Shown here: positions 1-64,000 of the stretch, piece after piece
Position numbering within the stretch: the stretch's first letter is position 1
Layout of the letters: each line of letters begins with the position of its first letter
Notes under the pieces: generated by a model
What the model saw: only the letters and a program-made list of their open reading frames with translations
Database searches by the model: none
Told to the model about the DNA's origin: nothing
Source: Faecalicatena orotica
Lineage (GTDB): Bacteria > Bacillota > Clostridia > Lachnospirales > Lachnospiraceae
Direction of reading: 5' to 3'
Length of the DNA stretch: 64,000 bases
NCBI RefSeq assembly: GCF_003149245.1
Contig: NZ_QGDL01000006.1
Coordinates: forward strand, 62,001 to 126,000
Position numbers and translations under genes: made by a program

Positions 1-1373
1 AATCTAGATGAATAGCCGCCGCCTCTGAAGTATCCGAAGTCAGCATAGTTCCATGTTGTAGCCTTCAGGATTGCATCCTGATCAGCTTCTGTCACTTCGT
101 ACCAAGGCTTCATGCATCCGTTTCCGTCTGCGTCTTTTGCCTGTCCGTTAGCGTCCAGACATGCTGCTCCAGAGTTGATCAGGTGGATAAATCCGCCTGC
201 TTCTTTTGCGTGTCCTTCAAGCTCGTATCCGTCTGTTGCTCTTCTGACAGCATCCGGGCTCCAGTATGTACGTACGTCAGCGAATATCTGTGCTGAGTTT
301 GTAAGGAGTTTGCTGAACATCATTCCGAGTCCATTCAGTACATCGTTCTCTGTAGCAAGAATATATGGCTCTCTTGCTCCATTCCAGTCAAAAGAGGTAT
401 TCAGCATAGCCTCTGCAAAGTCACAGTTCGGATAGAAGTCTGTCCACTGTCTCTGTCCCTGGAATCCAGCAGCCAGTGCATTGTGTCCAACCTTCTCTTC
501 CTCTCCGTTTGCAGGAAGGTTCTCGTTTCCGTTCATCAGATCTTTGATGATGCACATCATCTTTACCACGAATTCCCAGTCAGCATCTTTTTCTTCACGT
601 GTTCTCTGGATATCTTCCTGGTTCTTGTCGAATCCTTCAATACATTTCTCTTTTGTCCATGCAAGAGCTTTCTTAAATTCTTCCTCATCGTAGATGCCTT
701 CTGTCATACGGCGGATGATTTCCACCTCATCAACAGACTCAACACGCATGCCAAGGTACTCTTCGATAAATGCAGGATCAATAATGGATCCGCCGATTCC
801 CATACAGATAGAACCGATCTGCAGATAGGATTTACCTCTCATTGTTGCAGCTGCAACAGAAGCACGTCCAAATCTCAGTAACTTTTCTTTTACATCGCAA
901 GGAATCTCTGTATCATCAGCTTCCTGGACATCATGTCCGTAGATACCAAATGCAGGAAGACCTTTCTGTGCATGTGTAGCAAGAACAGATGCAAGGTAAA
1001 CGGCTCCCGGTCTCTCAGTTCCGTTGAATCCCCATACAGCCTTGATTGTCTGCGGGTCCATATCCATTGTCTCTGCTCCGTAGCACCAGCATGGTGTAAC
1101 GGTTAAAGTGATGTCAACGCCTTCTTTTTTGAATTTATCAGCACATGCAGCTGCTTCTGCAACACGTCCGATTGTTGTATCAGCGATAACAACCTTAACC
1201 GGCTCACCATTTGAGTATCTTAAGTTTTCCTCAAACAGTTTTGCAGCAGATTTAGCCATGTTCATTGTCTGCTCTTCCAGAGATTCACGTACCTTAAGTA
1301 CACCTCTGCGTCCGTCGATAGTAGGTCTGATTCCGATTACTGGATAGTCCCCGATGAGTCTTGATTTTGCCAT
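1..1373 (-). CDS. fucI: L-fucose isomerase FucI (3' end beyond window)
   Basis: Converts L-fucose to L-fuculose in the cytoplasm, the first step of fucose catabolism. About 457 residues are visible of the roughly 590 usual for the family; the C-terminus, with the last metal-binding His, lies left of position 1. The start [18 protein letters not shown] is preceded by AAGGAGG. The catalytic region reads [20 protein letters not shown] followed by a conserved NTSFDWNG block, which holds the Glu and Asp metal ligands known from E. coli FucI. It follows fucK by about 60 bp on the same strand, so the order is fucK-fucI. Family assignment is secure; only the missing end is unseen. Confidence 0.96.
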
Positions 1374-1432
1374 AGTTTGTTTCCTCCTTATTCTTGATTA
1401 ATGAGTTAATATCCATTCACATTCCAGGCTGG

Positions 1433-2908
1433 TCAGCTTAGAATGGTAATAAACTTTTCGTATGCCGCATTCCACTTTTCTTCGTTCTGCGGAATATATT
1501 CATATGTCGTTTCTGAATCTGCAATGATCCTTCTCGCTTCATTCACGTCTTTGATTTCCCCAAGTGACATGAACTGCACGGCTATGTTGCCCAATGCCGT
1601 CGCTTCCACAGGTCCCGCGATTACTTTGCGTCCGTTCGCTCCCGCTGTCATCTGGCAGAGAAGCTTACTCTGGATACCGCCGCCGATCATATGGATGGTC
1701 GGATAATGCTTTCCTGTACATGATTCAATCTGTTCCAGGGCATATCTGTACTTCAGTGCAAGGCTCTGGTTGATGCAGCATACGATCTCTCCGATCGTCT
1801 CCGGCACCCTCTGCCCTGTCCTTCTGCAGAACTCCCTGATACGTTCCGGTATATTGCCTGCCGGCACGAACTCCGGTGCATCCGGATCGATAAAGCTTAA
1901 GAACGGCTCTGCTTTCATAGCCATCTGCTCCAGCTCACCAAAGGAATATTCCTGTCCCTCACGGATCCATTGTCTCCGGCTCTCCTGTACAAGCCACAAA
2001 CCAATAATATTCTTCAGAAGGGTCGTTGTATTTCCATAACCACCTTCGTTACTTACGTTGCATTCCAGTGACTTTTCACCAATAACCGGAGCCTTCAGCT
2101 CTGTTCCGAATAAGCTCCATGTTCCGCAGCTGATAAACATAAAATCTTCTTCCTGTGTCGGAACCGCCACAACGGCACTCTGTGTATCATGGCTGGCCAC
2201 TGCAATAACCTTGGCCGGCTTTATTCCAAGTTCCTCACAGATATCATCGCTTAAGTTTCCTACCACCGTACCGCTCGGCACGATTTCAGGGAAGATCTCT
2301 TTTGGAATCTGAAGTGCATCCATTATTTTATCAGACCATACTTTGTTCCTTGCATCCATCAGCTGAGTCGTCGTAGACATAGTATATTCTGCCTTCTTCT
2401 CACCTGTCAGGAAATAGTTGAACAGATCCGGAGTCAGCAGAAGCTTGTCTGCACGTTCCAGAATCCACGGTCTCTTCTGCACAAGGGAATAAAGCTGGAA
2501 TACCGTATTGAAGTTCTCGAACTGATTTCCTGTCATATCATACAGCTCATCTTTCGGAATTGCCTTGAATACCTCTTCCTGCATTCCGAGTGTTCTGTCA
2601 TCCCTGTAATGCACGGCACTCTCAAGCAGTACCCCGTGTTCATCCAGAAGTCCGAAATCAACTCCCCATGTATCGATTCCGAGACTTTCAAAACCGCCTT
2701 TTTGCTTTGCCTTGATAATTCCCTGCTTAATCTCGAAAAATTGTCTCAGTGTGTCCCAGTACATAGTCTTGCCGATGATGACCGGATCATTGGAAAAGCG
2801 GTAAACTTCTTCCATATGTATCTTTCCGTCCTCCAGAGTTCCCAGAATCGCACGTCCGCTGGATGCCCCGAAGTCAAAAGCAAGTACCTGTTTCTTCTCA
2901 CTACTCAC
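1433..2908 (-). CDS. fucK: FGGY kinase, probable L-fuculokinase (RhaB family)
   Basis: Phosphorylates a 6-deoxyketose at C1. By sequence it belongs to the rhamnulokinase branch of FGGY kinases (LAFDFGASSGRAILG phosphate-binding start; DTWGVDFGLLD; GGGIQSKLLCQ near the C-terminus), but its position immediately before fucI makes L-fuculose the likely substrate; a true rhaB lies at 56368-57783. The start chosen is GTG at 2908, which has AAAGGAGG seven bases upstream. An ATG 30 bp further upstream would place this Shine-Dalgarno inside the gene and is unlikely. That gives 491 aa. The gene is divergent from the AraC regulator at 3030. Confidence 0.9.
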   Translation of the reverse strand: MSSEKKQVLAFDFGASSGRAILGTLEDGKIHMEEVYRFSNDPVIIGKTMYWDTLRQFFEIKQGIIKAKQKGGFESLGIDTWGVDFGLLDEHGVLLESAVHYRDDRTLGMQEEVFKAIPKDELYDMTGNQFENFNTVFQLYSLVQKRPWILERADKLLLTPDLFNYFLTGEKKAEYTMSTTTQLMDARNKVWSDKIMDALQIPKEIFPEIVPSGTVVGNLSDDICEELGIKPAKVIAVASHDTQSAVVAVPTQEEDFMFISCGTWSLFGTELKAPVIGEKSLECNVSNEGGYGNTTTLLKNIIGLWLVQESRRQWIREGQEYSFGELEQMAMKAEPFLSFIDPDAPEFVPAGNIPERIREFCRRTGQRVPETIGEIVCCINQSLALKYRYALEQIESCTGKHYPTIHMIGGGIQSKLLCQMTAGANGRKVIAGPVEATALGNIAVQFMSLGEIKDVNEARRIIADSETTYEYIPQNEEKWNAAYEKFITILS

Positions 2909-2962
2909 ACGTCTTCCTCCTTTCATAGCCACATTCATCTCGCCACTGATTTCATTTTATCA

Positions 2963-2992
2963 TTGTCCCGGAAAATATACTTGTGCTATAAT
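2963..2992 (+). promoter_or_regulatory. Probable promoter of the AraC regulator gene
   Basis: TTGTCC (2963-2968) and a perfect TATAAT (2987-2992) with 18 bp spacing, about 40 bp before the ATG at 3030, which also has an AAAGGAGAATT ribosome site. It lies in the short divergent region between fucK and the regulator. Confidence 0.65.
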
Positions 2993-3029
2993 AGTAAAAA
3001 ATATAACAATATTCACATAAAGGAGAATT

Positions 3030-3875
3030 ATGCAATATATCAATTACCGCGAAAGCTGGCAGCGGGGAACTGTCGACTTTCCCTTTGAATACCACCATAT
3101 CACCCCCACGCACCCACAATATATCATGGCACTGCACTGGCATGTGGAATTTGAAATCGTGCGGGTTCTCAAAGGAACCTTCCAACTATCCATAGATGAG
3201 CTGGAATACACCGTTGAGCAGGGTTCTGCCATCTTTATCCCTGCCGGTTCCGTGCACTCGGGACTTCCCCGTGACTGCACCTATGAATGTGTCGTCTTTG
3301 ATATGAATATGCTTATGAACAAAAACGATTCCTGCTGCAAGCTCATACGTAAAATCATTGACCACGAAGTGGAGCCAGCCTTTGTCTATCCTGAATCTCA
3401 TAACGATATCCACCAAACGGTCTGGTCACTGTTCGACGCGATTGCCTCTAAAAAGGATGGATACCAGCTTGTCGTCCTTGGAGCACTTTACCAGGTAATC
3501 GGCACTATTTTCGCGAAACAATACTACAACCCTGCACCAGCCCAGCCGCCGCGCAACCATAAACGTATCATACAACTAAAAACCGCACTTGAATTCATGG
3601 AATCTTCCTATAATAAGCAGATCACACTCGAAGAAATGGCAGGCAGTGTGGATATGTCCCCTAAATACTTCTGCCGTTTCTTCCATGAGATGACACACCG
3701 CACGCCGATAGACTACCTCAATTATTACCGCATAGAGCGGGCATGCTACCAGCTCATGACGACAGACCAGTCCATAACAGAGGTGGCATACAGTTCCGGA
3801 TTCAATGATTTAAGCTACTTTATCAAAACTTTTAAAAAATACAAAGGCACGACTCCGAAACAATATTTGAAATGA
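3030..3875 (+). CDS. AraC-family transcriptional regulator
   Basis: A 281-residue one-component regulator. Residues about 30-110 form an AraC-type cupin sensor (LHWHVEFEIVRVLKG; IFIPAGSVHSGLP). The last 100 residues are the double helix-turn-helix domain, with the signature FNDLSYFIKTFKKYKGTTPKQYL at the end. It is transcribed divergently from fucK-fucI, so a role as local activator of fucose genes responding to fucose or fuculose is a reasonable inference; the ligand cannot be read from sequence. Its stop lies two bases from the end of the convergent gene at 3878. Confidence 0.88.
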   Translation: MQYINYRESWQRGTVDFPFEYHHITPTHPQYIMALHWHVEFEIVRVLKGTFQLSIDELEYTVEQGSAIFIPAGSVHSGLPRDCTYECVVFDMNMLMNKNDSCCKLIRKIIDHEVEPAFVYPESHNDIHQTVWSLFDAIASKKDGYQLVVLGALYQVIGTIFAKQYYNPAPAQPPRNHKRIIQLKTALEFMESSYNKQITLEEMAGSVDMSPKYFCRFFHEMTHRTPIDYLNYYRIERACYQLMTTDQSITEVAYSSGFNDLSYFIKTFKKYKGTTPKQYLK

Positions 3876-3877
3876 AA

Positions 3878-4318
3878 TTAAAAAATTCCGAATATCTTTT
3901 CCCGGAAGGCTCCGTATAATGTTTCGTAATCCGTATAGTTTATGTCGCTCTCCTTGAAACTTTTCCCCCAGACCCTGCGGATCCCTTCCGCGATCACTTT
4001 GGGGTCCTCACATTCCATCCCCAGAATGGTAGGAAAGACATAGTAGATCATAAAGAAATTCAGGTCCACCTGGGTGCGGGCCTCAACCTTTCCTTTCTTA
4101 TTAGAAAGGTGCTCTTTTACTGCCTGCACCAGACATTCCCCGATCTCTTCCGCCGCCTTCTCTTTATCTTCGGCCTGCCCTACATACTCGGCCATTTCCC
4201 TGAAGAAGTGGCCGTTTTCCTCTTTAAACAGCTCCGTATTCTTCTCATAGCTCTTCTTTTTCAGATGGCCGATCATCTTTTCCTTATTGTTAAAAATCGT
4301 TTCTATACCCTGAAGCAT
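3878..4318 (-). CDS. Conserved hypothetical protein, 146 aa
   Basis: Not recognised. The protein is soluble, largely helical and charged, with a Lys/Glu-rich N-terminal half (residues 10-75) and a hydrophobic stretch around FFMIYYVFPTILGM (about residues 88-101). No signal peptide, catalytic motif or DNA-binding motif is evident. The start ATG has CAGGAGGAATCAT upstream, so it is very probably translated. It sits alone between the AraC regulator (tail to tail) and the ABC operon terminator at 4403-4436, so no function follows from context. Confidence 0.7.
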   Translation of the reverse strand: MLQGIETIFNNKEKMIGHLKKKSYEKNTELFKEENGHFFREMAEYVGQAEDKEKAAEEIGECLVQAVKEHLSNKKGKVEARTQVDLNFFMIYYVFPTILGMECEDPKVIAEGIRRVWGKSFKESDINYTDYETLYGAFREKIFGIF

Positions 4319-4402
4319 ATGATTCCTCCTGTGTCTTTCATTTTCATTCCGGTACTGGATTGCATGTACCTTATTGTCCTATATTATATCAGATCATATG
4401 TT

Positions 4403-4436
4403 AAAAAGGAACCGGGACACTCCCGGTTCCTTTTTT
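4403..4436 (-). terminator. Rho-independent terminator of the 4467-9289 ABC operon
   Basis: Near-perfect inverted repeat AAAAAGGAACCGGGA / TCCCGGTTCCTTTTT with a 3-nt loop. On the minus strand the hairpin is followed by a run of T, directly downstream of the sugar-binding protein gene. The flanking A and T runs would allow function in both directions. Confidence 0.85.
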
Positions 4437-4466
4437 AATTATTTGTGATTATCCGTTCTGTTATGA

Positions 4467-5609
4467 TTAGTCATACAGGTTTGGAGAGATCTGAGGATCA
4501 TCCATGTTTGTAGAGTCATACCAGTAACCCTCTGTCTCGATATCTTCTACTTCTTCACCGTTGCAGATCTTTGTCAGTGTTTCGATAGATAATTTACCCT
4601 GCATCAGAGGAGACTGTGTAACCGCACCAAGTAATGTTCCGTCAGCAACAGCTGCTTTGATTGTTGAACCAGCATCGAATCCAGCTGCGATGATGTTCTT
4701 CTCCGGGTCAGATCCTAATACATTTAAGTTCTGATTAGCTGTTAAAACGCCTTCTGCAGAAACCTGGTTAGAACCGAAGATAGCGATTGTATCGTCTTTG
4801 TTCATGATGTTAGAAGCTTCTGTAGCACACAGTTCAACTGTTGTCTGAGCCGGTACTGCGATCTCAATGATGATGTCAGCTGACTTCTCGTCGTTGTTTT
4901 TCTCAACTTTACCTACATAGTAGTCATTACCTACAACTGCAACTTTCTTTCCGTCTGCTTCTGCAAGTTCGATAAATTTGTTAACAAATCCCATACCACG
5001 CTCTGTGATGTTAGCTGATGTAGCGTCCTGATTAACTTCACCAACTCTGACTGGTTTGTCAGCTTTTGCAATTTTATCTTTTACTGATTCATAGATTTTC
5101 TCTGCTGCGATAGAACCTGCCTGACCATTGTTTGTAACTACTGTAGCGTAAACAGAGCCTTCCGGAGCATCCGGCACGCCTGAATCGAAGCAAACTACAG
5201 GGATTTTCTTATCCAGAGCTGTCTGCAGAGCCTCAAGCACTGAGTTCTGGTCACAAGCTGCAAGGGCGATACCGTCTGGTGATTTACCGATTGCACTTGT
5301 TAACATCTGTACCTGATCAGCAATATCAGACTCATTATTCGGTCCTGTTGTGTCAGCTGTTACACCTAACTCTTCCTCTGCCTGCTCAATTCCTTTAACG
5401 GCTGCCTGCCAGTATGATGACTGGAAGCTCTTTACAACAACTTCGAAGTGATAACCATTCTCTCCGCCTTTGTCACCCTCAGCATCAGAACCTTCATCCG
5501 CAGTCTTTGTGTCTTCCTTTGGTGCTTCATCTTTCTTGCTGCCACATCCTGCGATCAATCCTGCTGCCATGCATCCGCAAAGTAACACTGCCAAAACTTT
5601 CTTTTTCAT
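4467..5609 (-). CDS. Sugar ABC transporter substrate-binding lipoprotein
   Basis: Extracytoplasmic ligand-binding subunit of a CUT2-type (ribose/xylose-like) importer. Residues 1-21 are a lipoprotein signal ending in the lipobox LIAGC. An acidic Lys/Glu/Asp linker runs to about residue 50, followed by a type 1 periplasmic-binding fold (VVVKSFQSSYWQAAVKGIEQ; DGIALAACDQNSV; VVCFDSG; IAIFGSNQVSAEGV; IIAAGFDAG). AGGAGG lies 9 bp upstream. It is the last gene of a permease-ATPase-permease-SBP operon. The ligand is unknown; the fucose locus and the adjacent three-component sensor suggest a monosaccharide such as L-fucose. Confidence 0.93.
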   Translation of the reverse strand: MKKKVLAVLLCGCMAAGLIAGCGSKKDEAPKEDTKTADEGSDAEGDKGGENGYHFEVVVKSFQSSYWQAAVKGIEQAEEELGVTADTTGPNNESDIADQVQMLTSAIGKSPDGIALAACDQNSVLEALQTALDKKIPVVCFDSGVPDAPEGSVYATVVTNNGQAGSIAAEKIYESVKDKIAKADKPVRVGEVNQDATSANITERGMGFVNKFIELAEADGKKVAVVGNDYYVGKVEKNNDEKSADIIIEIAVPAQTTVELCATEASNIMNKDDTIAIFGSNQVSAEGVLTANQNLNVLGSDPEKNIIAAGFDAGSTIKAAVADGTLLGAVTQSPLMQGKLSIETLTKICNGEEVEDIETEGYWYDSTNMDDPQISPNLYD

Positions 5610-5739
5610 AATTTTTGTCCTCCTGACATAATTAGATTATTTATAGTAACAATCACTCCGATTGCTATCTATCATAGTTCGCACCGTGAAGGCCCGTTTC
5701 CTACATCCCCTGCACGGTTATTGCTTTCCTCTGGAACGA

Positions 5740-6738
5740 TTAATTTTCGCTTTTTCTCTTAAGAATATCAACAAGTACAGCTGCAATCAATACAAGACCT
5801 GTAATGATCTGCTGCCAGTTCGCCGTCAGGCCTATAAACGGCAATCCTGTCTTTAACAGACAAATAACGAATACACCTGCCAGAGTTCCTGAGATACTTC
5901 CGAATCCACCTGACATGGACACACCACCGATAATAGCTCCGCCGATAGCCTCCAGCTCAAATCCGGCACCACTTCCCGGCTGAACTGTCGCAAATATGGC
6001 TGAATAGGAGATTGCTGCCAGACCTGCGAAAAATCCAGAAATCACATATGCAAGGATGTGATAGAACTTCACGTTAACACCGGATAACTTTGTCGCTTCC
6101 TTATTACTGCCAATTGCAAGTGTATATCGTCCAATCTTTGTATGGTTCAGTACAAATGACATGATAATTACAATGAGGATAATCCATAAAAAACCTATCG
6201 GAATATTAAGACCGTTCCTCTGTATCTTGAAAATATTTCTGAACCAGCCTCCCTCAGCAGCAGCTGCCGGCCAGGATATTCCGAAACCGCCTGAGATGAT
6301 GGAACCAAGTCCTCTTGTAATCATTGAAGTACAAAGTGTTGCCAGAAATGGTGGTAAGTCCATCAAAGCAACAAGACATCCATTCACAACCCCCATTGCC
6401 ATACCAAATACTATACTTGCGAGTATACCTGCCCATGTAGGCCATCCCTGAAATACGATAAGCCAGCCGCCAACTAATGAGTAACATACCAGACCTGTAC
6501 CAATGGAAAGGTCAACACCTGCAGTCATCAGCGGGAATGCTACCCCGATCGCCATCAGTGAGATGTAATATGAATAATCCAGTATACTTACAAATGTTGT
6601 ATACTTTCTAAAGTTCGGACTGAGTGCACAGAAGAAGATAAACAGTATGATTACGACCAGAATAACAATGACTTTCTGTCCGCCCATTCTATCAATTATC
6701 GACTTCTGGCCAGCTGTCTTCATTTTTTTGTTTGCCAT
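5740..6738 (-). CDS. Sugar ABC transporter permease (RbsC-like)
   Basis: Integral membrane subunit, 332 residues with eight to ten hydrophobic helices. The CUT2 permease signatures are present: GVDLSIGTGLV after the second helix, the EAA-like loop YTLAIGSNKEATKLSGVNV, and GGAIIGGVSMSGGFGSISGT. The start has GGAGG upstream, 13 bp after the ATPase gene ends. With 8315-9289 it forms a pair of different permeases, presumably a heterodimer, since both are served by one ATPase. Confidence 0.94.
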   Translation of the reverse strand: MANKKMKTAGQKSIIDRMGGQKVIVILVVIILFIFFCALSPNFRKYTTFVSILDYSYYISLMAIGVAFPLMTAGVDLSIGTGLVCYSLVGGWLIVFQGWPTWAGILASIVFGMAMGVVNGCLVALMDLPPFLATLCTSMITRGLGSIISGGFGISWPAAAAEGGWFRNIFKIQRNGLNIPIGFLWIILIVIIMSFVLNHTKIGRYTLAIGSNKEATKLSGVNVKFYHILAYVISGFFAGLAAISYSAIFATVQPGSGAGFELEAIGGAIIGGVSMSGGFGSISGTLAGVFVICLLKTGLPFIGLTANWQQIITGLVLIAAVLVDILKRKSEN

Positions 6739-6751
6739 CTTATTTTCCTCC

Positions 6752-8248
6752 CTACTCTATCTCTCGTGTAGCCAGATTCATGATGTTTTCCTGAGTTGCC
6801 TCGGAAATATCCAGCTCACCTGTCTTCTTGCCTTCACACATTACGATGATTCTGTCACTCATACGTAATATTTCCGTCATTTCAGAAGAAATCATTATAA
6901 TGGCTTTTCCATCTGCCGCCAATTGATTCATCAATTTGTAAATCTCACTCTTAGCACCAACATCAATACCTCTGGTAGGCTCGTCAAATATCAAGATATC
7001 ACAGTCTCTTGTCAGCCATTTAGCAATAACAACCTTCTGCTGGTTACCTCCTGACAGGTTCACTACAAGCTGGTCTACATCCGGAGTCTTGGTTGCCAGT
7101 GACTCTACATATTTCTGTGCAACCTCTTTCTCCTTTTTCTTATCAATGAATATACCACTCATGTACTCTTCCAGAGTTGCCATCGTCGTATTTTCTGCAA
7201 CTGATTTCTGAACTACGATTCCGAATCTCTTTCTATCCTCTGACAAATAACCGATGCCGTTCTTTACTGCATCCTGAGGGTTATTGATTGTTACTTTCTT
7301 TCCGTTGATATAGATATCCCCGCTGTCAATCGGGTCTGCACCAAACAGTGCACGCGCCGTCTCTGTACGTCCGGCCCCCATCAGTCCTGAAAATCCGAGG
7401 ATTTCTCCCTTGCGCAGTTCGAAGCTTACATCCTGTACCATCTTGCCAGCATTCAGCTTATCAACCTTCAATACAACCGGAGCATCCTTTGGCACCATAC
7501 TTTCTGTCTTCGGATCCTCATAAATAACACGTCCAACCATCATGTTGATAATGTCATCCTTTGTACTGTCTTTTGTAATCAGAGTTCCAACATATGTACC
7601 ATCTCTCATGACCGTAACACGATCCGTGATTACTTTTATCTCATCCATACGGTGTGAGATATAAACAATTCCCAGATTCTTCTCTCTCAGATCCCTGATA
7701 ATCTTGAACAGTTCCTGAATCTCCGTCTCTGTCAGCGCTGCAGAAGGTTCATCAAAAATAATGACCTTCGCATCATGGGAAATCGCCTTTGCAATCTCAC
7801 ACATCTGCTGTTTACCTACTGTCAGGTTGCTCATCCTTTCCTTCGGATTAATATCAATGTTCATTCTGTCAAAAAGCTTCTGTGCTTCCTCGTTCATCTT
7901 TTTGTCATCAATGCGGATGCCTTTTTTAAATTCTCTCCCGATAAAGATATTCTGTGCAACAGTCAGATGTCCAAGCATATTCAATTCCTGATGCACGATA
8001 ACAATACCAGCCTCCTGTGCTTCTCTTGTGTTTGAAAATTCTACTTCTTTGCCTTCATATGTAATTGTACCGGAATCCTTTGTATAGATACCAGTCAGCA
8101 CCTTCATCAATGTAGACTTCCCGGCACCGTTCTCTCCCATCAGTGCAAGGACCTCACCTTTTCTGACTTCCAGATTTACGTGGTCCAGTGCATGTACACC
8201 AGGGAAAGATTTATCAATCTCTTTCATTGTTAATATAACTTCGCCCAT
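6752..8248 (-). CDS. Sugar ABC transporter ATP-binding protein (two NBDs)
   Basis: Double nucleotide-binding-domain ATPase of the RbsA/MglA/XylG type, 498 residues. The N-terminal half has Walker A GENGAGKST, a degenerate signature (NLTVGKQQ) and Walker B VIIFDEPSAAL. The C-terminal half has the family's altered Walker A (GLMGAGRTE), signature LSGGNQQK and Walker B ILIFDEPTRGID. This asymmetry is normal for CUT2 importers. It is flanked by its two permeases and drives import of the sugar bound by the lipoprotein at 4467. Confidence 0.95.
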   Translation of the reverse strand: MGEVILTMKEIDKSFPGVHALDHVNLEVRKGEVLALMGENGAGKSTLMKVLTGIYTKDSGTITYEGKEVEFSNTREAQEAGIVIVHQELNMLGHLTVAQNIFIGREFKKGIRIDDKKMNEEAQKLFDRMNIDINPKERMSNLTVGKQQMCEIAKAISHDAKVIIFDEPSAALTETEIQELFKIIRDLREKNLGIVYISHRMDEIKVITDRVTVMRDGTYVGTLITKDSTKDDIINMMVGRVIYEDPKTESMVPKDAPVVLKVDKLNAGKMVQDVSFELRKGEILGFSGLMGAGRTETARALFGADPIDSGDIYINGKKVTINNPQDAVKNGIGYLSEDRKRFGIVVQKSVAENTTMATLEEYMSGIFIDKKKEKEVAQKYVESLATKTPDVDQLVVNLSGGNQQKVVIAKWLTRDCDILIFDEPTRGIDVGAKSEIYKLMNQLAADGKAIIMISSEMTEILRMSDRIIVMCEGKKTGELDISEATQENIMNLATREIE

Positions 8249-8314
8249 TCTCTTACCCTTGCCTTTCTATTTCACTCTCAGATTTCCATGTATCATCGCC
8301 TCGATATATCCACA

Positions 8315-9289
8315 TTAATTCTTTCTGCGTCTTGAAACAACATCGCTGAATACTGCAACAATAACAATAATACCTGTAATGATAAGCTGATAATCCTTTC
8401 TAAAGCCAAGAGCCAGAATACCTTCCTGAAGCAGGGCGATGATAAACACGCCGATCACAGTACCGCTGATAGAAGCAAGGCCGCCGGCCATAGACGTTCC
8501 GCCCATTACACATCCTGCAATTGCCTCGTTGTTATACTGATCTCCATATCCCGGCTGAACTGTCGTGAATGCAGCCACATAGAAAAGTGCACCCATTCCG
8601 ACCAGAAGACCACAGATTATGTATGCTGACATTTCCCATTTCTTCACATTAACACCGGAAAGCCTTACTGCCTCTTTATTGCTTCCAAGTGATAAGATAT
8701 ATCGTCCCATTTTTGTCTTATTAAGGACGATTGCACAGACAATTGCTACTACGAGGAAAATAATCAAGCCTACCGGGATACTGCCCATTTTAACTAGATT
8801 CCTGTACCATCCGCCCTCTGCTGCCGATTGTGGCCAGCTTACAGACTGTGTCTTTGTAAATACAGATGCAAGACCTTTTGCAATATTCATACTCGCCATT
8901 GAAGTAATGAATGACGGCACCGACCAGTATGAAACCAGATAACCGTTAAACAGACCGAATGCAAGTCCTACCAGAATGCTGATTACCATCGCAGCCGCCA
9001 TCGGCACACCATGTTGTACAAAGCTAAAACCTGATACAAGGGCGCAACAGAACATCACCGGTCCGATAGAGAAATCAATTCCGCCTGTTGCTATTACAAA
9101 AGTAACCCCCAATGATAAAAAACCCAGAAAATATGCATAATTAAGGGCGCTCATGATTCTGTCCATTCCTGTGAAAGCCCCCTGCGTCATCACGCAGAAG
9201 AACACATACATAAGAATCAGAACAAAGCATAACACGATTCTGTTAAACCCTACCTTTTTCACAAAAGGATTTTGTTTGATCTTTCCCAC
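8315..9289 (-). CDS. Sugar ABC transporter permease, first gene of operon
   Basis: A 324-residue RbsC-like permease with GGIDFSIGPVMF, the cytoplasmic loop YILSLGSNKEAVRLSGVNV and AIAGCVMGGTSMAGGLASISGT. The start is GTG at 9289, preceded by AGGAGG seven bases upstream. It shares the loop motif and gene length with the permease at 5740, suggesting an old duplication. It is the first structural gene of the operon; a 15-codon leader ORF lies 70 bp upstream. Confidence 0.94.
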   Translation of the reverse strand: MGKIKQNPFVKKVGFNRIVLCFVLILMYVFFCVMTQGAFTGMDRIMSALNYAYFLGFLSLGVTFVIATGGIDFSIGPVMFCCALVSGFSFVQHGVPMAAAMVISILVGLAFGLFNGYLVSYWSVPSFITSMASMNIAKGLASVFTKTQSVSWPQSAAEGGWYRNLVKMGSIPVGLIIFLVVAIVCAIVLNKTKMGRYILSLGSNKEAVRLSGVNVKKWEMSAYIICGLLVGMGALFYVAAFTTVQPGYGDQYNNEAIAGCVMGGTSMAGGLASISGTVIGVFIIALLQEGILALGFRKDYQLIITGIIVIVAVFSDVVSRRRKN

Positions 9290-9360
9290 TTTTCTTCCTC
9301 CTACTTCTTCAGCCTAGCTGTTTTTCGTAATTATTCTTTTTTGTACCGGCTGTCACGGTT

Positions 9361-9408
9361 TCATCCCGTGCCTGCCCTGCCTTTTGCTGCTGCCAGTTTT
9401 CTTAACAT
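9361..9408 (-). CDS. Possible 15-aa leader peptide of the ABC operon
   Basis: ATG at 9408 is preceded by GAGAGGAGGAACTGGT, an unusually good ribosome site, and encodes MLRKLAAAKGRAGTG before TGA at 9361. The stop overlaps the loop of a small CACGG/CCGTG hairpin. Nothing else in this 5' region explains the strong Shine-Dalgarno. It could be a translated leader affecting expression of the permease gene 70 bp downstream, or the start of a decayed gene. No known leader-peptide family is recognised. Confidence 0.35.
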   Translation of the reverse strand: MLRKLAAAKGRAGTG

Positions 9409-9477
9409 ACCAGTTCCTCCTCTCATATATTCCTGTTACATTTCAACCAGCTTTAGCTTACTTGTAAATACCGCTCA

Positions 9478-9533
9478 TTTTCTGATATAAACACAAGAAC
9501 CTCGCAAATTGTTCTTGCATTTATATCAGAAAA
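9478..9533. promoter_or_regulatory. Large inverted repeat, probable operator in divergent promoter region
   Basis: Two 23-bp arms (9478-9500 and 9511-9533) match at 21 of 23 positions around a 10-bp centre; each outer half reads TTTTCTGATATAAA and each inner half CAAGAAC. The right arm contains the -35 element of the promoter at 9515-9543, so a dimeric protein bound here would directly affect it. It sits between the minus-strand ABC operon and the plus-strand lipoprotein gene. No T-run follows, so a terminator is less likely. Confidence 0.6.
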
Positions 9534-9543
9534 TCATTATAAT
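9515..9543 (+). promoter_or_regulatory. Promoter of the 9595 lipoprotein gene
   Basis: TTGCAT (9515-9520), 17 bp, perfect TATAAT (9538-9543). The transcript would start about 9550 and carry a small TTCGCT/AGCGAA hairpin before the AAAGGAGG site of the gene at 9595. The -35 lies inside the right arm of the large inverted repeat. Confidence 0.75.
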
Positions 9544-9594
9544 GTCGTTATTCAACGCGGTTCGCTTACAGCGAATCAGCTAAAGGAGGTTATT

Positions 9595-10116
9595 ATGAAG
9601 CACTTACGCTCAATCGTTGCTGTTGTCCTTACTCTTATACTTTTCTCTTCGGTCCTTACCGGATGCAGTTCTTCTGGAAAGACTGTTGAATTTCCGTTTA
9701 CCAGTATCACCTGGGATGATACCATTGATGATATGGTTGAACTTGAAGGAACCAGCGATAATACTTATGATTCCATATATGGCGGAACCACTTATGCTTA
9801 TCCGAAAGAGTACCTTGACCTGAAAGGAACGGTAAAGTATATGTATGATGGCGATGAAAAACTCATGTGTGTAGCGTGGGTCTACAGTGCAGACCTGAGT
9901 GATGATCTGGAAGAAACCTACGACACCATTCACGAAAAACTCGAAAAAGCTCACGGTGAAAGCGGCTATAACACAGAAAATTCTACAAATCATGGTTCCG
10001 TCTGGTATCTGGATGAAGGAAACATCATCTTAAGCGCAGTAACTACAGATACTCAGAAAGCCCTTCAATATTCTTACCTTAACCCTGCTGTATCTACGAA
10101 AGAGGACGAAGAATAA
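9595..10116 (+). CDS. Small lipoprotein of unknown function
   Basis: A 173-residue secreted lipoprotein. Residues 1-22 are a signal peptide ending in the lipobox VLTGC, with Cys23 as the lipid attachment site. The mature part is acidic and rich in Asp, Glu, Tyr and Thr (ITWDDTIDDMVELEG; TVKYMYDGDEKLMCVAWVY), compatible with a small beta-rich surface domain. No enzyme motif is visible. AAAGGAGG lies upstream of the ATG. It is divergent from the ABC operon, and the gene is monocistronic, ending at the 10265 terminator. Confidence 0.82.
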   Translation: MKHLRSIVAVVLTLILFSSVLTGCSSSGKTVEFPFTSITWDDTIDDMVELEGTSDNTYDSIYGGTTYAYPKEYLDLKGTVKYMYDGDEKLMCVAWVYSADLSDDLEETYDTIHEKLEKAHGESGYNTENSTNHGSVWYLDEGNIILSAVTTDTQKALQYSYLNPAVSTKEDEE

Positions 10117-10264
10117 TGCTTTTCTGAACCCATAGTCTCAATTGCTATTAAAATACGAATTCATAAAATTCTTTAACATTCTGTGAATTTTTTAAGAACT
10201 TTTTAAGAACTTTATGTTGTTAGTATACTCTTTAGAACTATTTTTGAAAATTGAAAATCTTACT

Positions 10265-10309
10265 AAAAAAGGTTAAAAAATTACACCCGGTAATTTTTTA
10301 ACCTTTTTT
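10265..10309. terminator. Bidirectional terminator between convergent genes
   Basis: Long AT-rich hairpin: AAAAAAGGTTAAAAAATTAC / GTAATTTTTTAACCTTTTTT around ACCCG. T-runs on both strands suit it to end both the lipoprotein transcript (+) and the sensor operon (-). The 150 bp between it and the lipoprotein stop hold only AT-rich sequence with a TTTTTAAGAAC direct repeat near 10190-10210. Confidence 0.85.
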
Positions 10310-10335
10310 CATACTGTGTCATCCCAAAATCACAC

Positions 10336-11337
10336 CTACTGCTGCCCTGTAAACGGATATAAAAGCCTCTGGTTTTCTTCCTCGTACATGTTATTCCTGT
10401 TGATCAGCTTGCAGCCGGAATCCAGATTTTTCTCGATGTTCTTGCCGTTCATTAAATCCACCGCCTGCTCAATCCCCAGATACCCCATGTTAAACGGTTT
10501 CTGAATAATAATCCCCTGAAAGACGCCCTCTTCCATGAGCTGGATTTCCTCTACTGAATTATCGAATCCTACTACTTTCACTTTTCCGGTCAGGCCTAAA
10601 TCCTTGATCGCTCTGGCCGCACCGACCGCAGAATACTCATTTGTTCCGAGAATCATCCCCAGATCCGGGTAGTCTTCCAGCATCTCCAGTGTCAGGGAAT
10701 ATGCTTTATCATAAGATGACCCGCAGAATACGACGTCTTTCACCTGTGGTTCATATTTCCCCAGACCATCCCGCAGTCCGTTCTCCCTCTCGATGGCCGT
10801 GGAGGCACCCTTGACATGGGCAACGATACCGATCTGCGTATTCTCATCAATCAGCCCTCTCGCAAACTCTCCCAGCTGCTTTCCCGCCAGATAATTATCG
10901 GTTGCCACGACGCTCTGTGCAATATCCTTATCGATCACAGAGTCAATCAGAATCAGTTTAATTCCGTTATCAACCACCTTCTGCAGTGCTTCCGTCGTCT
11001 CCGAATAACTGCACGGTGCTACAAGCATCACATCCGGTTTCTTTTTGATAGCTTCTTCAATACGCTCGATCTGCCCGGCTATATCCACTTCCGACTTACC
11101 GCCAAGAACTTCCAGATTTGTATTGAATTCTTCAGCTCCCAGCTCTGCCCCGGCTATCAGCGATGTCCAGAAATCGTTTGTATCGTCTATCGTCTTTGGC
11201 ACCATGATAATATTATAGATCTGCTTTTCCTGGTCTCTGGAAATAAACATGCTGTATGCGACCACCAGAATCGAAGCAAATATACAAAATAAAAAGATCC
11301 CTGTCAACACTTTTTTACTTGTCTGTCTCTTCATCAT
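10336..11337 (-). CDS. Membrane-anchored sugar-binding sensor protein (XylFII-like)
   Basis: A type 1 periplasmic-binding domain (IIMVPKTIDDTNDFWTSLIA; PDVMLVAPCSYSETTEAL; MILGTNEYSAVGAARAI; KVVGFDNSVEEIQLMEEG) attached to the outer membrane face by one N-terminal transmembrane helix (residues about 9-32). There is no lipobox Cys, unlike the transport SBPs here. Its gene overlaps the histidine kinase gene by 23 bp. In clostridia, anchored binding proteins of this kind (XylFII with LytS) present sugar occupancy to the kinase rather than feeding a transporter. It is therefore inferred to be the sensing part of a three-component system for the nearby ABC operon. Confidence 0.85.
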   Translation of the reverse strand: MMKRQTSKKVLTGIFLFCIFASILVVAYSMFISRDQEKQIYNIIMVPKTIDDTNDFWTSLIAGAELGAEEFNTNLEVLGGKSEVDIAGQIERIEEAIKKKPDVMLVAPCSYSETTEALQKVVDNGIKLILIDSVIDKDIAQSVVATDNYLAGKQLGEFARGLIDENTQIGIVAHVKGASTAIERENGLRDGLGKYEPQVKDVVFCGSSYDKAYSLTLEMLEDYPDLGMILGTNEYSAVGAARAIKDLGLTGKVKVVGFDNSVEEIQLMEEGVFQGIIIQKPFNMGYLGIEQAVDLMNGKNIEKNLDSGCKLINRNNMYEEENQRLLYPFTGQQ

Positions 11338-13114
11338 CCACTCTGCTGTTCAGCGGCACTGTGACAGTCGCCACTGTCCCTACCCCCTTTCTGCTGATAT
11401 ATGAAATCCCATACTCCGGCCCGTAATATAGCTGCAGCCGCTTCTGTACATTCGGTACCCCTACACCGTTTGACTTGTGCTCCTTCATTGTCTCATCAAA
11501 AATATGTTCCAGCACATCTTCATCCATTCCCACACCGTCATCTGCAATCGTGATATACGCCTTGTCACCGCGCTCGTACCCTCTGATATTCAGGTTTCCC
11601 TTTGTCTCTTTATACTTCAGGCCGTGGTAAATCGCATTCTCCACAAGCGGCTGCAGGGCAAACTTGATGATCATGATATGGTTAATCTCCGGTGATACTT
11701 CTATGGAATACTCCAGTTTATCTTTATACCTCATCTTCTGGATTGTCAGATAACTGCGTACATATTCAATCTCCTCCGCAACCGTGACCTGTTCCCTGTC
11801 ATTGCTGATACTCTGCCTGAGAAGCTTTGCCAGAGCAGAAGTCATCAGGACAACTTCCTCGTTCTGTCCCGCCTCAGACATCCAGATAATAGAGTCCAGA
11901 GTATTATACAAAAAATGGGGGTTAATCTGCGCCTGAAGCGCCTTCATTTCATTCTTCCGCTTCTGTTTCTGTTCATATACATTCTGTTCCATAAGGGTAT
12001 GGATACGCTCGGTCATGACATTAAAAGACTTGCTCAGGCTTCCGATCTCATTCTTGGCCGTAACTGCCACATTCGCCTTATCAAACTGGCCTTCCTCCAC
12101 CATGCTCATGGAATCACGAAGCTGCCGGATCGGCCTTGTGATTTCTCTGGCAATAATGCTTGAAATCAGGATAACCCCCAGAAGCAGCACCGCCGCCACG
12201 AGCAGGTACATCATCTGCGCCTGTTTGTTATTCTTCAGAAGCTCAGAAGTGTTTGCCGCCCCCACTACGGTCCATCCGGTCTTATCCGATTTTGAAATGG
12301 TATAAATCTTGTCGCCTGTGTTAAAATAATTCTCTTTGCAGGCCATGATATCATCCACATTTTCCGTGATCAGCCCGCCGTACATCAGCTGCTGCTTAGG
12401 ATGATAGATGATATTGCCATCCTCGTCCAGAATAAATATATATCCCTTATTACCTATATTGTTGTTATTGCAGAGCTCACTGATAGACGTATAATTCAGG
12501 TCGACAAAAAATACTCCCTCATTCTGGGCATTATTGTAATTAATCAGCGCCTTACTCAGTGTGATTACCCATTTATAGCTGCTTTTGATTGCATTCTGTA
12601 CATGGGAAGAAGAGATTGCCGTCCCGTCCTTCGCCTCCAGTGCAGCCTTGTACCAGTCCTGATCCCTGACATTAATGTATTCCGTGAATTCATCCTCCCC
12701 GTCATTGAGGATGCTGCGCCCGTTATTTGCTACAACCGCAATATTATAGATGTCGCTGCGGCTGTCCATAATCGTCTTGAACTGAGAAAGAATCCGCTCC
12801 TTTTCCTCCTCTCTTTCCATATCCGTCTGCCCCTCATTGTACAGGTAATTGGAAACATCACTGCTTGTGGAGACAATAAACGAAATATTCTCCAGATACT
12901 TCACATAAGAATCAATGTCATAATTCACCTGTTTGATAATCTGGGACGTGTAGTTGATGGAGTTCTCATATATCGAATTCTTCGTATAGTTCAGGGCAAT
13001 AAACAGGAAAATAAGTACGGCAATCACCATCAGCGCAGAAAATGAAACCATCATTGTGCTCTGTATACTTTTGAATCTGCCAAATAATGTTCTGGTTTCC
13101 CTTTCCTTTTTCAT
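11315..13114 (-). CDS. Sensor histidine kinase, YesM/LytS type with Cache domain
   Basis: A 599-residue membrane kinase. TM1 is at about residues 22-44, an extracellular dCache-like region at about 45-300, TM2 at about 303-325, then a HAMP linker (SSIIAREITRPIRQLRDSM), the His_kinase domain with the phospho-acceptor in QINPHFLYNTLDSIIWM, and a HATPase domain (FALQPLVENAIYHGLK; ITIADDGVGMDED; GVGVPNVQKRLQLYYGPEYG). It lies between the AraC-type response regulator (4 bp upstream) and the anchored binding protein (overlapping), giving a co-translated signalling unit. It has both its own Cache domain and a partner binding protein. Confidence 0.94.
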   Translation of the reverse strand: MKKERETRTLFGRFKSIQSTMMVSFSALMVIAVLIFLFIALNYTKNSIYENSINYTSQIIKQVNYDIDSYVKYLENISFIVSTSSDVSNYLYNEGQTDMEREEEKERILSQFKTIMDSRSDIYNIAVVANNGRSILNDGEDEFTEYINVRDQDWYKAALEAKDGTAISSSHVQNAIKSSYKWVITLSKALINYNNAQNEGVFFVDLNYTSISELCNNNNIGNKGYIFILDEDGNIIYHPKQQLMYGGLITENVDDIMACKENYFNTGDKIYTISKSDKTGWTVVGAANTSELLKNNKQAQMMYLLVAAVLLLGVILISSIIAREITRPIRQLRDSMSMVEEGQFDKANVAVTAKNEIGSLSKSFNVMTERIHTLMEQNVYEQKQKRKNEMKALQAQINPHFLYNTLDSIIWMSEAGQNEEVVLMTSALAKLLRQSISNDREQVTVAEEIEYVRSYLTIQKMRYKDKLEYSIEVSPEINHIMIIKFALQPLVENAIYHGLKYKETKGNLNIRGYERGDKAYITIADDGVGMDEDVLEHIFDETMKEHKSNGVGVPNVQKRLQLYYGPEYGISYISRKGVGTVATVTVPLNSRVDDEETDK

Positions 13115-13117
13115 AGT

Positions 13118-14722
13118 CTAATTCTCCCTGGCATACTCTTTCGGAGTCTTCCCGGTCATTTTCTTAAATGCGATGCTGAAATAGTGAGGGTCACTGAACC
13201 CCACCTTTTCTGCAATCTCATAGTTCTTCAGGCTTGTCTGGCGGAGAAGCTGCTTTGCCCGCTCCATGCGTATATTTGTCAGTACCTCCGTAAACGTCTT
13301 GCCCGTTGTTTCCTTAAAAATACTGCTGAAACGGCTTGTGCTGATGTTCAAATACTCACAGATATGGTTCAGGCTCAGATCCGGATTGCTGTAATTTTCC
13401 TTCAGGTAATCTATCGCCATGACTGCCTGGCGTTCCCCACTGGACTGTCCTGCTGCCAGGGCGGCTTCCAGCCCCCTTGCGGCATAATCACGTATCAGGC
13501 CGACCGCCTTTTCAATACTGCGGGCGTCCGTAATATTCGAAATCTCAGAATCGTCCAGTTGGAAATTCTCCTCCGTCTCCAACACTGTCTCATAAATAAT
13601 GCGCAGGACCTGGTGAAGATATGCCACGCACTTATTTCTGCGTACATAACCTGTTTTCATCCAGCTTTCAATATGATTGATCGTATCTGTCAGTGTTTTT
13701 TCGTCCTTACTGCGCAGTGCTGAGGCAATATCTTTAAAATCCTGCTCCAGCTCCATCGGATTGCCGGCCATGACCTCCTTCTCACAGTCGAAGATCACCC
13801 CGCCGCCTTTTGTATAGCGGTATTTCAGCATCTCGGCCGCCGAATCGTATGACTTATAAAGCTCATCCAGAGAATTCACATACTTCCCGATTCCCATCGA
13901 AATGCTCAGTTTCATCGTATCGTATACGGTCTCTTTAATCTCGCTGCATATCTTCACAGCCTCGGCTGCAAACTCCTTTGGTTTGTTTGTATGGAAAAGA
14001 AGGCAGACCCGGTTATCCGAATCCCTGTATGCCAGACCGGCCTTGTGGTTCCCGACAATCTCACTGGAGATATTCTCCACCACAAACGACATCAGTGCAC
14101 TCTCCTTCTTCAACTCGTCATCGACCTCATACAGGTCTGAATAAACATCAATATCCACCGCCGCCACCCGGTAGGAATCCCCCTCCACCGAGATCCCGAA
14201 TTCCTCCAGCTCCTTCAGGCTCGTCTCTACTTCCTGTGTCCCTTTTACAAGGCGTGACAGTGTTCTGGAAATAATCAGGGATTCGTTCTTTGTATAGCTG
14301 TGGTAAACTTTCGTTAGTTCATCCATCTTCTGTTCCTGCTGGCGCTCACTGTCCAGTTTCTCCTTAATCCTGACAAGAACCTCGGAGAGTTCCTTCGCAG
14401 TAACGGGCTTCAGAATATACTCGGCCACCTTGTACTGGATTGCCATTTTCGCATATTCAAAATCACTGTAACCACTGAAAATAATAATGGTTGTCTGGGG
14501 AAAGTTCTCATATACAAACTTACTTAACCCCATTCCGTCTATGTATGGCATACAGATATCCGTGAGCACTACATCCACCGGATTCTCCTTCATAAACTCT
14601 ATTGCATCTTTTCCGTTCTCACAATCCTTCGCCAGTTCAAATCCAAGCTTATTCCATTCTATTTTGGCACTGATCGCTTCACGCACCAGAATTTCATCAT
14701 CTACCAGTAATACCTTGTACAC
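13118..14722 (-). CDS. AraC-type response regulator (YesN-like)
   Basis: A 534-residue regulator: REC domain (residues about 3-120; VLLVDDEILVREAI, phosphorylation site DVVLTDICMPYIDGMG, IIIFSGYSDFEYA, YILKPVTAKEL), a middle region typical of YesN proteins, and a C-terminal AraC DNA-binding domain (NISTSRFSSIFKETTGKTF; VGFSDPHYFSIAFKKMTGKT). The start is GTG at 14722 with GGAGG eight bases upstream; reading the frame further upstream would add residues encoded by the promoter and repeat region. It is the first gene of the three-component operon and is expected to activate the sugar operon next to it and probably itself. Confidence 0.94.
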   Translation of the reverse strand: MYKVLLVDDEILVREAISAKIEWNKLGFELAKDCENGKDAIEFMKENPVDVVLTDICMPYIDGMGLSKFVYENFPQTTIIIFSGYSDFEYAKMAIQYKVAEYILKPVTAKELSEVLVRIKEKLDSERQQEQKMDELTKVYHSYTKNESLIISRTLSRLVKGTQEVETSLKELEEFGISVEGDSYRVAAVDIDVYSDLYEVDDELKKESALMSFVVENISSEIVGNHKAGLAYRDSDNRVCLLFHTNKPKEFAAEAVKICSEIKETVYDTMKLSISMGIGKYVNSLDELYKSYDSAAEMLKYRYTKGGGVIFDCEKEVMAGNPMELEQDFKDIASALRSKDEKTLTDTINHIESWMKTGYVRRNKCVAYLHQVLRIIYETVLETEENFQLDDSEISNITDARSIEKAVGLIRDYAARGLEAALAAGQSSGERQAVMAIDYLKENYSNPDLSLNHICEYLNISTSRFSSIFKETTGKTFTEVLTNIRMERAKQLLRQTSLKNYEIAEKVGFSDPHYFSIAFKKMTGKTPKEYAREN

Positions 14723-14767
14723 TGCTGTTTCCTCCCGTGTAAACAAATTAAACGACATACTAAGAAT

Positions 14768-14796
14768 AGTATACATCACCCAAAGAGATTGTGGAA
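14768..14796 (-). promoter_or_regulatory. Probable activator-dependent promoter of the sensor operon
   Basis: On the minus strand, TTCCAC (weak -35, 14791-14796) is separated by 17 bp from TATACT (14768-14773), about 45 bp before the GTG start at 14722. The poor -35 next to tandem repeats at 14809 is what a promoter needing an AraC-type activator would look like. Confidence 0.5.
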
Positions 14797-14808
14797 GATT
14801 TTTTTCAA

Positions 14809-14841
14809 CCTTGAGGTCAGCCTTGAGGTCAGCCTTGAGGT
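14809..14841. repeat. Tandem 12-bp repeats upstream of the regulator promoter
   Basis: CCTTGAGGTCAG occurs at 14809-14820 and 14821-14832, with a third partial copy CCTTGAGGT at 14833-14841. The array begins 12 bp upstream of the -35 of the response-regulator promoter. This fits direct-repeat binding by an AraC-type protein; replication slippage is the alternative. Confidence 0.6.
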
Positions 14842-14886
14842 TTCCGGCCCTGTATTTCAGGCATGAGATTCCATATAAACATCTGC

Positions 14887-14923
14887 AAAAAAGTACAGCC
14901 TCCCTCCAGATTGAGAAAGACTG
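14887..14923 (-). terminator. Terminator of the GH95-PTS operon
   Basis: On the minus strand the RNA folds as CAGUCUUUCUC / GAGGGAGGCUG, 11 pairs counting G-U pairs, followed by UACUUUUUU. It lies 12 bp after the PTS stop codon and before the three-component operon promoter region. Confidence 0.7.
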
Positions 14924-14934
14924 CACATAGTGTT

Positions 14935-16368
14935 TTATTTATTAGTTTCCTGAATCACATTTTTGCCGAAAATAAGCATCAATACGATTGCCGCAACAAA
15001 GCTTACCACGCAGGCCATGATCGCCGCAACCGTCGTGGAATCAAATCCTACCGCCGGATTAATGGTCTGGAGCCAGCCAAACACGCCGTTCACTCCGTAA
15101 ATATACTGTTTTACCCCTGCTGCACCGATAATCGCACCACCGAATCCGGATGCGATACAGGCCAGTAAAAAGGATTTCTTATACTGCAGGGTCACACCGT
15201 ATACACACGGTTCCGTGATTCCAAACATGGAAGAAATCAGCGCAGGCCCACATATGGACTTCAGTTTCTTATTTCTTGTCTTCAGAAGAATGACTAATAC
15301 GACCCCTGCCTGCCCGAATGCAGATGCGAGCCCTGCAATGGTAATCGGATCAAAACCAAGCGTAGCCAGATTGTTGATTGAAATGGCAACAAATCCCCAG
15401 TGTACCCCGAACATGACGCATACCTGAATCAGCGCACCATACAAAAATCCTGCGATGGTCGCATTTAAATTAAACAGCGCCGACATGCCCGCTCCCAGCA
15501 GACTGCTGATAAAGCTTACAACCGGTCCGATGATAAGCAGTCCCAGAATCACGCTGATTATAAGTGTCAGTGCCGGGACAAGGAAGGAACGAAGCAGGTC
15601 CCCGATCCTCTTTGCAAGGAACTTCTCCACTTTTGCCGCAAAATAGCAGATGATAATAACAGGAATAACAGAGCTTGCATAATTCATCAGAATCACGGGG
15701 ATTCCGAGAAATGTCACATATACCGGTGACTCGAATATCGTTCCGCTAAATGCGGTGAATAACGGTTCCCCTGCCATAATCACAGCGATGGAGGGATATA
15801 CAAGTGAAGCACCGATTGCCATGCCAATAAACGGGGTCCCGCCAAACTTCTTCATTGCCGTATACCCGAGGAATAATGGCAGGAAGTTAAAGAAGCTGTC
15901 TGCCACTATATTCAGAATCTGGTAAGTACCATCCCCGGCTGACAGAAGACCCGTTGCCGTCAGTAGCGCCAGAATTCCTTTAATCACACCGGTTGCCATA
16001 AGCATTCCCAGCACTGGGGTAAATACGCCGGAGATCGTGTCCAGAAGACGGCTGCTTACTTTTTTATCCTTCATCTCTTCTTTAAACTCTTTTGCATCTT
16101 TGAGTTCTGTATTTTCTCCGTCCAGACTGTACATTGCCGTCATCTCTTTATACACGTCACCAACATGCTGCCCGATGACCACCTGAAACTGACCTCCGCT
16201 TTTGATTACAGAGAGAACACCTTCGATCTCCTTGATTCCTGCCTCATCAGCCTTTGACTCCTCTTTCAGTTTAAAGCGCAGTCTTGTCGCACAGTGGTAT
16301 GCACTGATAATATTCTCTCTTCCGCCTATTTTGGTGATGATCTCTCTGATCATTGCTTCATATTTCAT
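14935..16368 (-). CDS. PTS EIIBC component, glucoside/sucrose family, no IIA
   Basis: Imports and phosphorylates a sugar. The N-terminal IIB domain (residues about 1-85) carries the phospho-Cys in AYHCATRLRFKL. The IIC membrane domain (about 105-470) has about ten hydrophobic helices and the motif FGITEPCVYGVTLQ of the bgl/scr/tre family. No IIA domain is fused, so a IIA from elsewhere is needed. The start at 16368 (MKYEAMIREIITKIGG) has GGGTGG nine bases upstream and matches family N-termini; an in-frame ATG at 16389 that overlaps the fucosidase stop lacks a ribosome site. It follows the GH95 gene directly, so substrate and fucosidase are probably linked. Confidence 0.92.
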   Translation of the reverse strand: MKYEAMIREIITKIGGRENIISAYHCATRLRFKLKEESKADEAGIKEIEGVLSVIKSGGQFQVVIGQHVGDVYKEMTAMYSLDGENTELKDAKEFKEEMKDKKVSSRLLDTISGVFTPVLGMLMATGVIKGILALLTATGLLSAGDGTYQILNIVADSFFNFLPLFLGYTAMKKFGGTPFIGMAIGASLVYPSIAVIMAGEPLFTAFSGTIFESPVYVTFLGIPVILMNYASSVIPVIIICYFAAKVEKFLAKRIGDLLRSFLVPALTLIISVILGLLIIGPVVSFISSLLGAGMSALFNLNATIAGFLYGALIQVCVMFGVHWGFVAISINNLATLGFDPITIAGLASAFGQAGVVLVILLKTRNKKLKSICGPALISSMFGITEPCVYGVTLQYKKSFLLACIASGFGGAIIGAAGVKQYIYGVNGVFGWLQTINPAVGFDSTTVAAIMACVVSFVAAIVLMLIFGKNVIQETNK

Positions 16369-16388
16369 TCTATTTATCCACCCTTTCA

Positions 16389-18692
16389 TTAGAATTTTAT
16401 GATTTTATCCTCATTCTTTTTAAAACTTATCTTCACAGATTTCCTGTTCTCATCCATCATCTGTACACTTCCGTCACGCAGCCCGTGAAGTTTAACCTCC
16501 ACAACATGCCCGCCGGCCCATGTGAAATCTATCACACAGCCACACTTCAAATGAACCCCGGTTACCCTTCCCTCTTCCAGTTCTTCCGGCAGGGCCCCCA
16601 GGAGATATACCTCTTCCCGGAAATCCTGTACAAGCATTTCCATAATACCTGCAGCCCCGCCAAAGTTACCATCTATCTGGAACGGGGGATGGTTATCCAG
16701 CAGATTATCAAGAGTCGCATGGCTTAGCAGTTCCTTCAGGTTCTGCCATGCCTTTTTTCCTTTTCCCAGCCGTGCATAAAATAAAATAATCCATGCCTTG
16801 CTCCAGCCTGTGTGTCCGCCTCCTGATTCAAGTCGTCTCTCCAGCGTCCGCTCTGCCGCTTCCAGAAGTTCGGGCGCACCGCCTATCCTGATCTGGCTGC
16901 CCGGGTAAAGGGCGAACAACTGGGAAATGTGCCGGTGCCCCCTGTCTATTTCCTCATAATCACTGCGCCACTCCTGAATCTGGCCATGTTTCCCGATTTT
17001 TAAAGGCGGCAGTCCATTCAGATGCTTTTCGACATCTGCATACAGTTCGTCTTTCACTCCAAGGCCGGCTGAGATTTCCAGAAAACCACTGAACAGTTCC
17101 CGCAGTATCTCAATATCCATCGTCGGCCCCATACACAGGCAGCCGAATTCTCCTTTATCATTCAGATAGATATTTTCCGGAGAACTGGAAGGTCCGGTGA
17201 TCCAAAAACCTTCTGCATCCTGAACCATATAATCCATAAAGAACAAAACACTGTCTCTCAAAATATTAAAATACTCCTGAATAAATGCTTCGTCCTTTGT
17301 ATACTGGTAATGTTCGATCAGGTGCAGGCAGAGCCATGCCCCGCCCATCGGCCAGATCGTCGAGGTTGTATGGTTGTCCTGCGGTGCACAGTCCCCCCAT
17401 ATATCTGTATTGTGATGGCAGCAAAAGCCCCTCGCTTTATACATTCGTGTGGCAACGTCCTTCCCGTGTCCATGCATCTTCTTTAAATGCTCAATCAGCG
17501 GAAGGTGGAGGGCGGAAAGGCCTGTTTTTTCCGCCAGCCAGTAATTCATTTCTATGTTAATATTAATCGTATACTTTGACCCCCATGCGGGTTCGAATTC
17601 TTCATTCCAGATTCCCTGAAGATTTGACGGGAGGCTGTGTTCCCGGCTCGAACTAATCAGCAGGTATCTAGCATAATCATAGTAAATATTGATAAGTCCG
17701 ATATCCGAACTGCCTTCCCTCATCCTTGCCAGACGCTCCGGTACTGTATATTGTTTCCCCCCGTCGTCTGATTTCAGGTACAGTCTGCCTGCATTAAAAT
17801 ATTTCTGGTAATCACAGACATGTTCCGCTTTCAGTTCTCTGACGCCCCGCGTACATGCACGCGCGAGAGCCTCTATGCACCACTTATGGGGATCGCCGCT
17901 ACGGTATGTCGTCCTGCCGGTAATATAAAGTACAGCCTCTGCCGCACCTTCTACGATTATACGGCTGCCCATACTATACCGGGTTCCGCCCGATGCTTCT
18001 ACCCGAACAGCCATTTCAAACCCGATTCCGTCCCGGTTTCCCTGCCAGCCATGAAGACAGATCGTCCGGTCATCCAGTGCACAGACACCGTCACAGTAAG
18101 AAGCGCCCCGGCCGCTCCGGTTGTCCTTCCTTGTCGCAGACACCTCGAAATTCAGCAGGTTCTTCCCGTCCGCTTTGATTCTGCAGACAATCACCTCTGC
18201 CGGATAAGATGCAAAATACTCCCTTACGTGTGTCCCGCCTTCCGTCCGGTAGGACATACCTCCCGTGGCCGTTTCCAGGTCCAGATATCTTTCATAGTCC
18301 GAGACTTCCTTCTCCTGTATCTTAACAACCGGAAAATGGTCTTTCGTATATTCCAGCTGATGCCCGTCCTGCATGTCCGCAAAATCAATCCAGACATCAC
18401 CGAGCGTCTGATAATGGCGCATATGCGGATATGTTCCATACATGCTTCTGGCCGCAAGTTTTTCGGCTTCTCTGACATTCCCGTCATCCAAAAGTCTTCT
18501 GACCTTATCCAGATTCGCCCCTGCATCCGGATTTACCCTGTCCATAAATCCACCGGACCAGACAGAATCTTCATTCACCTGTATCCGTTCAGATGCAGTC
18601 CCGCCGAAAAACATGGCGCCCAGAAATCCATTTCCGACCGGAAGCGCCTCATTCCAGTTTTCAGCTTCCTTTTGAAACCACAATTTACTCAT
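16389..18692 (-). CDS. GH95 alpha-L-fucosidase, intracellular
   Basis: A 767-residue glycoside hydrolase of family GH95, whose members cleave alpha-1,2-linked L-fucose (some act on alpha-L-galactose). Family marks: N-terminal ALPVGNGFLGAMFFGG and IQVNEDSVWSGG, central INIEMNYW, GPSSSPENIYLNDKGEF with the following MGPTMDIEILRELF, and HPPFQIDGNFGGAAGIMEML with the conserved base-region Asp. There is no signal peptide or membrane segment, so the substrate must be imported. The ATG at 18692 has AGGAG eight bases upstream; a GTG two codons earlier is less well placed. It precedes the PTS gene and follows the RpiR regulator. Confidence 0.94.
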   Translation of the reverse strand: MSKLWFQKEAENWNEALPVGNGFLGAMFFGGTASERIQVNEDSVWSGGFMDRVNPDAGANLDKVRRLLDDGNVREAEKLAARSMYGTYPHMRHYQTLGDVWIDFADMQDGHQLEYTKDHFPVVKIQEKEVSDYERYLDLETATGGMSYRTEGGTHVREYFASYPAEVIVCRIKADGKNLLNFEVSATRKDNRSGRGASYCDGVCALDDRTICLHGWQGNRDGIGFEMAVRVEASGGTRYSMGSRIIVEGAAEAVLYITGRTTYRSGDPHKWCIEALARACTRGVRELKAEHVCDYQKYFNAGRLYLKSDDGGKQYTVPERLARMREGSSDIGLINIYYDYARYLLISSSREHSLPSNLQGIWNEEFEPAWGSKYTININIEMNYWLAEKTGLSALHLPLIEHLKKMHGHGKDVATRMYKARGFCCHHNTDIWGDCAPQDNHTTSTIWPMGGAWLCLHLIEHYQYTKDEAFIQEYFNILRDSVLFFMDYMVQDAEGFWITGPSSSPENIYLNDKGEFGCLCMGPTMDIEILRELFSGFLEISAGLGVKDELYADVEKHLNGLPPLKIGKHGQIQEWRSDYEEIDRGHRHISQLFALYPGSQIRIGGAPELLEAAERTLERRLESGGGHTGWSKAWIILFYARLGKGKKAWQNLKELLSHATLDNLLDNHPPFQIDGNFGGAAGIMEMLVQDFREEVYLLGALPEELEEGRVTGVHLKCGCVIDFTWAGGHVVEVKLHGLRDGSVQMMDENRKSVKISFKKNEDKIIKF

Positions 18693-18724
18693 CCTCACCT
18701 CTCCTCTCTCCTTTTTATATTGGT

Positions 18725-18777
18725 ATTATAGCAACAAAAAAAGAAACTCCTGAAAAGTTCGCATATTGGAAACTCCT
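18725..18777 (-). promoter_or_regulatory. GH95 promoter -10 with GAAACTCCT direct repeats
   Basis: On the minus strand TATAAT (18725-18730) precedes the GH95 gene by about 35 bp but has no good -35. Two identical direct repeats GAAACTCCT (plus-strand reading) lie at 18743-18751 and 18769-18777, 26 bp apart, the first covering the -35 position. They are candidate binding sites for the RpiR protein encoded next door. Confidence 0.45.
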
Positions 18778-18797
18778 TCAGTAATTTCTCTCTTGTA

Positions 18798-19640
18798 TCA
18801 TCTTTTTATTTCTGTTTCTTCTGTTGTATTTTCCTGCGGGAAACCATAGATCTGCTGGTATCTCAATGCAATCTGCTCTATAAGGAGCTGGTAAAGAATG
18901 GGGTGGTTCTGTACCTTGTCAGAATAATCCAGAATCAGGCAGTCATCCACCCGCGGATCATCCCGCATCTTCTCGTTGGATGTAACAAGTACTACCTTTG
19001 CCTTTGTTTTATCGAAGCAGGTCTTCTTCGGGCAGCCCTCCAGTCTGGAGTATACATTGATATATCTGCCGGAATTCGAGAAAATAACAAGAACTGTATC
19101 TTCTTCTGCATTTTCAATATACCGGGTCTGTTTCATATCGTCAATGGTCGTATAGACAAACTTTCTGTATAGCGACATCTTATACTGGAAGTTTAAAGCC
19201 GCTGTCTCCGAATAGACTTCTCCGAAAGCAGCAACCTTCTTATACTCATGGATATCCCTGACAAGGGCATCAATCTTGCGGAAATCGGCCCCTTCAAACA
19301 AATGCCGGATATCCCTCGCCAGAACATCCATATAGGTATTCACTCCGTTCTGGCAGATAAAATCCGTAATATTAATCGTACTTCCGTCCTTTGTATATAT
19401 CTCCTTTTTCTTCTCGCCCATAGCGGCCCACTTAAAATCCGTATAGTCTTCAAAGCCAAGGCCCCTGACAAACTTTGAGATCGTGGATTTCGAAACATTG
19501 CACAGCTTCGCAATCTCCCCGATCGAATTTTCAACAATATGGTCCATATTCTCCATCATCACACTGGCAATATGGTATTCTGTGGTATCCGCATCTTCTC
19601 CGTTAATCAGAGTAGCCAGCCGCTGGTATAAAATATACAT
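18798..19640 (-). CDS. RpiR-family transcriptional regulator (HTH + SIS)
   Basis: A 280-residue regulator. The N-terminal HTH_6 domain (residues about 1-75) has NSIGEIAKLCNVSKSTISKF as recognition region; the C-terminal SIS domain (about 105-240), which binds sugar phosphates, shows KVAAFGEVYSETAALNFQYK and DTVLVIFSNSGRYINVYSRL. The start chosen is ATG at 19640 (MYILYQRLATLI). Upstream in-frame codons would run through a TATAAT-like element at 19683-19688 and lack a ribosome site. RpiR proteins usually sense phosphosugars, which suits control of the following GH95-PTS genes. Confidence 0.88.
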   Translation of the reverse strand: MYILYQRLATLINGEDADTTEYHIASVMMENMDHIVENSIGEIAKLCNVSKSTISKFVRGLGFEDYTDFKWAAMGEKKKEIYTKDGSTINITDFICQNGVNTYMDVLARDIRHLFEGADFRKIDALVRDIHEYKKVAAFGEVYSETAALNFQYKMSLYRKFVYTTIDDMKQTRYIENAEEDTVLVIFSNSGRYINVYSRLEGCPKKTCFDKTKAKVVLVTSNEKMRDDPRVDDCLILDYSDKVQNHPILYQLLIEQIALRYQQIYGFPQENTTEETEIKR

Positions 19641-19750
19641 GGTCCAAACCTTCCTTCCCTCAGCCTCCTGTATAACCATAGTATTATATTGATATTCTCT
19701 ATATTTTTCTATCATATTACAATTGGATATCAGAAGCAACAGAAATCAAA

Positions 19751-19792
19751 AATAAAAGCCAGCACGGTAATGAGTGCCGTGCTGGCTTTTAT
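19751..19792 (-). terminator. Terminator of the aldolase-to-reductase operon
   Basis: Perfect inverted repeat AATAAAAGCCAGCACGG / CCGTGCTGGCTTTTATT with an 8-nt loop, 13 bp after the stop of the aldo/keto reductase. The T-run is present on the minus strand. Confidence 0.85.
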
Positions 19793-19804
19793 TTATATTC
19801 AGAC

Positions 19805-20821
19805 TTATAAAGTTACAATTACTCCGTCTTCATCCCACAAGTCATGCCAGTCTTTCGCGCCTTCCCAGAGGAATACCTGACCCTTAACAAGTCTGTTGTT
19901 TCTCTCCAGTGTCGCGATCTTAGCCATTTCCTCGTCTGTCAGAGGATCTTCTGTCATGCATTTTAAGTTGCTCACATACTCTGCTTCATGAACTGAGAAC
20001 GGAATCGGGATCTGGCCTCTCTGGTGTGCCCATTTCAGGGCGATTGTTGCCGGGTGCACTCCGTGTGCCTGTGCAATCTCTTTCATCTCTGGTGTCTGCA
20101 GGTCAGCAACATCTTCCGGACACATATCTCTTTCCGGTCTCTGAGGTGATCCAAGCGGCATGAATCCGATTGGCTGGATATTGTGTGCCACGAGATAATC
20201 GAATAATTCCTGCTGCTGGAAACATACATGAAGTTCCAACTCACATGCTACAGGCATGATCTTCATTTCCGGCAGAACAGCTTCCAGTTTCGGAATTGTC
20301 ATGTTGGAAATACCGATGTGGCGGATCAGGCCTTTTTCTACCAGTTCTTCGCACTGTCTGTATGTACTCATGAATTCCTCTACACTAAATGGTTTGGAAT
20401 CCGGGTTGCGGGAATCTACATCACATCCCGGTGCATGATAGTTCGGGAAAGGCCAGTGAATGAAGAACAGGTCGATGTATTCACACTGTAAATCTGCAAT
20501 GCTCTTTCTGCAGGATTCTTCCACTCTGTCGTGCATATCATTCCATACTTTTGTCATGATATAGAGGTCCTTGCGTTCTACAACGCCTTCATCAAATGCA
20601 GCTTTGAAAACTTCCCCGATCTGGTCCTCGTTTCCATAGCATGCCGCACAGTCAAACATACGGTATCCACAGCGGATTGCGCCTGCCACTGCAGCTGATA
20701 CCTGCTCTGCCGTGAATCTGTCTGATCCGAATGTTCCCATACCTACGCATGGTACTTCCTCTCCTGTGTAAAACTTTACTTTTGGCACATCTGCCGGGTT
20801 AATACATGTTCCCATAATCAT
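19805..20821 (-). CDS. Aldo/keto reductase
   Basis: NAD(P)H-dependent carbonyl reductase, 338 residues, TIM-barrel. The catalytic tetrad can be read: Asp in GYRMFDCAACYGNE, Tyr in ACYGN, Lys in YIMTKVWND, His in LFFIHWPFPN. The coenzyme-site end is IPIPFSVHEAEYVSNLKC. It is the last gene of a six-gene operon with a sugar-alcohol-type dehydrogenase and two kinases, so an aldose/polyol or ketose substrate is likely. Lactaldehyde reduction cannot be excluded given the fucose setting. It begins 16 bp after the PfkB gene. Confidence 0.9.
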   Translation of the reverse strand: MIMGTCINPADVPKVKFYTGEEVPCVGMGTFGSDRFTAEQVSAAVAGAIRCGYRMFDCAACYGNEDQIGEVFKAAFDEGVVERKDLYIMTKVWNDMHDRVEESCRKSIADLQCEYIDLFFIHWPFPNYHAPGCDVDSRNPDSKPFSVEEFMSTYRQCEELVEKGLIRHIGISNMTIPKLEAVLPEMKIMPVACELELHVCFQQQELFDYLVAHNIQPIGFMPLGSPQRPERDMCPEDVADLQTPEMKEIAQAHGVHPATIALKWAHQRGQIPIPFSVHEAEYVSNLKCMTEDPLTDEEMAKIATLERNNRLVKGQVFLWEGAKDWHDLWDEDGVIVTL

Positions 20822-20836
20822 ATCTCCTTTTTTCTT

Positions 20837-21769
20837 TTATGTTAATTTTGTTATCACAACTTCAGGGAAGATTCTTTCCATATCTTCCTTTACGAAAAAT
20901 CCGGTTTCCTCTCTTAACGCCGCTGCCGCCGATATCGCGCTTGCCTTGCGTAAGATGCCTTCAATCCCCATACCTTCACTCAGGCCAAGGGCAAAGCCTG
21001 CAATCATGGAGTCTCCGCAGCCCACGGTATTGACCGCATCAATCTTCGGCACTTTTGCCTGATAGATCCCCTCGTCACATACGACGAAGGAGCCGTCTCC
21101 TCCGAGGGAAACTGCAACAATCTCTACTCCCCGCCTGTGGATTTCTTTTGCCGCCTCTATCATTTCCATCATGTTGTCACAGGATTTCCCCGTCAGCATA
21201 CGAATCTCATCGATATTCGGCTTAATCATGGTCGGGCAGGCTTCGATCCCCATCTCAAGCAGTTTCCCGCTCGTATCCAGAATCACCTTTTTCCCCGCAT
21301 CCTTCACGATTTTTACAAGCCTCTGGTATGCTGTGCCGTCCAGGCCTTTCGGGACACTCCCGGACATGGATACAACATCGGCCTTCTGTACAAGCTCTTT
21401 AAATGTTTCCATGAATCCCTGAAAATCCTCTTCTGTCACCGTGAATCCCGGCTCCAGAAATTCAGTCTGTACCTTGTTTGCCTCGTCCCATATATTGATA
21501 CAGGAACGGCTCTCTGCCTCCAGATGATAGAATGCACTTGTTACATGGAACGGTTTCAGAGAATCTTCTATATAATTACCTGCATGCCCTCCGACAAATC
21601 CGGTCGCCACTACTTCGGCTCCCGCTATTGCTGCCGGTTTCGACACATTCAGGCCCTTTCCGCCGGGTGTATAGGCACATTCCTTTACACGGTTGACTTC
21701 ACCTATCCTAAATTCCTCAACCACATAGCGTTTGTCAATCGCTGCATTTAAGGTTACTGTCAGTATCAT
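20837..21769 (-). CDS. PfkB-family sugar-phosphate kinase (FruK/LacC-like)
   Basis: A 310-residue ribokinase-superfamily kinase of the 1-phosphofructokinase / tagatose-6-phosphate kinase branch. N-terminal MILTVTLNAAIDKRY; substrate-binding TPGGKGLNVSK; MIKPNIDEIRMLTGK; and VNTVGCGDSMIAGFALG, which contains the anion hole and catalytic Asp. It would convert a ketose monophosphate to the bisphosphate, which the class II aldolase of the same operon can cleave. Exact substrate (fructose-1-P, tagatose-6-P or an epimer) is not decidable here. Confidence 0.9.
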   Translation of the reverse strand: MILTVTLNAAIDKRYVVEEFRIGEVNRVKECAYTPGGKGLNVSKPAAIAGAEVVATGFVGGHAGNYIEDSLKPFHVTSAFYHLEAESRSCINIWDEANKVQTEFLEPGFTVTEEDFQGFMETFKELVQKADVVSMSGSVPKGLDGTAYQRLVKIVKDAGKKVILDTSGKLLEMGIEACPTMIKPNIDEIRMLTGKSCDNMMEMIEAAKEIHRRGVEIVAVSLGGDGSFVVCDEGIYQAKVPKIDAVNTVGCGDSMIAGFALGLSEGMGIEGILRKASAISAAAALREETGFFVKEDMERIFPEVVITKLT

Positions 21770-21780
21770 GCCCGAACCTC

Positions 21781-22830
21781 CTAATCTTCATTCATGAGCA
21801 GGACTTTCCCTTTTACAAGCCCCGGCGTCTTGAACATCTGGAACGCTTCCTGTGCCTGACTCATCGGCATTTTCTTAAAGATGAAGCCCGGATCGAATTT
21901 CAGCTGTCCTGTTGCAAAATAATGTGCCGTCAGTTCCCATTCTTTTCCTGGGAAAGGTGCGCTGTATGACATCCATGACCCGGTCAGTTTGAATTCTTTA
22001 CGGTTCATGTTTTCCCACATTGCCGGTGTGAACGTAAGGTCTACATGAGGGGTGCCGATGAAGCATACATGGGCTTTATTTGCAGCCAGCTCAAATGCCA
22101 TGTACATCGTAGGCGCCTGTCCCGCCGTCTCATATACATAAGCATAGCCCTTTCCGCCGGTAACCGCCATTGCCTCTTCCATATAATTTTCTTTTGTCGT
22201 ATTGATCACTTCGTCTGCGCCAAGGCGTTTCGCGAGTTCCAGTCTTTCATCACTGATATCGAATACGACGACTTTTTTGGAGCCAAAGATTTTCGCCCAC
22301 TGCATGGTGAACATCCCAATGGTTCCGCCGCCCAGAATCGCCACATACTGTCCGCCCTGATAGTCATTCTGGAGAAGGCCGTGCAGCGCGACTGTGGATG
22401 GCTCAAACATGGCACCCTGCTCATAGGAAACACTCTTGTCAAATACGACCGCATTCTGCTCCGGGAGCACGACGTAATCTGCATTACTTCCCTGCTGTCT
22501 GGAGCCGATGAAGCTGTAATGTTTGCAGAGGGAAAAGTTCCCGTTCTGGCAGTCATCACATTTCATACAGGGAAGAAGCGGCGCTCCGGATACTCTGTCT
22601 CCGACCTTAACCTTTGTCACGCCTTCTCCTACGGCAACCACATCGCCTGAAAACTCATGTCCCAGAACGATGGGATAGAAATGTACTCCATTGTGGAGAA
22701 CTCTCGGGATATCGGAACCGCAGATTCCGGAAGCTTTTACTTTTACTTTCACTTCTCCCGGTCCTGCCTGCGGCTCCTCATACTCGAGATACTGCACATC
22801 CTCGTTTGCACATACAACTGCTGCTTTCAT
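21781..22830 (-). CDS. Zn-dependent dehydrogenase, galactitol-1-P 5-dehydrogenase-like
   Basis: Medium-chain dehydrogenase, 349 residues. Catalytic zinc region ASGICGSDIPR and LGHEFSGDVVAVGEG; structural zinc cysteines PLLPCMKCDDCQNGNFSLC; Rossmann AILGGGTIGMFTMQWAK. The segments SGICGSDIPRVLHNGVHFYPI, LLPCMKCDDC, FIGSRQQG and GSWMSYSAPFPGKEWE closely resemble E. coli GatD. It starts one base after the kinase stop with AGGAGG upstream, so it is co-translated with the kinase. A polyol or polyol phosphate is the probable substrate. Confidence 0.88.
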   Translation of the reverse strand: MKAAVVCANEDVQYLEYEEPQAGPGEVKVKVKASGICGSDIPRVLHNGVHFYPIVLGHEFSGDVVAVGEGVTKVKVGDRVSGAPLLPCMKCDDCQNGNFSLCKHYSFIGSRQQGSNADYVVLPEQNAVVFDKSVSYEQGAMFEPSTVALHGLLQNDYQGGQYVAILGGGTIGMFTMQWAKIFGSKKVVVFDISDERLELAKRLGADEVINTTKENYMEEAMAVTGGKGYAYVYETAGQAPTMYMAFELAANKAHVCFIGTPHVDLTFTPAMWENMNRKEFKLTGSWMSYSAPFPGKEWELTAHYFATGQLKFDPGFIFKKMPMSQAQEAFQMFKTPGLVKGKVLLMNED

Positions 22831-22831
22831 C

Positions 22832-24352
22832 TTACCTGCCTCCTGTTTTTTTCATTGTCTCTTTTAAATTATGATAAAGTTCCAGATAAATCTGATAATT
22901 CTCCCCGTAAGTCCCGGTATTCTCTTGATTTGGCTCATGCTTACGCTTTTCTTCCACTGTCAGCGCAACCGCCTCCTCAAAGCTTTCATACATCCCGACG
23001 CCTACACCGGCCAGTATTACTGCCCCTAGCGTCGTTGCCGTATCGGATGACGGTACGATAATCGGTTTCCCGGTAATATCGGATTTGATCTGTGTCCATA
23101 GAAGTGAGTTGGCCGAACCGCCCATTGCCCGCAGTACACTCACTTCTGCCCCGGCTTCTTTTGCCACATCCAGGTTGTGTTTCAGTGCGTATGCAACGCC
23201 TTCCATCGCAGACCGGATAAAGTGTGCCTTCGTCTTGCTGAAATCAAGTCCGTAAAAGACGCCTTTTGCATCCGGGTCCCATATAGGTGATCGCTCGCCG
23301 GACATATAAGGAAGGAATACTACGCCGTCACTGCCCGGGGCTACTTTTTCGGCCATCTCGTTAAATAAGGTCAGAGAGCTTTTTCCCTGTCTCTTCCCTT
23401 CTTCTCTTTCGTAATCACCAAACTGCTGCTCCAGCCACCTCATGACACCGCCGCCTCCGGTCGTGCCCCCCTGAAGGAGCCATTGTCCGGGAACGACATG
23501 GTAGCCGAGTATCAGCCTTTCATCCGCTATGTACTTGTCTGTGCAGATGCTCATCCCACCTGCCTGACCGCCCTGCTCCTGCGTCTCACCCGGATGGATC
23601 ACGCCTGCTCCGAGCGTACCGCATGCCGCATCAAGTCCTCCTGCAACGACTGGTGTCCCTTCCGCGAGCCCGCTTTCCTCTGCTGCCTTTCCGGTCACGG
23701 TGCCGATCACCTCATGGCAGGGATGGATTTCCGGAAGAAGTTCTCTTGGGATTCCAAGCTTTTTGCACATCTCTTCATCCCATGTTCCGGTATGCATGTT
23801 AAAGCAGTGAAGTCCGTATCCCTGGGACATGTCCTGTGTCATCTCTCCGGTCAGCTTATAGGCAATGTAGCTGTTTGACTGGAGTATCTTATATGTATTC
23901 TGATACACCTCAGGCAGGTTCCTCTTGTACCAGATAATCTTTGCCGTCGTGTAGGATGGCTGGAGTGAATTCCCGGAAAGCCCGAATATCTCTTCTGAAC
24001 CGATTGTTTCATTCAGCTCCTCACAGATATCTGCGGCCCTTGTATCCATCCAGATCGGTGTGTTCGTCAGCACATTGCCGTCTTTGTCAACCGCAATCGC
24101 CGACCAGCTCTGTCCGTCGATTCCTATACCAGCAATCTCCCCTGCTGAAATCTGACCCTTTTCCAGTACTTCCCTGACAGCAGAGCATACTGCCTGCCAC
24201 CATTCCTCGGGATTCTGCTCTGCCCAGCCTGGTTTGGGGTAATACACCGGATAATCGCCATTTGCAGATGCGATCACATGCCCTTCCCTGTTAAAAACGG
24301 CGATCTTACATGCACTCGTCCCTATATCAATTCCTAATAAATATTGTTTCAT
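22832..24352 (-). CDS. FGGY-family carbohydrate kinase (xylulokinase-like)
   Basis: A 506-residue sugar kinase with the N-terminal phosphate loop LLGIDIGTSACKIAVFN, IDGQSWSAIAVDKDG, the mid-domain VAGGLDAACGTLGAGV and the C-terminal ATP site LRAMGGSANSLLWTQIKSDI with TTLGAVILAGVG. It resembles XylB but the operon lacks xylose isomerase; paired with a PfkB kinase and a class II aldolase it more likely phosphorylates a hexulose. It begins 21 bp after the LacI gene and ends one base before the GatD-like start. Confidence 0.9.
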   Translation of the reverse strand: MKQYLLGIDIGTSACKIAVFNREGHVIASANGDYPVYYPKPGWAEQNPEEWWQAVCSAVREVLEKGQISAGEIAGIGIDGQSWSAIAVDKDGNVLTNTPIWMDTRAADICEELNETIGSEEIFGLSGNSLQPSYTTAKIIWYKRNLPEVYQNTYKILQSNSYIAYKLTGEMTQDMSQGYGLHCFNMHTGTWDEEMCKKLGIPRELLPEIHPCHEVIGTVTGKAAEESGLAEGTPVVAGGLDAACGTLGAGVIHPGETQEQGGQAGGMSICTDKYIADERLILGYHVVPGQWLLQGGTTGGGGVMRWLEQQFGDYEREEGKRQGKSSLTLFNEMAEKVAPGSDGVVFLPYMSGERSPIWDPDAKGVFYGLDFSKTKAHFIRSAMEGVAYALKHNLDVAKEAGAEVSVLRAMGGSANSLLWTQIKSDITGKPIIVPSSDTATTLGAVILAGVGVGMYESFEEAVALTVEEKRKHEPNQENTGTYGENYQIYLELYHNLKETMKKTGGR

Positions 24353-24373
24353 TACTAACCTCCCACGCGGCTA

Positions 24374-25369
24374 TTATACCGATTTTCCTTCCACAAAGCT
24401 TGTTTTCAGCTTCACAGCCTGATGCCCGTCAGTATCCCCAGATTCTTCCAGTCTCTTAAGCATCAGCGCCGCCACATGCCGGGCGATCTCTTCCGTAGGC
24501 TGCGTCACAATACTCAGTTTCGGGATACTTGCCTTTGCAAATTCCACGTTATCGAACCCGATGAAAGACAGCTCATCCGGTATGCGGATTCCCAATTCAT
24601 TGATCTCAATGATGGCCCCCATCGTCATTTCGTAGTTCGATACAAAGATTGCCGTCATGTCCGAGTTTCTAGTGACCAGTTCTTTCATTGCCGACGCGCC
24701 GCCTTCGATGGTGTAATCCCCCCACGCCGCAAACCTCGCCTCCGGCTCTATCCCTGCTTCTTTCAATGCAAGGCAGTAGCCTCTGTACCTCTCCTGTGCT
24801 GTGTAGATATCCTTCGGGCCGGCAATCATACCGATCTTCCTGTGTCCGGCTTTCAAAAGCCTCCCGACCGCGTCACGCGCCGCCCCTTCATTGTCAACCA
24901 GTACACTGTCACAGTCGACTCCGTCCAGTTTTCTGTCGATCACGACCACCGGCTTACCGGCTTTCGTAAAACGGTTCAGATATTTCCCCTGACGCCCGGA
25001 GGGCATGATAATCAGTCCGTCCACTCTTCTGTGGAGCAGGAATTCTACCGCCTCTTCCTCGCGTCTCTCATCTGTACGGCAGTCGCAGATCATCGTCGCA
25101 TATCCCTGGCTTCTGAGCTGGTCTTCTACTTCTGTGATGATCTCTGCACAGAAAATGTTGTTTAGCTCCGGAATGATAATTCCGATGATCTTTGTCTTGT
25201 TCGTCTTGAGCCCCCTGGCAACCTCATTTACCTCGAAGTGAAGTTCCTCTATGGCTTCCTCTATTTTGATGCGGTTCTTTTCTCTGACATTTCCCCCGTT
25301 TAAATAAGAAGAGATTGTTGCGAGTCCGAGTCCCGTCTTCTTTGCTATATCTTTGATTGTAGCTGCCAT
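24374..25369 (-). CDS. LacI-family transcriptional repressor
   Basis: 331 residues from ATG at 25369 (MAATIKDIAKKTGLGLATIS), two bases after the aldolase stop, with AAGG upstream. Residues 1-60 are the LacI helix-turn-helix and hinge (NEVARGLKTNKTKIIGIIIP); the rest is the periplasmic-binding-like effector domain (VDGLIIMPSGRQG; RKIGMIAGPKD; TAIFVSNYEMTMGAI; LSFIGFDNVEFAKASIPKLS). It is encoded inside the operon it most likely controls: a perfect LacI-type palindrome overlaps the operon start at 26243-26262. Confidence 0.93.
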   Translation of the reverse strand: MAATIKDIAKKTGLGLATISSYLNGGNVREKNRIKIEEAIEELHFEVNEVARGLKTNKTKIIGIIIPELNNIFCAEIITEVEDQLRSQGYATMICDCRTDERREEEAVEFLLHRRVDGLIIMPSGRQGKYLNRFTKAGKPVVVIDRKLDGVDCDSVLVDNEGAARDAVGRLLKAGHRKIGMIAGPKDIYTAQERYRGYCLALKEAGIEPEARFAAWGDYTIEGGASAMKELVTRNSDMTAIFVSNYEMTMGAIIEINELGIRIPDELSFIGFDNVEFAKASIPKLSIVTQPTEEIARHVAALMLKRLEESGDTDGHQAVKLKTSFVEGKSV

Positions 25370-25371
25370 AC

Positions 25372-26220
25372 CTATGCCTTGTGGTCGCATCCACACACTT
25401 TCATGCGTTCCATCACCAGTTTCTTTACAGCTTCCATCCCTACAGTGCCAAACTTCTTAGGATCGAAGGTGTCCGGCTTCTCTTCCAGAAGCTTCTTGCC
25501 TGCGTCTGTGTATGCAACGCGAAGTTCTGTAGCAAAATTCACCTTGCACATACCGCGCTGTACACATTCCCTGACATCCTCATCACTTAAACCTGATGCA
25601 CCGTGGAGTACGAGTGGGACGGAAACAACTTTTTTGATTTCGGATACTCTCTCTTTATCAAGGACCGGTGTTCCCGCATAGAATCCATGAGCCGTGCCGA
25701 TCGCGATTGCAAGAGAGGAAACCCCTGTGCGCTCTACAAATTCCTTTGCCTCTGCCGGATCTGTGTTGGTGTCTGCCTCTGCCTCGAGGTCATCCTCCTT
25801 GCCCCCGACCTTGCCAAGTTCTGCCTCTACCGGTATCCCACATGCCTTAGCTACATCCACAACCTTCCTGCTCACTGCAATGTTATCTTCGAAGCTTTCA
25901 TGTGAACCATCGATCATGACAGATGTATATCCCGCCTTGATTGCCTGTACAGCCAGTTCAAAACTGCTGCCGTGGTCAAGATGAAGACATACCGGGACAG
26001 TAGCTTTCTCAGCTTCTGCTGCAACGATTCCGAAATAAGTCTCAAGTGTACCATACTTCACCGTAGACGGAGTTGTCTGAAGCATAACAGGTGCGCGCAG
26101 TTCTTCTGCTGCTGCGATCACGGCCTTCACCATCTCCATGTTCTCCACATTAAAAGCGCCTACTGCATAACCGCCCTTTTGTGCGTCCAATAACATTTGT
26201 TCTGATGTAACTAATGGCAT
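25372..26220 (-). CDS. Class II ketose-bisphosphate aldolase (GatY/KbaY-like)
   Basis: Zn-dependent aldolase that splits a ketose-1,6-bisphosphate to DHAP and glyceraldehyde-3-P. 282 residues from the ATG at 26220 (MPLVTSEQMLLDAQKGGYAV), with AAAGGAGG nine bases upstream; longer in-frame starts run through the operator. Zinc and substrate motifs: VCLHLDHGSSFE, VMIDGSHESFEDN, VEAELGKVGGKED, AIAIGTAHGFY, LVLHGASGLSDEDV. First gene of the LacI operon. Fructose- and tagatose-type enzymes cannot be separated by eye; the GatD-like neighbour favours the tagatose side. Confidence 0.9.
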   Translation of the reverse strand: MPLVTSEQMLLDAQKGGYAVGAFNVENMEMVKAVIAAAEELRAPVMLQTTPSTVKYGTLETYFGIVAAEAEKATVPVCLHLDHGSSFELAVQAIKAGYTSVMIDGSHESFEDNIAVSRKVVDVAKACGIPVEAELGKVGGKEDDLEAEADTNTDPAEAKEFVERTGVSSLAIAIGTAHGFYAGTPVLDKERVSEIKKVVSVPLVLHGASGLSDEDVRECVQRGMCKVNFATELRVAYTDAGKKLLEEKPDTFDPKKFGTVGMEAVKKLVMERMKVCGCDHKA

Positions 26221-26242
26221 ATGTAATATCCTCCTTTTTGTC

Positions 26243-26262
26243 AAACCGAAACGTTTCGGTTT
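26243..26262. promoter_or_regulatory. LacI-type operator
   Basis: Perfect 20-bp palindrome AAACCGAAAC/GTTTCGGTTT with the central CG typical of LacI-family sites. It lies 10 bp downstream of the -10 of the operon promoter, over the transcription start, where a repressor would block initiation. The repressor gene is the second gene of the operon. Confidence 0.88.
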
Positions 26263-26272
26263 TTATGATTTT

Positions 26273-26301
26273 ATAATAACTCTGCTCTCCGGAAAAGTCA
26301 A
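26273..26301 (-). promoter_or_regulatory. Promoter of the aldolase-lacI-kinase operon
   Basis: On the minus strand TTGACT (26296-26301), 17 bp, TATTAT (26273-26278), close to the vegetative consensus, followed by the LacI operator. Confidence 0.8.
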
Positions 26302-26404
26302 TTGTTAGTTGAAGGGAATTTCATTTTTAGTAATATGTTCTATTTCTTCTTCTGTTTTTTTGTGCAATCCGTATAGAAATACCTGGCGCACCCTATGAAA
26401 TAAT

Positions 26405-26447
26405 AAAGCAGCTGACAGAGCTTCTGTTATGCTCTGCCGGCTGCTTT
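26405..26447 (-). terminator. Terminator after rhaM
   Basis: Hairpin AAAGCAGCTGACAGAGC / GCTCTGCCGGCTGCTTT with two non-Watson-Crick positions and a 9-nt loop, 20 bp downstream of the rhaM stop. The minus-strand T-run is short (TTTATTATTT); the plus strand has TTTTTT. Confidence 0.7.
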
Positions 26448-26466
26448 TTTCTTCATCCCCGGTATG

Positions 26467-26781
26467 TTAATCCAGATGGAAAACAGGCATCAGGTCTACA
26501 GAGACCGGACTGTTGTCTGGATTCGTTTCCATGATATCTGCCATGTAATCCCACCACTTGCGGCAGATTTCTGTATCCGCACTCTTGTCCCACTTTTCTG
26601 CATCCTCCAGTTCGATGTAGCCATAGAGTATATCCGTTTCCGTATCCAGGAAAATGGAATAATTAGATCCGCCGTACTCATGGATCATCTCCTTCATCTC
26701 CGGCCAGAGTGCATTGTGACGCTTCTCATATTCCTTCTCCATCCCCGGATATAATTTCATTTTAAAGCTTTTTCTTACCAT
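26467..26781 (-). CDS. rhaM: L-rhamnose mutarotase RhaM
   Basis: Interconverts alpha- and beta-L-rhamnopyranose so that the isomerase receives its preferred anomer. From ATG at 26781 ([18 protein letters not shown]) it is 104 residues, the same length as E. coli RhaM. Conserved features are [17 protein letters not shown] (catalytic His), [26 protein letters not shown] and the terminal VFHLD. The upstream AAAGGAG also sits three bases from another ATG at 26787, a poorer spacing. It follows the rhamnose-type ABC transporter, which strongly supports rhamnose as that transporter's ligand. Confidence 0.93.
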
Positions 26782-26881
26782 GATCATTTTCTCCTTTCGG
26801 CCGCGGCCCCCTATAATTTTTTCTGATTTAAACATATCATCATCGCCCGCTTTTGTCCAGTTTACAGACTGGTCTGTGTTG

Positions 26882-26927
26882 AATAATTAATATGGCGGAC
26901 CTTTAACGGCCCGCCATATTAATTATT
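26882..26927 (-). terminator. Inverted repeat after the rhamnose-binding protein gene
   Basis: Perfect 17-bp arms AATAATTAATATGGCGG / CCGCCATATTAATTATT with a 12-nt loop, 19 bp after the SBP stop. The T-richness is moderate, so partial termination or 3'-end protection is plausible, leaving lower expression of rhaM downstream. Confidence 0.7.
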
Positions 26928-26945
26928 ATTTATGAGGAGTAAATT

Positions 26946-28028
26946 TTAGTATACGTCTTTCCATTCTCCAATGTTGTCTGGATCGAATTTGAATGGTGCG
27001 CCAAGAATAACTTCTGTTCCGCCGTCGTCAGCTTCTACTACTTCATAGTCTCCCATGTCTCCTGCTGTAAACTGGTCTCCTGCTGCGCCTGTGATTGTTC
27101 CGTCAACTAATGCGATTGATGTGTAAGCGCCAAGGCGTCCAACATCGATCGGATTCCACAGGTACATATACGGGCATGAATGTGCATCATCGTCGCCGAT
27201 ATATTCTGCCATCTCTGAAGGTAATCCAAGACCTGTCAGTTTTACAGAAGATTTCTCATCCTGAAGAACTTTTGCTGCTGCGTTAATACCAACTGTTGTA
27301 GGAGCACAGATCACTTTCAGGTCTGGGTATTTGGATAACAGAGCCTGTGTCTGGTCTGTAGATTTCTGTGGTTCGTCATCACCGTAAGCAACTTCTACGA
27401 GTTCCAGTTTGGAATATTTGTCGTCTTTCATGATCTCTTTCATAGAATCGATCCATGCATTCTGGTTTGCTGCCTGTGATGTAGCTGAAAGAATTGCCCA
27501 CTGTCCTTCTCCGCCTGTGATGTCAAGAACTGCATCCATCAGAGCCTGGCCGATTTCAGTAACACCAGCCTGGTTTACAAATGTCTGACGGCTGTCAGCG
27601 TTTGCTTTTGAGTCGAGGCAGGATACTTTGATGCCTGCATCCATAGCTTCTTCCAGTGCTGCCTGAAGAGCATTCTCATCATTTGCTGCAATTGCGATAG
27701 AGTCAACACCCTGAGAGATCAGTGACTGAATAACAGATACCTGTGCATCAGCTGTTGCAGCTTCCGGATGCTTCACGATGCATTCTCCGCCTTCAGCTTC
27801 GATTACTTCCTGGAATCCTTCTGCTTCTTTCTCATTGTAAGGATTTCCTGCTGCCTTTGTTACGATAGCATAAGTCTTCTTTCCGGAATCGCCAGCGTCA
27901 TCTTTCTGGGTATCCTCCGTCTTTGCATCTGCCTTGCTGTCTGAGCCCTCATCCTTTGAACCACAGCCAACGGCCAGAGTTCCCACCATAGCTACACATA
28001 ACAGTACGCTTAAAACTTTTTTCTTCAT
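26946..28028 (-). CDS. rhaS: Rhamnose ABC transporter substrate-binding lipoprotein
   Basis: Binding subunit of the second CUT2 transporter, 360 residues. Lipobox LAVGC at residues 18-22, acidic linker to about 48, then a type 1 binding fold of the RhaS/LsrB kind: ATADAQVSVIQSLISQGVDS, VICAPTTVGINAAAKVLQD, LTGLGLPSEMAEYIG and LWNPIDVGRLGAYTSIAL are typical of that subfamily. With RhaM directly downstream, L-rhamnose is the likely ligand. Order of the operon is ATPase, permease, permease, SBP, mutarotase. Confidence 0.9.
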   Translation of the reverse strand: MKKKVLSVLLCVAMVGTLAVGCGSKDEGSDSKADAKTEDTQKDDAGDSGKKTYAIVTKAAGNPYNEKEAEGFQEVIEAEGGECIVKHPEAATADAQVSVIQSLISQGVDSIAIAANDENALQAALEEAMDAGIKVSCLDSKANADSRQTFVNQAGVTEIGQALMDAVLDITGGEGQWAILSATSQAANQNAWIDSMKEIMKDDKYSKLELVEVAYGDDEPQKSTDQTQALLSKYPDLKVICAPTTVGINAAAKVLQDEKSSVKLTGLGLPSEMAEYIGDDDAHSCPYMYLWNPIDVGRLGAYTSIALVDGTITGAAGDQFTAGDMGDYEVVEADDGGTEVILGAPFKFDPDNIGEWKDVY

Positions 28029-28108
28029 GCTTACTTCCTCCCTTGGAATATTGTTTTATACAAAGCACGCTTCCCGGTGCCTGGTATCATAATAAAGTTG
28101 TATTATAG

Positions 28109-29119
28109 TTATTTTGCTGAAACCGTTTTTTTCTTCAGCTTTACTTCTCCGCCGATATTCGGCAGTAATACTGCCAGAATGAGCAGGGCACCTAATATAA
28201 TCAGGATCAGCTGTGGATTCATGTTGATCTGTCCGAGACCGATTCTAAGGCAGATGATGATGAATGCTGATATAATGCCGCCCTGTAACTTTCCTTTTCC
28301 TCCGGCCGTTGAGATACCGCCGAATACTGCCATCGCAATCGCATCAAGCTCGAATCCGTTTCCGGTCGTCGTATTTGCACCGTAGAGAACAGATGTCAAA
28401 AACAGTGCTGCAAGCCCGGCCATGAATCCCATTGCCGTATAGATGATCAGCCTTATGTTCTGTACATGAATTCCTGAATAATAAGCAGCCAGTCTGTTTG
28501 AACCGATCGCGTATACACTTCTTCCAAATGTCGTCTTGCTTAAGACAAGTGTAAATATAACCGCAAATATCAGGACTACGAAAAGGATGTATGGAATCAT
28601 ACCCGCTTTTCCGGCGATCATGCGGAACCCGTCTGTGTTGCTTAAGGAAATAGATCCGCCGCTGCCGAGGGCGATCTCTGCGATTCCCCTGAATACAATC
28701 TGGGTTCCCAGTGTAACGATCATTGGAGGCAGTTCAGTAAATCTTGTCAGGATCATGCCGTTAATGAACCCGCATATTGTTCCTACCAGCAGCGCTGTCA
28801 GGACAACCACGATAAACGGCATATCTTTGTTGCAGACCATGCAGGTCATCGTCGCAGAAAGGCAGACGGTTGCACCTACGGAAATATCAATCTCACCGAG
28901 GATCAGGATATATGCCATCGGAAGCATCAGGAATACTTCGGTCAGATACTTCGGCATCTCTCTTAGTACATTGGCAAGCTGGTAACTCGGGGAAATGCTT
29001 GCGCAAAAAATGTTGATCAGGATAATTAACAGGACCAGCATGCCTTCCCAGCTTAAGACTGTTTTCTTCCATGATTTCTCAGGCACATTGGATATTGTTC
29101 TTCCGGATTTTCCAGCCAT
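28109..29119 (-). CDS. Rhamnose-type ABC transporter permease 2
   Basis: A 336-residue membrane protein of the RbsC family with GEIDISVGATVCLSATM, the loop SVYAIGSNRLAAYYSGIHV and AIAMAVFGGISTAGGKGKLQG. Its start lies two bases after the stop of permease 1, with GGGAGATGTAATT upstream. With the permease at 29122 it likely forms the heterodimeric channel of the rhamnose importer. About 80 bp separate it from the SBP gene. Confidence 0.92.
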   Translation of the reverse strand: MAGKSGRTISNVPEKSWKKTVLSWEGMLVLLIILINIFCASISPSYQLANVLREMPKYLTEVFLMLPMAYILILGEIDISVGATVCLSATMTCMVCNKDMPFIVVVLTALLVGTICGFINGMILTRFTELPPMIVTLGTQIVFRGIAEIALGSGGSISLSNTDGFRMIAGKAGMIPYILFVVLIFAVIFTLVLSKTTFGRSVYAIGSNRLAAYYSGIHVQNIRLIIYTAMGFMAGLAALFLTSVLYGANTTTGNGFELDAIAMAVFGGISTAGGKGKLQGGIISAFIIICLRIGLGQINMNPQLILIILGALLILAVLLPNIGGEVKLKKKTVSAK

Positions 29120-29121
29120 AA

Positions 29122-30123
29122 TTACATCTCCCTTCCCTTCAGATTGTTTTTATCCATTACTCGCTGTGTAACGACGTTCAGGATAACAACGACTAAGATG
29201 ATTACACCTTTTACAGTATTCTGGGCAATAGAGTCAATTCCTACAAGAGGAAGCGCTTTTGCGATAATTGCCAGGATCAGGGAACCTAAGAATGCCCCTA
29301 CAACGCTTCCGCGCCCGCCTGTCATGCTGACGCCGCCGATTACGCAGGCAGCGATTACATCCATCTCTTTTCCATACAGCATATTTGGCTGTGCGGAGGA
29401 ATAAACTGCTACTGCCAGCGCACCGCAGAGACCTGCAAGTGTTCCCATTACTGTATAGACCATCAGTTCCACATTGGAAGTATTGATACCTGAAATGGCA
29501 GCCGCCTCACGGTTACTTCCTACTGCATATACTTTTCTTCCTATTTTTGTCCATTTCATGACAATGAAGAAGATAACATAACACAGCAGCATAATCAATA
29601 CTACATTGTTTATTCCCAGAACCTTGCCGAGGGCAAAATTCTTGAATTCTCCCAGATTCTCGGCACTTGCCCACTGGCTGTTCCCAATCAGGTAGGCGAG
29701 CCCCCGGTATATGTACATAAATCCCATCGTTGCGATGATCGGCAGTACTTTTCCTTTTGCTATAACAAGCCCCACAACCAGTCCGCACAGTGCTCCGAGC
29801 CCGATCGCAATCAGGAAGAGCAGGAATGCATTTTCCACGATGTTATATTTCAAAAGCATTCCGACCGTCATTCCTGAGAAAGCAAGTGTTGAAGCAATTG
29901 AAATGTCAATTCCGCCGAGCAGCAGTACACCGAGCATTCCAAGTGTCATAATCATGATGACTGCATTATTTTTAAGCATATCTGTAATCGACTTTAATGT
30001 CATGAATGAAGGACTCCTGAATGAAATGACCACGCAGAGGATAATCAAAACAATCAGCAGACTTGCTTCACGGGAGCCGGTAATTTTTTTCCAGATAGAT
30101 TTATTGTCTTTCATCTTTCCCAT
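29122..30123 (-). CDS. Rhamnose-type ABC transporter permease 1
   Basis: A 333-residue RbsC-like permease: GGIDISIASTLAFSGMT, KVYAVGSNREAAAISGINT, VIAACVIGGVSMTGGRGSVVG. The annotated ATG follows GAGGAGGGA too closely (one or two bases), so initiation at the in-frame ATG at 30114 (MKDNKSIWKKI) is at least as likely; the membrane domain is unaffected. It begins 8 bp after the ATPase gene. Confidence 0.91.
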   Translation of the reverse strand: MGKMKDNKSIWKKITGSREASLLIVLIILCVVISFRSPSFMTLKSITDMLKNNAVIMIMTLGMLGVLLLGGIDISIASTLAFSGMTVGMLLKYNIVENAFLLFLIAIGLGALCGLVVGLVIAKGKVLPIIATMGFMYIYRGLAYLIGNSQWASAENLGEFKNFALGKVLGINNVVLIMLLCYVIFFIVMKWTKIGRKVYAVGSNREAAAISGINTSNVELMVYTVMGTLAGLCGALAVAVYSSAQPNMLYGKEMDVIAACVIGGVSMTGGRGSVVGAFLGSLILAIIAKALPLVGIDSIAQNTVKGVIILVVVILNVVTQRVMDKNNLKGREM

Positions 30124-30131
30124 TCCCTCCT

Positions 30132-31622
30132 CTATTTTGATTTTTCCATCGCAAGCTCAAGAATTCCTTCCTGAGTTGCTTCATTACGGTTCAGTTCACC
30201 AGTTACTTTTCCGCCGCACATCACTACGATTCTGTCACTCATTCCCAGGATTTCCGGCATCTCGGAGGATATCAGTATAATCGCATATCCCTGCTTCGCC
30301 AGATCTCCCATGATCTGATAGATCTCAGCCTTTGCGCCGACATCGACACCCTTCGTAGGTTCATCCATGATGACAACCTTCATTTCCTGGCCGAGTGCCT
30401 TGGCTACGACTACCTTCTGCTGGTTACCGCCTGAAAGGGAGGTTGCAGGATCAAAGATCGTAACCGCCTTTGTATCTACATCTTCCAGAAGTTTCTTTGC
30501 TATCTCGCGTTCTTTCTTCTCGTCATTAAATCCATGTTTTGCATGCTTGCCCATCGTCGGAAGCATTACGTTTCTTCCCAGTCCCCATGTCATGATCAGA
30601 CCTTCCTTCTGGCGGTCCTCAGGGAGAAGGATAATTCCCTTTTTCATGGCATCTGACGGCTGTTTGATATGTGTTTCCTTTCCTTCCAGAAAGACTTTTC
30701 CATCATCCGGCCTTGTAATCCCACAGACACTTTCCACGACTTCGGTACGTCCCGCACCTACCAGTCCTGTCAGTCCCACAATCTCGCCTGCATGGACATT
30801 GAAGGATACGTTCTTGAAATAACCAAGTCTTGTAAGTCCTTCCACCCTCAGCACTTCCGGCCCGATCTGGACCTCCGGTTTCGGGAACAGGTCCTTGATC
30901 TCACGGCCAACCATTGCCTTGATCAGGTCTGCATTCGTGATTCCGTTTACATCGTATGTACCGATATATTGTGAATCCCTAAATACCGTAACTGTACTTG
31001 CCAGCCTGTACATATCCTCGAAACGGTGTGAAATGAAAATAACAGATACACCGTCTTCTTTCAGCTTATCAACAATTCTATAAAGCTCCTCTGACTCATT
31101 CTTTGTCAGCGCCGCAGTAGGTTCATCCAGAATGATGATTCTCGCATGTGTGGAGAGTGCCTTCGCAATCTCAACCATCTGCTGCTGTGCCACGCTTAAG
31201 GCTCCCATTTCATCCGTCGGCTTAAAATCCGCATTCAGCTGTTTCAGAAGGTTTGCCGCCTCCTCGTTCATGCGTTTCCACTGAATGATACCTTTCTTAA
31301 TGATCTCATGGCCCATAAAGATATTCTCGGCCACCGTCAGGTCCGGATAAGATGTCGGATGCTGGTAAACCGCGGCAATCCCTGCCGCCTGTGCATCCCT
31401 TGGACCCTTGAAGTCTACCTTCTTGCCGTCCAGGAACATCTCGCCTTCTTCTGCTTTATGTACACCGGTTATTACTTTGATAAATGTGGACTTACCAGCT
31501 CCGTTTTCGCCCATCAGTGCATGGACTTCCCCTTTTTTAAGCTGGAAATGCACATTGTCCAATGCTTTTACACCAGGAAAAATCTTCGTAATACCTTTTA
31601 ATTCCAAAACGTATTCAGACAC
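30132..31622 (-). CDS. Rhamnose-type ABC transporter ATPase (two NBDs)
   Basis: A 496-residue double ATPase. N-terminal NBD: GENGAGKST, LSVAQQQMVEIAKAL, IIILDEPTAALT. C-terminal NBD: GLVGAGRTE, LSGGNQQKVVVAKAL, VVIMDEPTKGVD. The start is GTG at 31622, with GGAGGG seven bases upstream. It is the first gene of the rhamnose transporter operon and is divergent from the response regulator at 31852, which may control it. Confidence 0.93.
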   Translation of the reverse strand: MSEYVLELKGITKIFPGVKALDNVHFQLKKGEVHALMGENGAGKSTFIKVITGVHKAEEGEMFLDGKKVDFKGPRDAQAAGIAAVYQHPTSYPDLTVAENIFMGHEIIKKGIIQWKRMNEEAANLLKQLNADFKPTDEMGALSVAQQQMVEIAKALSTHARIIILDEPTAALTKNESEELYRIVDKLKEDGVSVIFISHRFEDMYRLASTVTVFRDSQYIGTYDVNGITNADLIKAMVGREIKDLFPKPEVQIGPEVLRVEGLTRLGYFKNVSFNVHAGEIVGLTGLVGAGRTEVVESVCGITRPDDGKVFLEGKETHIKQPSDAMKKGIILLPEDRQKEGLIMTWGLGRNVMLPTMGKHAKHGFNDEKKEREIAKKLLEDVDTKAVTIFDPATSLSGGNQQKVVVAKALGQEMKVVIMDEPTKGVDVGAKAEIYQIMGDLAKQGYAIILISSEMPEILGMSDRIVVMCGGKVTGELNRNEATQEGILELAMEKSK

Positions 31623-31851
31623 CGTGTTTCCCTCCTTCGCTCATCAAACCAAGCTTACTAACATTGATGTTTCCTTGTTGAAATAAGTGTATCATCTGTA
31701 AAATTTTTCTAAAACAGCAAAATTTTTCGATTGTGGGTAATTTATTTTTGTCTTCCTGTCTCAGGTTTTTTTATGTGGATTTTGACGGATTAGTTTGTTA
31801 GAATGAAAACATACGGTATCATACCCATTTCACAAAGGAGGACTTTGTATA

Positions 31852-33420
31852 ATGAAGCTACTGATCGTCGATGATGAGGAACTGACGCGGGAAGGCCTGA
31901 TCGCTTCCCTTGACTGGGAATCCCTTGGGGTCGAACAGATTTTCCAGGCGGATGACGGCATCAACGCCCTGGCAATTGCCCGCCTGCAGAAACCGGACAT
32001 CATACTGAGCGATGTGCGTATGCCGCGCATGGACGGCATTCAGATGGTAGAACGTCTCGAATCAATTCTGCCCGATACAAGCGTGATCTTCATGAGCGGT
32101 TACTCTGATAAGGAATATTTAAAAGCCGCTATTAAGCTGAAGGCTGTTAATTATGTTGAAAAGCCTCTAAATCCTCTGGAGATCAAAGAGGCTGTACTCG
32201 AAGCGGCCCAGAGGCATGAGAAGAACCTCCGCACACGTCAGAGTGAAAACCTGTATTCTCTGGAAAAGGCTTCCCAGCTCGCACTGCTTCTGACGAAGCC
32301 CTATAAAGAAAATGAGGAAGAGATCACAGACCTTGCCGATGAACTTTCCCTCAGGCTGATGCCCGGGAGCAGCTTCACTACATACATCGTAAAGTTAAAG
32401 ACAAATGATCCCGACAGCACCCTGCTCCATGACATACGCAGTGATTTTACAGATTATCTGACCCATTACCATCTTCAGGTATTCTACATCCAGATTCATG
32501 CTGTTTACCACGTTTTCCATATAATGGGGAACAATCTGCCGTCCCCTGTTGCATTGTCGGCTGTGGAGAGTTACCTGAAGGACCAGTTCTCACAATTAGG
32601 AGACTTTTTCATCGGCCGCGGGGATACAGTCACAGGAATCAGTAAGACATACCATTCCTACACCAATGCGGTTGTTATGCTCCAAAGCAGTTTTTTCTTC
32701 TGTCCGGGCACACTCTTATCATCCGACAGCATGGAAAAATCTGCACCGGCCCCGTCGGCCTTCGAATTGACGGAAAGTGCCGTTCCATCTTTTAAGGAGG
32801 CGCTGCTGAATAAGGATCAGGATACCTGCACACAGCTGCTTAACAGCCTCTATGAGTGCTATTTTGAGAACCGGATTTTTCTGCCCAACCAGGTAAAGGA
32901 TATTTATTATAAGTTGTTTATATGTATCAATGACAGCCGTCAGGTGTTGAAGCTCAACTATGATTTAGCGGACGGCAATACCGAGGAAAGCATTATAGAA
33001 CATTTGGAAAAATGCTTCACGTATCAGGAACTCCACCAGATGCTTGTCTCTAAGACAGAATTATTTTTCCAGAATATTCATTCCTATGTACCGGAGGATT
33101 CCACGATCTTCATGATTAAGGACTATATTAGCAAGAATTATGCCAACGATGCGCTCTCTATCAAGGAAATCAGCGACCATGTATTTCTTTCCGCTTCCTA
33201 TGTCTGTACCTATTTCAAGAGCCAGACCGGACAAACGCTGAACCAGTACCTGACAGAGTACCGGATGGAGAAGGCCATGCAGCTCCTCGCTGACGCCCGT
33301 TACCAGATCACGGATATTTCCTCGAAAGTAGGCTACAGCAATGGGAATTATTTCAGCAAGAGTTTCAAGAAATTTACGGGGCTTACCCCGTCAAAATACA
33401 GAGAGAAGATGTTAGGATGA
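31852..33420 (+). CDS. AraC-type response regulator (YesN-like)
   Basis: 522 residues. REC domain at residues 1-120 (LLIVDDEELTREGLI; phospho-Asp in DIILSDVRMPRMDGIQ; VIFMSGYSDKEYL; YVEKPLNPLEI), a YesN-type middle region, and a complete AraC DNA-binding domain at about 420-520 (ISDHVFLSASYVCTYFKSQT; VGYSNGNYFSKSFKKFTGLT). AAAGGAGG precedes the ATG by 9-10 bp. Its gene overlaps the kinase gene by ATGA and is divergent from the rhamnose transporter, its probable target. Confidence 0.94.
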   Translation: MKLLIVDDEELTREGLIASLDWESLGVEQIFQADDGINALAIARLQKPDIILSDVRMPRMDGIQMVERLESILPDTSVIFMSGYSDKEYLKAAIKLKAVNYVEKPLNPLEIKEAVLEAAQRHEKNLRTRQSENLYSLEKASQLALLLTKPYKENEEEITDLADELSLRLMPGSSFTTYIVKLKTNDPDSTLLHDIRSDFTDYLTHYHLQVFYIQIHAVYHVFHIMGNNLPSPVALSAVESYLKDQFSQLGDFFIGRGDTVTGISKTYHSYTNAVVMLQSSFFFCPGTLLSSDSMEKSAPAPSAFELTESAVPSFKEALLNKDQDTCTQLLNSLYECYFENRIFLPNQVKDIYYKLFICINDSRQVLKLNYDLADGNTEESIIEHLEKCFTYQELHQMLVSKTELFFQNIHSYVPEDSTIFMIKDYISKNYANDALSIKEISDHVFLSASYVCTYFKSQTGQTLNQYLTEYRMEKAMQLLADARYQITDISSKVGYSNGNYFSKSFKKFTGLTPSKYREKMLG

Positions 33421-35447
33421 GATTAATCGCCCGGAAAATGAGCAGCATATATAAAAGTCTGAAGCTCCAGACCAAGTTTACGATTACACACCTTGTGATC
33501 GCTACCATCCCTATGATTGTACTGGCAATATTTTTTTACACAAAACTGTATGATATGATCATAGCCGATACAATCCGCACAGAGCAGGATGCCGCCACGC
33601 AGACTGCCCCTATGATTGAAGAGAGTGTCACAGAGATTCTGAATGCACTGGATAAGATTAAAAATGAAGATTTTTACCATCAGGTCGTAAGCGCGCACCG
33701 TACGGAGAGCCTGAATGAACTTGCCTCCTCGGATGCAGCCGATGCCTTCCTGGATACACTCGATGAGACTATCGACCTGGACCTGATTACTGATGTGAAA
33801 TTATATATCGATATACCAAGGACAGATCCCGTTTTCTCAAACTACCCGGTCTGTAAAACAGTCCTCCCCATTAATCAGGCATGGGGGACGTACTGGTACG
33901 GGATCTTCAACGGAAGTCCCTCGCTCCATGCACTGTTCTGCCCTTCCTTCTATCTTGGCTCTTACGAGATCAAGCATAACGGGGACATGGCATACATTGC
34001 AAAATCAACGATTATTTATGAGGGTGAAAGGACCCCCTGTTATCTTGCCATTTATTTTTCACAGAAGCACTTCGATACAATGCTTAAGGATAATCTTTCT
34101 TCCAGCAGCAATGTGGCATATATCATCAACGGGAGAGACAGCCTCGTTGCCACCTCGGATCAGGCGCTCTCCGGGACTTATCACTTCAGTTACGATGAGG
34201 TACAGGAACACTTTATGTCCTCTAACAACTTTATCCTGAAACGTGTTCTGGATGAAGACGTATACGCCGGTTTCTATAGTATACGGAATACGGACTGGTA
34301 CATGGTTGTCGCCATGCCGTCCCAGCCCATGATGAAGAAAAGTATCAATATAATGGCAGGCTTTATCCTTGTTTATGTGGCATGTATCCTAATTGCTTTC
34401 CTGATTGCGACGCTGCTCTCCCATTCCATCACTAACCGGCTTTCTGTCGTAATCAACCAGATGTCTAAAGCCCGGATCGGACCGCCTGTGGCCCTGCCTG
34501 CCGCGGACACGCATGATGAGATCGGGGACCTGATATCTACCTATAATTACATGACACGGGTCATCAACCAGCTGATGGAGGATCAGGCAAAAGCGGCGGA
34601 GGATCTCCGTATCGCAGAATTCCACTCCCTGCAGTCACAGATCAATCCACACTTCCTGTACAACACAATGGATATGATCAACTGGCTCTCTCAACAGGGG
34701 CGGTCCGCTGATGTCACATCTGCAATACAAAAGCTGTCACGTTTCTATAAGCTGACACTGAGCCGCAAAAAGAGCCTGAGCACAATAAACGATGAGATTG
34801 AACATGTATCTATCTATGTACAACTACAAAATATGCGTTTTCATGATACGATTGACCTCCTGATCGATATACCGGATAATCTTCTGGATTATTCCATACC
34901 AAAACTGACCTTCCAGCCTGTTATAGAAAACTGTATTCTCCACGGGATACTGGAAAAAGAGTCGAAACAGGGGACCATCGTTCTGACAGGGTGGCTTGAT
35001 GAGGATGATATCGTAATTCTGATATCCGACGACGGAATTGGCATGCCGGAAGAAAAGCTGGAGAATATTTTAACAGGAAACGGTTCATCCGGCGGCAAGG
35101 GCTCCAACATCGCCGTATATAACACGCACCGTCGCCTACAGTTAATGTACGGGCCGGAATATGGCCTGAAGTACTCCAGCACCTACGGTGCAGGCACTGA
35201 TGTCGAGATCCGCATCCCGGCGCGCTATCCCGAAGATGGACTGATCGATGCTTCGCCGGACGGTACAGCCGAAGACCCCCTGAAGGAAAGCCACTTTATC
35301 CAGGCACTGACGCTGCTCACGAGGCCGGAAATCAATATTTATGAGATTGCAAAAGAATGCGGGTATGACAATCCGCAGCTGTTTTTTACGGAATTCAGAG
35401 AACGGTTCGGGTGCTCGCCTGAGGAATACCGCAGGCAGGTGCTGTAA
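33417..35447 (+). CDS. Sensor histidine kinase with C-terminal half AraC domain
   Basis: A 676-residue YesM-type kinase. TM1 at about 22-43, an extracellular sensing region to about 305, TM2 at about 308-332, HAMP, His_kinase motif SQINPHFLYNTMDMINWLSQ, and HATPase (LTFQPVIENCILHGIL; ILISDDGIGMPEE; RRLQLMYGPEYGLKY). After an acidic linker, residues about 630-676 read ALTLLTRPEINIYEIAKECG then YDNPQLFFTEFRERFGCSPE and EYRRQ. This is the second helix-turn-helix of an AraC domain, without the first. The frame is continuous with no stop or frameshift. A DNA-binding half-domain on a membrane kinase is unusual. Co-translated with the response regulator by a 4-bp overlap. Confidence 0.92.
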   Translation: MRLIARKMSSIYKSLKLQTKFTITHLVIATIPMIVLAIFFYTKLYDMIIADTIRTEQDAATQTAPMIEESVTEILNALDKIKNEDFYHQVVSAHRTESLNELASSDAADAFLDTLDETIDLDLITDVKLYIDIPRTDPVFSNYPVCKTVLPINQAWGTYWYGIFNGSPSLHALFCPSFYLGSYEIKHNGDMAYIAKSTIIYEGERTPCYLAIYFSQKHFDTMLKDNLSSSSNVAYIINGRDSLVATSDQALSGTYHFSYDEVQEHFMSSNNFILKRVLDEDVYAGFYSIRNTDWYMVVAMPSQPMMKKSINIMAGFILVYVACILIAFLIATLLSHSITNRLSVVINQMSKARIGPPVALPAADTHDEIGDLISTYNYMTRVINQLMEDQAKAAEDLRIAEFHSLQSQINPHFLYNTMDMINWLSQQGRSADVTSAIQKLSRFYKLTLSRKKSLSTINDEIEHVSIYVQLQNMRFHDTIDLLIDIPDNLLDYSIPKLTFQPVIENCILHGILEKESKQGTIVLTGWLDEDDIVILISDDGIGMPEEKLENILTGNGSSGGKGSNIAVYNTHRRLQLMYGPEYGLKYSSTYGAGTDVEIRIPARYPEDGLIDASPDGTAEDPLKESHFIQALTLLTRPEINIYEIAKECGYDNPQLFFTEFRERFGCSPEEYRRQVL

Positions 35448-35456
35448 TATATTCTG

Positions 35457-35508
35457 AAAAACTGCCGCAGGAAGCTTAACGTATAACAGGCTTCCTGCGG
35501 CAGTTTTT
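35457..35508. terminator. Bidirectional terminator between kinase and isomerase-like gene
   Basis: Perfect 19-bp arms, each containing ACTGCCGCAGGAAGC or its complement, around a 14-nt loop, with A/T runs at both ends. It lies 9 bp after both convergent coding regions. Confidence 0.9.
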
Positions 35509-35516
35509 CCTGTGAC

Positions 35517-37019
35517 TTATTTATCTAGTACCACCGCTGGTATTTCCAGCAGCTCTGCAACTTTCTCATAGAGTGATCCATTATGCCCCACACTCATGGC
35601 AAAATGATGCGTAGGTGCCTCTGCAAACCACTCATCCATGAAAGAATCCGGATCTTTTTTGAACTTTACAGGCGTCTGGGTATTGCCGATCGTCATGATC
35701 GTACCGTCTGTCGACTCCGCTTCCGTGACGATGAATTTGAGTTTTCCGTCGATTGTCTGTGTACAGCCGAGGTTTGTAATATCCCCCGCTCTTACCTTTG
35801 CCTCTACAGATACCCCGGTCCCCTGTTTCCCATGATATAACCCCATGCCTCTCAGGATTGGCTTTCCTTTTGCAATCTCCAAATGAAACGGGCCGTCGTG
35901 TCCGAGGAGGATTGTGCCGTCCTCATAATCCACGGTCACAATTTCACAGAAACTGCCGCCCTTTCCAAGGATATCACAGATTTTCATGGCGAGACATGTC
36001 TTCAGGTCGCCTTCCCCGGCACATGGAATCCCTTCTGCGGTGAGAAGCGAATGACCAACTATAAAGCCGCCCTGCATGTCTTCATAATGATTGCCCGGAG
36101 CGCCGTGATAATAATATGTCAGTGCATCCAGATCAAACTCTTCCACCATTTTCTCCTGCGCAGCCGCTATCTTAGCAGACCAGTTCATCTGTTCTTCTGT
36201 CGGCTTCTGTGCCAGCGGGTCTGCCGCGGCATCCTCGCTGATGGTAAAGAACTCCTCAATCTCTTTTCTTTTTTCTTCCGTCTCTTCCTCTGTCACGCTC
36301 TGAAGCATCCTGTCCAGATCACACATCTCCAACACTTCAACATGTGCACCTGTCTGGGCCTGAAACATGGTAAAATCACTGTACATATCCAGCATGCCGC
36401 TGTATGTATTGCCAAGGAACCCAAATCTTGCCCCCTCCAGATTGCGTTTTACCTTCGCTGCAAGCACCCACTCCTCAATCTTCTTCCATGCACGCTTCGC
36501 CTCGGGACGACGGGCTGTTACTTCGTCCGTCATGGAAATAACCGGTGTGTAGTCCAGACCAAGCAGTCCGTTCACAACATGGTACTTGATTCCCGCACGG
36601 TTAAAAGCATTGGATACCTCCGGGACCGGACATGCACCACAGTGTGCAAGCCATTCCCCGGTCGTCGTTTTTTCATAATTTATTCTGGCCGCAGGCTGCA
36701 GGTTCAGTACGACAGCCGGTGCCTTACAGATCTGGTGGACCGGCAGGATCGATGCGCTTGTCACATAGGTTGCCGAATGGATAAAAATCAAATCAACATT
36801 TTTCTCATTAAAGTAGCAGCCAGCCTTCTGTCCCTCCTGCTCACAGTCAACAAGGCCATAATAGTATACTTCCGCCCCGAAATCTTCTATACTTCTTACA
36901 ATAAATTCCCCATACTCAATCAGCCGTTCGCGCAAACCGGGAAATTGTCCCCAGTAATGCTTCAGCCCCATAGAGTAAATACCTATCCGTGGTTTCTTTA
37001 CTTCTTTTCTTGTCATCAT
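35517..37019 (-). CDS. L-arabinose isomerase-family protein, substrate unknown
   Basis: A 500-residue sugar isomerase fold, divergent from E. coli AraA but with the corresponding metal and catalytic positions apparent: Glu in GNHYEDMQGGF, Glu in AGEGDLKTCLAMKI, His in TILLGHDGPFHLE and His in APTHHFAMSVGHNG. It is longer than classical AraA is similar to, and lacks araB or araD neighbours. The AGGAGG site is seven bases before the first of two ATGs. The gene stands alone between terminators and a divergent AraC regulator, in a region devoted to fucose and rhamnose, so another aldose or 6-deoxyaldose substrate is possible. Confidence 0.85.
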   Translation of the reverse strand: MMTRKEVKKPRIGIYSMGLKHYWGQFPGLRERLIEYGEFIVRSIEDFGAEVYYYGLVDCEQEGQKAGCYFNEKNVDLIFIHSATYVTSASILPVHQICKAPAVVLNLQPAARINYEKTTTGEWLAHCGACPVPEVSNAFNRAGIKYHVVNGLLGLDYTPVISMTDEVTARRPEAKRAWKKIEEWVLAAKVKRNLEGARFGFLGNTYSGMLDMYSDFTMFQAQTGAHVEVLEMCDLDRMLQSVTEEETEEKRKEIEEFFTISEDAAADPLAQKPTEEQMNWSAKIAAAQEKMVEEFDLDALTYYYHGAPGNHYEDMQGGFIVGHSLLTAEGIPCAGEGDLKTCLAMKICDILGKGGSFCEIVTVDYEDGTILLGHDGPFHLEIAKGKPILRGMGLYHGKQGTGVSVEAKVRAGDITNLGCTQTIDGKLKFIVTEAESTDGTIMTIGNTQTPVKFKKDPDSFMDEWFAEAPTHHFAMSVGHNGSLYEKVAELLEIPAVVLDK

Positions 37020-37134
37020 TATATCTCCTCCTGACCGTTCTTTTATTTTTGTTTACAAACACATTATAATCCTGTAAAATTGGAATTACATCCAAGCAAA
37101 TTGCCCAAAAATAACAGAATGTTGTGGTGATACT

Positions 37135-38013
37135 ATGAAGACAAAAACAGAACTTTTAGAGCGCGGTTCCCATACATGGAGTGAAGACTCCGTCCGGCTG
37201 ATCCTAACTCCCGGTACAACCGCCAAAACAACGTATTTTTATACACAGGAGATTGGTTATTTCAAGACCTGCCACCCATACTTTTCAGAACGTCAGAATC
37301 TGGACTCGTTCCTTATCGTATATACCGTTTCCGGCAAAGGGTTTCTGGAATATGAAGGAAATACATACACGCTGAAAAAGGGGCAGTGCTTCTACATTAA
37401 CTGCGAGGAGCACCACATGTACTGGACCGGTGAGGACGAGGACTGGGAGATCCTCTGGATTCATTTTAACGGAAACAGTGCTCTCGGGTATTATAAAGAA
37501 TTTACAAGAAATGGGTTCAGGATACTGGACTTAAGGGATGACTCCCTTATAGACCGCACTCTCCGGCAAATGATCTCTCTGCACAAAAAGAAAAACCTGA
37601 CTACGGAGATTGTAACTTCTAATTTAATCAACGGGATTCTTACGGAATTACTTGTTCTGACCGCAACCAACAATGCAGACACATTCCTCATCCCTGATTA
37701 TATAAAAGAAATCGCAAGGGAGATTGATAAGAATTTCAAAACGGACCTGTCGCTGAAATATTTTGAGGAGATGACACACAGAAGCCGCTATCATATCCTG
37801 AAGGAATTTAAAAAATATATCGGAGTTACGATTAACGAATACCTGATTACTGCCAGAATCACCTATGCAAAAGAGCTTCTGAAATATTCAGAGCTTCCGG
37901 TCGGTGAAATCGCCTTTGAGTGCGGAATGAATAATGTGACGCATTTTATCAATCTTTTTAAGGCGAGGGAAGGACAGACGCCTCTCGTTTACCGGAAAGC
38001 CTGGAGAAGTTAA
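37135..38013 (+). CDS. AraC-family transcriptional regulator
   Basis: A 292-residue one-component regulator with an N-terminal cupin (DSFLIVYTVSGKGFLEYEG; GQCFYINCEEHHMYW; WEILWIHFNG) and C-terminal double helix-turn-helix (MTHRSRYHILKEFKKYIGVT; ECGMNNVTHFINLFKAREGQ). It is divergent from the arabinose-isomerase-like gene with 115 bp between, the usual arrangement for local control. It ends at the shared terminator at 38017. Confidence 0.88.
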   Translation: MKTKTELLERGSHTWSEDSVRLILTPGTTAKTTYFYTQEIGYFKTCHPYFSERQNLDSFLIVYTVSGKGFLEYEGNTYTLKKGQCFYINCEEHHMYWTGEDEDWEILWIHFNGNSALGYYKEFTRNGFRILDLRDDSLIDRTLRQMISLHKKKNLTTEIVTSNLINGILTELLVLTATNNADTFLIPDYIKEIAREIDKNFKTDLSLKYFEEMTHRSRYHILKEFKKYIGVTINEYLITARITYAKELLKYSELPVGEIAFECGMNNVTHFINLFKAREGQTPLVYRKAWRS

Positions 38014-38016
38014 AAC

Positions 38017-38046
38017 GCGGGTCCGTAAAATCTCAGACGGACCCGC
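38017..38046. terminator. Bidirectional terminator at the 3' end of the BMC operon
   Basis: Perfect stem GCGGGTCCGT / ACGGACCCGC with a 10-nt loop, T-run on plus strand and TTTTAA on minus strand. It ends the AraC transcript and the fucA-pduQ transcript. A further small stem (ACAGGG/CCCTGT, 38059-38074) lies between it and the pduQ stop. Confidence 0.82.
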
Positions 38047-38110
38047 ATTTTTTGTATACAGGGAGGGAGCCCTGTTACAAACGTATTAAGTTTATTCTAT
38101 ATGTTGGCTT

Positions 38111-39256
38111 TTACCAGAGATCCTTATAAATCTGGACAATATCCGCTTTTCTCGGAACACGCGGATTCGTCGGCGTACATGCATCAGCCAGTGCTGCATC
38201 AGCCATACGGTCAATTGCGTTGAAATAATCTTCCTTCTCGATTTTCCCCATCTGTGAAATTGACAGCGGGATGTCCATCTCTTTGAGCATAAACTGTACC
38301 CAGTTGACAAGTGAACGGACAGTCATGATCTTATTGTAGCTGCTCAGTCCCAGCAGCTGTGCCACTGTTGAATACCGCTTTACAGCCGGCAGGTACTCTG
38401 TACGGCTCTTGCTGTGTTTGTTGATATCACTGTTAAACTCAATGATATGCGGCAGCAGCATTGCATTTGCACGTCCGTGGGGGATATGGAATGTTGCCCC
38501 GAGCTGGTGTGCCATGCTGTGGTTAATTCCCAATGATGCGGAATTGAACGCAAGACCTGCCAGACAGGAAGCGGAATGCATCTTCTGTCTCGCATGGGTA
38601 TCGTTGCCGTCAAGATATGCACGAAGCAGGAAAACTCCGCATATCTCGATCGCCTTCTCTGCCAGTGCTGTAGAAAAGTCATTCCGGTTCGTACTTACGC
38701 ACGCCTCCAGGGCATGTGTAAACACATCCATACCGGTATCCGCCGTAACTGACGGCGGCACACTTTTCACGAGTTCTGCATCCAGAATCGCTTCATCCGG
38801 AGTAAGCTCTCTGGATACAAGCGGATATTTCATCTGTTCGGCCGGGTCAGAGACAACTGCAAAAGAAGTAACCTCTGATCCGGTACCGCTTGTTGTCGGT
38901 ATCGCAATGAGGCCAACCTCCCCGTAATTATCTACACGGAGTGCAAACTCACGGATTGATTTGGAGGAGTCAATAGAGGAACCGCCTCCAACAGCGATAA
39001 TTGCCTCCGGCCTGTACTCCAGCATCTTCTTTACGCCTTCACTGATCTTGTCGATCGGTGCATCCGGCACTACCTCTTTGAAGATATCAAACTGGATATC
39101 TGCCTTCTTAAGAGGATCTAAGATCAGATTCAGACTACTGCTCTGTGCCATGAACGGGTCCGTAATAATCAGTACTTTTCTGTATGGAATCTCAGTCAGG
39201 CGATCCAGTGCCTGGTCGCCAAAGTATATTTTAGTCTTTATATCAAAACTCTTCAT
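38111..39256 (-). CDS. pduQ: Iron-containing 1-propanol dehydrogenase PduQ-like
   Basis: Reduces propionaldehyde to 1-propanol while regenerating NAD+ for PduP. 381 residues, Fe-ADH fold: N-terminal nucleotide region AIIAVGGGSSIDSSKSIREF and IPTTSGTGSEVTSFAVV; metal ligands in DTGMDVFTHALEACVS and SLGINHSMAHQLGATFHIPH. GAGGAAGGG precedes the ATG. Last gene of the fucA-BMC transcription unit, 12 bp after the DeoR regulator. It has no obvious encapsulation peptide of its own. Confidence 0.92.
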   Translation of the reverse strand: MKSFDIKTKIYFGDQALDRLTEIPYRKVLIITDPFMAQSSSLNLILDPLKKADIQFDIFKEVVPDAPIDKISEGVKKMLEYRPEAIIAVGGGSSIDSSKSIREFALRVDNYGEVGLIAIPTTSGTGSEVTSFAVVSDPAEQMKYPLVSRELTPDEAILDAELVKSVPPSVTADTGMDVFTHALEACVSTNRNDFSTALAEKAIEICGVFLLRAYLDGNDTHARQKMHSASCLAGLAFNSASLGINHSMAHQLGATFHIPHGRANAMLLPHIIEFNSDINKHSKSRTEYLPAVKRYSTVAQLLGLSSYNKIMTVRSLVNWVQFMLKEMDIPLSISQMGKIEKEDYFNAIDRMADAALADACTPTNPRVPRKADIVQIYKDLW

Positions 39257-39268
39257 AGTGCCCTTCCT

Positions 39269-40033
39269 CTACTTCGGATAGATGCACTCTATCCCTAACT
39301 CTTTGAATGCCTGAAGCCATTTGGCCGCCGGCTTTTCATCAGTAACAACGGTGGTTACATCTTCCAGCATACCAACTGCTGTAAACGCCGTTTTGTCAAA
39401 CTTACTTGAATCCACTGCAAGGATCTTCTCCTTGGCGGCATCCAGCATCGTTTTCTTATTATTCGCTAAAAGCTCATCAGAATCTGTAAGACCGGATGCA
39501 AGGTCGAAACCTTTGCAGGATATAACAGCTCTGTCAACATGATAGGAACGAAGCATTTTATCTGTCTGGGGACCTACGAGGGCAAAAGACCCCTCCCTGG
39601 AAACACCGCCTGTTGACAGCACACTCCAGTCCGGCACATCAAACAGTTCGATGATAATCTCTACTGAATTAGTTATCAGTGTCAAATTCCGTTTTCCTTT
39701 CAATGCCTTGGCAACATACACTGCTGTGGAGCTGGCATCCAGCATGATACTCTCCCCATCTTTTATCCTGGAGCTTATCAGCTCTGCTATACGCTGTTTG
39801 CCTATCACATTGTGATTCTTCCTGATGTTAAACGGTAAATCAATATTTACATTTTCATTGATGACGGCCCCGCCGTAACTCTTTATCGCATACCCGTCAT
39901 TTACCAGTTTCTCCAGATCTCTTCGGATCGTCTCCTCAGAAACATCATAAATCTGGCTTAATTCACTTACCACTACACGCCGATCAGCCTGTAGTTTCTC
40001 TAATATTTCATTCCGTCTTTCTATTGCAAGCAT
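39269..40033 (-). CDS. DeoR-family regulator of the BMC locus (FucR-like)
   Basis: A 254-residue regulator. The N-terminal DeoR helix-turn-helix is MLAIERRNEILEKLQADRR followed by VSELSQIYDVSEETIRRDLE; the effector domain (about 75-235) reads IMLDASSTAVYVAKAL, LITNSVEII and AVDSSKFDKTAF, related to phosphosugar-binding domains. The start ATG at 40033 has GGGAGG seven bases upstream. Being encoded inside the BMC operon suggests autoregulation by a pathway phosphosugar such as fuculose-1-P, as in E. coli FucR. Candidate operators are the palindrome at 48733 and the shared motif at 48816 and 53249. Confidence 0.9.
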   Translation of the reverse strand: MLAIERRNEILEKLQADRRVVVSELSQIYDVSEETIRRDLEKLVNDGYAIKSYGGAVINENVNIDLPFNIRKNHNVIGKQRIAELISSRIKDGESIMLDASSTAVYVAKALKGKRNLTLITNSVEIIIELFDVPDWSVLSTGGVSREGSFALVGPQTDKMLRSYHVDRAVISCKGFDLASGLTDSDELLANNKKTMLDAAKEKILAVDSSKFDKTAFTAVGMLEDVTTVVTDEKPAAKWLQAFKELGIECIYPK

Positions 40034-40066
40034 AGCACTGCCTCCCGCCCAGACTTTCACCGTAAA

Positions 40067-40615
40067 TTACAAAATTACTTCGCGAATCTTAGCATCCGGA
40101 TGTGCAATTACAGAGGAGTCAAGATACATTCCTTCATCTGCAACTGCAGCCTTCGCCCTTTCTATAGCCGCTTCTACCGCTGCCACATCACCTGTCAGCA
40201 TCAGGTATGATTTACCACACATACCTCTTGCAATACGGAGTTCGATCAGATCTACGATTGCAGTCTTGGCTGCTTCATCTGCCGCAACGATAATGGAAGT
40301 CGCATCATATGTCTCCATAATACCAAGTGCAGATACCTCTTCGATGTTCGTAGCTCCATAAATCGCCGGAAAAATAGATTTGTGCGGATTGCCGAGTACG
40401 AAACTGTTAATCAGGTGTTTTCCATGCAGTGTCTTCGATGTCTCAATGGCTGCATTCACGGCGCTTAAATCTCCTGAAATAATAACAATATATTTACCCG
40501 GACATACTGTCTGAGCCTCTATGATGCTTACTTCAGAAGTCTTTACCATAGCATCCGCTGCTACTACACCCGATGAAACAGTCTTATATTCTACCATTCC
40601 AATTGCCTTACTCAT
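40067..40615 (-). CDS. pduT: BMC-T shell protein with Fe-S cysteine (PduT-like)
   Basis: Tandem-BMC-domain trimeric shell protein, 182 residues: domain 1 about 1-90, domain 2 about 95-180. It aligns with PduT (MSKAIGMVEYKTVSSGV; ALGIMETYDATSIIVAADEA). The motif EAQTVCPGKYIVIISGD carries the Cys that in PduT binds a [4Fe-4S] cluster at the trimer pore. The start MSKAIG at 40615 overlaps the end of pduS by 8 bp. A redox-active pore protein next to PduS points to electron transfer across the shell. Confidence 0.93.
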   Translation of the reverse strand: MSKAIGMVEYKTVSSGVVAADAMVKTSEVSIIEAQTVCPGKYIVIISGDLSAVNAAIETSKTLHGKHLINSFVLGNPHKSIFPAIYGATNIEEVSALGIMETYDATSIIVAADEAAKTAIVDLIELRIARGMCGKSYLMLTGDVAAVEAAIERAKAAVADEGMYLDSSVIAHPDAKIREVIL

Positions 40616-41960
40616 TGCCTGCACGTCCCTCCTGAGTTTCTATGATTATATATTTCTCATTCACATCGCTTACGATACCATCAATGCTCGCATGGATTCC
40701 CACGCTTAAGCCTTTGGCAGGTTCAGCGATCAAATGTCCTCTTGCCACCTTGTCGCCGCGTTTTACAACTGCAGATGCAGGTGCCCCGATATGCTGGCTC
40801 AGGAGTATTTTGACTTTTCTAACCGGAACCGCAAACTCGTCAAGAGGAGCCTCCCGGTCATACTTCGTCAGATCAAGCCTGGCCATCAGCCGTTCCATAG
40901 GAACTTTACGGTACTCTCTTTCCTCTCCCACCGGCTTTGGCACAACACCCTGCGGCGGTTTGATTCCATTGGCACGTAAACCTGCTTTGTATTCCGCCAT
41001 TAATGATCTCGGTGACAATCCCTGCATGCAGGAATACATCTCGCACAGACCACAGGAAGAACAAAACATGGTATTGATAAATATGTTTGGTTCCTGTAAA
41101 TCTTTACAGGTAGCCGCTCGCATAAATAAATGCGGCTCTATCGGATGTCCGAGACGATTTCTCGGGCACAGGTCCGTACACATCGTACATTGGCAGCAGC
41201 ATGCTGCCGCACGCTTTAAGTCAATGGATGACTTCCGTCTCTTCTTCTGGATAATCAGGTGGTCCTCAGGCAGCACGAGGACGGCATTTGTCGTCTTCGT
41301 AACCGGCTGCGACCCGCTTCCGATGAATCCCATCATCGGGCCCCCGATAAAATAAACAGGGTCTTTTGTTGTCACACCTCCGGCGAGTCTTACAACTTCC
41401 TCGATTGTCGTTCCGATCGGAACACGCACCGTTACCGGATTCTCTACTTCCGCCACAACAGAAACAAGTTTATCAACAACCGGAGTCTCCTGATTCAGAG
41501 CCCTGTAAACATTATATACAGTCTCAACATTGAACACGGCCACTCCGCTTTCTATCGGAAGTCCTCCGGGCCTTACAACCTTGCCCGTCACTTCATAAAT
41601 CAGTACGACTTCATCGCCGGCCGGATACACTTCATTGAGCAGTCCCAGTCTGACCTCCGGATAGTCTCCGATTACCTCATTCAGCGCTTCAATCGTCTTT
41701 TTATAAGCCTTTTTTATACCAATAACTACTTCTTTTGCACCTACAGCCTGCCCCATCATATGGAAGGTCTCAACGATTTCCTGTGCATATTTTTCAAGTA
41801 ATTGTCTATGTAATCTTAAGAGTGGTTCACATTCTGCACAGTTCAGGATGATTGTCTCAGCACGTTCATCTAACTTTGCATAAGTAGGAAAGCCCGCACC
41901 ACCTGCACCAACAATACCGTTCTGCTGCAATATGCTGCTTAATTCTTTCATTTCCATCAT
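40608..41960 (-). CDS. pduS: PduS-like flavin/Fe-S electron-transfer protein (RnfC-like)
   Basis: A 450-residue RnfC-family protein. The N-terminal part has GIVGAGGAGFPTYAKL and LNCAECEPLL for FMN/NADH binding; the central SLBB-type region follows; two [4Fe-4S] motifs are CCCQCTMCTDLCPRNRLG and FCSSCGLCEMYSC; the last 90 residues resemble the biotinyl-like Rnf tail. ATG at 41960 lies four bases after the EutN stop, using its GGAG. In B12-type Pdu BMCs this protein reduces cobalamin; no B12 enzyme is encoded here, so it probably delivers electrons for another purpose. Confidence 0.92.
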   Translation of the reverse strand: MMEMKELSSILQQNGIVGAGGAGFPTYAKLDERAETIILNCAECEPLLRLHRQLLEKYAQEIVETFHMMGQAVGAKEVVIGIKKAYKKTIEALNEVIGDYPEVRLGLLNEVYPAGDEVVLIYEVTGKVVRPGGLPIESGVAVFNVETVYNVYRALNQETPVVDKLVSVVAEVENPVTVRVPIGTTIEEVVRLAGGVTTKDPVYFIGGPMMGFIGSGSQPVTKTTNAVLVLPEDHLIIQKKRRKSSIDLKRAAACCCQCTMCTDLCPRNRLGHPIEPHLFMRAATCKDLQEPNIFINTMFCSSCGLCEMYSCMQGLSPRSLMAEYKAGLRANGIKPPQGVVPKPVGEEREYRKVPMERLMARLDLTKYDREAPLDEFAVPVRKVKILLSQHIGAPASAVVKRGDKVARGHLIAEPAKGLSVGIHASIDGIVSDVNEKYIIIETQEGRAGNE

Positions 41961-41964
41961 TTCA

Positions 41965-42231
41965 CTACTCCAGTCCTGTTCCATCGTCAATAATTCCAAC
42001 AATCGCTGCATCAACAGGTGCCTCCGGCATTCCGGAACCGATTCTCGCAGCACTTCCCTGTGCCACTAATACATAGTCACCTATACCAGCACCAATCTTA
42101 TCAATCGCAATGAGTTGTTTTGCACCGGTCTGCATATGTTCCAAAACATCCACAATCATAAACTTATTGCCGACCAGATTTTCACATTTGCGTGTCGAGA
42201 CAACACTTCCTTTAACTTTACCTATCAGCAT
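41965..42231 (-). CDS. pduN: BMC-P vertex protein (EutN/CcmL/PduN)
   Basis: Pentameric protein that closes the corners of the icosahedral shell; the only one in the window. 88 residues from ATG at 42231 (MLIGKVKGSVVSTRKCENL), with GAGGAGGATGTT upstream. Family features: KFMIVDVL, LIAIDKIGAGIGDYVLVAQG and SAARIGSG, then PVDAAIVGIID near the end. It is read between pduL and pduS with tight spacing. Confidence 0.95.
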   Translation of the reverse strand: MLIGKVKGSVVSTRKCENLVGNKFMIVDVLEHMQTGAKQLIAIDKIGAGIGDYVLVAQGSAARIGSGMPEAPVDAAIVGIIDDGTGLE

Positions 42232-42328
42232 AACATCCTCCTCATGCGACTTTACATTTCTTTTTTTATACACTGACACATTGGCAGGAAAAATGCCAAT
42301 GTGTCAGTGTACTGCTTTTATTCCATTC

Positions 42329-42976
42329 TTATTTAATGATTCTGACTGTATCACCTGTCGCAATCTTAGCTGCATTCGCTTCATCAGTATCGATATGCAT
42401 CTCGAGGGTAAAGCTGTCATCCACACGGATCTGCACATGATTGAAAACAGTTCCTCTTTCGTTATCTGCCTTTACAGACACAACGTCACCGTCATGTACT
42501 CCGGCAGCAGCCGCATCTTTGGGCGGCATATGGATATGCCTCTTGGCAATGATGCACCCTTCATCCAGATAGATTGCGCCTTTCGGCCCAACTACTGCAA
42601 TTGCTGCTGAACCTGCAACATTACCGGATTCTCTGATCGGCGCCTTAACACCAAGGCGGATCGCATCAGTTGCTGAAACCTCTACCTGTGATTTGCTTCT
42701 TACAGGTCCTAAAATTCTGACATTCTCTATTGCTCTAAGCTTCAGGCCCACAATAGTAACCAGTTCGTTGGATGCGAACTGTCCGCCCATCAGCTCTTTT
42801 TTCTTTGTTAACTGATATCCCGGACCAAACAGAGCTTCTACATGCTCCTGTGTCAGATGGATATGTCTTGCAGACACACCAATCGGCACCATGTATCCGT
42901 TATCTTCAGAAGCCTTTTGTTTCTCGACAGCTTCCAGTACCATTTTGGTAATCAATGCTACATTACTATTGTCCAT
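42329..42976 (-). CDS. pduL: Phosphate propanoyltransferase PduL
   Basis: Converts propionyl-CoA and phosphate to propionyl-phosphate and CoA, recycling CoA inside the compartment. 215 residues from ATG at 42976, with GTGAGGAG upstream. Residues 2-18 (NSNVALITKMVLEAVEKQ) look like an encapsulation peptide. Two zinc-binding His motifs, SARHIHLTQEH and AKRHIHMPPKDA, define the PduL family, with VEVSATDAIRLG and VFNHVQIRVDDSFTLEMH in between and after. Confidence 0.95.
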   Translation of the reverse strand: MDNSNVALITKMVLEAVEKQKASEDNGYMVPIGVSARHIHLTQEHVEALFGPGYQLTKKKELMGGQFASNELVTIVGLKLRAIENVRILGPVRSKSQVEVSATDAIRLGVKAPIRESGNVAGSAAIAVVGPKGAIYLDEGCIIAKRHIHMPPKDAAAAGVHDGDVVSVKADNERGTVFNHVQIRVDDSFTLEMHIDTDEANAAKIATGDTVRIIK

Positions 42977-43112
42977 ATCAATTCTCCTCACTTGCATGCA
43001 TGAAACGAATTCCTTCTTTTAAGAGTCCTGCTTTTTCATGCATACTGTGGTATTTACAGGCCTTACAGCCTGCCAATGACAAACTGTAAGGCCCTGTAAC
43101 TGCCAAAACGAA

Positions 43113-43391
43113 TTATTTGATTGCTGGAAGAATCTTCTCTACATCTGTGTGCGGTCTTGGGATTACGTGTGTTGCTACTAATTCTCCGAGTCTGCCTGCT
43201 GCTTCTGCACCAGATTCAACTGCAGATTTAACTGCTCCAACGTCTCCGCGAACCATTACTGTTACAAGACCGGAACCGATCTTCTCTGTTCCAACTAAAA
43301 CAACATTAGCTGCTTTGAGCATTGTATCTGCTGCTTCGATTGATGCTACTAAACCTCTTGTTTCAACCATTCCTAATGCTTCCTGTGACAT
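43113..43391 (-). CDS. Short BMC-H product from the internal start
   Basis: Predicted second translation product of the preceding entry: 92 residues from ATG 43391. It matches the length of canonical PduA/CcmK-type hexamers and is about 85 percent identical to the BMC-H at 44016-44291. The Shine-Dalgarno AAAGGAGG at 43400-43407 is as strong as that of any gene in the locus. Its existence as a separate polypeptide is inferred. Confidence 0.7.
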
Positions 43392-43652
43392 TCTTTTTTC
43401 CTCCTTTAATTGAATCTTTTCTTCTACTTGTTCCGCCTGCTGCGCCGTCTGTTTCACTCTCTGGAGCGTTTTAGCCGGTGCCTTAGCTGTAGTCGTTTTT
43501 TTGGTGGATGCAGCTTTAGCAGTGCCGGTTGTCTTCTTTGCCGTACTTCTCGCAGTTCCGGCTGACTTAGCAGTGCTCTTTCGTGCTGCCCCTGCTGGTT
43601 TCTGGGAACCTTCAGCGTTTTCTGCGCCTGTCGGTTTATTCTCTTCTGCCAT
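43113..43652 (-). CDS. BMC-H shell protein with basic N-terminal extension and internal start
   Basis: Long form of 179 residues. Residues 88-179 are a canonical BMC-H hexamer domain ([53 protein letters not shown]). Residues 1-62 are a low-complexity Ala/Lys/Thr-rich, histone-H1-like tail ([20 protein letters not shown]); 63-87 look helical and charged. The long start has AGGAGG seven bases upstream. Inside the frame, AAAGGAGG (43400-43407) sits eight bases before ATG 43391, which would give a normal 92-residue BMC-H. Both products are probably made, as with PduB/PduB' but with a much longer, basic extension. The tail is absent from the near-identical paralog at 44016. Confidence 0.92.
43400..43407 (-). 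promoter_or_regulatory. Internal ribosome binding site
   Basis: AAAGGAGG on the minus strand, eight bases before the internal ATG at 43391, within the codons for the charged segment LKEEKR. It encodes Lys-Glu-Glu, so the coding sequence and the ribosome site are compatible. Confidence 0.75.
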
Positions 43653-43663
43653 CTGACTGCCTC

Positions 43664-43948
43664 CTAACTTACCCTGTTCGCGCTGTTATTGATAAGCTTT
43701 AATATCTCCTCGTGAGGACTTGCAATCACTACATGCGCTACAGGCTTTTTAATTCCGTTTGCTGCGGCAGTTTCAATGGCCCCGGTTACAGCAGATACGT
43801 CTCCGCGGATGATGATTGTTACAAGTCTTCCACCTAACTTTTTCTCCCAGGTAACGAGCTGTACATCTGCTGTCTTGCACATAATGTCAATGGCAACAAC
43901 TGCTCCCGTCACACTTGGAACTTCAAAAAATCCATACGCCTGTCCCAT
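43664..43948 (-). CDS. BMC-H shell protein, divergent
   Basis: A 94-residue single BMC domain: [40 protein letters not shown] and [11 protein letters not shown] at the end. It differs from the two canonical hexamers at the pore region (KKLGGR in place of KIGSG), so it may form a pore with different selectivity. It starts 67 bp after the 44016 gene (AAAGGAG upstream) and ends 11 bp before the extended BMC-H gene. Confidence 0.92.
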
Positions 43949-44015
43949 GAGACTGCTCCTTTACTTCTTCGATCCATTCCCGTTTGTTTCCGGAAATATG
44001 TGCTCTTCGCAGTTC

Positions 44016-44291
44016 CTATACTGTAGGAAGGATTTTCTCAACATCATTGTGCGGTCTTGGGATTACGTGTGTTGCTACTAATTCGCCAAGTCTTCCTGCT
44101 GCGTCAGCTCCTGTTTCAACTGCTGCCTTAACAGCTCCAACATCTCCGCGTACCATAACTGTTACAAGTCCTGATCCGATCTTCTCTGTTCCTACTAATG
44201 TTACCTCAGCTGCTTTTGTCATTGCGTCTGCTGCTTCGATTGCTGCTGTAAGTCCTCTTGTTTCTACCATTCCTAATGCCTGCTGTGCCAT
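44016..44291 (-). CDS. Canonical BMC-H shell protein (PduA-like)
   Basis: A 91-residue hexamer-forming shell protein: [55 protein letters not shown]. The GSG pore loop is like that of PduA. It is nearly identical in sequence to the BMC domain encoded at 43113-43391, indicating a recent duplication. AGGAGG lies upstream of the start. Expected to be a main facet protein. Confidence 0.95.
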
Positions 44292-44304
44292 TTTATATTT
44301 CCTC

Positions 44305-44649
44305 CTAAACTTCTTCTATATAGATTTTATTGGGTTTCCCTTTATCTAAACCGCTTAGTTTCAGCATCTTCTCTGTATCCTCTGTCGGTCTTGCAATTTC
44401 ATATTCGTTCACAACTCCAGCAAGCTGTTCTGCCCTTGCTCTCGCTGCTTCCAATGCGGCCTGCACATCGGATACACTTCCACGAAACTTAACCATGACA
44501 ATCAGTGGAACAGGTAATTCATCCGCATTCGCCGGTTTATTCTTATCAAAGGTTTCGAGCGTTACATTGCCTGCCTTACAACCGGCATCTGCCGCCGCAT
44601 AAGCTGTTGCCAGCCCGAATACCTCTAACATGCCTACTGCTTCTCCCAT
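44305..44649 (-). CDS. BMC-H-like shell protein with insertion, 114 aa
   Basis: BMC-domain protein with [20 protein letters not shown] and [20 protein letters not shown], ending in [15 protein letters not shown] plus about 14 extra C-terminal residues. An insertion ([15 protein letters not shown], about residues 35-49) sits between strands near the pore, where canonical BMC-H has TEKIG. The pore is therefore probably blocked or reshaped. GAAGGAG precedes the start. First of the four consecutive shell genes. Confidence 0.9.
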
Positions 44650-44675
44650 ATTAATTCTCCTTCTTGGGACAATTG

Positions 44676-45887
44676 CTATTTATTCACAATAGCAATCTTC
44701 AGACCTTCCATCTTCAGGTTTGTCTGATGAGCTTCGTTAATCTGATCCAGTGGGAACTCATGTGTAATGAGGTCATCCATCGGAAGGCCGATTCCTTTTG
44801 CTCTCTTTAAGAAATCAAATGTTGTAGCGTAATCCCTTAAAGTATATACCCATGAACCAACCAGTGTGATTTCTTTAGAGCACAGGTCAAAGTGCGGGTT
44901 GATTGTTGCATCTCCCCCGTTGATGAAGAATCCTAATTCGCAAAGTCCGCCGCCGTTTCTGATGAACTTATAGATATTAGCATGTGCAGCCGGTGAACCT
45001 GTACACTGGAATGCAAAGTCTGCCGGATGTCCGTCAAATGCAGCCTTCACACCATCTGCCAGAGCTTCGATGCCCTTGAAATCCTTGAAGTTTACAGATC
45101 TCTCTGCGCCCATTCTCTTAGCAAAATCAAGTCTCTTCTGCTCGCCGTCAACTGCTACGATATTCTCGATCCCCATTGTACGCAGTACTGCGATACAGAT
45201 CAGACCGATCGGTCCGCATCCCTGTACAACTACTCTGCTGTTAAATCTTAAGATTCCTGTTGTCTTTGCCCTCTCCACTGCGTGGATCAGAACTGCACAA
45301 GGCTCGATCAGGATTCTGGATTTCAGGTCAAGGTCGCTAACGTTGAATACGGTTGAGCCTTCACGGATCAGTATGTAATCTGAGAACCATCCGTTCAGAT
45401 GAATGTCATCATCCGGAAGAAGTCCATATACATCAGCTCCGCCTACGTTCTGTTTGTTCAGGTCATACATTGTGATATCCGGATCATCTTTGAAGATCAT
45501 ACAGGTAACAACCTTATCTCCGACCTTCAGTTCTTTCCCGGCGCTGTCAGCCTTTACATTCTTACCCATCTTAACGATCTCTCCGGTTCCTTCGTGTCCA
45601 AGTACAACCGGAATCAGGCTGAACGGGTCTCTCTTGAATTCGTGGGCGTCAGTACCACATACGCCGCATCCTTCTACCTTAACAAGAATGTCTCCGTCAC
45701 CGACTTCCGGGATCGGATATTCCTTGATGTCATAGTGCTCTAAAGCTGTCAGCATAGCTACGCGGGCAGTTTTTGGTATTGCACCTGCCGGTGCTGTTGT
45801 ATTTGCAGCAGGAGCAGCTTTTTTGTCCAGCATACTTTCCAGTACCTGTTTTACAACTGCTTCTACATTTGCAGAATTCATTTCCAT
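44676..45887 (-). CDS. Encapsulated Zn-dependent alcohol dehydrogenase
   Basis: Medium-chain dehydrogenase of 403 residues with an N-terminal encapsulation peptide (NSANVEAVVKQVLESMLDKK) and an Ala/Pro-rich linker to about residue 38. Catalytic-domain motifs: VEGCGVCGTDAHEFKR, VLGHEGTGEIVKMG, LIEPCAVLIHAVERA; Rossmann VVVQGCGPIGLICIAVL. The four-Cys structural zinc loop is replaced by MIFKDDPDITMYDLNKQ. ATG 45887 has AGGAGG seven bases upstream. Its likely job is reduction of lactaldehyde to 1,2-propanediol within the compartment, which would link the aldolase to the GRE; an alternative is propanal reduction alongside PduQ. Confidence 0.88.
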   Translation of the reverse strand: MEMNSANVEAVVKQVLESMLDKKAAPAANTTAPAGAIPKTARVAMLTALEHYDIKEYPIPEVGDGDILVKVEGCGVCGTDAHEFKRDPFSLIPVVLGHEGTGEIVKMGKNVKADSAGKELKVGDKVVTCMIFKDDPDITMYDLNKQNVGGADVYGLLPDDDIHLNGWFSDYILIREGSTVFNVSDLDLKSRILIEPCAVLIHAVERAKTTGILRFNSRVVVQGCGPIGLICIAVLRTMGIENIVAVDGEQKRLDFAKRMGAERSVNFKDFKGIEALADGVKAAFDGHPADFAFQCTGSPAAHANIYKFIRNGGGLCELGFFINGGDATINPHFDLCSKEITLVGSWVYTLRDYATTFDFLKRAKGIGLPMDDLITHEFPLDQINEAHQTNLKMEGLKIAIVNK

Positions 45888-45921
45888 TTTATTTCCTCCT
45901 GTATTAGACAATCACCTTATT

Positions 45922-47310
45922 TTAACGTATGCACAGACTGTCTGTCATTACGCAGCGTCTTCTTTTTGTGAATGAACTTGCACTCGTAAGGCCTTCACCG
46001 GTTCTGCTGGCAATTGTGAATGTGCAGAAGCCTTCGCCCCCAAATCCGATTGCCGCATAGGACGGTCCGTTCTTTACAAGAATTGCTGTGTCAATCGCCT
46101 TTGCATACTTTGTGATGTTGTCAATGTTCTTTGAATGGATATGCGCAGAGTGTCTGTTGCCGTGCTCAAGCCATACAGACTGTTCAACAGCATCGTCAAA
46201 ATCTTTCGCTCTCACAACACCCAGAATCGGCATCATCAGTTCTGTAGCAATCAGTGGGTGTTCCTTCGGACCTTCAAATGTAATACATCTGATGTTGTCC
46301 GGAACTGTTACACCGATCATACCAAGGAGTGTCTTTGCATCTCTTCCTACACATTTTCTGTTCAGTCTGCCGTCTTTCATAACAACTGCAGTGAGTGCAT
46401 CCTGTTCTTCTTTGGAAGCCAGATAGCATCCCTGCTCAGATACCATGTAGTGCATCAGTTCATCTGCGATAGAATCTACAGCAACAATCTCCTTCTCAGC
46501 GATACATGGAAGGTTGTTATCAAATGTACAGCCATTCACGATGTCTTCTGCTGCCTTGCGGATATCTGCTGTCTCGTCTACAAGTGCCGGAGGATTTCCT
46601 GCCCCTGCGCCGATTCCTCTTTTACCTGATGAAAGAACCGCTGTTACAACTCCCGGTCCTCCTGTTGCAGCAATCAGGTGTATATCCTTGTGTTTCATCA
46701 TGATATTGCTGGAATCCAGCGTCGGTTTCTGAACGGTGCAGGCGATGTTGTCAGGTCCGCCTGCTTCGATAGAAGCCTCGTTAATCATGTTGATTGCATA
46801 GATAGAAGTCTTGATTGCTCCCGGATGCGGATTAAATACGACTGTATTGCCTCCGGCTAACATACCGATTGTATTGCAAAGAACAGTCTCACTCGGGTTC
46901 GTACATGGTGTAATTGCTCCGATTACGCCAAACGGTCCCATTTCAATGAGAGTCAGTCCTCTGTCCCCTGACCATGCAGTTGTTGTGATATCTTCCGTTC
47001 CCGGTGTCTTCTCAGCAACTAACTGGTGCTTCAGGATTTTATGTCCGACATTTCCCATGCCAGTCTCCTCAACACCCATGCGTGCAAGAATCTCAGCATT
47101 CTCTACTGTCTTCTTCCTAATATTTGAAATTATCTTCTCTCTGCCGTCCATAGACATCTTGCCGACAATCTTCTGTGCTTTTTTAGCCGCTTCAATTGCC
47201 TCGTTCATGTCAGCAAATACGCCGTGGCTTCCTGTTACATCAGAAGCGATCTGCATCTTTGCCATAACTTCCTGAACAATGTCCTGGACCATCTGTTCAT
47301 TTACAGACAC
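45922..47310 (-). CDS. pduP: CoA-acylating propionaldehyde dehydrogenase PduP
   Basis: Oxidises propionaldehyde with NAD+ and CoA to propionyl-CoA. 462 residues. The N-terminal encapsulation peptide is VNEQMVQDIVQEVMAKMQ. Catalytic domain: MGPFGVIGAITPCTNPSETV, HLIAATGGPGVVTAVL, AGAGNPPALVDETADI, and the nucleophilic Cys in FDNNLPCIAEKEIV. The start is GTG at 47310 with AAGGAGG seven bases upstream. It is placed between the PduO-C-like gene and the Zn-dehydrogenase. Confidence 0.96.
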   Translation of the reverse strand: MSVNEQMVQDIVQEVMAKMQIASDVTGSHGVFADMNEAIEAAKKAQKIVGKMSMDGREKIISNIRKKTVENAEILARMGVEETGMGNVGHKILKHQLVAEKTPGTEDITTTAWSGDRGLTLIEMGPFGVIGAITPCTNPSETVLCNTIGMLAGGNTVVFNPHPGAIKTSIYAINMINEASIEAGGPDNIACTVQKPTLDSSNIMMKHKDIHLIAATGGPGVVTAVLSSGKRGIGAGAGNPPALVDETADIRKAAEDIVNGCTFDNNLPCIAEKEIVAVDSIADELMHYMVSEQGCYLASKEEQDALTAVVMKDGRLNRKCVGRDAKTLLGMIGVTVPDNIRCITFEGPKEHPLIATELMMPILGVVRAKDFDDAVEQSVWLEHGNRHSAHIHSKNIDNITKYAKAIDTAILVKNGPSYAAIGFGGEGFCTFTIASRTGEGLTSASSFTKRRRCVMTDSLCIR

Positions 47311-47337
47311 GCTAATACCTCCTTATTTCTTCCTGCA

Positions 47338-47859
47338 TTAGACTTCATACATCTGGCTGAAAACCTCTTTGCCATAAGCCGCAATTGCGGTATCCTGTTC
47401 GGCTGTACCGCCGCTCACGCCTAATGCTCCGATTATTTTCCCGCCCGCTTCCAACGGTTCTCCGCCTCCGAATATTACGATCTTACCTTCATTCGTAAAC
47501 TGGATGCCGTATAAAGGCTGTCCCGGCTGGCTTAAGTGGCTAAGCTCTTCCGTCGACATCTTGAGGCTTGCTGAAGTAAATGTCTTATTAATTGCAATAT
47601 CAAAACTTGCTATGTAGGCGTCATCCATGCACTGCACGGCAACAGGCCTTCCTGCCTGGTCGGAAACCGCGATTACCACGTTTACTCCCATACTGGCGGC
47701 TTTTTCTTTTACCTTTTCGATTAAGGTATTCGCTGCCTGTAATGTCATCTTATGCTTCTTGCATGTACAGACATGTCCGGCCGCATGGTGATGTGCGCCA
47801 TTATCTTTCATCTGATCCAGTACCGCTTTCACGGCATTGGTAATATCCTGTTCATTCAT
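47338..47859 (-). CDS. PduO C-terminal/HbpS-like protein with encapsulation tag
   Basis: A 173-residue protein. Residues 1-18 (MNEQDITNAVKAVLDQMK) resemble an encapsulation peptide. Residues 21-38 are a His/Cys-rich linker (GAHHHAAGHVCTCKKHK). The remainder is the haem-degrading/PduO-C fold (PF03928-type): VVIAVSDQAGRPVAVQCMDD, GIQFTNEGKIVIFGGGEPL and GALGVSGGTAEQD. The cobalamin adenosyltransferase domain of full PduO is absent, in keeping with a B12-free pathway. The function of this domain in GRE compartments is unknown. Confidence 0.87.
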   Translation of the reverse strand: MNEQDITNAVKAVLDQMKDNGAHHHAAGHVCTCKKHKMTLQAANTLIEKVKEKAASMGVNVVIAVSDQAGRPVAVQCMDDAYIASFDIAINKTFTSASLKMSTEELSHLSQPGQPLYGIQFTNEGKIVIFGGGEPLEAGGKIIGALGVSGGTAEQDTAIAAYGKEVFSQMYEV

Positions 47860-47900
47860 AGCAGTCCCCTATTATTTCGATCAACGCCTGGTATTCGAAA

Positions 47901-48710
47901 TTACAGTCCCAGCTGATCCATTACTTTCTTTGTGATAGATGCAACTAAGTCAGCATCTGCCGTAGCAGCTTCCGGTGCAGCAGCGCCGCATGATCCGCCG
48001 CAGCTGTGGCAGCTTGGCTTGCCTGCTTTTGCATTCGGGCATACATTTGCCGGGTGTTTTCCAGGAAGTCCCATCTGTCTTCTGATTTCGTATAACTTGT
48101 CCATCTGTTCTTTGTTGAATTCCTGTGGTTCGCCGAGCATCTTTGACTGATATAAGAGCTGTGCGTAGAACTCCAGGGATTCCATCTTATGATATGCACT
48201 CAGCAGAGAATCTGAATAAGCAAGTGCTCCGTGATTCTCAAGCAGAACTGCATCAAAATACTGTAAGTGCTCAGATACAGCGTCCGGGATCTCCATTGTA
48301 GAAGGTGTACCATATTTAGCGATCGGAACACATCCCAGAGCGATTACAGCCTCAGGCATAATCGGCTGTGTCAGAGGAATGCCACAGATAGCAAATGTTG
48401 TAGCATACAGCGGATGGGCATGTACTACTGAATTAACGTCTGGTCTCTCCTGATAAACACGCATGTGCATCTTGATCTCAGATGAAGGTCTGAACCCTTT
48501 GTTTGCCTGAAGTACATTCCCTTTTGCGTCTACTTTACAGATATATTCCGGAGTCATAAATCCTTTGCTGACACCTGTAGGTGTGCATAAGAACTCATTG
48601 TCATTCAGTTTTACAGAGAAGTTACCATCATTAGCAGCAACCATACCGCGGTTGTACACTCTCTTACCGATTTCACACATTTCTTTTTTGATTTCGTATT
48701 CGTTTTGCAT
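47901..48710 (-). CDS. fucA: Class II L-fuculose/rhamnulose-1-P aldolase with encapsulation tag
   Basis: Zn-dependent aldolase that splits fuculose-1-P (probably also rhamnulose-1-P) to DHAP and L-lactaldehyde. 269 residues. Catalytic Glu in PSSEIKMHMRVYQ; zinc His in VVHAHPLYAT and LLENHGALAYSD; GNFSVKL and CTPTGVSKG bind the phosphate end. After about residue 215 comes a Cys-rich linker (CPNAKAGKPSCHSCGGSCG) and a C-terminal encapsulation helix (DLVASITKKVMDQLGL), so it is targeted to the BMC. AAGGAGG lies upstream. It is the first gene of the second BMC transcription unit and the only such aldolase in the window. Confidence 0.94.
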   Translation of the reverse strand: MQNEYEIKKEMCEIGKRVYNRGMVAANDGNFSVKLNDNEFLCTPTGVSKGFMTPEYICKVDAKGNVLQANKGFRPSSEIKMHMRVYQERPDVNSVVHAHPLYATTFAICGIPLTQPIMPEAVIALGCVPIAKYGTPSTMEIPDAVSEHLQYFDAVLLENHGALAYSDSLLSAYHKMESLEFYAQLLYQSKMLGEPQEFNKEQMDKLYEIRRQMGLPGKHPANVCPNAKAGKPSCHSCGGSCGAAAPEAATADADLVASITKKVMDQLGL

Positions 48711-48732
48711 CCTTTTTTCCTCCTTGGATTCT

Positions 48733-48754
48733 TAAAACAAAACTTTTTGTTTTA
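48733..48754. promoter_or_regulatory. Palindrome downstream of the fucA promoter, probable operator
   Basis: Perfect inverted repeat TAAAACAAAA-CT-TTTTGTTTTA, 17 bp downstream of the -10 element, in the untranslated leader of fucA. Position and symmetry suit a repressor such as the DeoR-type protein at 39269. It lacks GC in the stem, so a terminator is unlikely. Confidence 0.6.
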
Positions 48755-48770
48755 TGTTGTTTCTAACTCG

Positions 48771-48799
48771 ATATTACCACATAACCCCACAACAGTCAA
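48771..48799 (-). promoter_or_regulatory. Promoter of the fucA-pduQ transcription unit
   Basis: On the minus strand TTGACT (48794-48799), 17 bp, TAATAT (48771-48776), about 60 bp before the fucA ATG. The -35 hexamer is the same as at the GRE promoter. Confidence 0.75.
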
Positions 48800-48815
48800 C
48801 TTATTTCTGTGTTGG

Positions 48816-48829
48816 ATTTGTTGTTTTTA
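48816..48829. repeat. 14-bp motif shared with the GRE promoter region
   Basis: ATTTGTTGTTTTTA occurs here, 17 bp upstream of the fucA -35, and identically at 53249-53262 upstream of the GRE promoter. Shared only by these two BMC promoters as far as I can see; a candidate regulator site. Confidence 0.5.
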
Positions 48830-48848
48830 CGCAGTTTCCCCATCCTCT

Positions 48849-49301
48849 TTACGTTTCCCACGGAAGTACGTCACCGTCCTCCTTCAAATACTCCAGAATC
48901 TCGGGGATTCCTTCGTAATTTTTAGAGTCTACATAGAAGATCTTCTTACATCCGGTCAGCCTTAACCAGCGCTCTGCACGTGCTACATCTGCCTTCTTAT
49001 CGTGGATTTTTGTCACGATGCCGATCACCTCACGGTTACACATGGACGTACAGCAGGGCGGATATAGAGAGTACGGCTCAGTCGCGGATAATAACAATCC
49101 CACAACATCAGCCTCGTAAGAATACAGCGCAAGCGCATATCCGAGATGCTTTGTCTGGGCATATTCGCCGGGAGTATCTATAATAACATCGAAGTTATTT
49201 ACATATTGGGTCTTGTGATACTGGATTTTTTCACCCTTTAATGCCTGGGTCAGTGTGGTTTTCCCACACTCACTTCTGCCCATCAGTACAATTTTTTTCA
49301 T
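48849..49301 (-). CDS. pduV: PduV/EutP-like small GTPase
   Basis: A 150-residue Ras-like GTPase associated with Pdu and Eut compartments. P-loop at the N-terminus (MKKIVLMGRSECGKTTLTQA), switch II DTPGE, and IGIVTKIHDKKAD as the base-recognition region (TKxD-like). ATG 49301 follows the PduU-like stop by four bases with AAGGAC upstream. In Pdu systems this protein binds the shell exterior and affects compartment movement; its role here is assumed by family. Confidence 0.88.
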   Translation of the reverse strand: MKKIVLMGRSECGKTTLTQALKGEKIQYHKTQYVNNFDVIIDTPGEYAQTKHLGYALALYSYEADVVGLLLSATEPYSLYPPCCTSMCNREVIGIVTKIHDKKADVARAERWLRLTGCKKIFYVDSKNYEGIPEILEYLKEDGDVLPWET

Positions 49302-49305
49302 ATAT

Positions 49306-49668
49306 TTAAGTCCTTGTGATCTCACATACGGAGAATCCCATCTTATCCCTGACGTAATCCAGAACCGCACGGATAGATGCCTCCACCTCGGAAATCGTCC
49401 CTGTCACGATCAGTGTACCGCTGAAACGGTCCACAAAACCAAGCTCGATTCCCGCCGCCTTGGTCGCTATATCGGCTGCTATGATCGCAGTCTCGGCCGG
49501 GCTGATCGTCAGTACACCGATTGCAGACTTACTGTGCTCCACCCTTGGGTCGAGTCCCAGCTTCTCATATAATATGATATCCGGGCTTGCAATCAAATGG
49601 GCGATTGTAATCTCTTTACCGGGGACGAGTTCCTGTACAATTCGTTCCGGCATTTGTTCATGATTCAT
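49306..49668 (-). CDS. pduU: Circularly permuted BMC-H protein (PduU/EutS-like)
   Basis: A 120-residue shell protein with the permuted BMC fold: an N-terminal segment (RIVQELVPGKEITIAHLIAS) precedes the core SAIGVLTISPAETAIIAADI and GFVDRFSGTLIVTGTISEVE. PduU/EutS hexamers carry an N-terminal beta-barrel capping the pore. ATG 49668 has AGGAGG nine bases upstream; ATG 49674, overlapping the activase stop, is only three bases away from it. Third gene of the GRE transcription unit. Confidence 0.9.
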   Translation of the reverse strand: MNHEQMPERIVQELVPGKEITIAHLIASPDIILYEKLGLDPRVEHSKSAIGVLTISPAETAIIAADIATKAAGIELGFVDRFSGTLIVTGTISEVEASIRAVLDYVRDKMGFSVCEITRT

Positions 49669-49673
49669 TTCCA

Positions 49674-50468
49674 TTAACCTCCTATCTGACATTCCACTCC
49701 CGACGCCTTAACAGCAGCATCAAGCAGCATCTCCATCTTTTCGTTGGAGGGCGGTTCCACGTTTCCCATCAGATACCGTCTTCCAAGACCTTCATATTTA
49801 TCCTGGCCAAGCCTGTGGTACGGCAGCAGATGCAGCCGCTTTACAGTTCCCAGAGCCTTTGTATACTCTGCAATATCTCTGATTTTCTCCACAGTATCAT
49901 TGAACCCCGGTATAACCGGAACGCGGATACTGAGTTCTGTCATGCCGGATCTGGCAATACGCATCGCATTCTCCAGCATTAATTCATTTGAATGTCCGGT
50001 GAATTCCTTGTGTTTAGCCGGGTTCATATGTTTGATATCCAGAAGGTACTGGTCTAAATATGGAAGGATTCTTTCTATAATGGAGTAGTCCGCATACCCC
50101 ATGCTCTCCAGCGCAGTGCTGATACCTGCCTCGTTCGCCGCTCTTAACAGGGCTTCGGCAAATTCCGGCTGGCACAGGCTTTCACCACCTGACAGGGTGA
50201 GTCCGCCTCCGGTCCTGCGGTAATACGTCCGGTCCCTCTCCACGGTCTCCATGACTTCGGCGACTGTAACATCTCTTCCTATCGTCTTTTTCTCTCCCTG
50301 CACAAGCATGGTCTCAATCTCAAACCTCTGAGATTCCGGATTACAGCACCAGCGGCACCTTAAGACGCAGCCTTTCAGGAAAACAATAGTACGGATTCCG
50401 TTGCCGTCGTGGATGGAGTATCTCTGTATGTCAAAGATACGGCCCTTTGTCTTTAAATAATCATCCAT
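49674..50468 (-). CDS. Glycyl-radical enzyme activase (radical SAM), short form
   Basis: Generates the glycyl radical on the adjacent dehydratase using S-adenosylmethionine. 264 residues from ATG 50468. The radical-SAM motif is GCVLRCRWCCNPES (CxxxCxxC), followed by GGGLTLSGGESLCQPEF and LLDIKHMNPAKH. The two ferredoxin-like [4Fe-4S] motifs normally inserted between the SAM cysteines and GGG in glycerol-dehydratase-type activases are missing, so the length is closer to pyruvate formate-lyase activase. It lies 26 bp after the GRE stop. Confidence 0.92.
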   Translation of the reverse strand: MDDYLKTKGRIFDIQRYSIHDGNGIRTIVFLKGCVLRCRWCCNPESQRFEIETMLVQGEKKTIGRDVTVAEVMETVERDRTYYRRTGGGLTLSGGESLCQPEFAEALLRAANEAGISTALESMGYADYSIIERILPYLDQYLLDIKHMNPAKHKEFTGHSNELMLENAMRIARSGMTELSIRVPVIPGFNDTVEKIRDIAEYTKALGTVKRLHLLPYHRLGQDKYEGLGRRYLMGNVEPPSNEKMEMLLDAAVKASGVECQIGG

Positions 50469-50493
50469 GCTGCTTTTCCCTTTCTGTTTCCTG

Positions 50494-53025
50494 TCAGAAT
50501 CCCTGCTCTGTCCTGCGGATGATGTCATCCTGAAGTGACTTGGACAATGTTGTGAACAATGCGCTGTATCCGGCAACCCGCACAACAAGATGCTTATACT
50601 GCTCCGGATTCTTCTGTGCATCCAGAAGTGTCTCGCGGCTCACAACATTGAACTGCATATGGCTTCCCTTCTGATCAAAGTATGAGCGGACCAGTCCGAC
50701 AAAGTTCTCAAGTCCCCTTCTTCCACTTAGTGCGGATGGATGGAACTTCTGGTTAAACAGCGTACCATTTGACGCTATATAATGATCGAGTCTGGAAACG
50801 GAATTAGCTGCCGCCGTCGGCCCGTTCACATCTTTCCCTGCCGAAGGTGATACACCATCAGCTACCGGGGTATGTGCCAGACGTCCGTCAGGTGTAGCCC
50901 CTGTCTGTGCTCCCAACGGAACATTGGCTGATACCGGGTACAGTCCCGCCTGGAACATACCGCCCCTTGGGTTCTTGTAATCCAGAAGTGGCTTCGTGTA
51001 TGTATATGCAACATCCCTTGCAAACGCATCTACTTCCGGGATATCGTTTCCGAACTTTGGCACTTCCTCAATCAGCTTCAGGATTCTTTCTCCGTTCGCT
51101 TTCACTTCCGGCGCTTCGGATGCAGCAACAACAGTCTTAAGTATTGCGGCAATCTCACGCCCGCCTACTGCCTGTCCGGCTTCCTTCATACTTCCCGCGA
51201 TCTCTGAAGTAATTCCTGCCACATCCTCACTGCTTAATCCTTTGCCATAATTCGTTGCAAGCGCTTCCTTCAGTTCCTTCATGCTGATCTTCTTCTCATC
51301 GTAAACAAGCTTCTTGACTGCATACAGCGAGTCTGCCATGTTTGCAACACCAAATCCCTGAGGACCGGTAAAGTTGTAAACAGCTCCGCCTTCCTGAACT
51401 GTCTTTCCCTTCTTCATACAGTCATCAACCATAGAAGAAAGGAATGGAAGAGGACATCTCTCGGCATGGGCAATATCAATCGCGTTGTCGGCATTTACAA
51501 GCAGCTTAATTGCGTAATCCATCTGAATCTTATATGCATGGTAGAATTCCTCAAAGGTCTTCATGTCTTCTACTTTGCCTGTCTTCGGCCCGATCTGCAC
51601 ACCCTTGTCCACTCCACTGCTGAATACAAGCTCAAGCGGACGACACATATTGAAGAACGCAGCATCATGCCAGCCCTCGGTCTTGCCTGACTTCTGCGGC
51701 TCTACACAACCGATGATATTATAGTCCCTGGCATCTTCAAGTGTCAGCCCCCTGCTTACCAGTGACGGAATAATAACTTCATCATTATAATATGCCGGAA
51801 GCCCGATACCCGTACGGGTCAGTTCCGCCGCTTTGATCAGAAATTCATGGGGCGTCCCGTTCCATACTCTGACGGATAATGACGGCTGTGGAAGAAATAC
51901 ATGCACGGAAGCTTGTATACTCATGAATGACAGATCATTCGTCACATCTACGCCTTCCTCATTCTGTCCTCCGGCGATCAGGTTCTGGAACAGACTGTAG
52001 CCTGCAAACCCTTCTGCTGAAACAGCATCACGGCATTTGTTCAGGTCATTTAACTTCACCCAGATGCAGTCCATCAGTTCCTGTGCAAATCCTCTTGTAA
52101 TCCTGCCGCTGTCGATATCCTTCTTATAATAAGGATACATATACTGGTCAAATCTTCCCGGTGAAATGGAATGTCCGCTGGATTCGATCTGAAGCAGCTG
52201 CTGCACAAACCAGAATGACTGGCATGCCTCGTAAAATCCTGATGCACCCTTTTCAGGTACATTTGCACAATTCTGTGCGATCTGGAGCAGTTCTTTCCTG
52301 CGTGTCATATCAGAACACTTTTCTGCTTCTTCCAGTGCCAGCTTCGCATAACGTCTTGCATATGTAATCACTGCATCACAGCTGATCATCACGGCTTCCA
52401 GAAATCTCGACTTCTTCTGATAGTCTCCGTCCGCCAGACTGAGCTTCGCGAGTTCTGCCTGTGCCTTCTCTTTAATCCCCGAAAATCCGATCGAAAGAAC
52501 TTCACCGTATTTTACCGTCACATGGCCTACACCATTGTAAAAATAATTGCCCGGCGTAAAGATATTATGTTCTATGGCTAACAGCGTCTCCGGCTCCATG
52601 TAAGATGTTGCCAGTTCACTCGTTGTCTTTCCTGCCCAATACGCATTCGCTTCCTTAAGTTCAGCTTTTGTCTTCTCAGCAATATAGAACGGGTCTGCTG
52701 ACCTCGTCTCTACTGTGTCGAATTCTGCCTCCAGCCAGTCATAAGAAAATTCCGGATAAGTCTGGCATCCTCTCGGAGCAATCGTCGTACTACCTACGAT
52801 CAACTCCAGATCACGAATGATGATCGGTATATTCTCCAGAATATGCTGAAATGCTTTTGCACGCCGGATGATCATAGGTTCCTGTTCCGTCTGTCTGTAA
52901 GACTCAGTAATCAATACAGCTCTCGCTGACTCAATCTCCGGCATCTTAGCATACAGATTCTCAACAAGCCTTGTAATACGCTCTGACTTTGGTATATCTG
53001 TACTGTCATAGGTATATAATCCCAT
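50494..53025 (-). CDS. B12-independent glycyl-radical 1,2-propanediol dehydratase
   Basis: Dehydrates 1,2-propanediol to propionaldehyde by glycyl-radical chemistry; signature enzyme of the compartment. 843 residues from ATG 53025 (MGLYTYDSTDIPKSER). Active-site features: thiyl Cys and catalytic Glu in NIIGCVEPQKSG, the dehydratase His in FYNGVGHVTVKYGE, substrate loop GGAVYNFTGPQGFG, and the glycyl loop VVRVAGYSALFTTLSK near the C-terminus. The Cys-x-Glu pair and the His mark a diol dehydratase rather than PFL. No N-terminal encapsulation tag is seen. First gene of the GRE unit, behind the promoter at 53161. Confidence 0.95.
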   Translation of the reverse strand: MGLYTYDSTDIPKSERITRLVENLYAKMPEIESARAVLITESYRQTEQEPMIIRRAKAFQHILENIPIIIRDLELIVGSTTIAPRGCQTYPEFSYDWLEAEFDTVETRSADPFYIAEKTKAELKEANAYWAGKTTSELATSYMEPETLLAIEHNIFTPGNYFYNGVGHVTVKYGEVLSIGFSGIKEKAQAELAKLSLADGDYQKKSRFLEAVMISCDAVITYARRYAKLALEEAEKCSDMTRRKELLQIAQNCANVPEKGASGFYEACQSFWFVQQLLQIESSGHSISPGRFDQYMYPYYKKDIDSGRITRGFAQELMDCIWVKLNDLNKCRDAVSAEGFAGYSLFQNLIAGGQNEEGVDVTNDLSFMSIQASVHVFLPQPSLSVRVWNGTPHEFLIKAAELTRTGIGLPAYYNDEVIIPSLVSRGLTLEDARDYNIIGCVEPQKSGKTEGWHDAAFFNMCRPLELVFSSGVDKGVQIGPKTGKVEDMKTFEEFYHAYKIQMDYAIKLLVNADNAIDIAHAERCPLPFLSSMVDDCMKKGKTVQEGGAVYNFTGPQGFGVANMADSLYAVKKLVYDEKKISMKELKEALATNYGKGLSSEDVAGITSEIAGSMKEAGQAVGGREIAAILKTVVAASEAPEVKANGERILKLIEEVPKFGNDIPEVDAFARDVAYTYTKPLLDYKNPRGGMFQAGLYPVSANVPLGAQTGATPDGRLAHTPVADGVSPSAGKDVNGPTAAANSVSRLDHYIASNGTLFNQKFHPSALSGRRGLENFVGLVRSYFDQKGSHMQFNVVSRETLLDAQKNPEQYKHLVVRVAGYSALFTTLSKSLQDDIIRRTEQGF

Positions 53026-53160
53026 TTGCCCTGTCACTCCTTTCTTCCATATAAACAGGATGTGCTTATATGTTCTATAGTCCTAAGGGAAAAGCCCCTG
53101 TTTCTGCCCGCAAAGTATACACCTGCATTGGCCGTAATGCTTCTCCACCCAGTTGTTACC

Positions 53161-53189
53161 ATTATACTATTATAGCCTGTCTAAGTCAA
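53161..53189 (-). promoter_or_regulatory. Promoter of the GRE transcription unit
   Basis: On the minus strand TTGACT (53184-53189), 17 bp, perfect TATAAT (53161-53166). The leader to the GRE start is about 130 bp and contains a CTAAGGGAAAAGCCCCTG imperfect stem. This is the strongest promoter match in the window and suits a highly expressed enzyme. Confidence 0.85.
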
Positions 53190-53441
53190 CAAAAAACAAC
53201 ACTTGCCGCATAATTTATATACGTGAACCCAACACTTCCCAACATACTATTTGTTGTTTTTATTTGTTTTGTATGAGATTCTGGCTCACTTTATATTGAC
53301 AAAACAGCGCAAATCACGCATACTATATGTTAGAGGTTTTATGATATCTCATACAGAATAGATAAGACACAATTAACGTTGCTGCTGCAGACCACTGAAT
53401 ATATGGAACTGGCTGCATAAATATAGAAAGGCCTGAATCTT
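53190..53441. other. Divergent intergenic region, GRE operon / PHP gene
   Basis: The 416-bp gap 53026-53441 holds no gene. Besides the GRE promoter (53161-53189) and a probable PHP-gene promoter (53296-53326), it contains AT-rich motifs: AACAACACTTGCC, AACCCAACACTTCCCAACAT and the 14-bp ATTTGTTGTTTTTA (53249-53262) shared with the fucA promoter. The repeated AACA/TTGTT words look like multiple regulator half-sites. Confidence 0.55.
53296..53326 (+). promoter_or_regulatory. Probable promoter of the PHP-domain gene
   Basis: Consensus TTGACA (53296-53301) and TACTAT (53321-53326), with a long 19-bp spacing. It is the best match upstream of 53442; the leader is about 115 bp. Confidence 0.5.
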
Positions 53442-54158
53442 ATGTCTTTGTTAGAATTTGACATACATACCCACACAATCGCCAGCGGACATGGATCTAC
53501 TGCCACAATCACCGATATGGCAAAAGCCGCCGCTGCACATAATTTAAAAATGCTCGGAATCACAGATCACGGCCCCGCTACGCTCGGAGGCGGAAGGGTC
53601 TCTTATTTCAGGAGCCTTGCGCATGCACAGAAAAAGCGGCTCGGTATCGAAATGCTCTATGGTGCAGAGGTGAATATTCTGGATAATAAAGGGAAGCTGG
53701 ATCTGAATGATACTATATTAGAAAAGCTGGATTATGCCATCGCAAGCATCCATAAACCAGTTAAAAAACCGGGAACTATAGAAGAAAATACAGCAGCCTA
53801 TATCGCTGCGATGCAGAATCCCAACGTCCGGATCATCGGACACTGTGACGACGTGAAATATCCGGTCGACTATCTTGCGATTGTAAAAGCGGCGATGAAA
53901 TATGACGTGCTTCTGGAGATTAATAACAGTTCCCTAAGTCCCGACGGCTATCGCGGCGACACCAGATTCAACGACCTGATGATCCTGAATCTGTGCAGAC
54001 ACTTTCATTATCCGGTCGTTCTGGCAAGCGACAGCCACGGAACCAGGCATGTAGGAGACTTCAGTTATGCCTTAGAGCTCGCAAAGCTTGCAGGAATGCC
54101 TGAGTCATTGATCATGAATTATTCCATGAAAGCATTCAAATGCTTTCTGGAACGTTAA
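53442..54158 (+). CDS. PHP-domain phosphoesterase (YcdX-like)
   Basis: A 238-residue metal-dependent phosphoesterase of the PHP superfamily. Trinuclear-metal ligands: FDIHTHTIASGHG, GITDHGPA, YGAEVNILD, IIGHCDD and VVLASDSHG. The family acts on phosphate esters, with YcdX-type members of unsettled substrate. Divergent from the GRE operon; no co-transcribed partner. The ribosome site is weak (AAGGCCTGAATCTT). A role in phosphosugar detoxification would suit the setting but is not shown. Confidence 0.88.
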   Translation: MSLLEFDIHTHTIASGHGSTATITDMAKAAAAHNLKMLGITDHGPATLGGGRVSYFRSLAHAQKKRLGIEMLYGAEVNILDNKGKLDLNDTILEKLDYAIASIHKPVKKPGTIEENTAAYIAAMQNPNVRIIGHCDDVKYPVDYLAIVKAAMKYDVLLEINNSSLSPDGYRGDTRFNDLMILNLCRHFHYPVVLASDSHGTRHVGDFSYALELAKLAGMPESLIMNYSMKAFKCFLER

Positions 54159-54176
54159 CAAAATCAGAATGGGTGC

Positions 54177-54494
54177 TCAAAGCGCAAACTTTATCCGGTA
54201 CCGGACGAACCTTGCGTTCTGGGGCCCTACTTTTTTGCAAAAATTTGACGGTATAGCTTCAGCCTGATTCACGATCAGTTCATCCAGTGTCGTGCAGAAT
54301 ATCTGGCTGAGCGCATAAAAATTATCCAGTGACGGCAGTGTCCTCCCTGCAAACCAGCCATAAATAGACTGCGGTGAACCCAGTCTCAAAAGGCTGCAAA
54401 GATCTTTCACCGCAATATTTCTGGATCTGCAGATAAACCGCAGCCAGTTGCCGGTTCTTACCATGTTAATCCCGGGATATTCATTCCCCTTCAT
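54177..54494 (-). CDS. XRE-family helix-turn-helix protein
   Basis: A 105-residue small regulator. Residues about 11-70 form a Cro/CI-type domain: NWLRFICRSRNIAVKDLCSL with LGSPQSIYGWFAGRTLPSLD as recognition region and FYALSQIFCTTLDELI. The Arg/Phe-rich C-terminal 30 residues have no recognised domain. GAAGGGAAGATGAGTAT precedes the ATG. It is convergent with the PHP gene and not obviously in an operon; its target is unknown. Confidence 0.8.
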   Translation of the reverse strand: MKGNEYPGINMVRTGNWLRFICRSRNIAVKDLCSLLRLGSPQSIYGWFAGRTLPSLDNFYALSQIFCTTLDELIVNQAEAIPSNFCKKVGPQNARFVRYRIKFAL

Positions 54495-54677
54495 ATACTC
54501 ATCTTCCCTTCTTTTTCAGTGTTTTCCTCAAAAAATACTATTAAGAAATATCACCTTATCCTACTTGTTTTGATTTTCTTTTATAATAGCACATAATTTT
54601 ATCATTAATCTACTGAATCATGTGTCAAGCAGTTTATAACTTAATATTATAATCCACCGCTCTCTCAGCTATCTTAT

Positions 54678-54821
54678 TTACTTTTCCTGTTCAGCATAAC
54701 CAACCCCTGTTAAGGCAAGCGCAAACAATCCGGCCGCAATACAGATCCCGTCATTTATCCCAATCAACGCAAGAATGATTGTGAAAAGCAGCATCGCAAT
54801 TCCAAGTAACATTTTTTTCAT
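54678..54821 (-). CDS. Small membrane peptide, 47 aa
   Basis: ATG at 54821 has AAAGGGG seven bases upstream and encodes MKKMLLGIAMLLFTIILALI followed by GINDGICIAAGLFALALTGV and a short AEQEK tail. Two hydrophobic helices with a GIND turn form a hairpin-like membrane peptide. Such proteins are common and uncharacterised in Lachnospiraceae. The frame stays open for 100 codons upstream, but that part crosses the 54884-54916 hairpin and is not likely to be coding. Confidence 0.65.
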   Translation of the reverse strand: MKKMLLGIAMLLFTIILALIGINDGICIAAGLFALALTGVGYAEQEK

Positions 54822-54883
54822 GTCATTCCCCTTTCCATTTTGTTCAAGTATATCAGATATGACAATGTTTTTAAAGAAAACAA

Positions 54884-54916
54884 GAAATGCTTCAGCCCGT
54901 GTGGCTGAAGCATTTC
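54884..54916 (-). terminator. Terminator downstream of rhaA
   Basis: Perfect 14-bp arms GAAATGCTTCAGCC / GGCTGAAGCATTTC with a 5-nt loop, followed on the minus strand by TTGTTTTCTTT. It is 140 bp after the rhaA stop; the region between contains the palindrome at 55007. Confidence 0.75.
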
Positions 54917-55006
54917 TCGGATTAGGTATTATTTTTCTATTTTTTTGGAGGAAAAATTGAAAAATATATGTTATGTCTATTGGACAATTCATATCCAATA
55001 TATATT

Positions 55007-55030
55007 CAAAAGGGCGGCTGACCCCTTTTG
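55007..55030. repeat. Imperfect palindrome after rhaA (GGGGTCAG type)
   Basis: CAAAAGGG-CGGCTGA-CCCCTTTTG. It resembles the perfect palindrome at 56337 and thus flanks rhaA on both sides. It may be a dispersed repeat or an RNA-processing hairpin. Confidence 0.55.
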
Positions 55031-55056
55031 GCAGTATTTGCAGCATCTTATTGTGC

Positions 55057-56319
55057 TTATGCTCTCTTTGAAAGCACTTCTGTTTCATATTTCTCAATTT
55101 CTGAGAACCATCCTTCTGCATCTACACCACACTGAGCACAATATTCATTCCAGATATCCCCGATTGGAAGTGTCTTGCATTCTTCCATCATAACCATCTT
55201 CTTGCTAAACTGGTTTGTATCCTGCAGCTCTTTAAGCATTGCGCTCGGAGTACACAGAGCATTCAGGAGTGCCTTCTGGAAGCTTCTGAATCCCGTTACC
55301 CATGCAGATACACGGTTGATGGATGCATCAAAGTAATCCAGTGCAATATATGTACGATCAAGACCATCGCAGCGCACGATTTCCTGCGCAATTTCCTTTG
55401 TCTCATCATCGTAAAGAACTACATGGTCAGAATCCCAGCGGATCGGGCGTGTGACATGGAGTGCGATTTCCGGGAAGAATGTAAGCAGCGCCGGAATCTT
55501 ATCGGAAACAACTTCTGTCGGGTGATAATGTCCGTTATCCATCAGAGGAAGGCATTTATCCATATTTGCAGCTGCATAGCTTAAAGCAAATTCAGCAGAT
55601 CCAACTGTATAGGCTTCCACACCAATACCAAATACCTTGGACTCTACACAAGGTTTCACCATCTTCGGATCATATGGTTCAGAAAGAATCTCGTCAATAG
55701 ACTCTTTATAACGAACCCTTGGTCCCATGCGGTCTGCCGGTACATCTTTATAACCGTCACCTGTCCAGATATTCATGACACAAGGAATCCCTGTCTGCTC
55801 TGCAAAATATGTTGAGATCCGGATACAGGCTTTTCCATGCTCGATCCAGAACTTTCTTGTCTCTTCATCCGGGCTTGACAGAGTCAGTCCGTCTTTCACT
55901 TTATCATGTGAGAAGAAGGTCGGGTTAAAGTCCAGTCCCATTCCTCTTTCCTTCGCAAAGTCAACCCATTTCTGGAAATGCTTTGGCTCCAGTTTATCAC
56001 GGTCAACGAACTCACCATCTTCAAAAATCGCATAGCTTGCATGCACATTAATCTTCTTCATTCCCGGCATCAGGCTCATAGCCTTATCCATATCAGCAAG
56101 CAGCTCCTCTGGAGTTCTTGCCTTCCCGGGATAATTTCCGGTCGTCTGGATTCCTCCTGTCAGAGGACCGTCATGATCGAATCCCGTCACATCATCCCCC
56201 TGCCAGCAGTGCAGTGATACAGGCACATTCTTACATTTTTCAATCGCAGCGTCCGTATCCACCCCCAGCTTTGCATAAATCTCCCTTGCTGATTCATATC
56301 TTTCTCTTGTCGTCATCAT
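55057..56319 (-). CDS. rhaA: L-rhamnose isomerase RhaA
   Basis: Converts L-rhamnose to L-rhamnulose. 420 residues, full length. Family marks: VSLHCWQGDDVTGFD, GGIQTTGNYPGKARTPEEL, NVHASYA, GLDFNPTFFSHDKVKDG, NIWTGDGYKDVPADR (metal Glu/Asp region), VEAYTVGSAEFALSYA and MDNGHYHPTEVVSDK with the metal-binding His. AAGGAGG precedes a double ATG. It follows rhaB by 48 bp that contain a strong palindrome. Confidence 0.96.
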   Translation of the reverse strand: MMTTRERYESAREIYAKLGVDTDAAIEKCKNVPVSLHCWQGDDVTGFDHDGPLTGGIQTTGNYPGKARTPEELLADMDKAMSLMPGMKKINVHASYAIFEDGEFVDRDKLEPKHFQKWVDFAKERGMGLDFNPTFFSHDKVKDGLTLSSPDEETRKFWIEHGKACIRISTYFAEQTGIPCVMNIWTGDGYKDVPADRMGPRVRYKESIDEILSEPYDPKMVKPCVESKVFGIGVEAYTVGSAEFALSYAAANMDKCLPLMDNGHYHPTEVVSDKIPALLTFFPEIALHVTRPIRWDSDHVVLYDDETKEIAQEIVRCDGLDRTYIALDYFDASINRVSAWVTGFRSFQKALLNALCTPSAMLKELQDTNQFSKKMVMMEECKTLPIGDIWNEYCAQCGVDAEGWFSEIEKYETEVLSKRA

Positions 56320-56336
56320 AAATCCTCCTTATTTTT

Positions 56337-56357
56337 CAAAGGGGTCAGACCCCTTTG
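56337..56357. repeat. Perfect palindrome between rhaB and rhaA
   Basis: CAAAGGGG-TCAGA-CCCCTTTG, 8-bp arms around 5 bp, just before the rhaA ribosome site. It could stabilise or attenuate the mRNA between the two genes. A related copy lies after rhaA at 55007-55030. Confidence 0.65.
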
Positions 56358-56367
56358 CGCTCCGTTT

Positions 56368-57783
56368 TCAGAATTGTTTTCCTTTTTCGTCGTAGTTCTT
56401 TATGTCAAATGACCTGCCCACACATACTCTTGCTTCCGGAAGGCTCGCAAATACGCCGTCATGCAACATTTGTACGATCATGTTCCCTATTGCTGTTGCT
56501 TCGGTAGGACCTGCGGAAACTTTCTTTTGTGTGTATTTTGCAGTTAATTCGTTCAAATATCCTGCGTTTGCACCGCCGCCTACAACGTAGATTGTATCGT
56601 ATGTATTGCCTGTAATTGCTTCTATCTCTTTGACTGTGTCTCCGTAACACTTTCCAAGACTGTTGTAAATCACTGCAGCAATCTCGCCCACGGTCTTCGG
56701 GACCGGCTGGCCTGTCTTTTTGCAGAAGTCCTGTACGGCCTGAATCATGCTCTCCGGTGCAAGGAAGCAGTCGTCATTGCAATCTACGATAGAAGTAATT
56801 GTTTCCTTCGATGCTCTGTCACAGATCTCGGCAAAGGATAAGTCCTCTTCAAACTCTTTTTTCACGGACTGTATCATCCACAATCCCATGATGTTCTTCA
56901 GATAACGGAATCTGTGGTCGTAACCGCCCTCGTTTGTAAAGTTTGCCTTCATGCTCTCCTCTGAACAATCCGCTTCTTTTCTCTCGATCCCCATTAATGA
57001 CCATGTGCCTGAACTGATATAGATGGCATTATCATCATTGGTCGGCACCGCCAGTACTGCGGAGCCTGTATCATGTGTTGCCGGCAGGACCACCTCACAG
57101 TCAAATCCAACTTCTTCCTGAATCTCTTTGGTAAAATTTCCTACAACTGTTCCCGGCATCGAAACAGGCTGGAACATCTTTCTATTGTAACCAAGCATTT
57201 CGATCAGTTCATAATCCCAGTCATTTGTCTTAGGATCAATCAACTGTCCTGTCGTCGCATTGGTATATTCCATCTTCTTAACACCAGTTAATAAGAAATG
57301 GAAGTAATCCGGTATCATCAACATTGATTCTGCCTGTTCAAGGTACTCAGGGTGTGTCTCTTTTATCGCCATTAGCTGGTAGATAGTGTTGAAAATCTGC
57401 TTCTGGATTCCGGTCCTTGCATACAGGGCTTTGGGTGATATCTTCTCATATACTTTTTCATCCATGCCGTTCGTGCGGCTGTCACGGTAGCCGACAGTAT
57501 CTCCAAGAATCTGGTCGTCTTTGTCGAGCAGCACATAATCTACTCCCCATGTGTCAATCGCCATAGAGACCGGAATCTTTCCGATTTCTTTGCACTTCTT
57601 CAAACCGTTCTTTATCTCCCGGAACAGACGCTCAACATCCCAGCACAATGTACCGTCCTTATTATCCATTCCGTTCGCAAACCGGTACACTTCCTCAAGC
57701 TGCATGTTCCCGTCCTTCATGGAAGCGAGCATGTGGCGTCCGCTAGATGCCCCAATATCAACGGCTAAATAATATTTCTCCAT
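56368..57783 (-). CDS. rhaB: Rhamnulokinase RhaB
   Basis: Phosphorylates L-rhamnulose at C1. 471 residues: YLAVDIGASSGRHMLASMKD, IDTWGVDYVLLDKD, YRDSRTNGMDEKVY, ISSGTWSLMGIE, and the C-terminal ATP site YVVGGGANAGYLNELTAK followed by GPTEATAIGNMIVQ. AAGGAGG upstream. Paired with rhaA; the aldolase step is presumably supplied by the FucA-type enzyme at 47901, since no rhaD lies nearby. Clearly related to fucK at 1433 but shorter. Confidence 0.95.
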   Translation of the reverse strand: MEKYYLAVDIGASSGRHMLASMKDGNMQLEEVYRFANGMDNKDGTLCWDVERLFREIKNGLKKCKEIGKIPVSMAIDTWGVDYVLLDKDDQILGDTVGYRDSRTNGMDEKVYEKISPKALYARTGIQKQIFNTIYQLMAIKETHPEYLEQAESMLMIPDYFHFLLTGVKKMEYTNATTGQLIDPKTNDWDYELIEMLGYNRKMFQPVSMPGTVVGNFTKEIQEEVGFDCEVVLPATHDTGSAVLAVPTNDDNAIYISSGTWSLMGIERKEADCSEESMKANFTNEGGYDHRFRYLKNIMGLWMIQSVKKEFEEDLSFAEICDRASKETITSIVDCNDDCFLAPESMIQAVQDFCKKTGQPVPKTVGEIAAVIYNSLGKCYGDTVKEIEAITGNTYDTIYVVGGGANAGYLNELTAKYTQKKVSAGPTEATAIGNMIVQMLHDGVFASLPEARVCVGRSFDIKNYDEKGKQF

Positions 57784-57846
57784 TTTGTGCCTCCTTCATA
57801 TCTTCTCGATTCTACACTTATTATAATTGGTAGAAGAGGACAAAAA

Positions 57847-57877
57847 AAGGACGCTATTTATTTAAAACAGCGTCCTT
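57847..57877 (-). terminator. Terminator of the ABC-UroD operon
   Basis: Stem AAGGACGCT / AGCGTCCTT with a 13-nt loop; on the minus strand it is followed by TTTTTTT. It separates the UroD-like gene from rhaB. Confidence 0.85.
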
Positions 57878-57895
57878 ATTTGCAACTCACTTCTT

Positions 57896-58990
57896 CTATT
57901 TCCACTTCAGCAGCCGGTCCATAATCCGCCTCTGCTGCTCCGGTTCTTTCTCTGGTATACACAAATATATCCCCCGCGGGTCCATTGCGTCCATAAACGC
58001 TTCCAGCCCTTCCGGCTCCAGATCAACCACGATGCTTTTCCCCGCCTCCTGTATCTTCTTAATGAAATCAACCCACTGCATAATGGGCTTATCATCTCCC
58101 ACTCCTTGCACCCACTGGACTGCCTGTATTTCTTCTATCTTCAGAAGCTCATCCACATGGTTTGCAACGCCCTTTCCATCAAGATGGAAGATATTATGGC
58201 GAAAATGTTTGACCTCTTTTTTAATATACGGCAGTGAAAACTGATTAAAAAAGTCCCTGGAAATCATGGCTCCCAGATCACAGCTGGGGATATGCATGGA
58301 TTCATAGGAGGGAATGTTCATCCATGATACTGATAATTGGTTTTTAGTCTTCAGGAGTGAGTGGAATTCATCCATCATTGGAAAAAATGCCTGAAAACAT
58401 TTCTCTGTCAGAGCAGTGACAAATTCTTCTTCATCGAACATATCCATACACAAATCTTCCGTTCCGCGCAGTGCATCGGCACAGTCGAGGCTCGGATGCA
58501 TATCCGTATATCCCACCATAAACCGGTTGTCACAGCGTTCCAGAGCATACTTGGTCATCTCTATTATTTTCTGATAGTAGGAATTTCCTCTGCGAAAAGC
58601 GATCCGTTCAAGATCCTCCTCCTTTAATATCTGTGGTTTCCCCCACGATGTCACCTCCCCAAACTCTAATTCGCTGTCCGTTATAGCTGCCGCGAAAAAA
58701 TTAGGGCCCAGATTCGGATAATACATGGGGAATGTTTCTCCCAGCCACGGATGACTGTCTAAAGCACTGATAAATCGATTCACCTGATATTCGGTATCAA
58801 ACCATTTATCCCTTAGGTTCTTCCATCCCCCGCCTATGTCTGTTACATCATATTCCTCATTATGTGCGGAAAACCGTACCGGAACGCGATCGATAATTTC
58901 CCCGTCATACCACGCGTAAATGCGTTTCATACACTGCACAAAATCCGGCTTTGTTTCCAGATCCAGATCATAAAAATTCGTTACACTCAT
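57896..58990 (-). CDS. Uroporphyrinogen decarboxylase-superfamily protein
   Basis: A 364-residue TIM-barrel of the UROD/methyltransferase superfamily. Visible features: RIYAWYDGEIIDRVPVRFS at the N-terminus, VGYTDMHPSLDCADALRGTE, FHLDGKGVANHVDELLKIEE with a His-x-Asp pair typical of the family's zinc/methyl-transfer members, and AVQWVQGVGDDKPIMQW. It lacks haem-pathway neighbours; instead it is the last gene of a sugar ABC operon, 20 bp after the permease. Related proteins include MtaA/CmuA-type methyltransferases, so action on a methylated sugar or other small substrate is possible. Specific function unknown. Confidence 0.8.
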   Translation of the reverse strand: MSVTNFYDLDLETKPDFVQCMKRIYAWYDGEIIDRVPVRFSAHNEEYDVTDIGGGWKNLRDKWFDTEYQVNRFISALDSHPWLGETFPMYYPNLGPNFFAAAITDSELEFGEVTSWGKPQILKEEDLERIAFRRGNSYYQKIIEMTKYALERCDNRFMVGYTDMHPSLDCADALRGTEDLCMDMFDEEEFVTALTEKCFQAFFPMMDEFHSLLKTKNQLSVSWMNIPSYESMHIPSCDLGAMISRDFFNQFSLPYIKKEVKHFRHNIFHLDGKGVANHVDELLKIEEIQAVQWVQGVGDDKPIMQWVDFIKKIQEAGKSIVVDLEPEGLEAFMDAMDPRGIYLCIPEKEPEQQRRIMDRLLKWK

Positions 58991-59009
58991 ATCAGCGCTC
59001 CCTTCGCAA

Positions 59010-59981
59010 TCAGGCTGTTTTTAATTTCGCCTTTTTCTCCCTTGACCTGATATCTACGGCCACGGCCACAATCAGTACAATTCCTTTCACAACCCTCTGC
59101 CAGTATTCATTAATATTCAGCATCATCATTCCATTGGCAAGGACTCCCATAAAAACAACCCCCACGATGACTTTGGACAGCCTGCCTTCTCCTCCGCTGA
59201 CACTGACGCCGCCCAAAACAACGGCCGTGATAATATCCATTTCATAACCATCCCCGGCACTGGGCTGTCCGCTATTTACACGGGACATCAGTATCAGAGA
59301 TGCCAGCGTTCCGAGCAGGCCAACCATAATATAGATTTTATAAATCTCCTTTTTTACGTTTACACCGGACAGCCGGGTTGTCTCTTCGTTGCCTCCAATA
59401 CCATAAATCCTCCTGCCAAAAACAGTTTTATTCAGCATAATGTAACCGAAGATAAATACGATAACCATGATTATCATTGAAATCGGAATGATCCCGATGC
59501 TTCCCTGTCCGAGAATTTTAAACCCTTCCGGGATTCCATAAATCGGCATACCTCCGGAAATAAGGTAGGTTGCACCCCTCAGACTGATCATCATTCCCAA
59601 CGTCGTTATAATTGGAGGGATTTTTAGGTATGTAATACATGTTGCATTTATGATTCCGATAACGGCGCCAATGAGAAAACCAACGAGGACCACCAGAAAC
59701 GGATTGACCCCTTTGTTCATCAGCAGTGCACACGTCACTACCACTACACCAATCAAAGATCCGATTGACAGGTCGATGCCGCCTGTGAGGATGACACACG
59801 TCATTCCCAGCGCGCAGATTCCGACGATCGAAATCTGCCGCGCAATATTGGCCAGATTATTCGGGGTTAAAAATGTAGCGGTCGAGAAAGAAAAGAACAG
59901 CACCATAACGATCAGTGCAATAATAATCCCCATATTACTCCATTCAATCTTCTTTACTTTTGTATCTATCTTTTCTTTCAT
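59010..59981 (-). CDS. Sugar ABC transporter permease, third system
   Basis: A 323-residue RbsC-like permease: GGIDLSIGSLIGVVVVT, RIYGIGGNEETTRLSGVNV, DIITAVVLGGVSVSGGEGRL. It overlaps the ATPase stop by ATGA with CAGGAGG upstream. It is the sole permease of its operon, so the channel is presumably a homodimer, unlike the two other transporters in the window. Confidence 0.94.
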   Translation of the reverse strand: MKEKIDTKVKKIEWSNMGIIIALIVMVLFFSFSTATFLTPNNLANIARQISIVGICALGMTCVILTGGIDLSIGSLIGVVVVTCALLMNKGVNPFLVVLVGFLIGAVIGIINATCITYLKIPPIITTLGMMISLRGATYLISGGMPIYGIPEGFKILGQGSIGIIPISMIIMVIVFIFGYIMLNKTVFGRRIYGIGGNEETTRLSGVNVKKEIYKIYIMVGLLGTLASLILMSRVNSGQPSAGDGYEMDIITAVVLGGVSVSGGEGRLSKVIVGVVFMGVLANGMMMLNINEYWQRVVKGIVLIVAVAVDIRSREKKAKLKTA

Positions 59982-61477
59982 GCCAAGACCTCCTGTGCTT
60001 TTGAAGCTAATTCCAATATTTTTTCCTGATTAATTTCTGATTTCTCCAACTCGCCTGAAATTCTGCCTTCTGCCATGACTATAATGCGGTCCGACATTCC
60101 CATTAATTCCGGCAGTTCTGAAGATATGAGTATGACAGCCTTGCCCTGTCTTGCGAGTTCATCGATCAGTTCATAAATTTCCTGCTTTGCCCCTACGTCA
60201 ATCCCGCGTGTAGGTTCGTCGAAAATTATGATATCACAATTCATCAGCAGCCATTTTCCAAGGATAACCTTCTGCTGGTTGCCCCCACTTAGGTTTTTCA
60301 CAAACTGGTGCATGGAGGGCGTTTTTACCGTTAATTTTTCAATCTGCTCTCCGCAGATTTCCTCTTCCTTTTTTCTGTTGATAATCCCCAGTCCATTCGT
60401 AATCTTGGAGGCATAAACAAAACTTATATTGTCCTTCACTGACATGTTTAGAAACAGTCCCTGTTGTTTTCTGTCCTCAGGAATTAATGCGATTCCATGT
60501 TTAATGGCGTCTTCGGGTGACTGTATTTTTGTCTTCTCTCCCCGGATATAGATCTCTCCCTGCAGGATTCTGTCCGCACCATATACCGCACGTGCCGTCT
60601 CGGTACGTCCTGCTCCGACCAGTCCCGCGAATCCAAGACGTTCACCCCGGTATGCCTCAAAAGAAACACCTCTTAAAAGCTCTGTAGCAATGTTCTTCAC
60701 TTCCAGTATTTTTTCTCCCCTTTGCGGGACAAACGCCGGGAATGTATCGTTTAATTCCCTGTTTACCATAAGCCGGATCAACTCTTCCTGCGTCGTATCT
60801 TCTATGTTCATTGTCCTGATATAATGTCCGTCCCTGAAAACAGAAACCTTATCGCACAATTCAAAAATTTCTTCCATTCGGTGGGATATATAAAGAATGG
60901 CCATTCCTTCTTTTTTCAGCGTCTTAACAATTTCAAATAAATATTCCAATTCATTGTTCGTAAGAGCTGCCGACGGCTCATCCATAATCATTACTTTTAC
61001 ATTCTGGGAAAGCGACTTTGCGATTTCCACGAGCTGCTGATATCCAACTGTAAGATCTTTTACAAGCATTTTAGGGTCTATACGCACACCCAGCCTGTCC
61101 AGCACCTCCGATGCATCCCTTTCCAGCGCCGCAAAATCAATCAGCCCCCTTTTCTTTTTATATCGGTTGTAATAAATATTTTCTGCAACCGACAGATGTT
61201 TCAGCAGGTTTAGTTCCTGATAGATTGCAGTTATTCCCAGGGCCATTGACTTCTGGGGCGAATTATCCTCTATCTTTTTTCCTTCAAAGACCACTTCCCC
61301 CTTTGTCGGCTGGATAGCTCCCGTAATCACTTTGATAAATGTTGACTTGCCCGCGCCGTTTTCACCGACTATGGCATGGACCTCTCCCCGGGAAAATCCC
61401 AGGGAGACATCATCGAGGGCTGCAACGCCGGGATAAAGCTTTGTAATATGTCTTAATTCCAGTATATTCTGCTCCAT
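59978..61477 (-). CDS. Sugar ABC transporter ATPase, third system (two NBDs)
   Basis: A 499-residue double ATPase of the RbsA type. N-terminal NBD: GENGAGKST, LTVGYQQLVEIAKSL, VMIMDEPSAALT. C-terminal NBD: GLVGAGRTE, LSGGNQQKVILGKWL, IIIFDEPTRGID. It follows the SBP gene by 23 bp. The order SBP-ATPase-permease-UroD differs from the other two transporters, indicating separate origin. Confidence 0.95.
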   Translation of the reverse strand: MEQNILELRHITKLYPGVAALDDVSLGFSRGEVHAIVGENGAGKSTFIKVITGAIQPTKGEVVFEGKKIEDNSPQKSMALGITAIYQELNLLKHLSVAENIYYNRYKKKRGLIDFAALERDASEVLDRLGVRIDPKMLVKDLTVGYQQLVEIAKSLSQNVKVMIMDEPSAALTNNELEYLFEIVKTLKKEGMAILYISHRMEEIFELCDKVSVFRDGHYIRTMNIEDTTQEELIRLMVNRELNDTFPAFVPQRGEKILEVKNIATELLRGVSFEAYRGERLGFAGLVGAGRTETARAVYGADRILQGEIYIRGEKTKIQSPEDAIKHGIALIPEDRKQQGLFLNMSVKDNISFVYASKITNGLGIINRKKEEEICGEQIEKLTVKTPSMHQFVKNLSGGNQQKVILGKWLLMNCDIIIFDEPTRGIDVGAKQEIYELIDELARQGKAVILISSELPELMGMSDRIIVMAEGRISGELEKSEINQEKILELASKAQEVLA

Positions 61478-61500
61478 CTTTAACGACCTTTCACCTTATA

Positions 61501-62535
61501 CTATTCGATATCGTAGTCACCGATATTATCCTTTGTTACCTGGCTCATATCATAGACGATCATTTCTGATTTCGGTCCATTTTCCAGTACATCTTTCACC
61601 AGATCCAATACGTCTGCCCCTTTTTCTGCGGGCTTGATATCAACGGTTCCCTTATACATCGTATCCTGTGAAACCAGCTTGAGTGCTTCCGGCAAAGCAT
61701 CCAGCCCAATGATGCATGTGTTGTCCGGCGTATGCTCCTTGTGTGTCAGACATGATTCGTACACACCAAGTGCGGAAGAATCATTGATACAGATAAACAT
61801 GGAAACTTTTGGATTTGTCGTCAGGGCCGTCTCTGAAAGATTATATCCGGTATCGGCATCTGCTGCATTCTGCTCATACACATAGTTGATCTTCTTATCG
61901 CCTGTGTAAGTATCCTCAAGGCCCTTTTTCAGCCCCTCGGCACGTTTGATTACGGAAGGGATCTGGTCATAGCGCACAACCACTACTTCAATCTCATCCG
62001 CATCATTGACGATCTCATCAATCGTACCATCACTCTCCTTTTCATTCAGCCACTTACCTGCCAGTTCTCCTCCGAGCCTTCCGTATTCTTCCTCATCAAT
62101 ACCGAAAAACGCATCCGATCCCTTCACCTCCTGATCCAGACTGATGACCGGTATCCCTGCATCCTGAGCCTTCTTAACTGCGTCTGCCGGTGCTTCCTGA
62201 TCAACAGGACTAATGATAATGGCATCAACCCCCTGAGAAACAAAGTCTTCGATCTGACTGATATGTTTGGAGGCATCCGCAGCCGCATCTGCGACGACGA
62301 GATCAATCCCCTTCTCTTTTGCGGCTGCTTTCATTCCTTCTACAATGGATACAAAATAAGCATTTTCCATACTCTGGACCGTGTAACCTACTTTTATTGT
62401 CCCGCCGTCTTCTTCCTTTTTAGTCGAAGTGCCACCCTTATCCGGGGCATCATCCGAAGTTTTTACGAGTCCGCACCCTCCCATTGTGAGAACCATTGCA
62501 GCTGCAATCAATACGCTTAATACTTTCTTTTTCAT
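61501..62535 (-). CDS. Sugar ABC transporter substrate-binding lipoprotein, third system
   Basis: A 344-residue lipoprotein from ATG 62535 (GGAAGGAG upstream): signal MKKKVLSVLIAAAMVLTMGG followed by Cys, a charged linker, and a RbsB-like fold (VGYTVQSMENAYFVSIVEGM; SQGVDAIIISPVDQEAPADAV; IPVISLDQEV; SMFICINDSSALGVYES; CIIGLDALPEALKL). First gene of its operon, behind the promoter at 62567. The ligand is unknown; adjacency to rhaBA and a UroD-like protein suggests a deoxy- or modified sugar. Confidence 0.93.
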   Translation of the reverse strand: MKKKVLSVLIAAAMVLTMGGCGLVKTSDDAPDKGGTSTKKEEDGGTIKVGYTVQSMENAYFVSIVEGMKAAAKEKGIDLVVADAAADASKHISQIEDFVSQGVDAIIISPVDQEAPADAVKKAQDAGIPVISLDQEVKGSDAFFGIDEEEYGRLGGELAGKWLNEKESDGTIDEIVNDADEIEVVVVRYDQIPSVIKRAEGLKKGLEDTYTGDKKINYVYEQNAADADTGYNLSETALTTNPKVSMFICINDSSALGVYESCLTHKEHTPDNTCIIGLDALPEALKLVSQDTMYKGTVDIKPAEKGADVLDLVKDVLENGPKSEMIVYDMSQVTKDNIGDYDIE

Positions 62536-62566
62536 ATATTTTTCTCCTTCCAATTAAGATATCTTT

Positions 62567-62595
62567 ATTATAAATTTAGTCTGTCCATTTGATAA
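62567..62595 (-). promoter_or_regulatory. Promoter of the third ABC operon
   Basis: On the minus strand TTATCA (62590-62595), 17 bp, perfect TATAAT (62567-62572), about 30 bp before the SBP start. The poor -35 suggests activator dependence, perhaps on the response regulator upstream. Confidence 0.6.
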
Positions 62596-62647
62596 TCCAA
62601 TATGATACTATAAACTTTAGATATAATCCGATTATGATAATAAGAAA

Positions 62648-62676
62648 ATGGCTATACCATCCTCTGATATAGCCAT
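62648..62676 (-). terminator. Terminator after the response regulator
   Basis: Stem ATGGCTATA / TATAGCCAT with an 11-nt loop, followed on the minus strand by TTTTCTTATT, 15 bp after the regulator stop. Confidence 0.7.
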
Positions 62677-62690
62677 TACATGATTTTGAA

Positions 62691-64000
62691 TCAGCGATTG
62701 CCCATGCCTTTTATCATTTTCTTATACTGTGATACACTTACTCCAGTGAACTTTTTAAATGCCGCGCTGAAATATGCGGGATTATCATAACCCGTCATAT
62801 AACCGATCTCCTGAATCTTATAATCAGGGTTCATAAGAAGAATCTGCGCCTCTTTCATCCTCCTTTTGATCAGGTAATCTGTAAAACTTTCCCCTGTCAC
62901 TTCTGTAAACACGGTACTGAAATAATTCCGGCTCAGCCCGGCATAGGCCGCAGCATCTCCGATCCGTAGTCCGGGCTCCGAAAAATGTTCTTCTATATAT
63001 TCGCAGGCTTTTACAATGCTCTGTTCTACACCGGCCGGATCATTTTCCTTCACATTTTCAGTGAGCCTTATTAACTCTGCTTCTAAAAGCTCCATTGCAT
63101 CATCCAGTGTTTTCTGCTTGATAATCCGGTAATACAGCGCATCTAGTTCCTCCTCTTCTTCCTTAAACTGAGGCATCCTCCTGATCTCACCGAGAATCGA
63201 GCTCACAGAAAAGGAAAGCATCAAAATCGAATCACTGCCTGTATACCTCAGATTATTTTTCAGCCTCCCTACATATTCATGGAGCATATCCGTATAACCT
63301 GTCGTCACTAATTTTGCCAGATATTCCACCAGGCTTTTGTTCACAGTATGGTTCTGGTCAAAATATTTATCCAGATCCTTTTCCGAAAGATTCTTATCTT
63401 TCCCCTCACTGAACTGGTAACTGCATATTTGTCTGATCTTTTCGTATGACAGACTCAGGTAATAGAGCTCTGAGACGGCCGGTCCTGCTATAAACGTGAC
63501 CGGCACACAGGCATCCACACCCTTCATCCTGTTTCGGCAGTCCTCCTCAAAACTGGATACTTCCTGCTCTGCCGTTTCTTCATCACACAGACAGCAGAAC
63601 AAGTGATGTCCGAAACTGTGGATATATTTAAACCCTCTCTCCCTGCCGGCGTCCCCGAGTATCTTCCTATACTCGTCCTCTTTTTCAGAATGGTCAAACA
63701 GTGCCTCAACTACCAGCCATTTCTGCCCAGCCCCCCTAAGATAGGGTTCCTCCAGTTTACTGCAGACTGTTCTGGTGTATTTCTGGTTCAGGACATTCTG
63801 AAAAAATGTTTCCTCCAGAATCCCCTCGTCCTCCATTACCATTTCTTCCAGCCTGCTGCTCTTCTTCTGTATCTGCTCATTTCTCTTCTTTTCTTCCTTC
63901 TGGTACACAATCTGGCGCATTGTCTCGCGCATCTGCTTAAGGTCAATTGGTTTCAAAAGATAGTCATCCACCCCGAGCCGCAGTGCCTTCTGGGCAAACT
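62691..64000 (-). CDS. AraC-type response regulator (5' end beyond window)
   Basis: The visible part starts in the REC domain: the frame is open to position 64000 and reads AQKALRLG then DDYLLKPIDLKQMRE, the conserved end of a receiver with its Lys. The phospho-Asp lies outside the window. A long YesN-type middle region follows, then an AraC DNA-binding domain (YAGLSRNYFSTVFTEVTGES; TGYDNPAYFSAAFKKFTGVS). About 436 residues are seen. It is upstream of the third ABC operon, its probable target; the partner kinase is probably beyond the window. Confidence 0.92.
   Translation of the reverse strand, partial: FAQKALRLGVDDYLLKPIDLKQMRETMRQIVYQKEEKKRNEQIQKKSSRLEEMVMEDEGILEETFFQNVLNQKYTRTVCSKLEEPYLRGAGQKWLVVEALFDHSEKEDEYRKILGDAGRERGFKYIHSFGHHLFCCLCDEETAEQEVSSFEEDCRNRMKGVDACVPVTFIAGPAVSELYYLSLSYEKIRQICSYQFSEGKDKNLSEKDLDKYFDQNHTVNKSLVEYLAKLVTTGYTDMLHEYVGRLKNNLRYTGSDSILMLSFSVSSILGEIRRMPQFKEEEEELDALYYRIIKQKTLDDAMELLEAELIRLTENVKENDPAGVEQSIVKACEYIEEHFSEPGLRIGDAAAYAGLSRNYFSTVFTEVTGESFTDYLIKRRMKEAQILLMNPDYKIQEIGYMTGYDNPAYFSAAFKKFTGVSVSQYKKMIKGMGNR

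Follow-up and report, generated by a model that had tools for sequence, protein, structure and literature searches.

Sensor kinases of the YesM/LytS type normally end after the HATPase_c domain, and the DNA-binding domain of the Bacteroides hybrid two-component systems (HTCS) is AraC-type. YesM/LytS-type kinases that have AraC-type response regulators, such as GanS of Geobacillus, share the His_kinase and HATPase_c core of the kinase described here, which differs from them by carrying the second helix-turn-helix subdomain (HTH2) of an AraC DNA-binding domain after HATPase_c. A YesM-type kinase with such an AraC tail was not found in the titles and abstract openings of the open-licence papers listed by searches aimed at a kinase with an AraC part. 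In the HTCS, as set out in PMC11253607, kinase, receiver and DNA-binding domain lie in one chain and contact with the receiver holds the DNA-binding domain down; the likeness to our kinase lies in a membrane kinase and an AraC-type module in one chain, and in carbohydrate regulation. The architecture reported here is nevertheless distinct from that of the Bacteroides hybrids: the three-part HTCS chain is not found in our kinase, which has no receiver, has a separate regulator, carries half an AraC domain and has lost recognition residues, and a longer form found among its relatives has a cupin in place of the HTCS receiver. ChiS, according to PMC8092284, is a kinase that binds DNA via its C-terminal domain, for which five Arg/Lys residues are needed. 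It and other transmembrane transcriptional regulators share with our kinase a C-terminal HTH-type module on a kinase and a link to a sugar operon (PMC8092284), but ChiS uses positive residues for DNA binding, whereas the tail studied here is acidic and AraC-derived.

The AraC/XylS cupin regulators, such as ToxT, RhaR and AraC, are a further point of comparison. The longer form of our kinase contains a full regulator of this kind, with a cupin and two HTHs, and differs in being fused to a kinase and in having changed the HTH1 Tyr and HTH2 Arg positions; the kinase under study retains HTH2 only. One kinase gene at one locus comes without a tail, as a full transcription-factor fusion, or with a constrained HTH2-only tail devoid of DNA-reading residues, and whether a DNA-binding fold has been reused in signalling can be tested directly in culturable gut bacteria; short-tailed examples are Muricomes intestini DSM 29489 and Faecalicatena contorta.

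The window kinase and its locus

The window, a 64,000-nucleotide stretch of DNA from Faecalicatena orotica, contains one open frame (33417..35447, + strand) that encodes a YesM/LytS-type membrane sensor kinase of 676 aa with a C-terminal half-AraC tail, as delineated by Pfam and a structure model. Its ATG overlaps, as ATGA, the stop of an AraC-type response regulator (31852..33420, + strand, 522 aa). The order of domains that marks the YesM/LytS type is present, with His_kinase (PF06580) at residues 400-478 (34614..34850, + strand; 2.1e-23) followed by a complete HATPase_c domain at residues 500-602 (34914..35222, + strand; 1.9e-10), while the usual chain end after HATPase_c, which is not a strict criterion, is absent. 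Pfam gave no Response_reg match in the kinase; the separate regulator has one (3.4e-25), followed by a middle region and a complete AraC domain.

The earlier note had read the sequence as a half-AraC domain placed after a complete HATPase domain, lacking the first HTH, next to a co-translated regulator with a full AraC domain of its own, and the HMM search bore out these domain assignments. Residues 624-674 of the kinase matched positions 30-80 of the 80-position HTH_18 profile (2.3e-10, 41 bits, cut-off 33.6), and the regulator matched positions 2-79 (3.6e-22). Since the match in the kinase covers positions 30-80 only, what stands at the C-terminus is the latter half of an AraC DNA-binding domain. 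HTH1 is absent, the match starting only at profile position 30, and the two HTH subdomains that characterize the AraC/XylS family are not both found in this chain. HTH_AraC matched residues 640-673 of the full kinase at 25.9 bits, slightly below its cut-off of 26.6; when the tail was searched alone, HTH_AraC rose to 30.1 bits and HTH_18 gave 9.9e-12. A chance match of the tail is rejected by the HTH_18 scores. The best solved-structure sequence match of the tail (1e-6) was the response-regulator chain of 6swi, which we take to be GanP, the partner of GanS.

Between HATPase_c and HTH2 lies a linker of residues 604-622 (35226..35282, + strand), nearly constant in length within the clade of this kinase, fast-evolving in sequence and of low predicted order. 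HTH2 itself spans residues 623-676 (35283..35444, + strand) and is acidic; its former recognition helix, PQLFFTEFRERF, occupies residues 653-664 (35373..35408, + strand) and has Thr658 at the canonical Arg/Lys position, followed by Glu659. Directly 3' of the kinase stop, between convergent genes, is a strong terminator-like hairpin (35456..35509, no strand assigned; -38.5 kcal/mol, z -9.8).

The kinase locus is a carbohydrate locus. Divergent from the regulator are genes for an ABC ATPase (30132-31622) and a periplasmic binding protein (26946-28028) along with two permease-like frames, and beyond these lie a class II aldolase, a frame resembling LacI and a sugar kinase of the FGGY family; the labels LacI and permease come from reading of the sequence rather than from family search. 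Past the hairpin are a gene that looks like an isomerase and matches AraA_central, a free cupin-AraC regulator at 37135-38013, and genes for an iron alcohol dehydrogenase and a DeoR regulator. This free regulator is the second of its kind, and similar frames occur in two related loci (L031 and L034).

Three C-terminal forms among relatives

The tailed architecture did not prove widespread in the genomes sampled. In the 5.7-Mb genome that contains the window, 34 of the 35 His_kinase-family matches lie in frames of at most 652 aa, and the window kinase alone is longer, which led us to reject the idea of a widespread architecture. The AraC profile, over 30 of 35 matches in the same genome, gave eight frames of at least 200 aa, one of them the window kinase; the other seven differ in length from the His_kinase frames. 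A sample across the order, in which 146 genomes had the His_kinase family and only best matches were taken, yielded two frames above 700 aa among the matches listed, one of them without an AraC-profile match. The second of these frames (L231, genome G554, 1791-4931, 1047 aa) is a YesM-type kinase that continues directly into part of a receiver and a complete AraC domain, and it looks like an independent fusion of kinase and regulator.

A contig scan matched 102 stretches, of which 97 were relatives, and the best 80 were used. In all, 104 kinase frames of at least 40% identity and near full length were kept, and these fall into three forms: 79 without a tail (about 605 aa), 15 with a long tail (~330 aa) and 10 with a short tail (~70 aa, HTH2 only). 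After removal of 11 identical cores, the 93 rows of the kinase-core tree comprise 72 tailless, 14 long and 7 short forms; besides the identical-core frames, the tree leaves out L091, the frame of which is broken. In the residue-count and similarity comparisons L111 and L091 were treated as long fusions, and L176 is absent from both the tree and the residue counts.

The search for further fusions of HATPase to half an AraC domain, which the earlier note had proposed, found a conserved in-frame tail in six distinct kinases of what we call the window clade (the window kinase and L031-L035) and in one Blautia kinase (L049). Tails in the window clade are 72-73 residues long, and no stop or frameshift was found in the tail of any of its six distinct kinases. 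The note had also named tailless or degenerate close relatives, or an assembly error, as grounds for abandoning its claim. No member of the window clade showed loss or decay of the tail, which was observed only in kinases outside it, and an assembly error can be dismissed because six distinct kinases of this clade have the tail, named strains included (L032 and L035). In a second genome collection the window clade covers three genera (group codes g1, g63 and g238), and kinases with identical core or identical tail were found there (L141-L143, L168, L198 and L199); these probably come from the same genomes as in the first collection and so are not independent confirmation.

The three long forms that were scanned (L072, L051 and L096) contain AraC_binding/Cupin_2 as well as a complete HTH_18, and therefore have the two HTH subdomains of the AraC/XylS family. 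The long extension is modelled as a cupin plus a seven-helix AraC domain, and structure comparison matched it to the whole AraC regulators ToxT and Rns and to the cupin domains of RhaR and AraC. In all, 16 distinct kinases bear a complete or near-complete C-terminal cupin-AraC regulator (L051, L058, L062-L064, L068, L069, L072, L073, L075-L077, L080, L091, L096 and L176); among them, L058 lacks most of HTH1 and L077 is cut by a contig end. These long fusions would have two possible inputs, the outside sensor and the inner cupin, and their HTHs are altered but constrained. Five free-standing regulators show 38-48% identity to the long extension. One of them is in the window's own genome (L113, contig 25; 41% identity) and is followed by a frame that reads as sugar-kinase-like from its sequence.

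Within the genus of genome G287, assigned to Blautia from identical kinases, the kinase is present in 35 of 64 genomes at E<=1e-150. Thirty of these 35 were inspected, and they comprise 10 long forms, 1 short form, 1 decayed relic and 18 tailless forms; the short form (L168) is the L049 kinase, and the relic (L169) has the same tail as L082.

Origin of the short tail

The kinase-core tree was built by a quick method with no root inferred. In its 93 rows all long and short forms fall inside one 73-row group, and the six window-clade kinases form a single clade (SH-aLRT 99). L049 sits by itself within Blautia, and long forms are interspersed with tailless ones. Free parsimony requires 12 changes for the three states, and a single gain over the whole tree would need 20 losses. 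Across the 14 long forms, identity of the core and identity of the extension are correlated (Spearman 0.82), which argues that kinase and extension have for the most part moved together.

Trimming and loss of the extension do occur. The tail of L049 opens as the long extension does (KEYESPF) and then passes straight to its HTH2, which shows that the HTH2-only form of this Blautia kinase arose by an in-frame internal deletion of the long form. Relics of the extension point the same way: L082, the tree neighbour of L049, ends in mere scraps of tail with a broken HTH2, and in L061 a piece of the extension's cupin half lies, in a shifted frame, just past the kinase stop.

For the window clade itself, trimming of a long fusion is the likelier origin, because the clade shares both its fusion point and its altered recognition helix with the long forms. 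The competing account, which we regard as somewhat unlikely, is a separate small fusion, in which a free regulator of the same subfamily contributed just its HTH2 to the window clade. The linker in this clade, unlike that of L049, has no recognisable start of the long extension, and the 24-row tree group that holds the clade includes 18 tailless rows and no long form. Nor does similarity separate the two accounts: the mean scores of the window-clade HTH2 are 108.8-120.6 against the same-subfamily free regulators and 112.1-120.9 against the HTH2 of long forms, an equality that may be counted for a separate fusion. Such an origin would, however, require that this AraC subfamily was fused twice to one kinase at an identical point and that the recognition Arg/Lys was lost a second time, whereas a tailed ancestor of the 24-row group would need only 4 losses there. 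A tree of HTH2 alone (52 columns) lacks resolution and does not unite the fused forms as one clade. This choice bears on origin only, and a separate fusion is compatible with the role proposed below. Local duplication of the regulator's own HTH2 was rejected; the HTH2 of the response regulators (RRs) is much less tail-like than that of this AraC subfamily, the mean scores of the window-clade HTH2 against RR and other free AraC domains being 67-80.

Possible role of the tail

On balance we think it probable that the window-clade tail is a former DNA-binding module, most likely a trimmed long fusion, that is folded and acidic and now acts in protein contact or regulation. The kinase belongs to a group of Lachnospiraceae in which YesM-type kinases have acquired a complete AraC-type cupin regulator at the C-terminus. 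Under this reading, the window clade would have kept only the HTH2 of this cupin-AraC subfamily, on a flexible tether; and the HTH2, having lost its DNA-reading residues, would serve in protein contact. It may tune the output of the kinase, or the dealings of the kinase with its cognate AraC-type response regulator, with the kinase itself, the twin subunit and the cognate regulator as candidate contact surfaces. We infer protein contact because the module is folded, acidic, constrained and flexibly tethered, and because its key DNA-reading residue is replaced. The earlier suggestion of a dimerisation surface for the regulator's AraC domain survives in so far as a role in protein contact does; contact with that particular domain gains no support from the weak test of regulator charge given below.

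The AlphaFold model of the kinase (pTM 0.69) resolves the tail as four helices (621-634, 641-647, 653-664 and 668-675) in a block with pLDDT mostly 72-82, attached through a disordered linker (pLDDT about 45), and the best Foldseek matches of the model were to the GanS kinase domain (6swj and 6swk). A narrower version of the protein-contact reading, which we hold only tentatively and whose probability overlaps with that of the general reading as a special case of it, is that HTH2 packs against the HATPase domain or the dimerisation helices of its own chain, or pairs with the tail of the twin subunit, and so sets the kinase/phosphatase balance without the response regulator. Tethering at the HATPase end and the nearly constant linker length (tails of 72-73 residues) are consistent with this, as is the inhibition of the AraC domain in Bacteroides hybrids by contacts with the neighbouring receiver, described in PMC11253607. 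The model, with its poorly ordered linker and its overall pTM, gives no readable firm packing of the tail and in this respect speaks against it.

Alternatively, the acidic tail could dock as a decoy on the basic DNA-binding face of the regulator's AraC domain and block DNA until signalling releases it. If true, a DNA-binding domain would have been recycled as a stand-in for DNA within a two-component system, but we consider this improbable. Regulators that accompany short-tailed kinases look more basic, but five of the six belong to one clade, and in the comparison of L049 with L082, the one independent contrast, regulator charge was not coupled to tail state, L049 being equal to the tail-broken L082. 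The apparent coupling was set aside for these two reasons.

For HTH2, pN/pS over three sister pairs within the window clade was 0.106 (bootstrap 0.055-0.160); HATPase had 0.103, the sensor 0.171 and the linker 0.321. Over all 15 window-clade pairs, in which synonymous sites are near saturation, mean identity was 80% in HTH2 and 28% in the linker. In four sister pairs of long forms, pN/pS was 0.120 for the cupin region, 0.218 for HTH1 and 0.159 for HTH2. Judged from these substitution patterns, the HTH2 tail is under purifying selection and constrained like a working domain. With a constraint equal to that of the HATPase domain, it is no debris. A relaxed, harmless leftover of a kinase-AraC fusion in the course of being lost is accordingly a very doubtful reading: decay is visible in L061 and L082 and 72 of the 93 tree rows are tailless, but in the window clade the HTH2 ratio stands at a third of that of the adjoining linker, identity is retained across the clade and the tail frame is intact in 6/6 distinct kinases. 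Of the earlier idea of a fused remnant, the part that holds is membership in a family of kinase-AraC fusions, some of them complete; the constraint on the tail speaks against a mere remnant.

The DNA-reading face of the fused forms is altered. At the recognition position, Arg/Lys is found in 60/60 RRs, 65/90 other free AraC proteins and 5/5 free members of the same subfamily, as against 2/15 fused long and 0/7 fused short forms, a loss in 20/22 fused forms (Fisher p = 2.6e-4 for fused versus same-subfamily free forms, with counts and test uncorrected for relatedness). The basic residue, frequent but not universal in AraC/XylS recognition helices as the 65/90 indicates, is likewise absent from the window kinase. 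The mean charge of the recognition helix falls from +2.3 in RRs and +1.6 in both other free and same-subfamily free proteins to -0.5 in long and -1.0 in short forms. The mean net charge of HTH2 is +4.1 in RRs, +3.8 in other free proteins, -0.2 in same-subfamily free proteins, -1.7 in long and -4.0 in short forms; as the same-subfamily free proteins average -0.2, net charge alone cannot exclude DNA binding. HTH1 is changed as well, its tyrosine being present in 62/62 RRs and 5/5 same-subfamily free proteins but in 1/14 long forms with a letter at that position, 11 of which have Gln.

Loss of the recognition-helix base together with inversion of charge thus disfavours the membrane-tethered DNA contact raised in the earlier note, which on sequence grounds appears unlikely. 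The corresponding scheme, modelled on ChiS or the Bacteroides HTCS, in which the two HTH2 modules of a kinase dimer touch DNA with one HTH per chain, is the least probable of those considered here: the HTH2 helices are intact in the predicted model, the HTH_18 score exceeds the gathering cut-off, purifying selection is strong and DNA-binding membrane kinases exist (PMC8092284 and PMC11253607), but the recognition Arg/Lys is missing in 7/7 short and 13/15 long forms, the recognition helix and the short-form tail as a whole are acidic, HTH1 is missing, and ChiS depends on its five Arg/Lys residues (PMC8092284). The recognition face is not wholly without bases, since a Lys/Arg one position after the helix Phe is retained in 5/7 short forms. 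The altered helix is itself conserved among the short forms, with Q654 in 6/7, F656 in 7/7, F657 in 7/7, E659 in 7/7 and E662 in 6/7.
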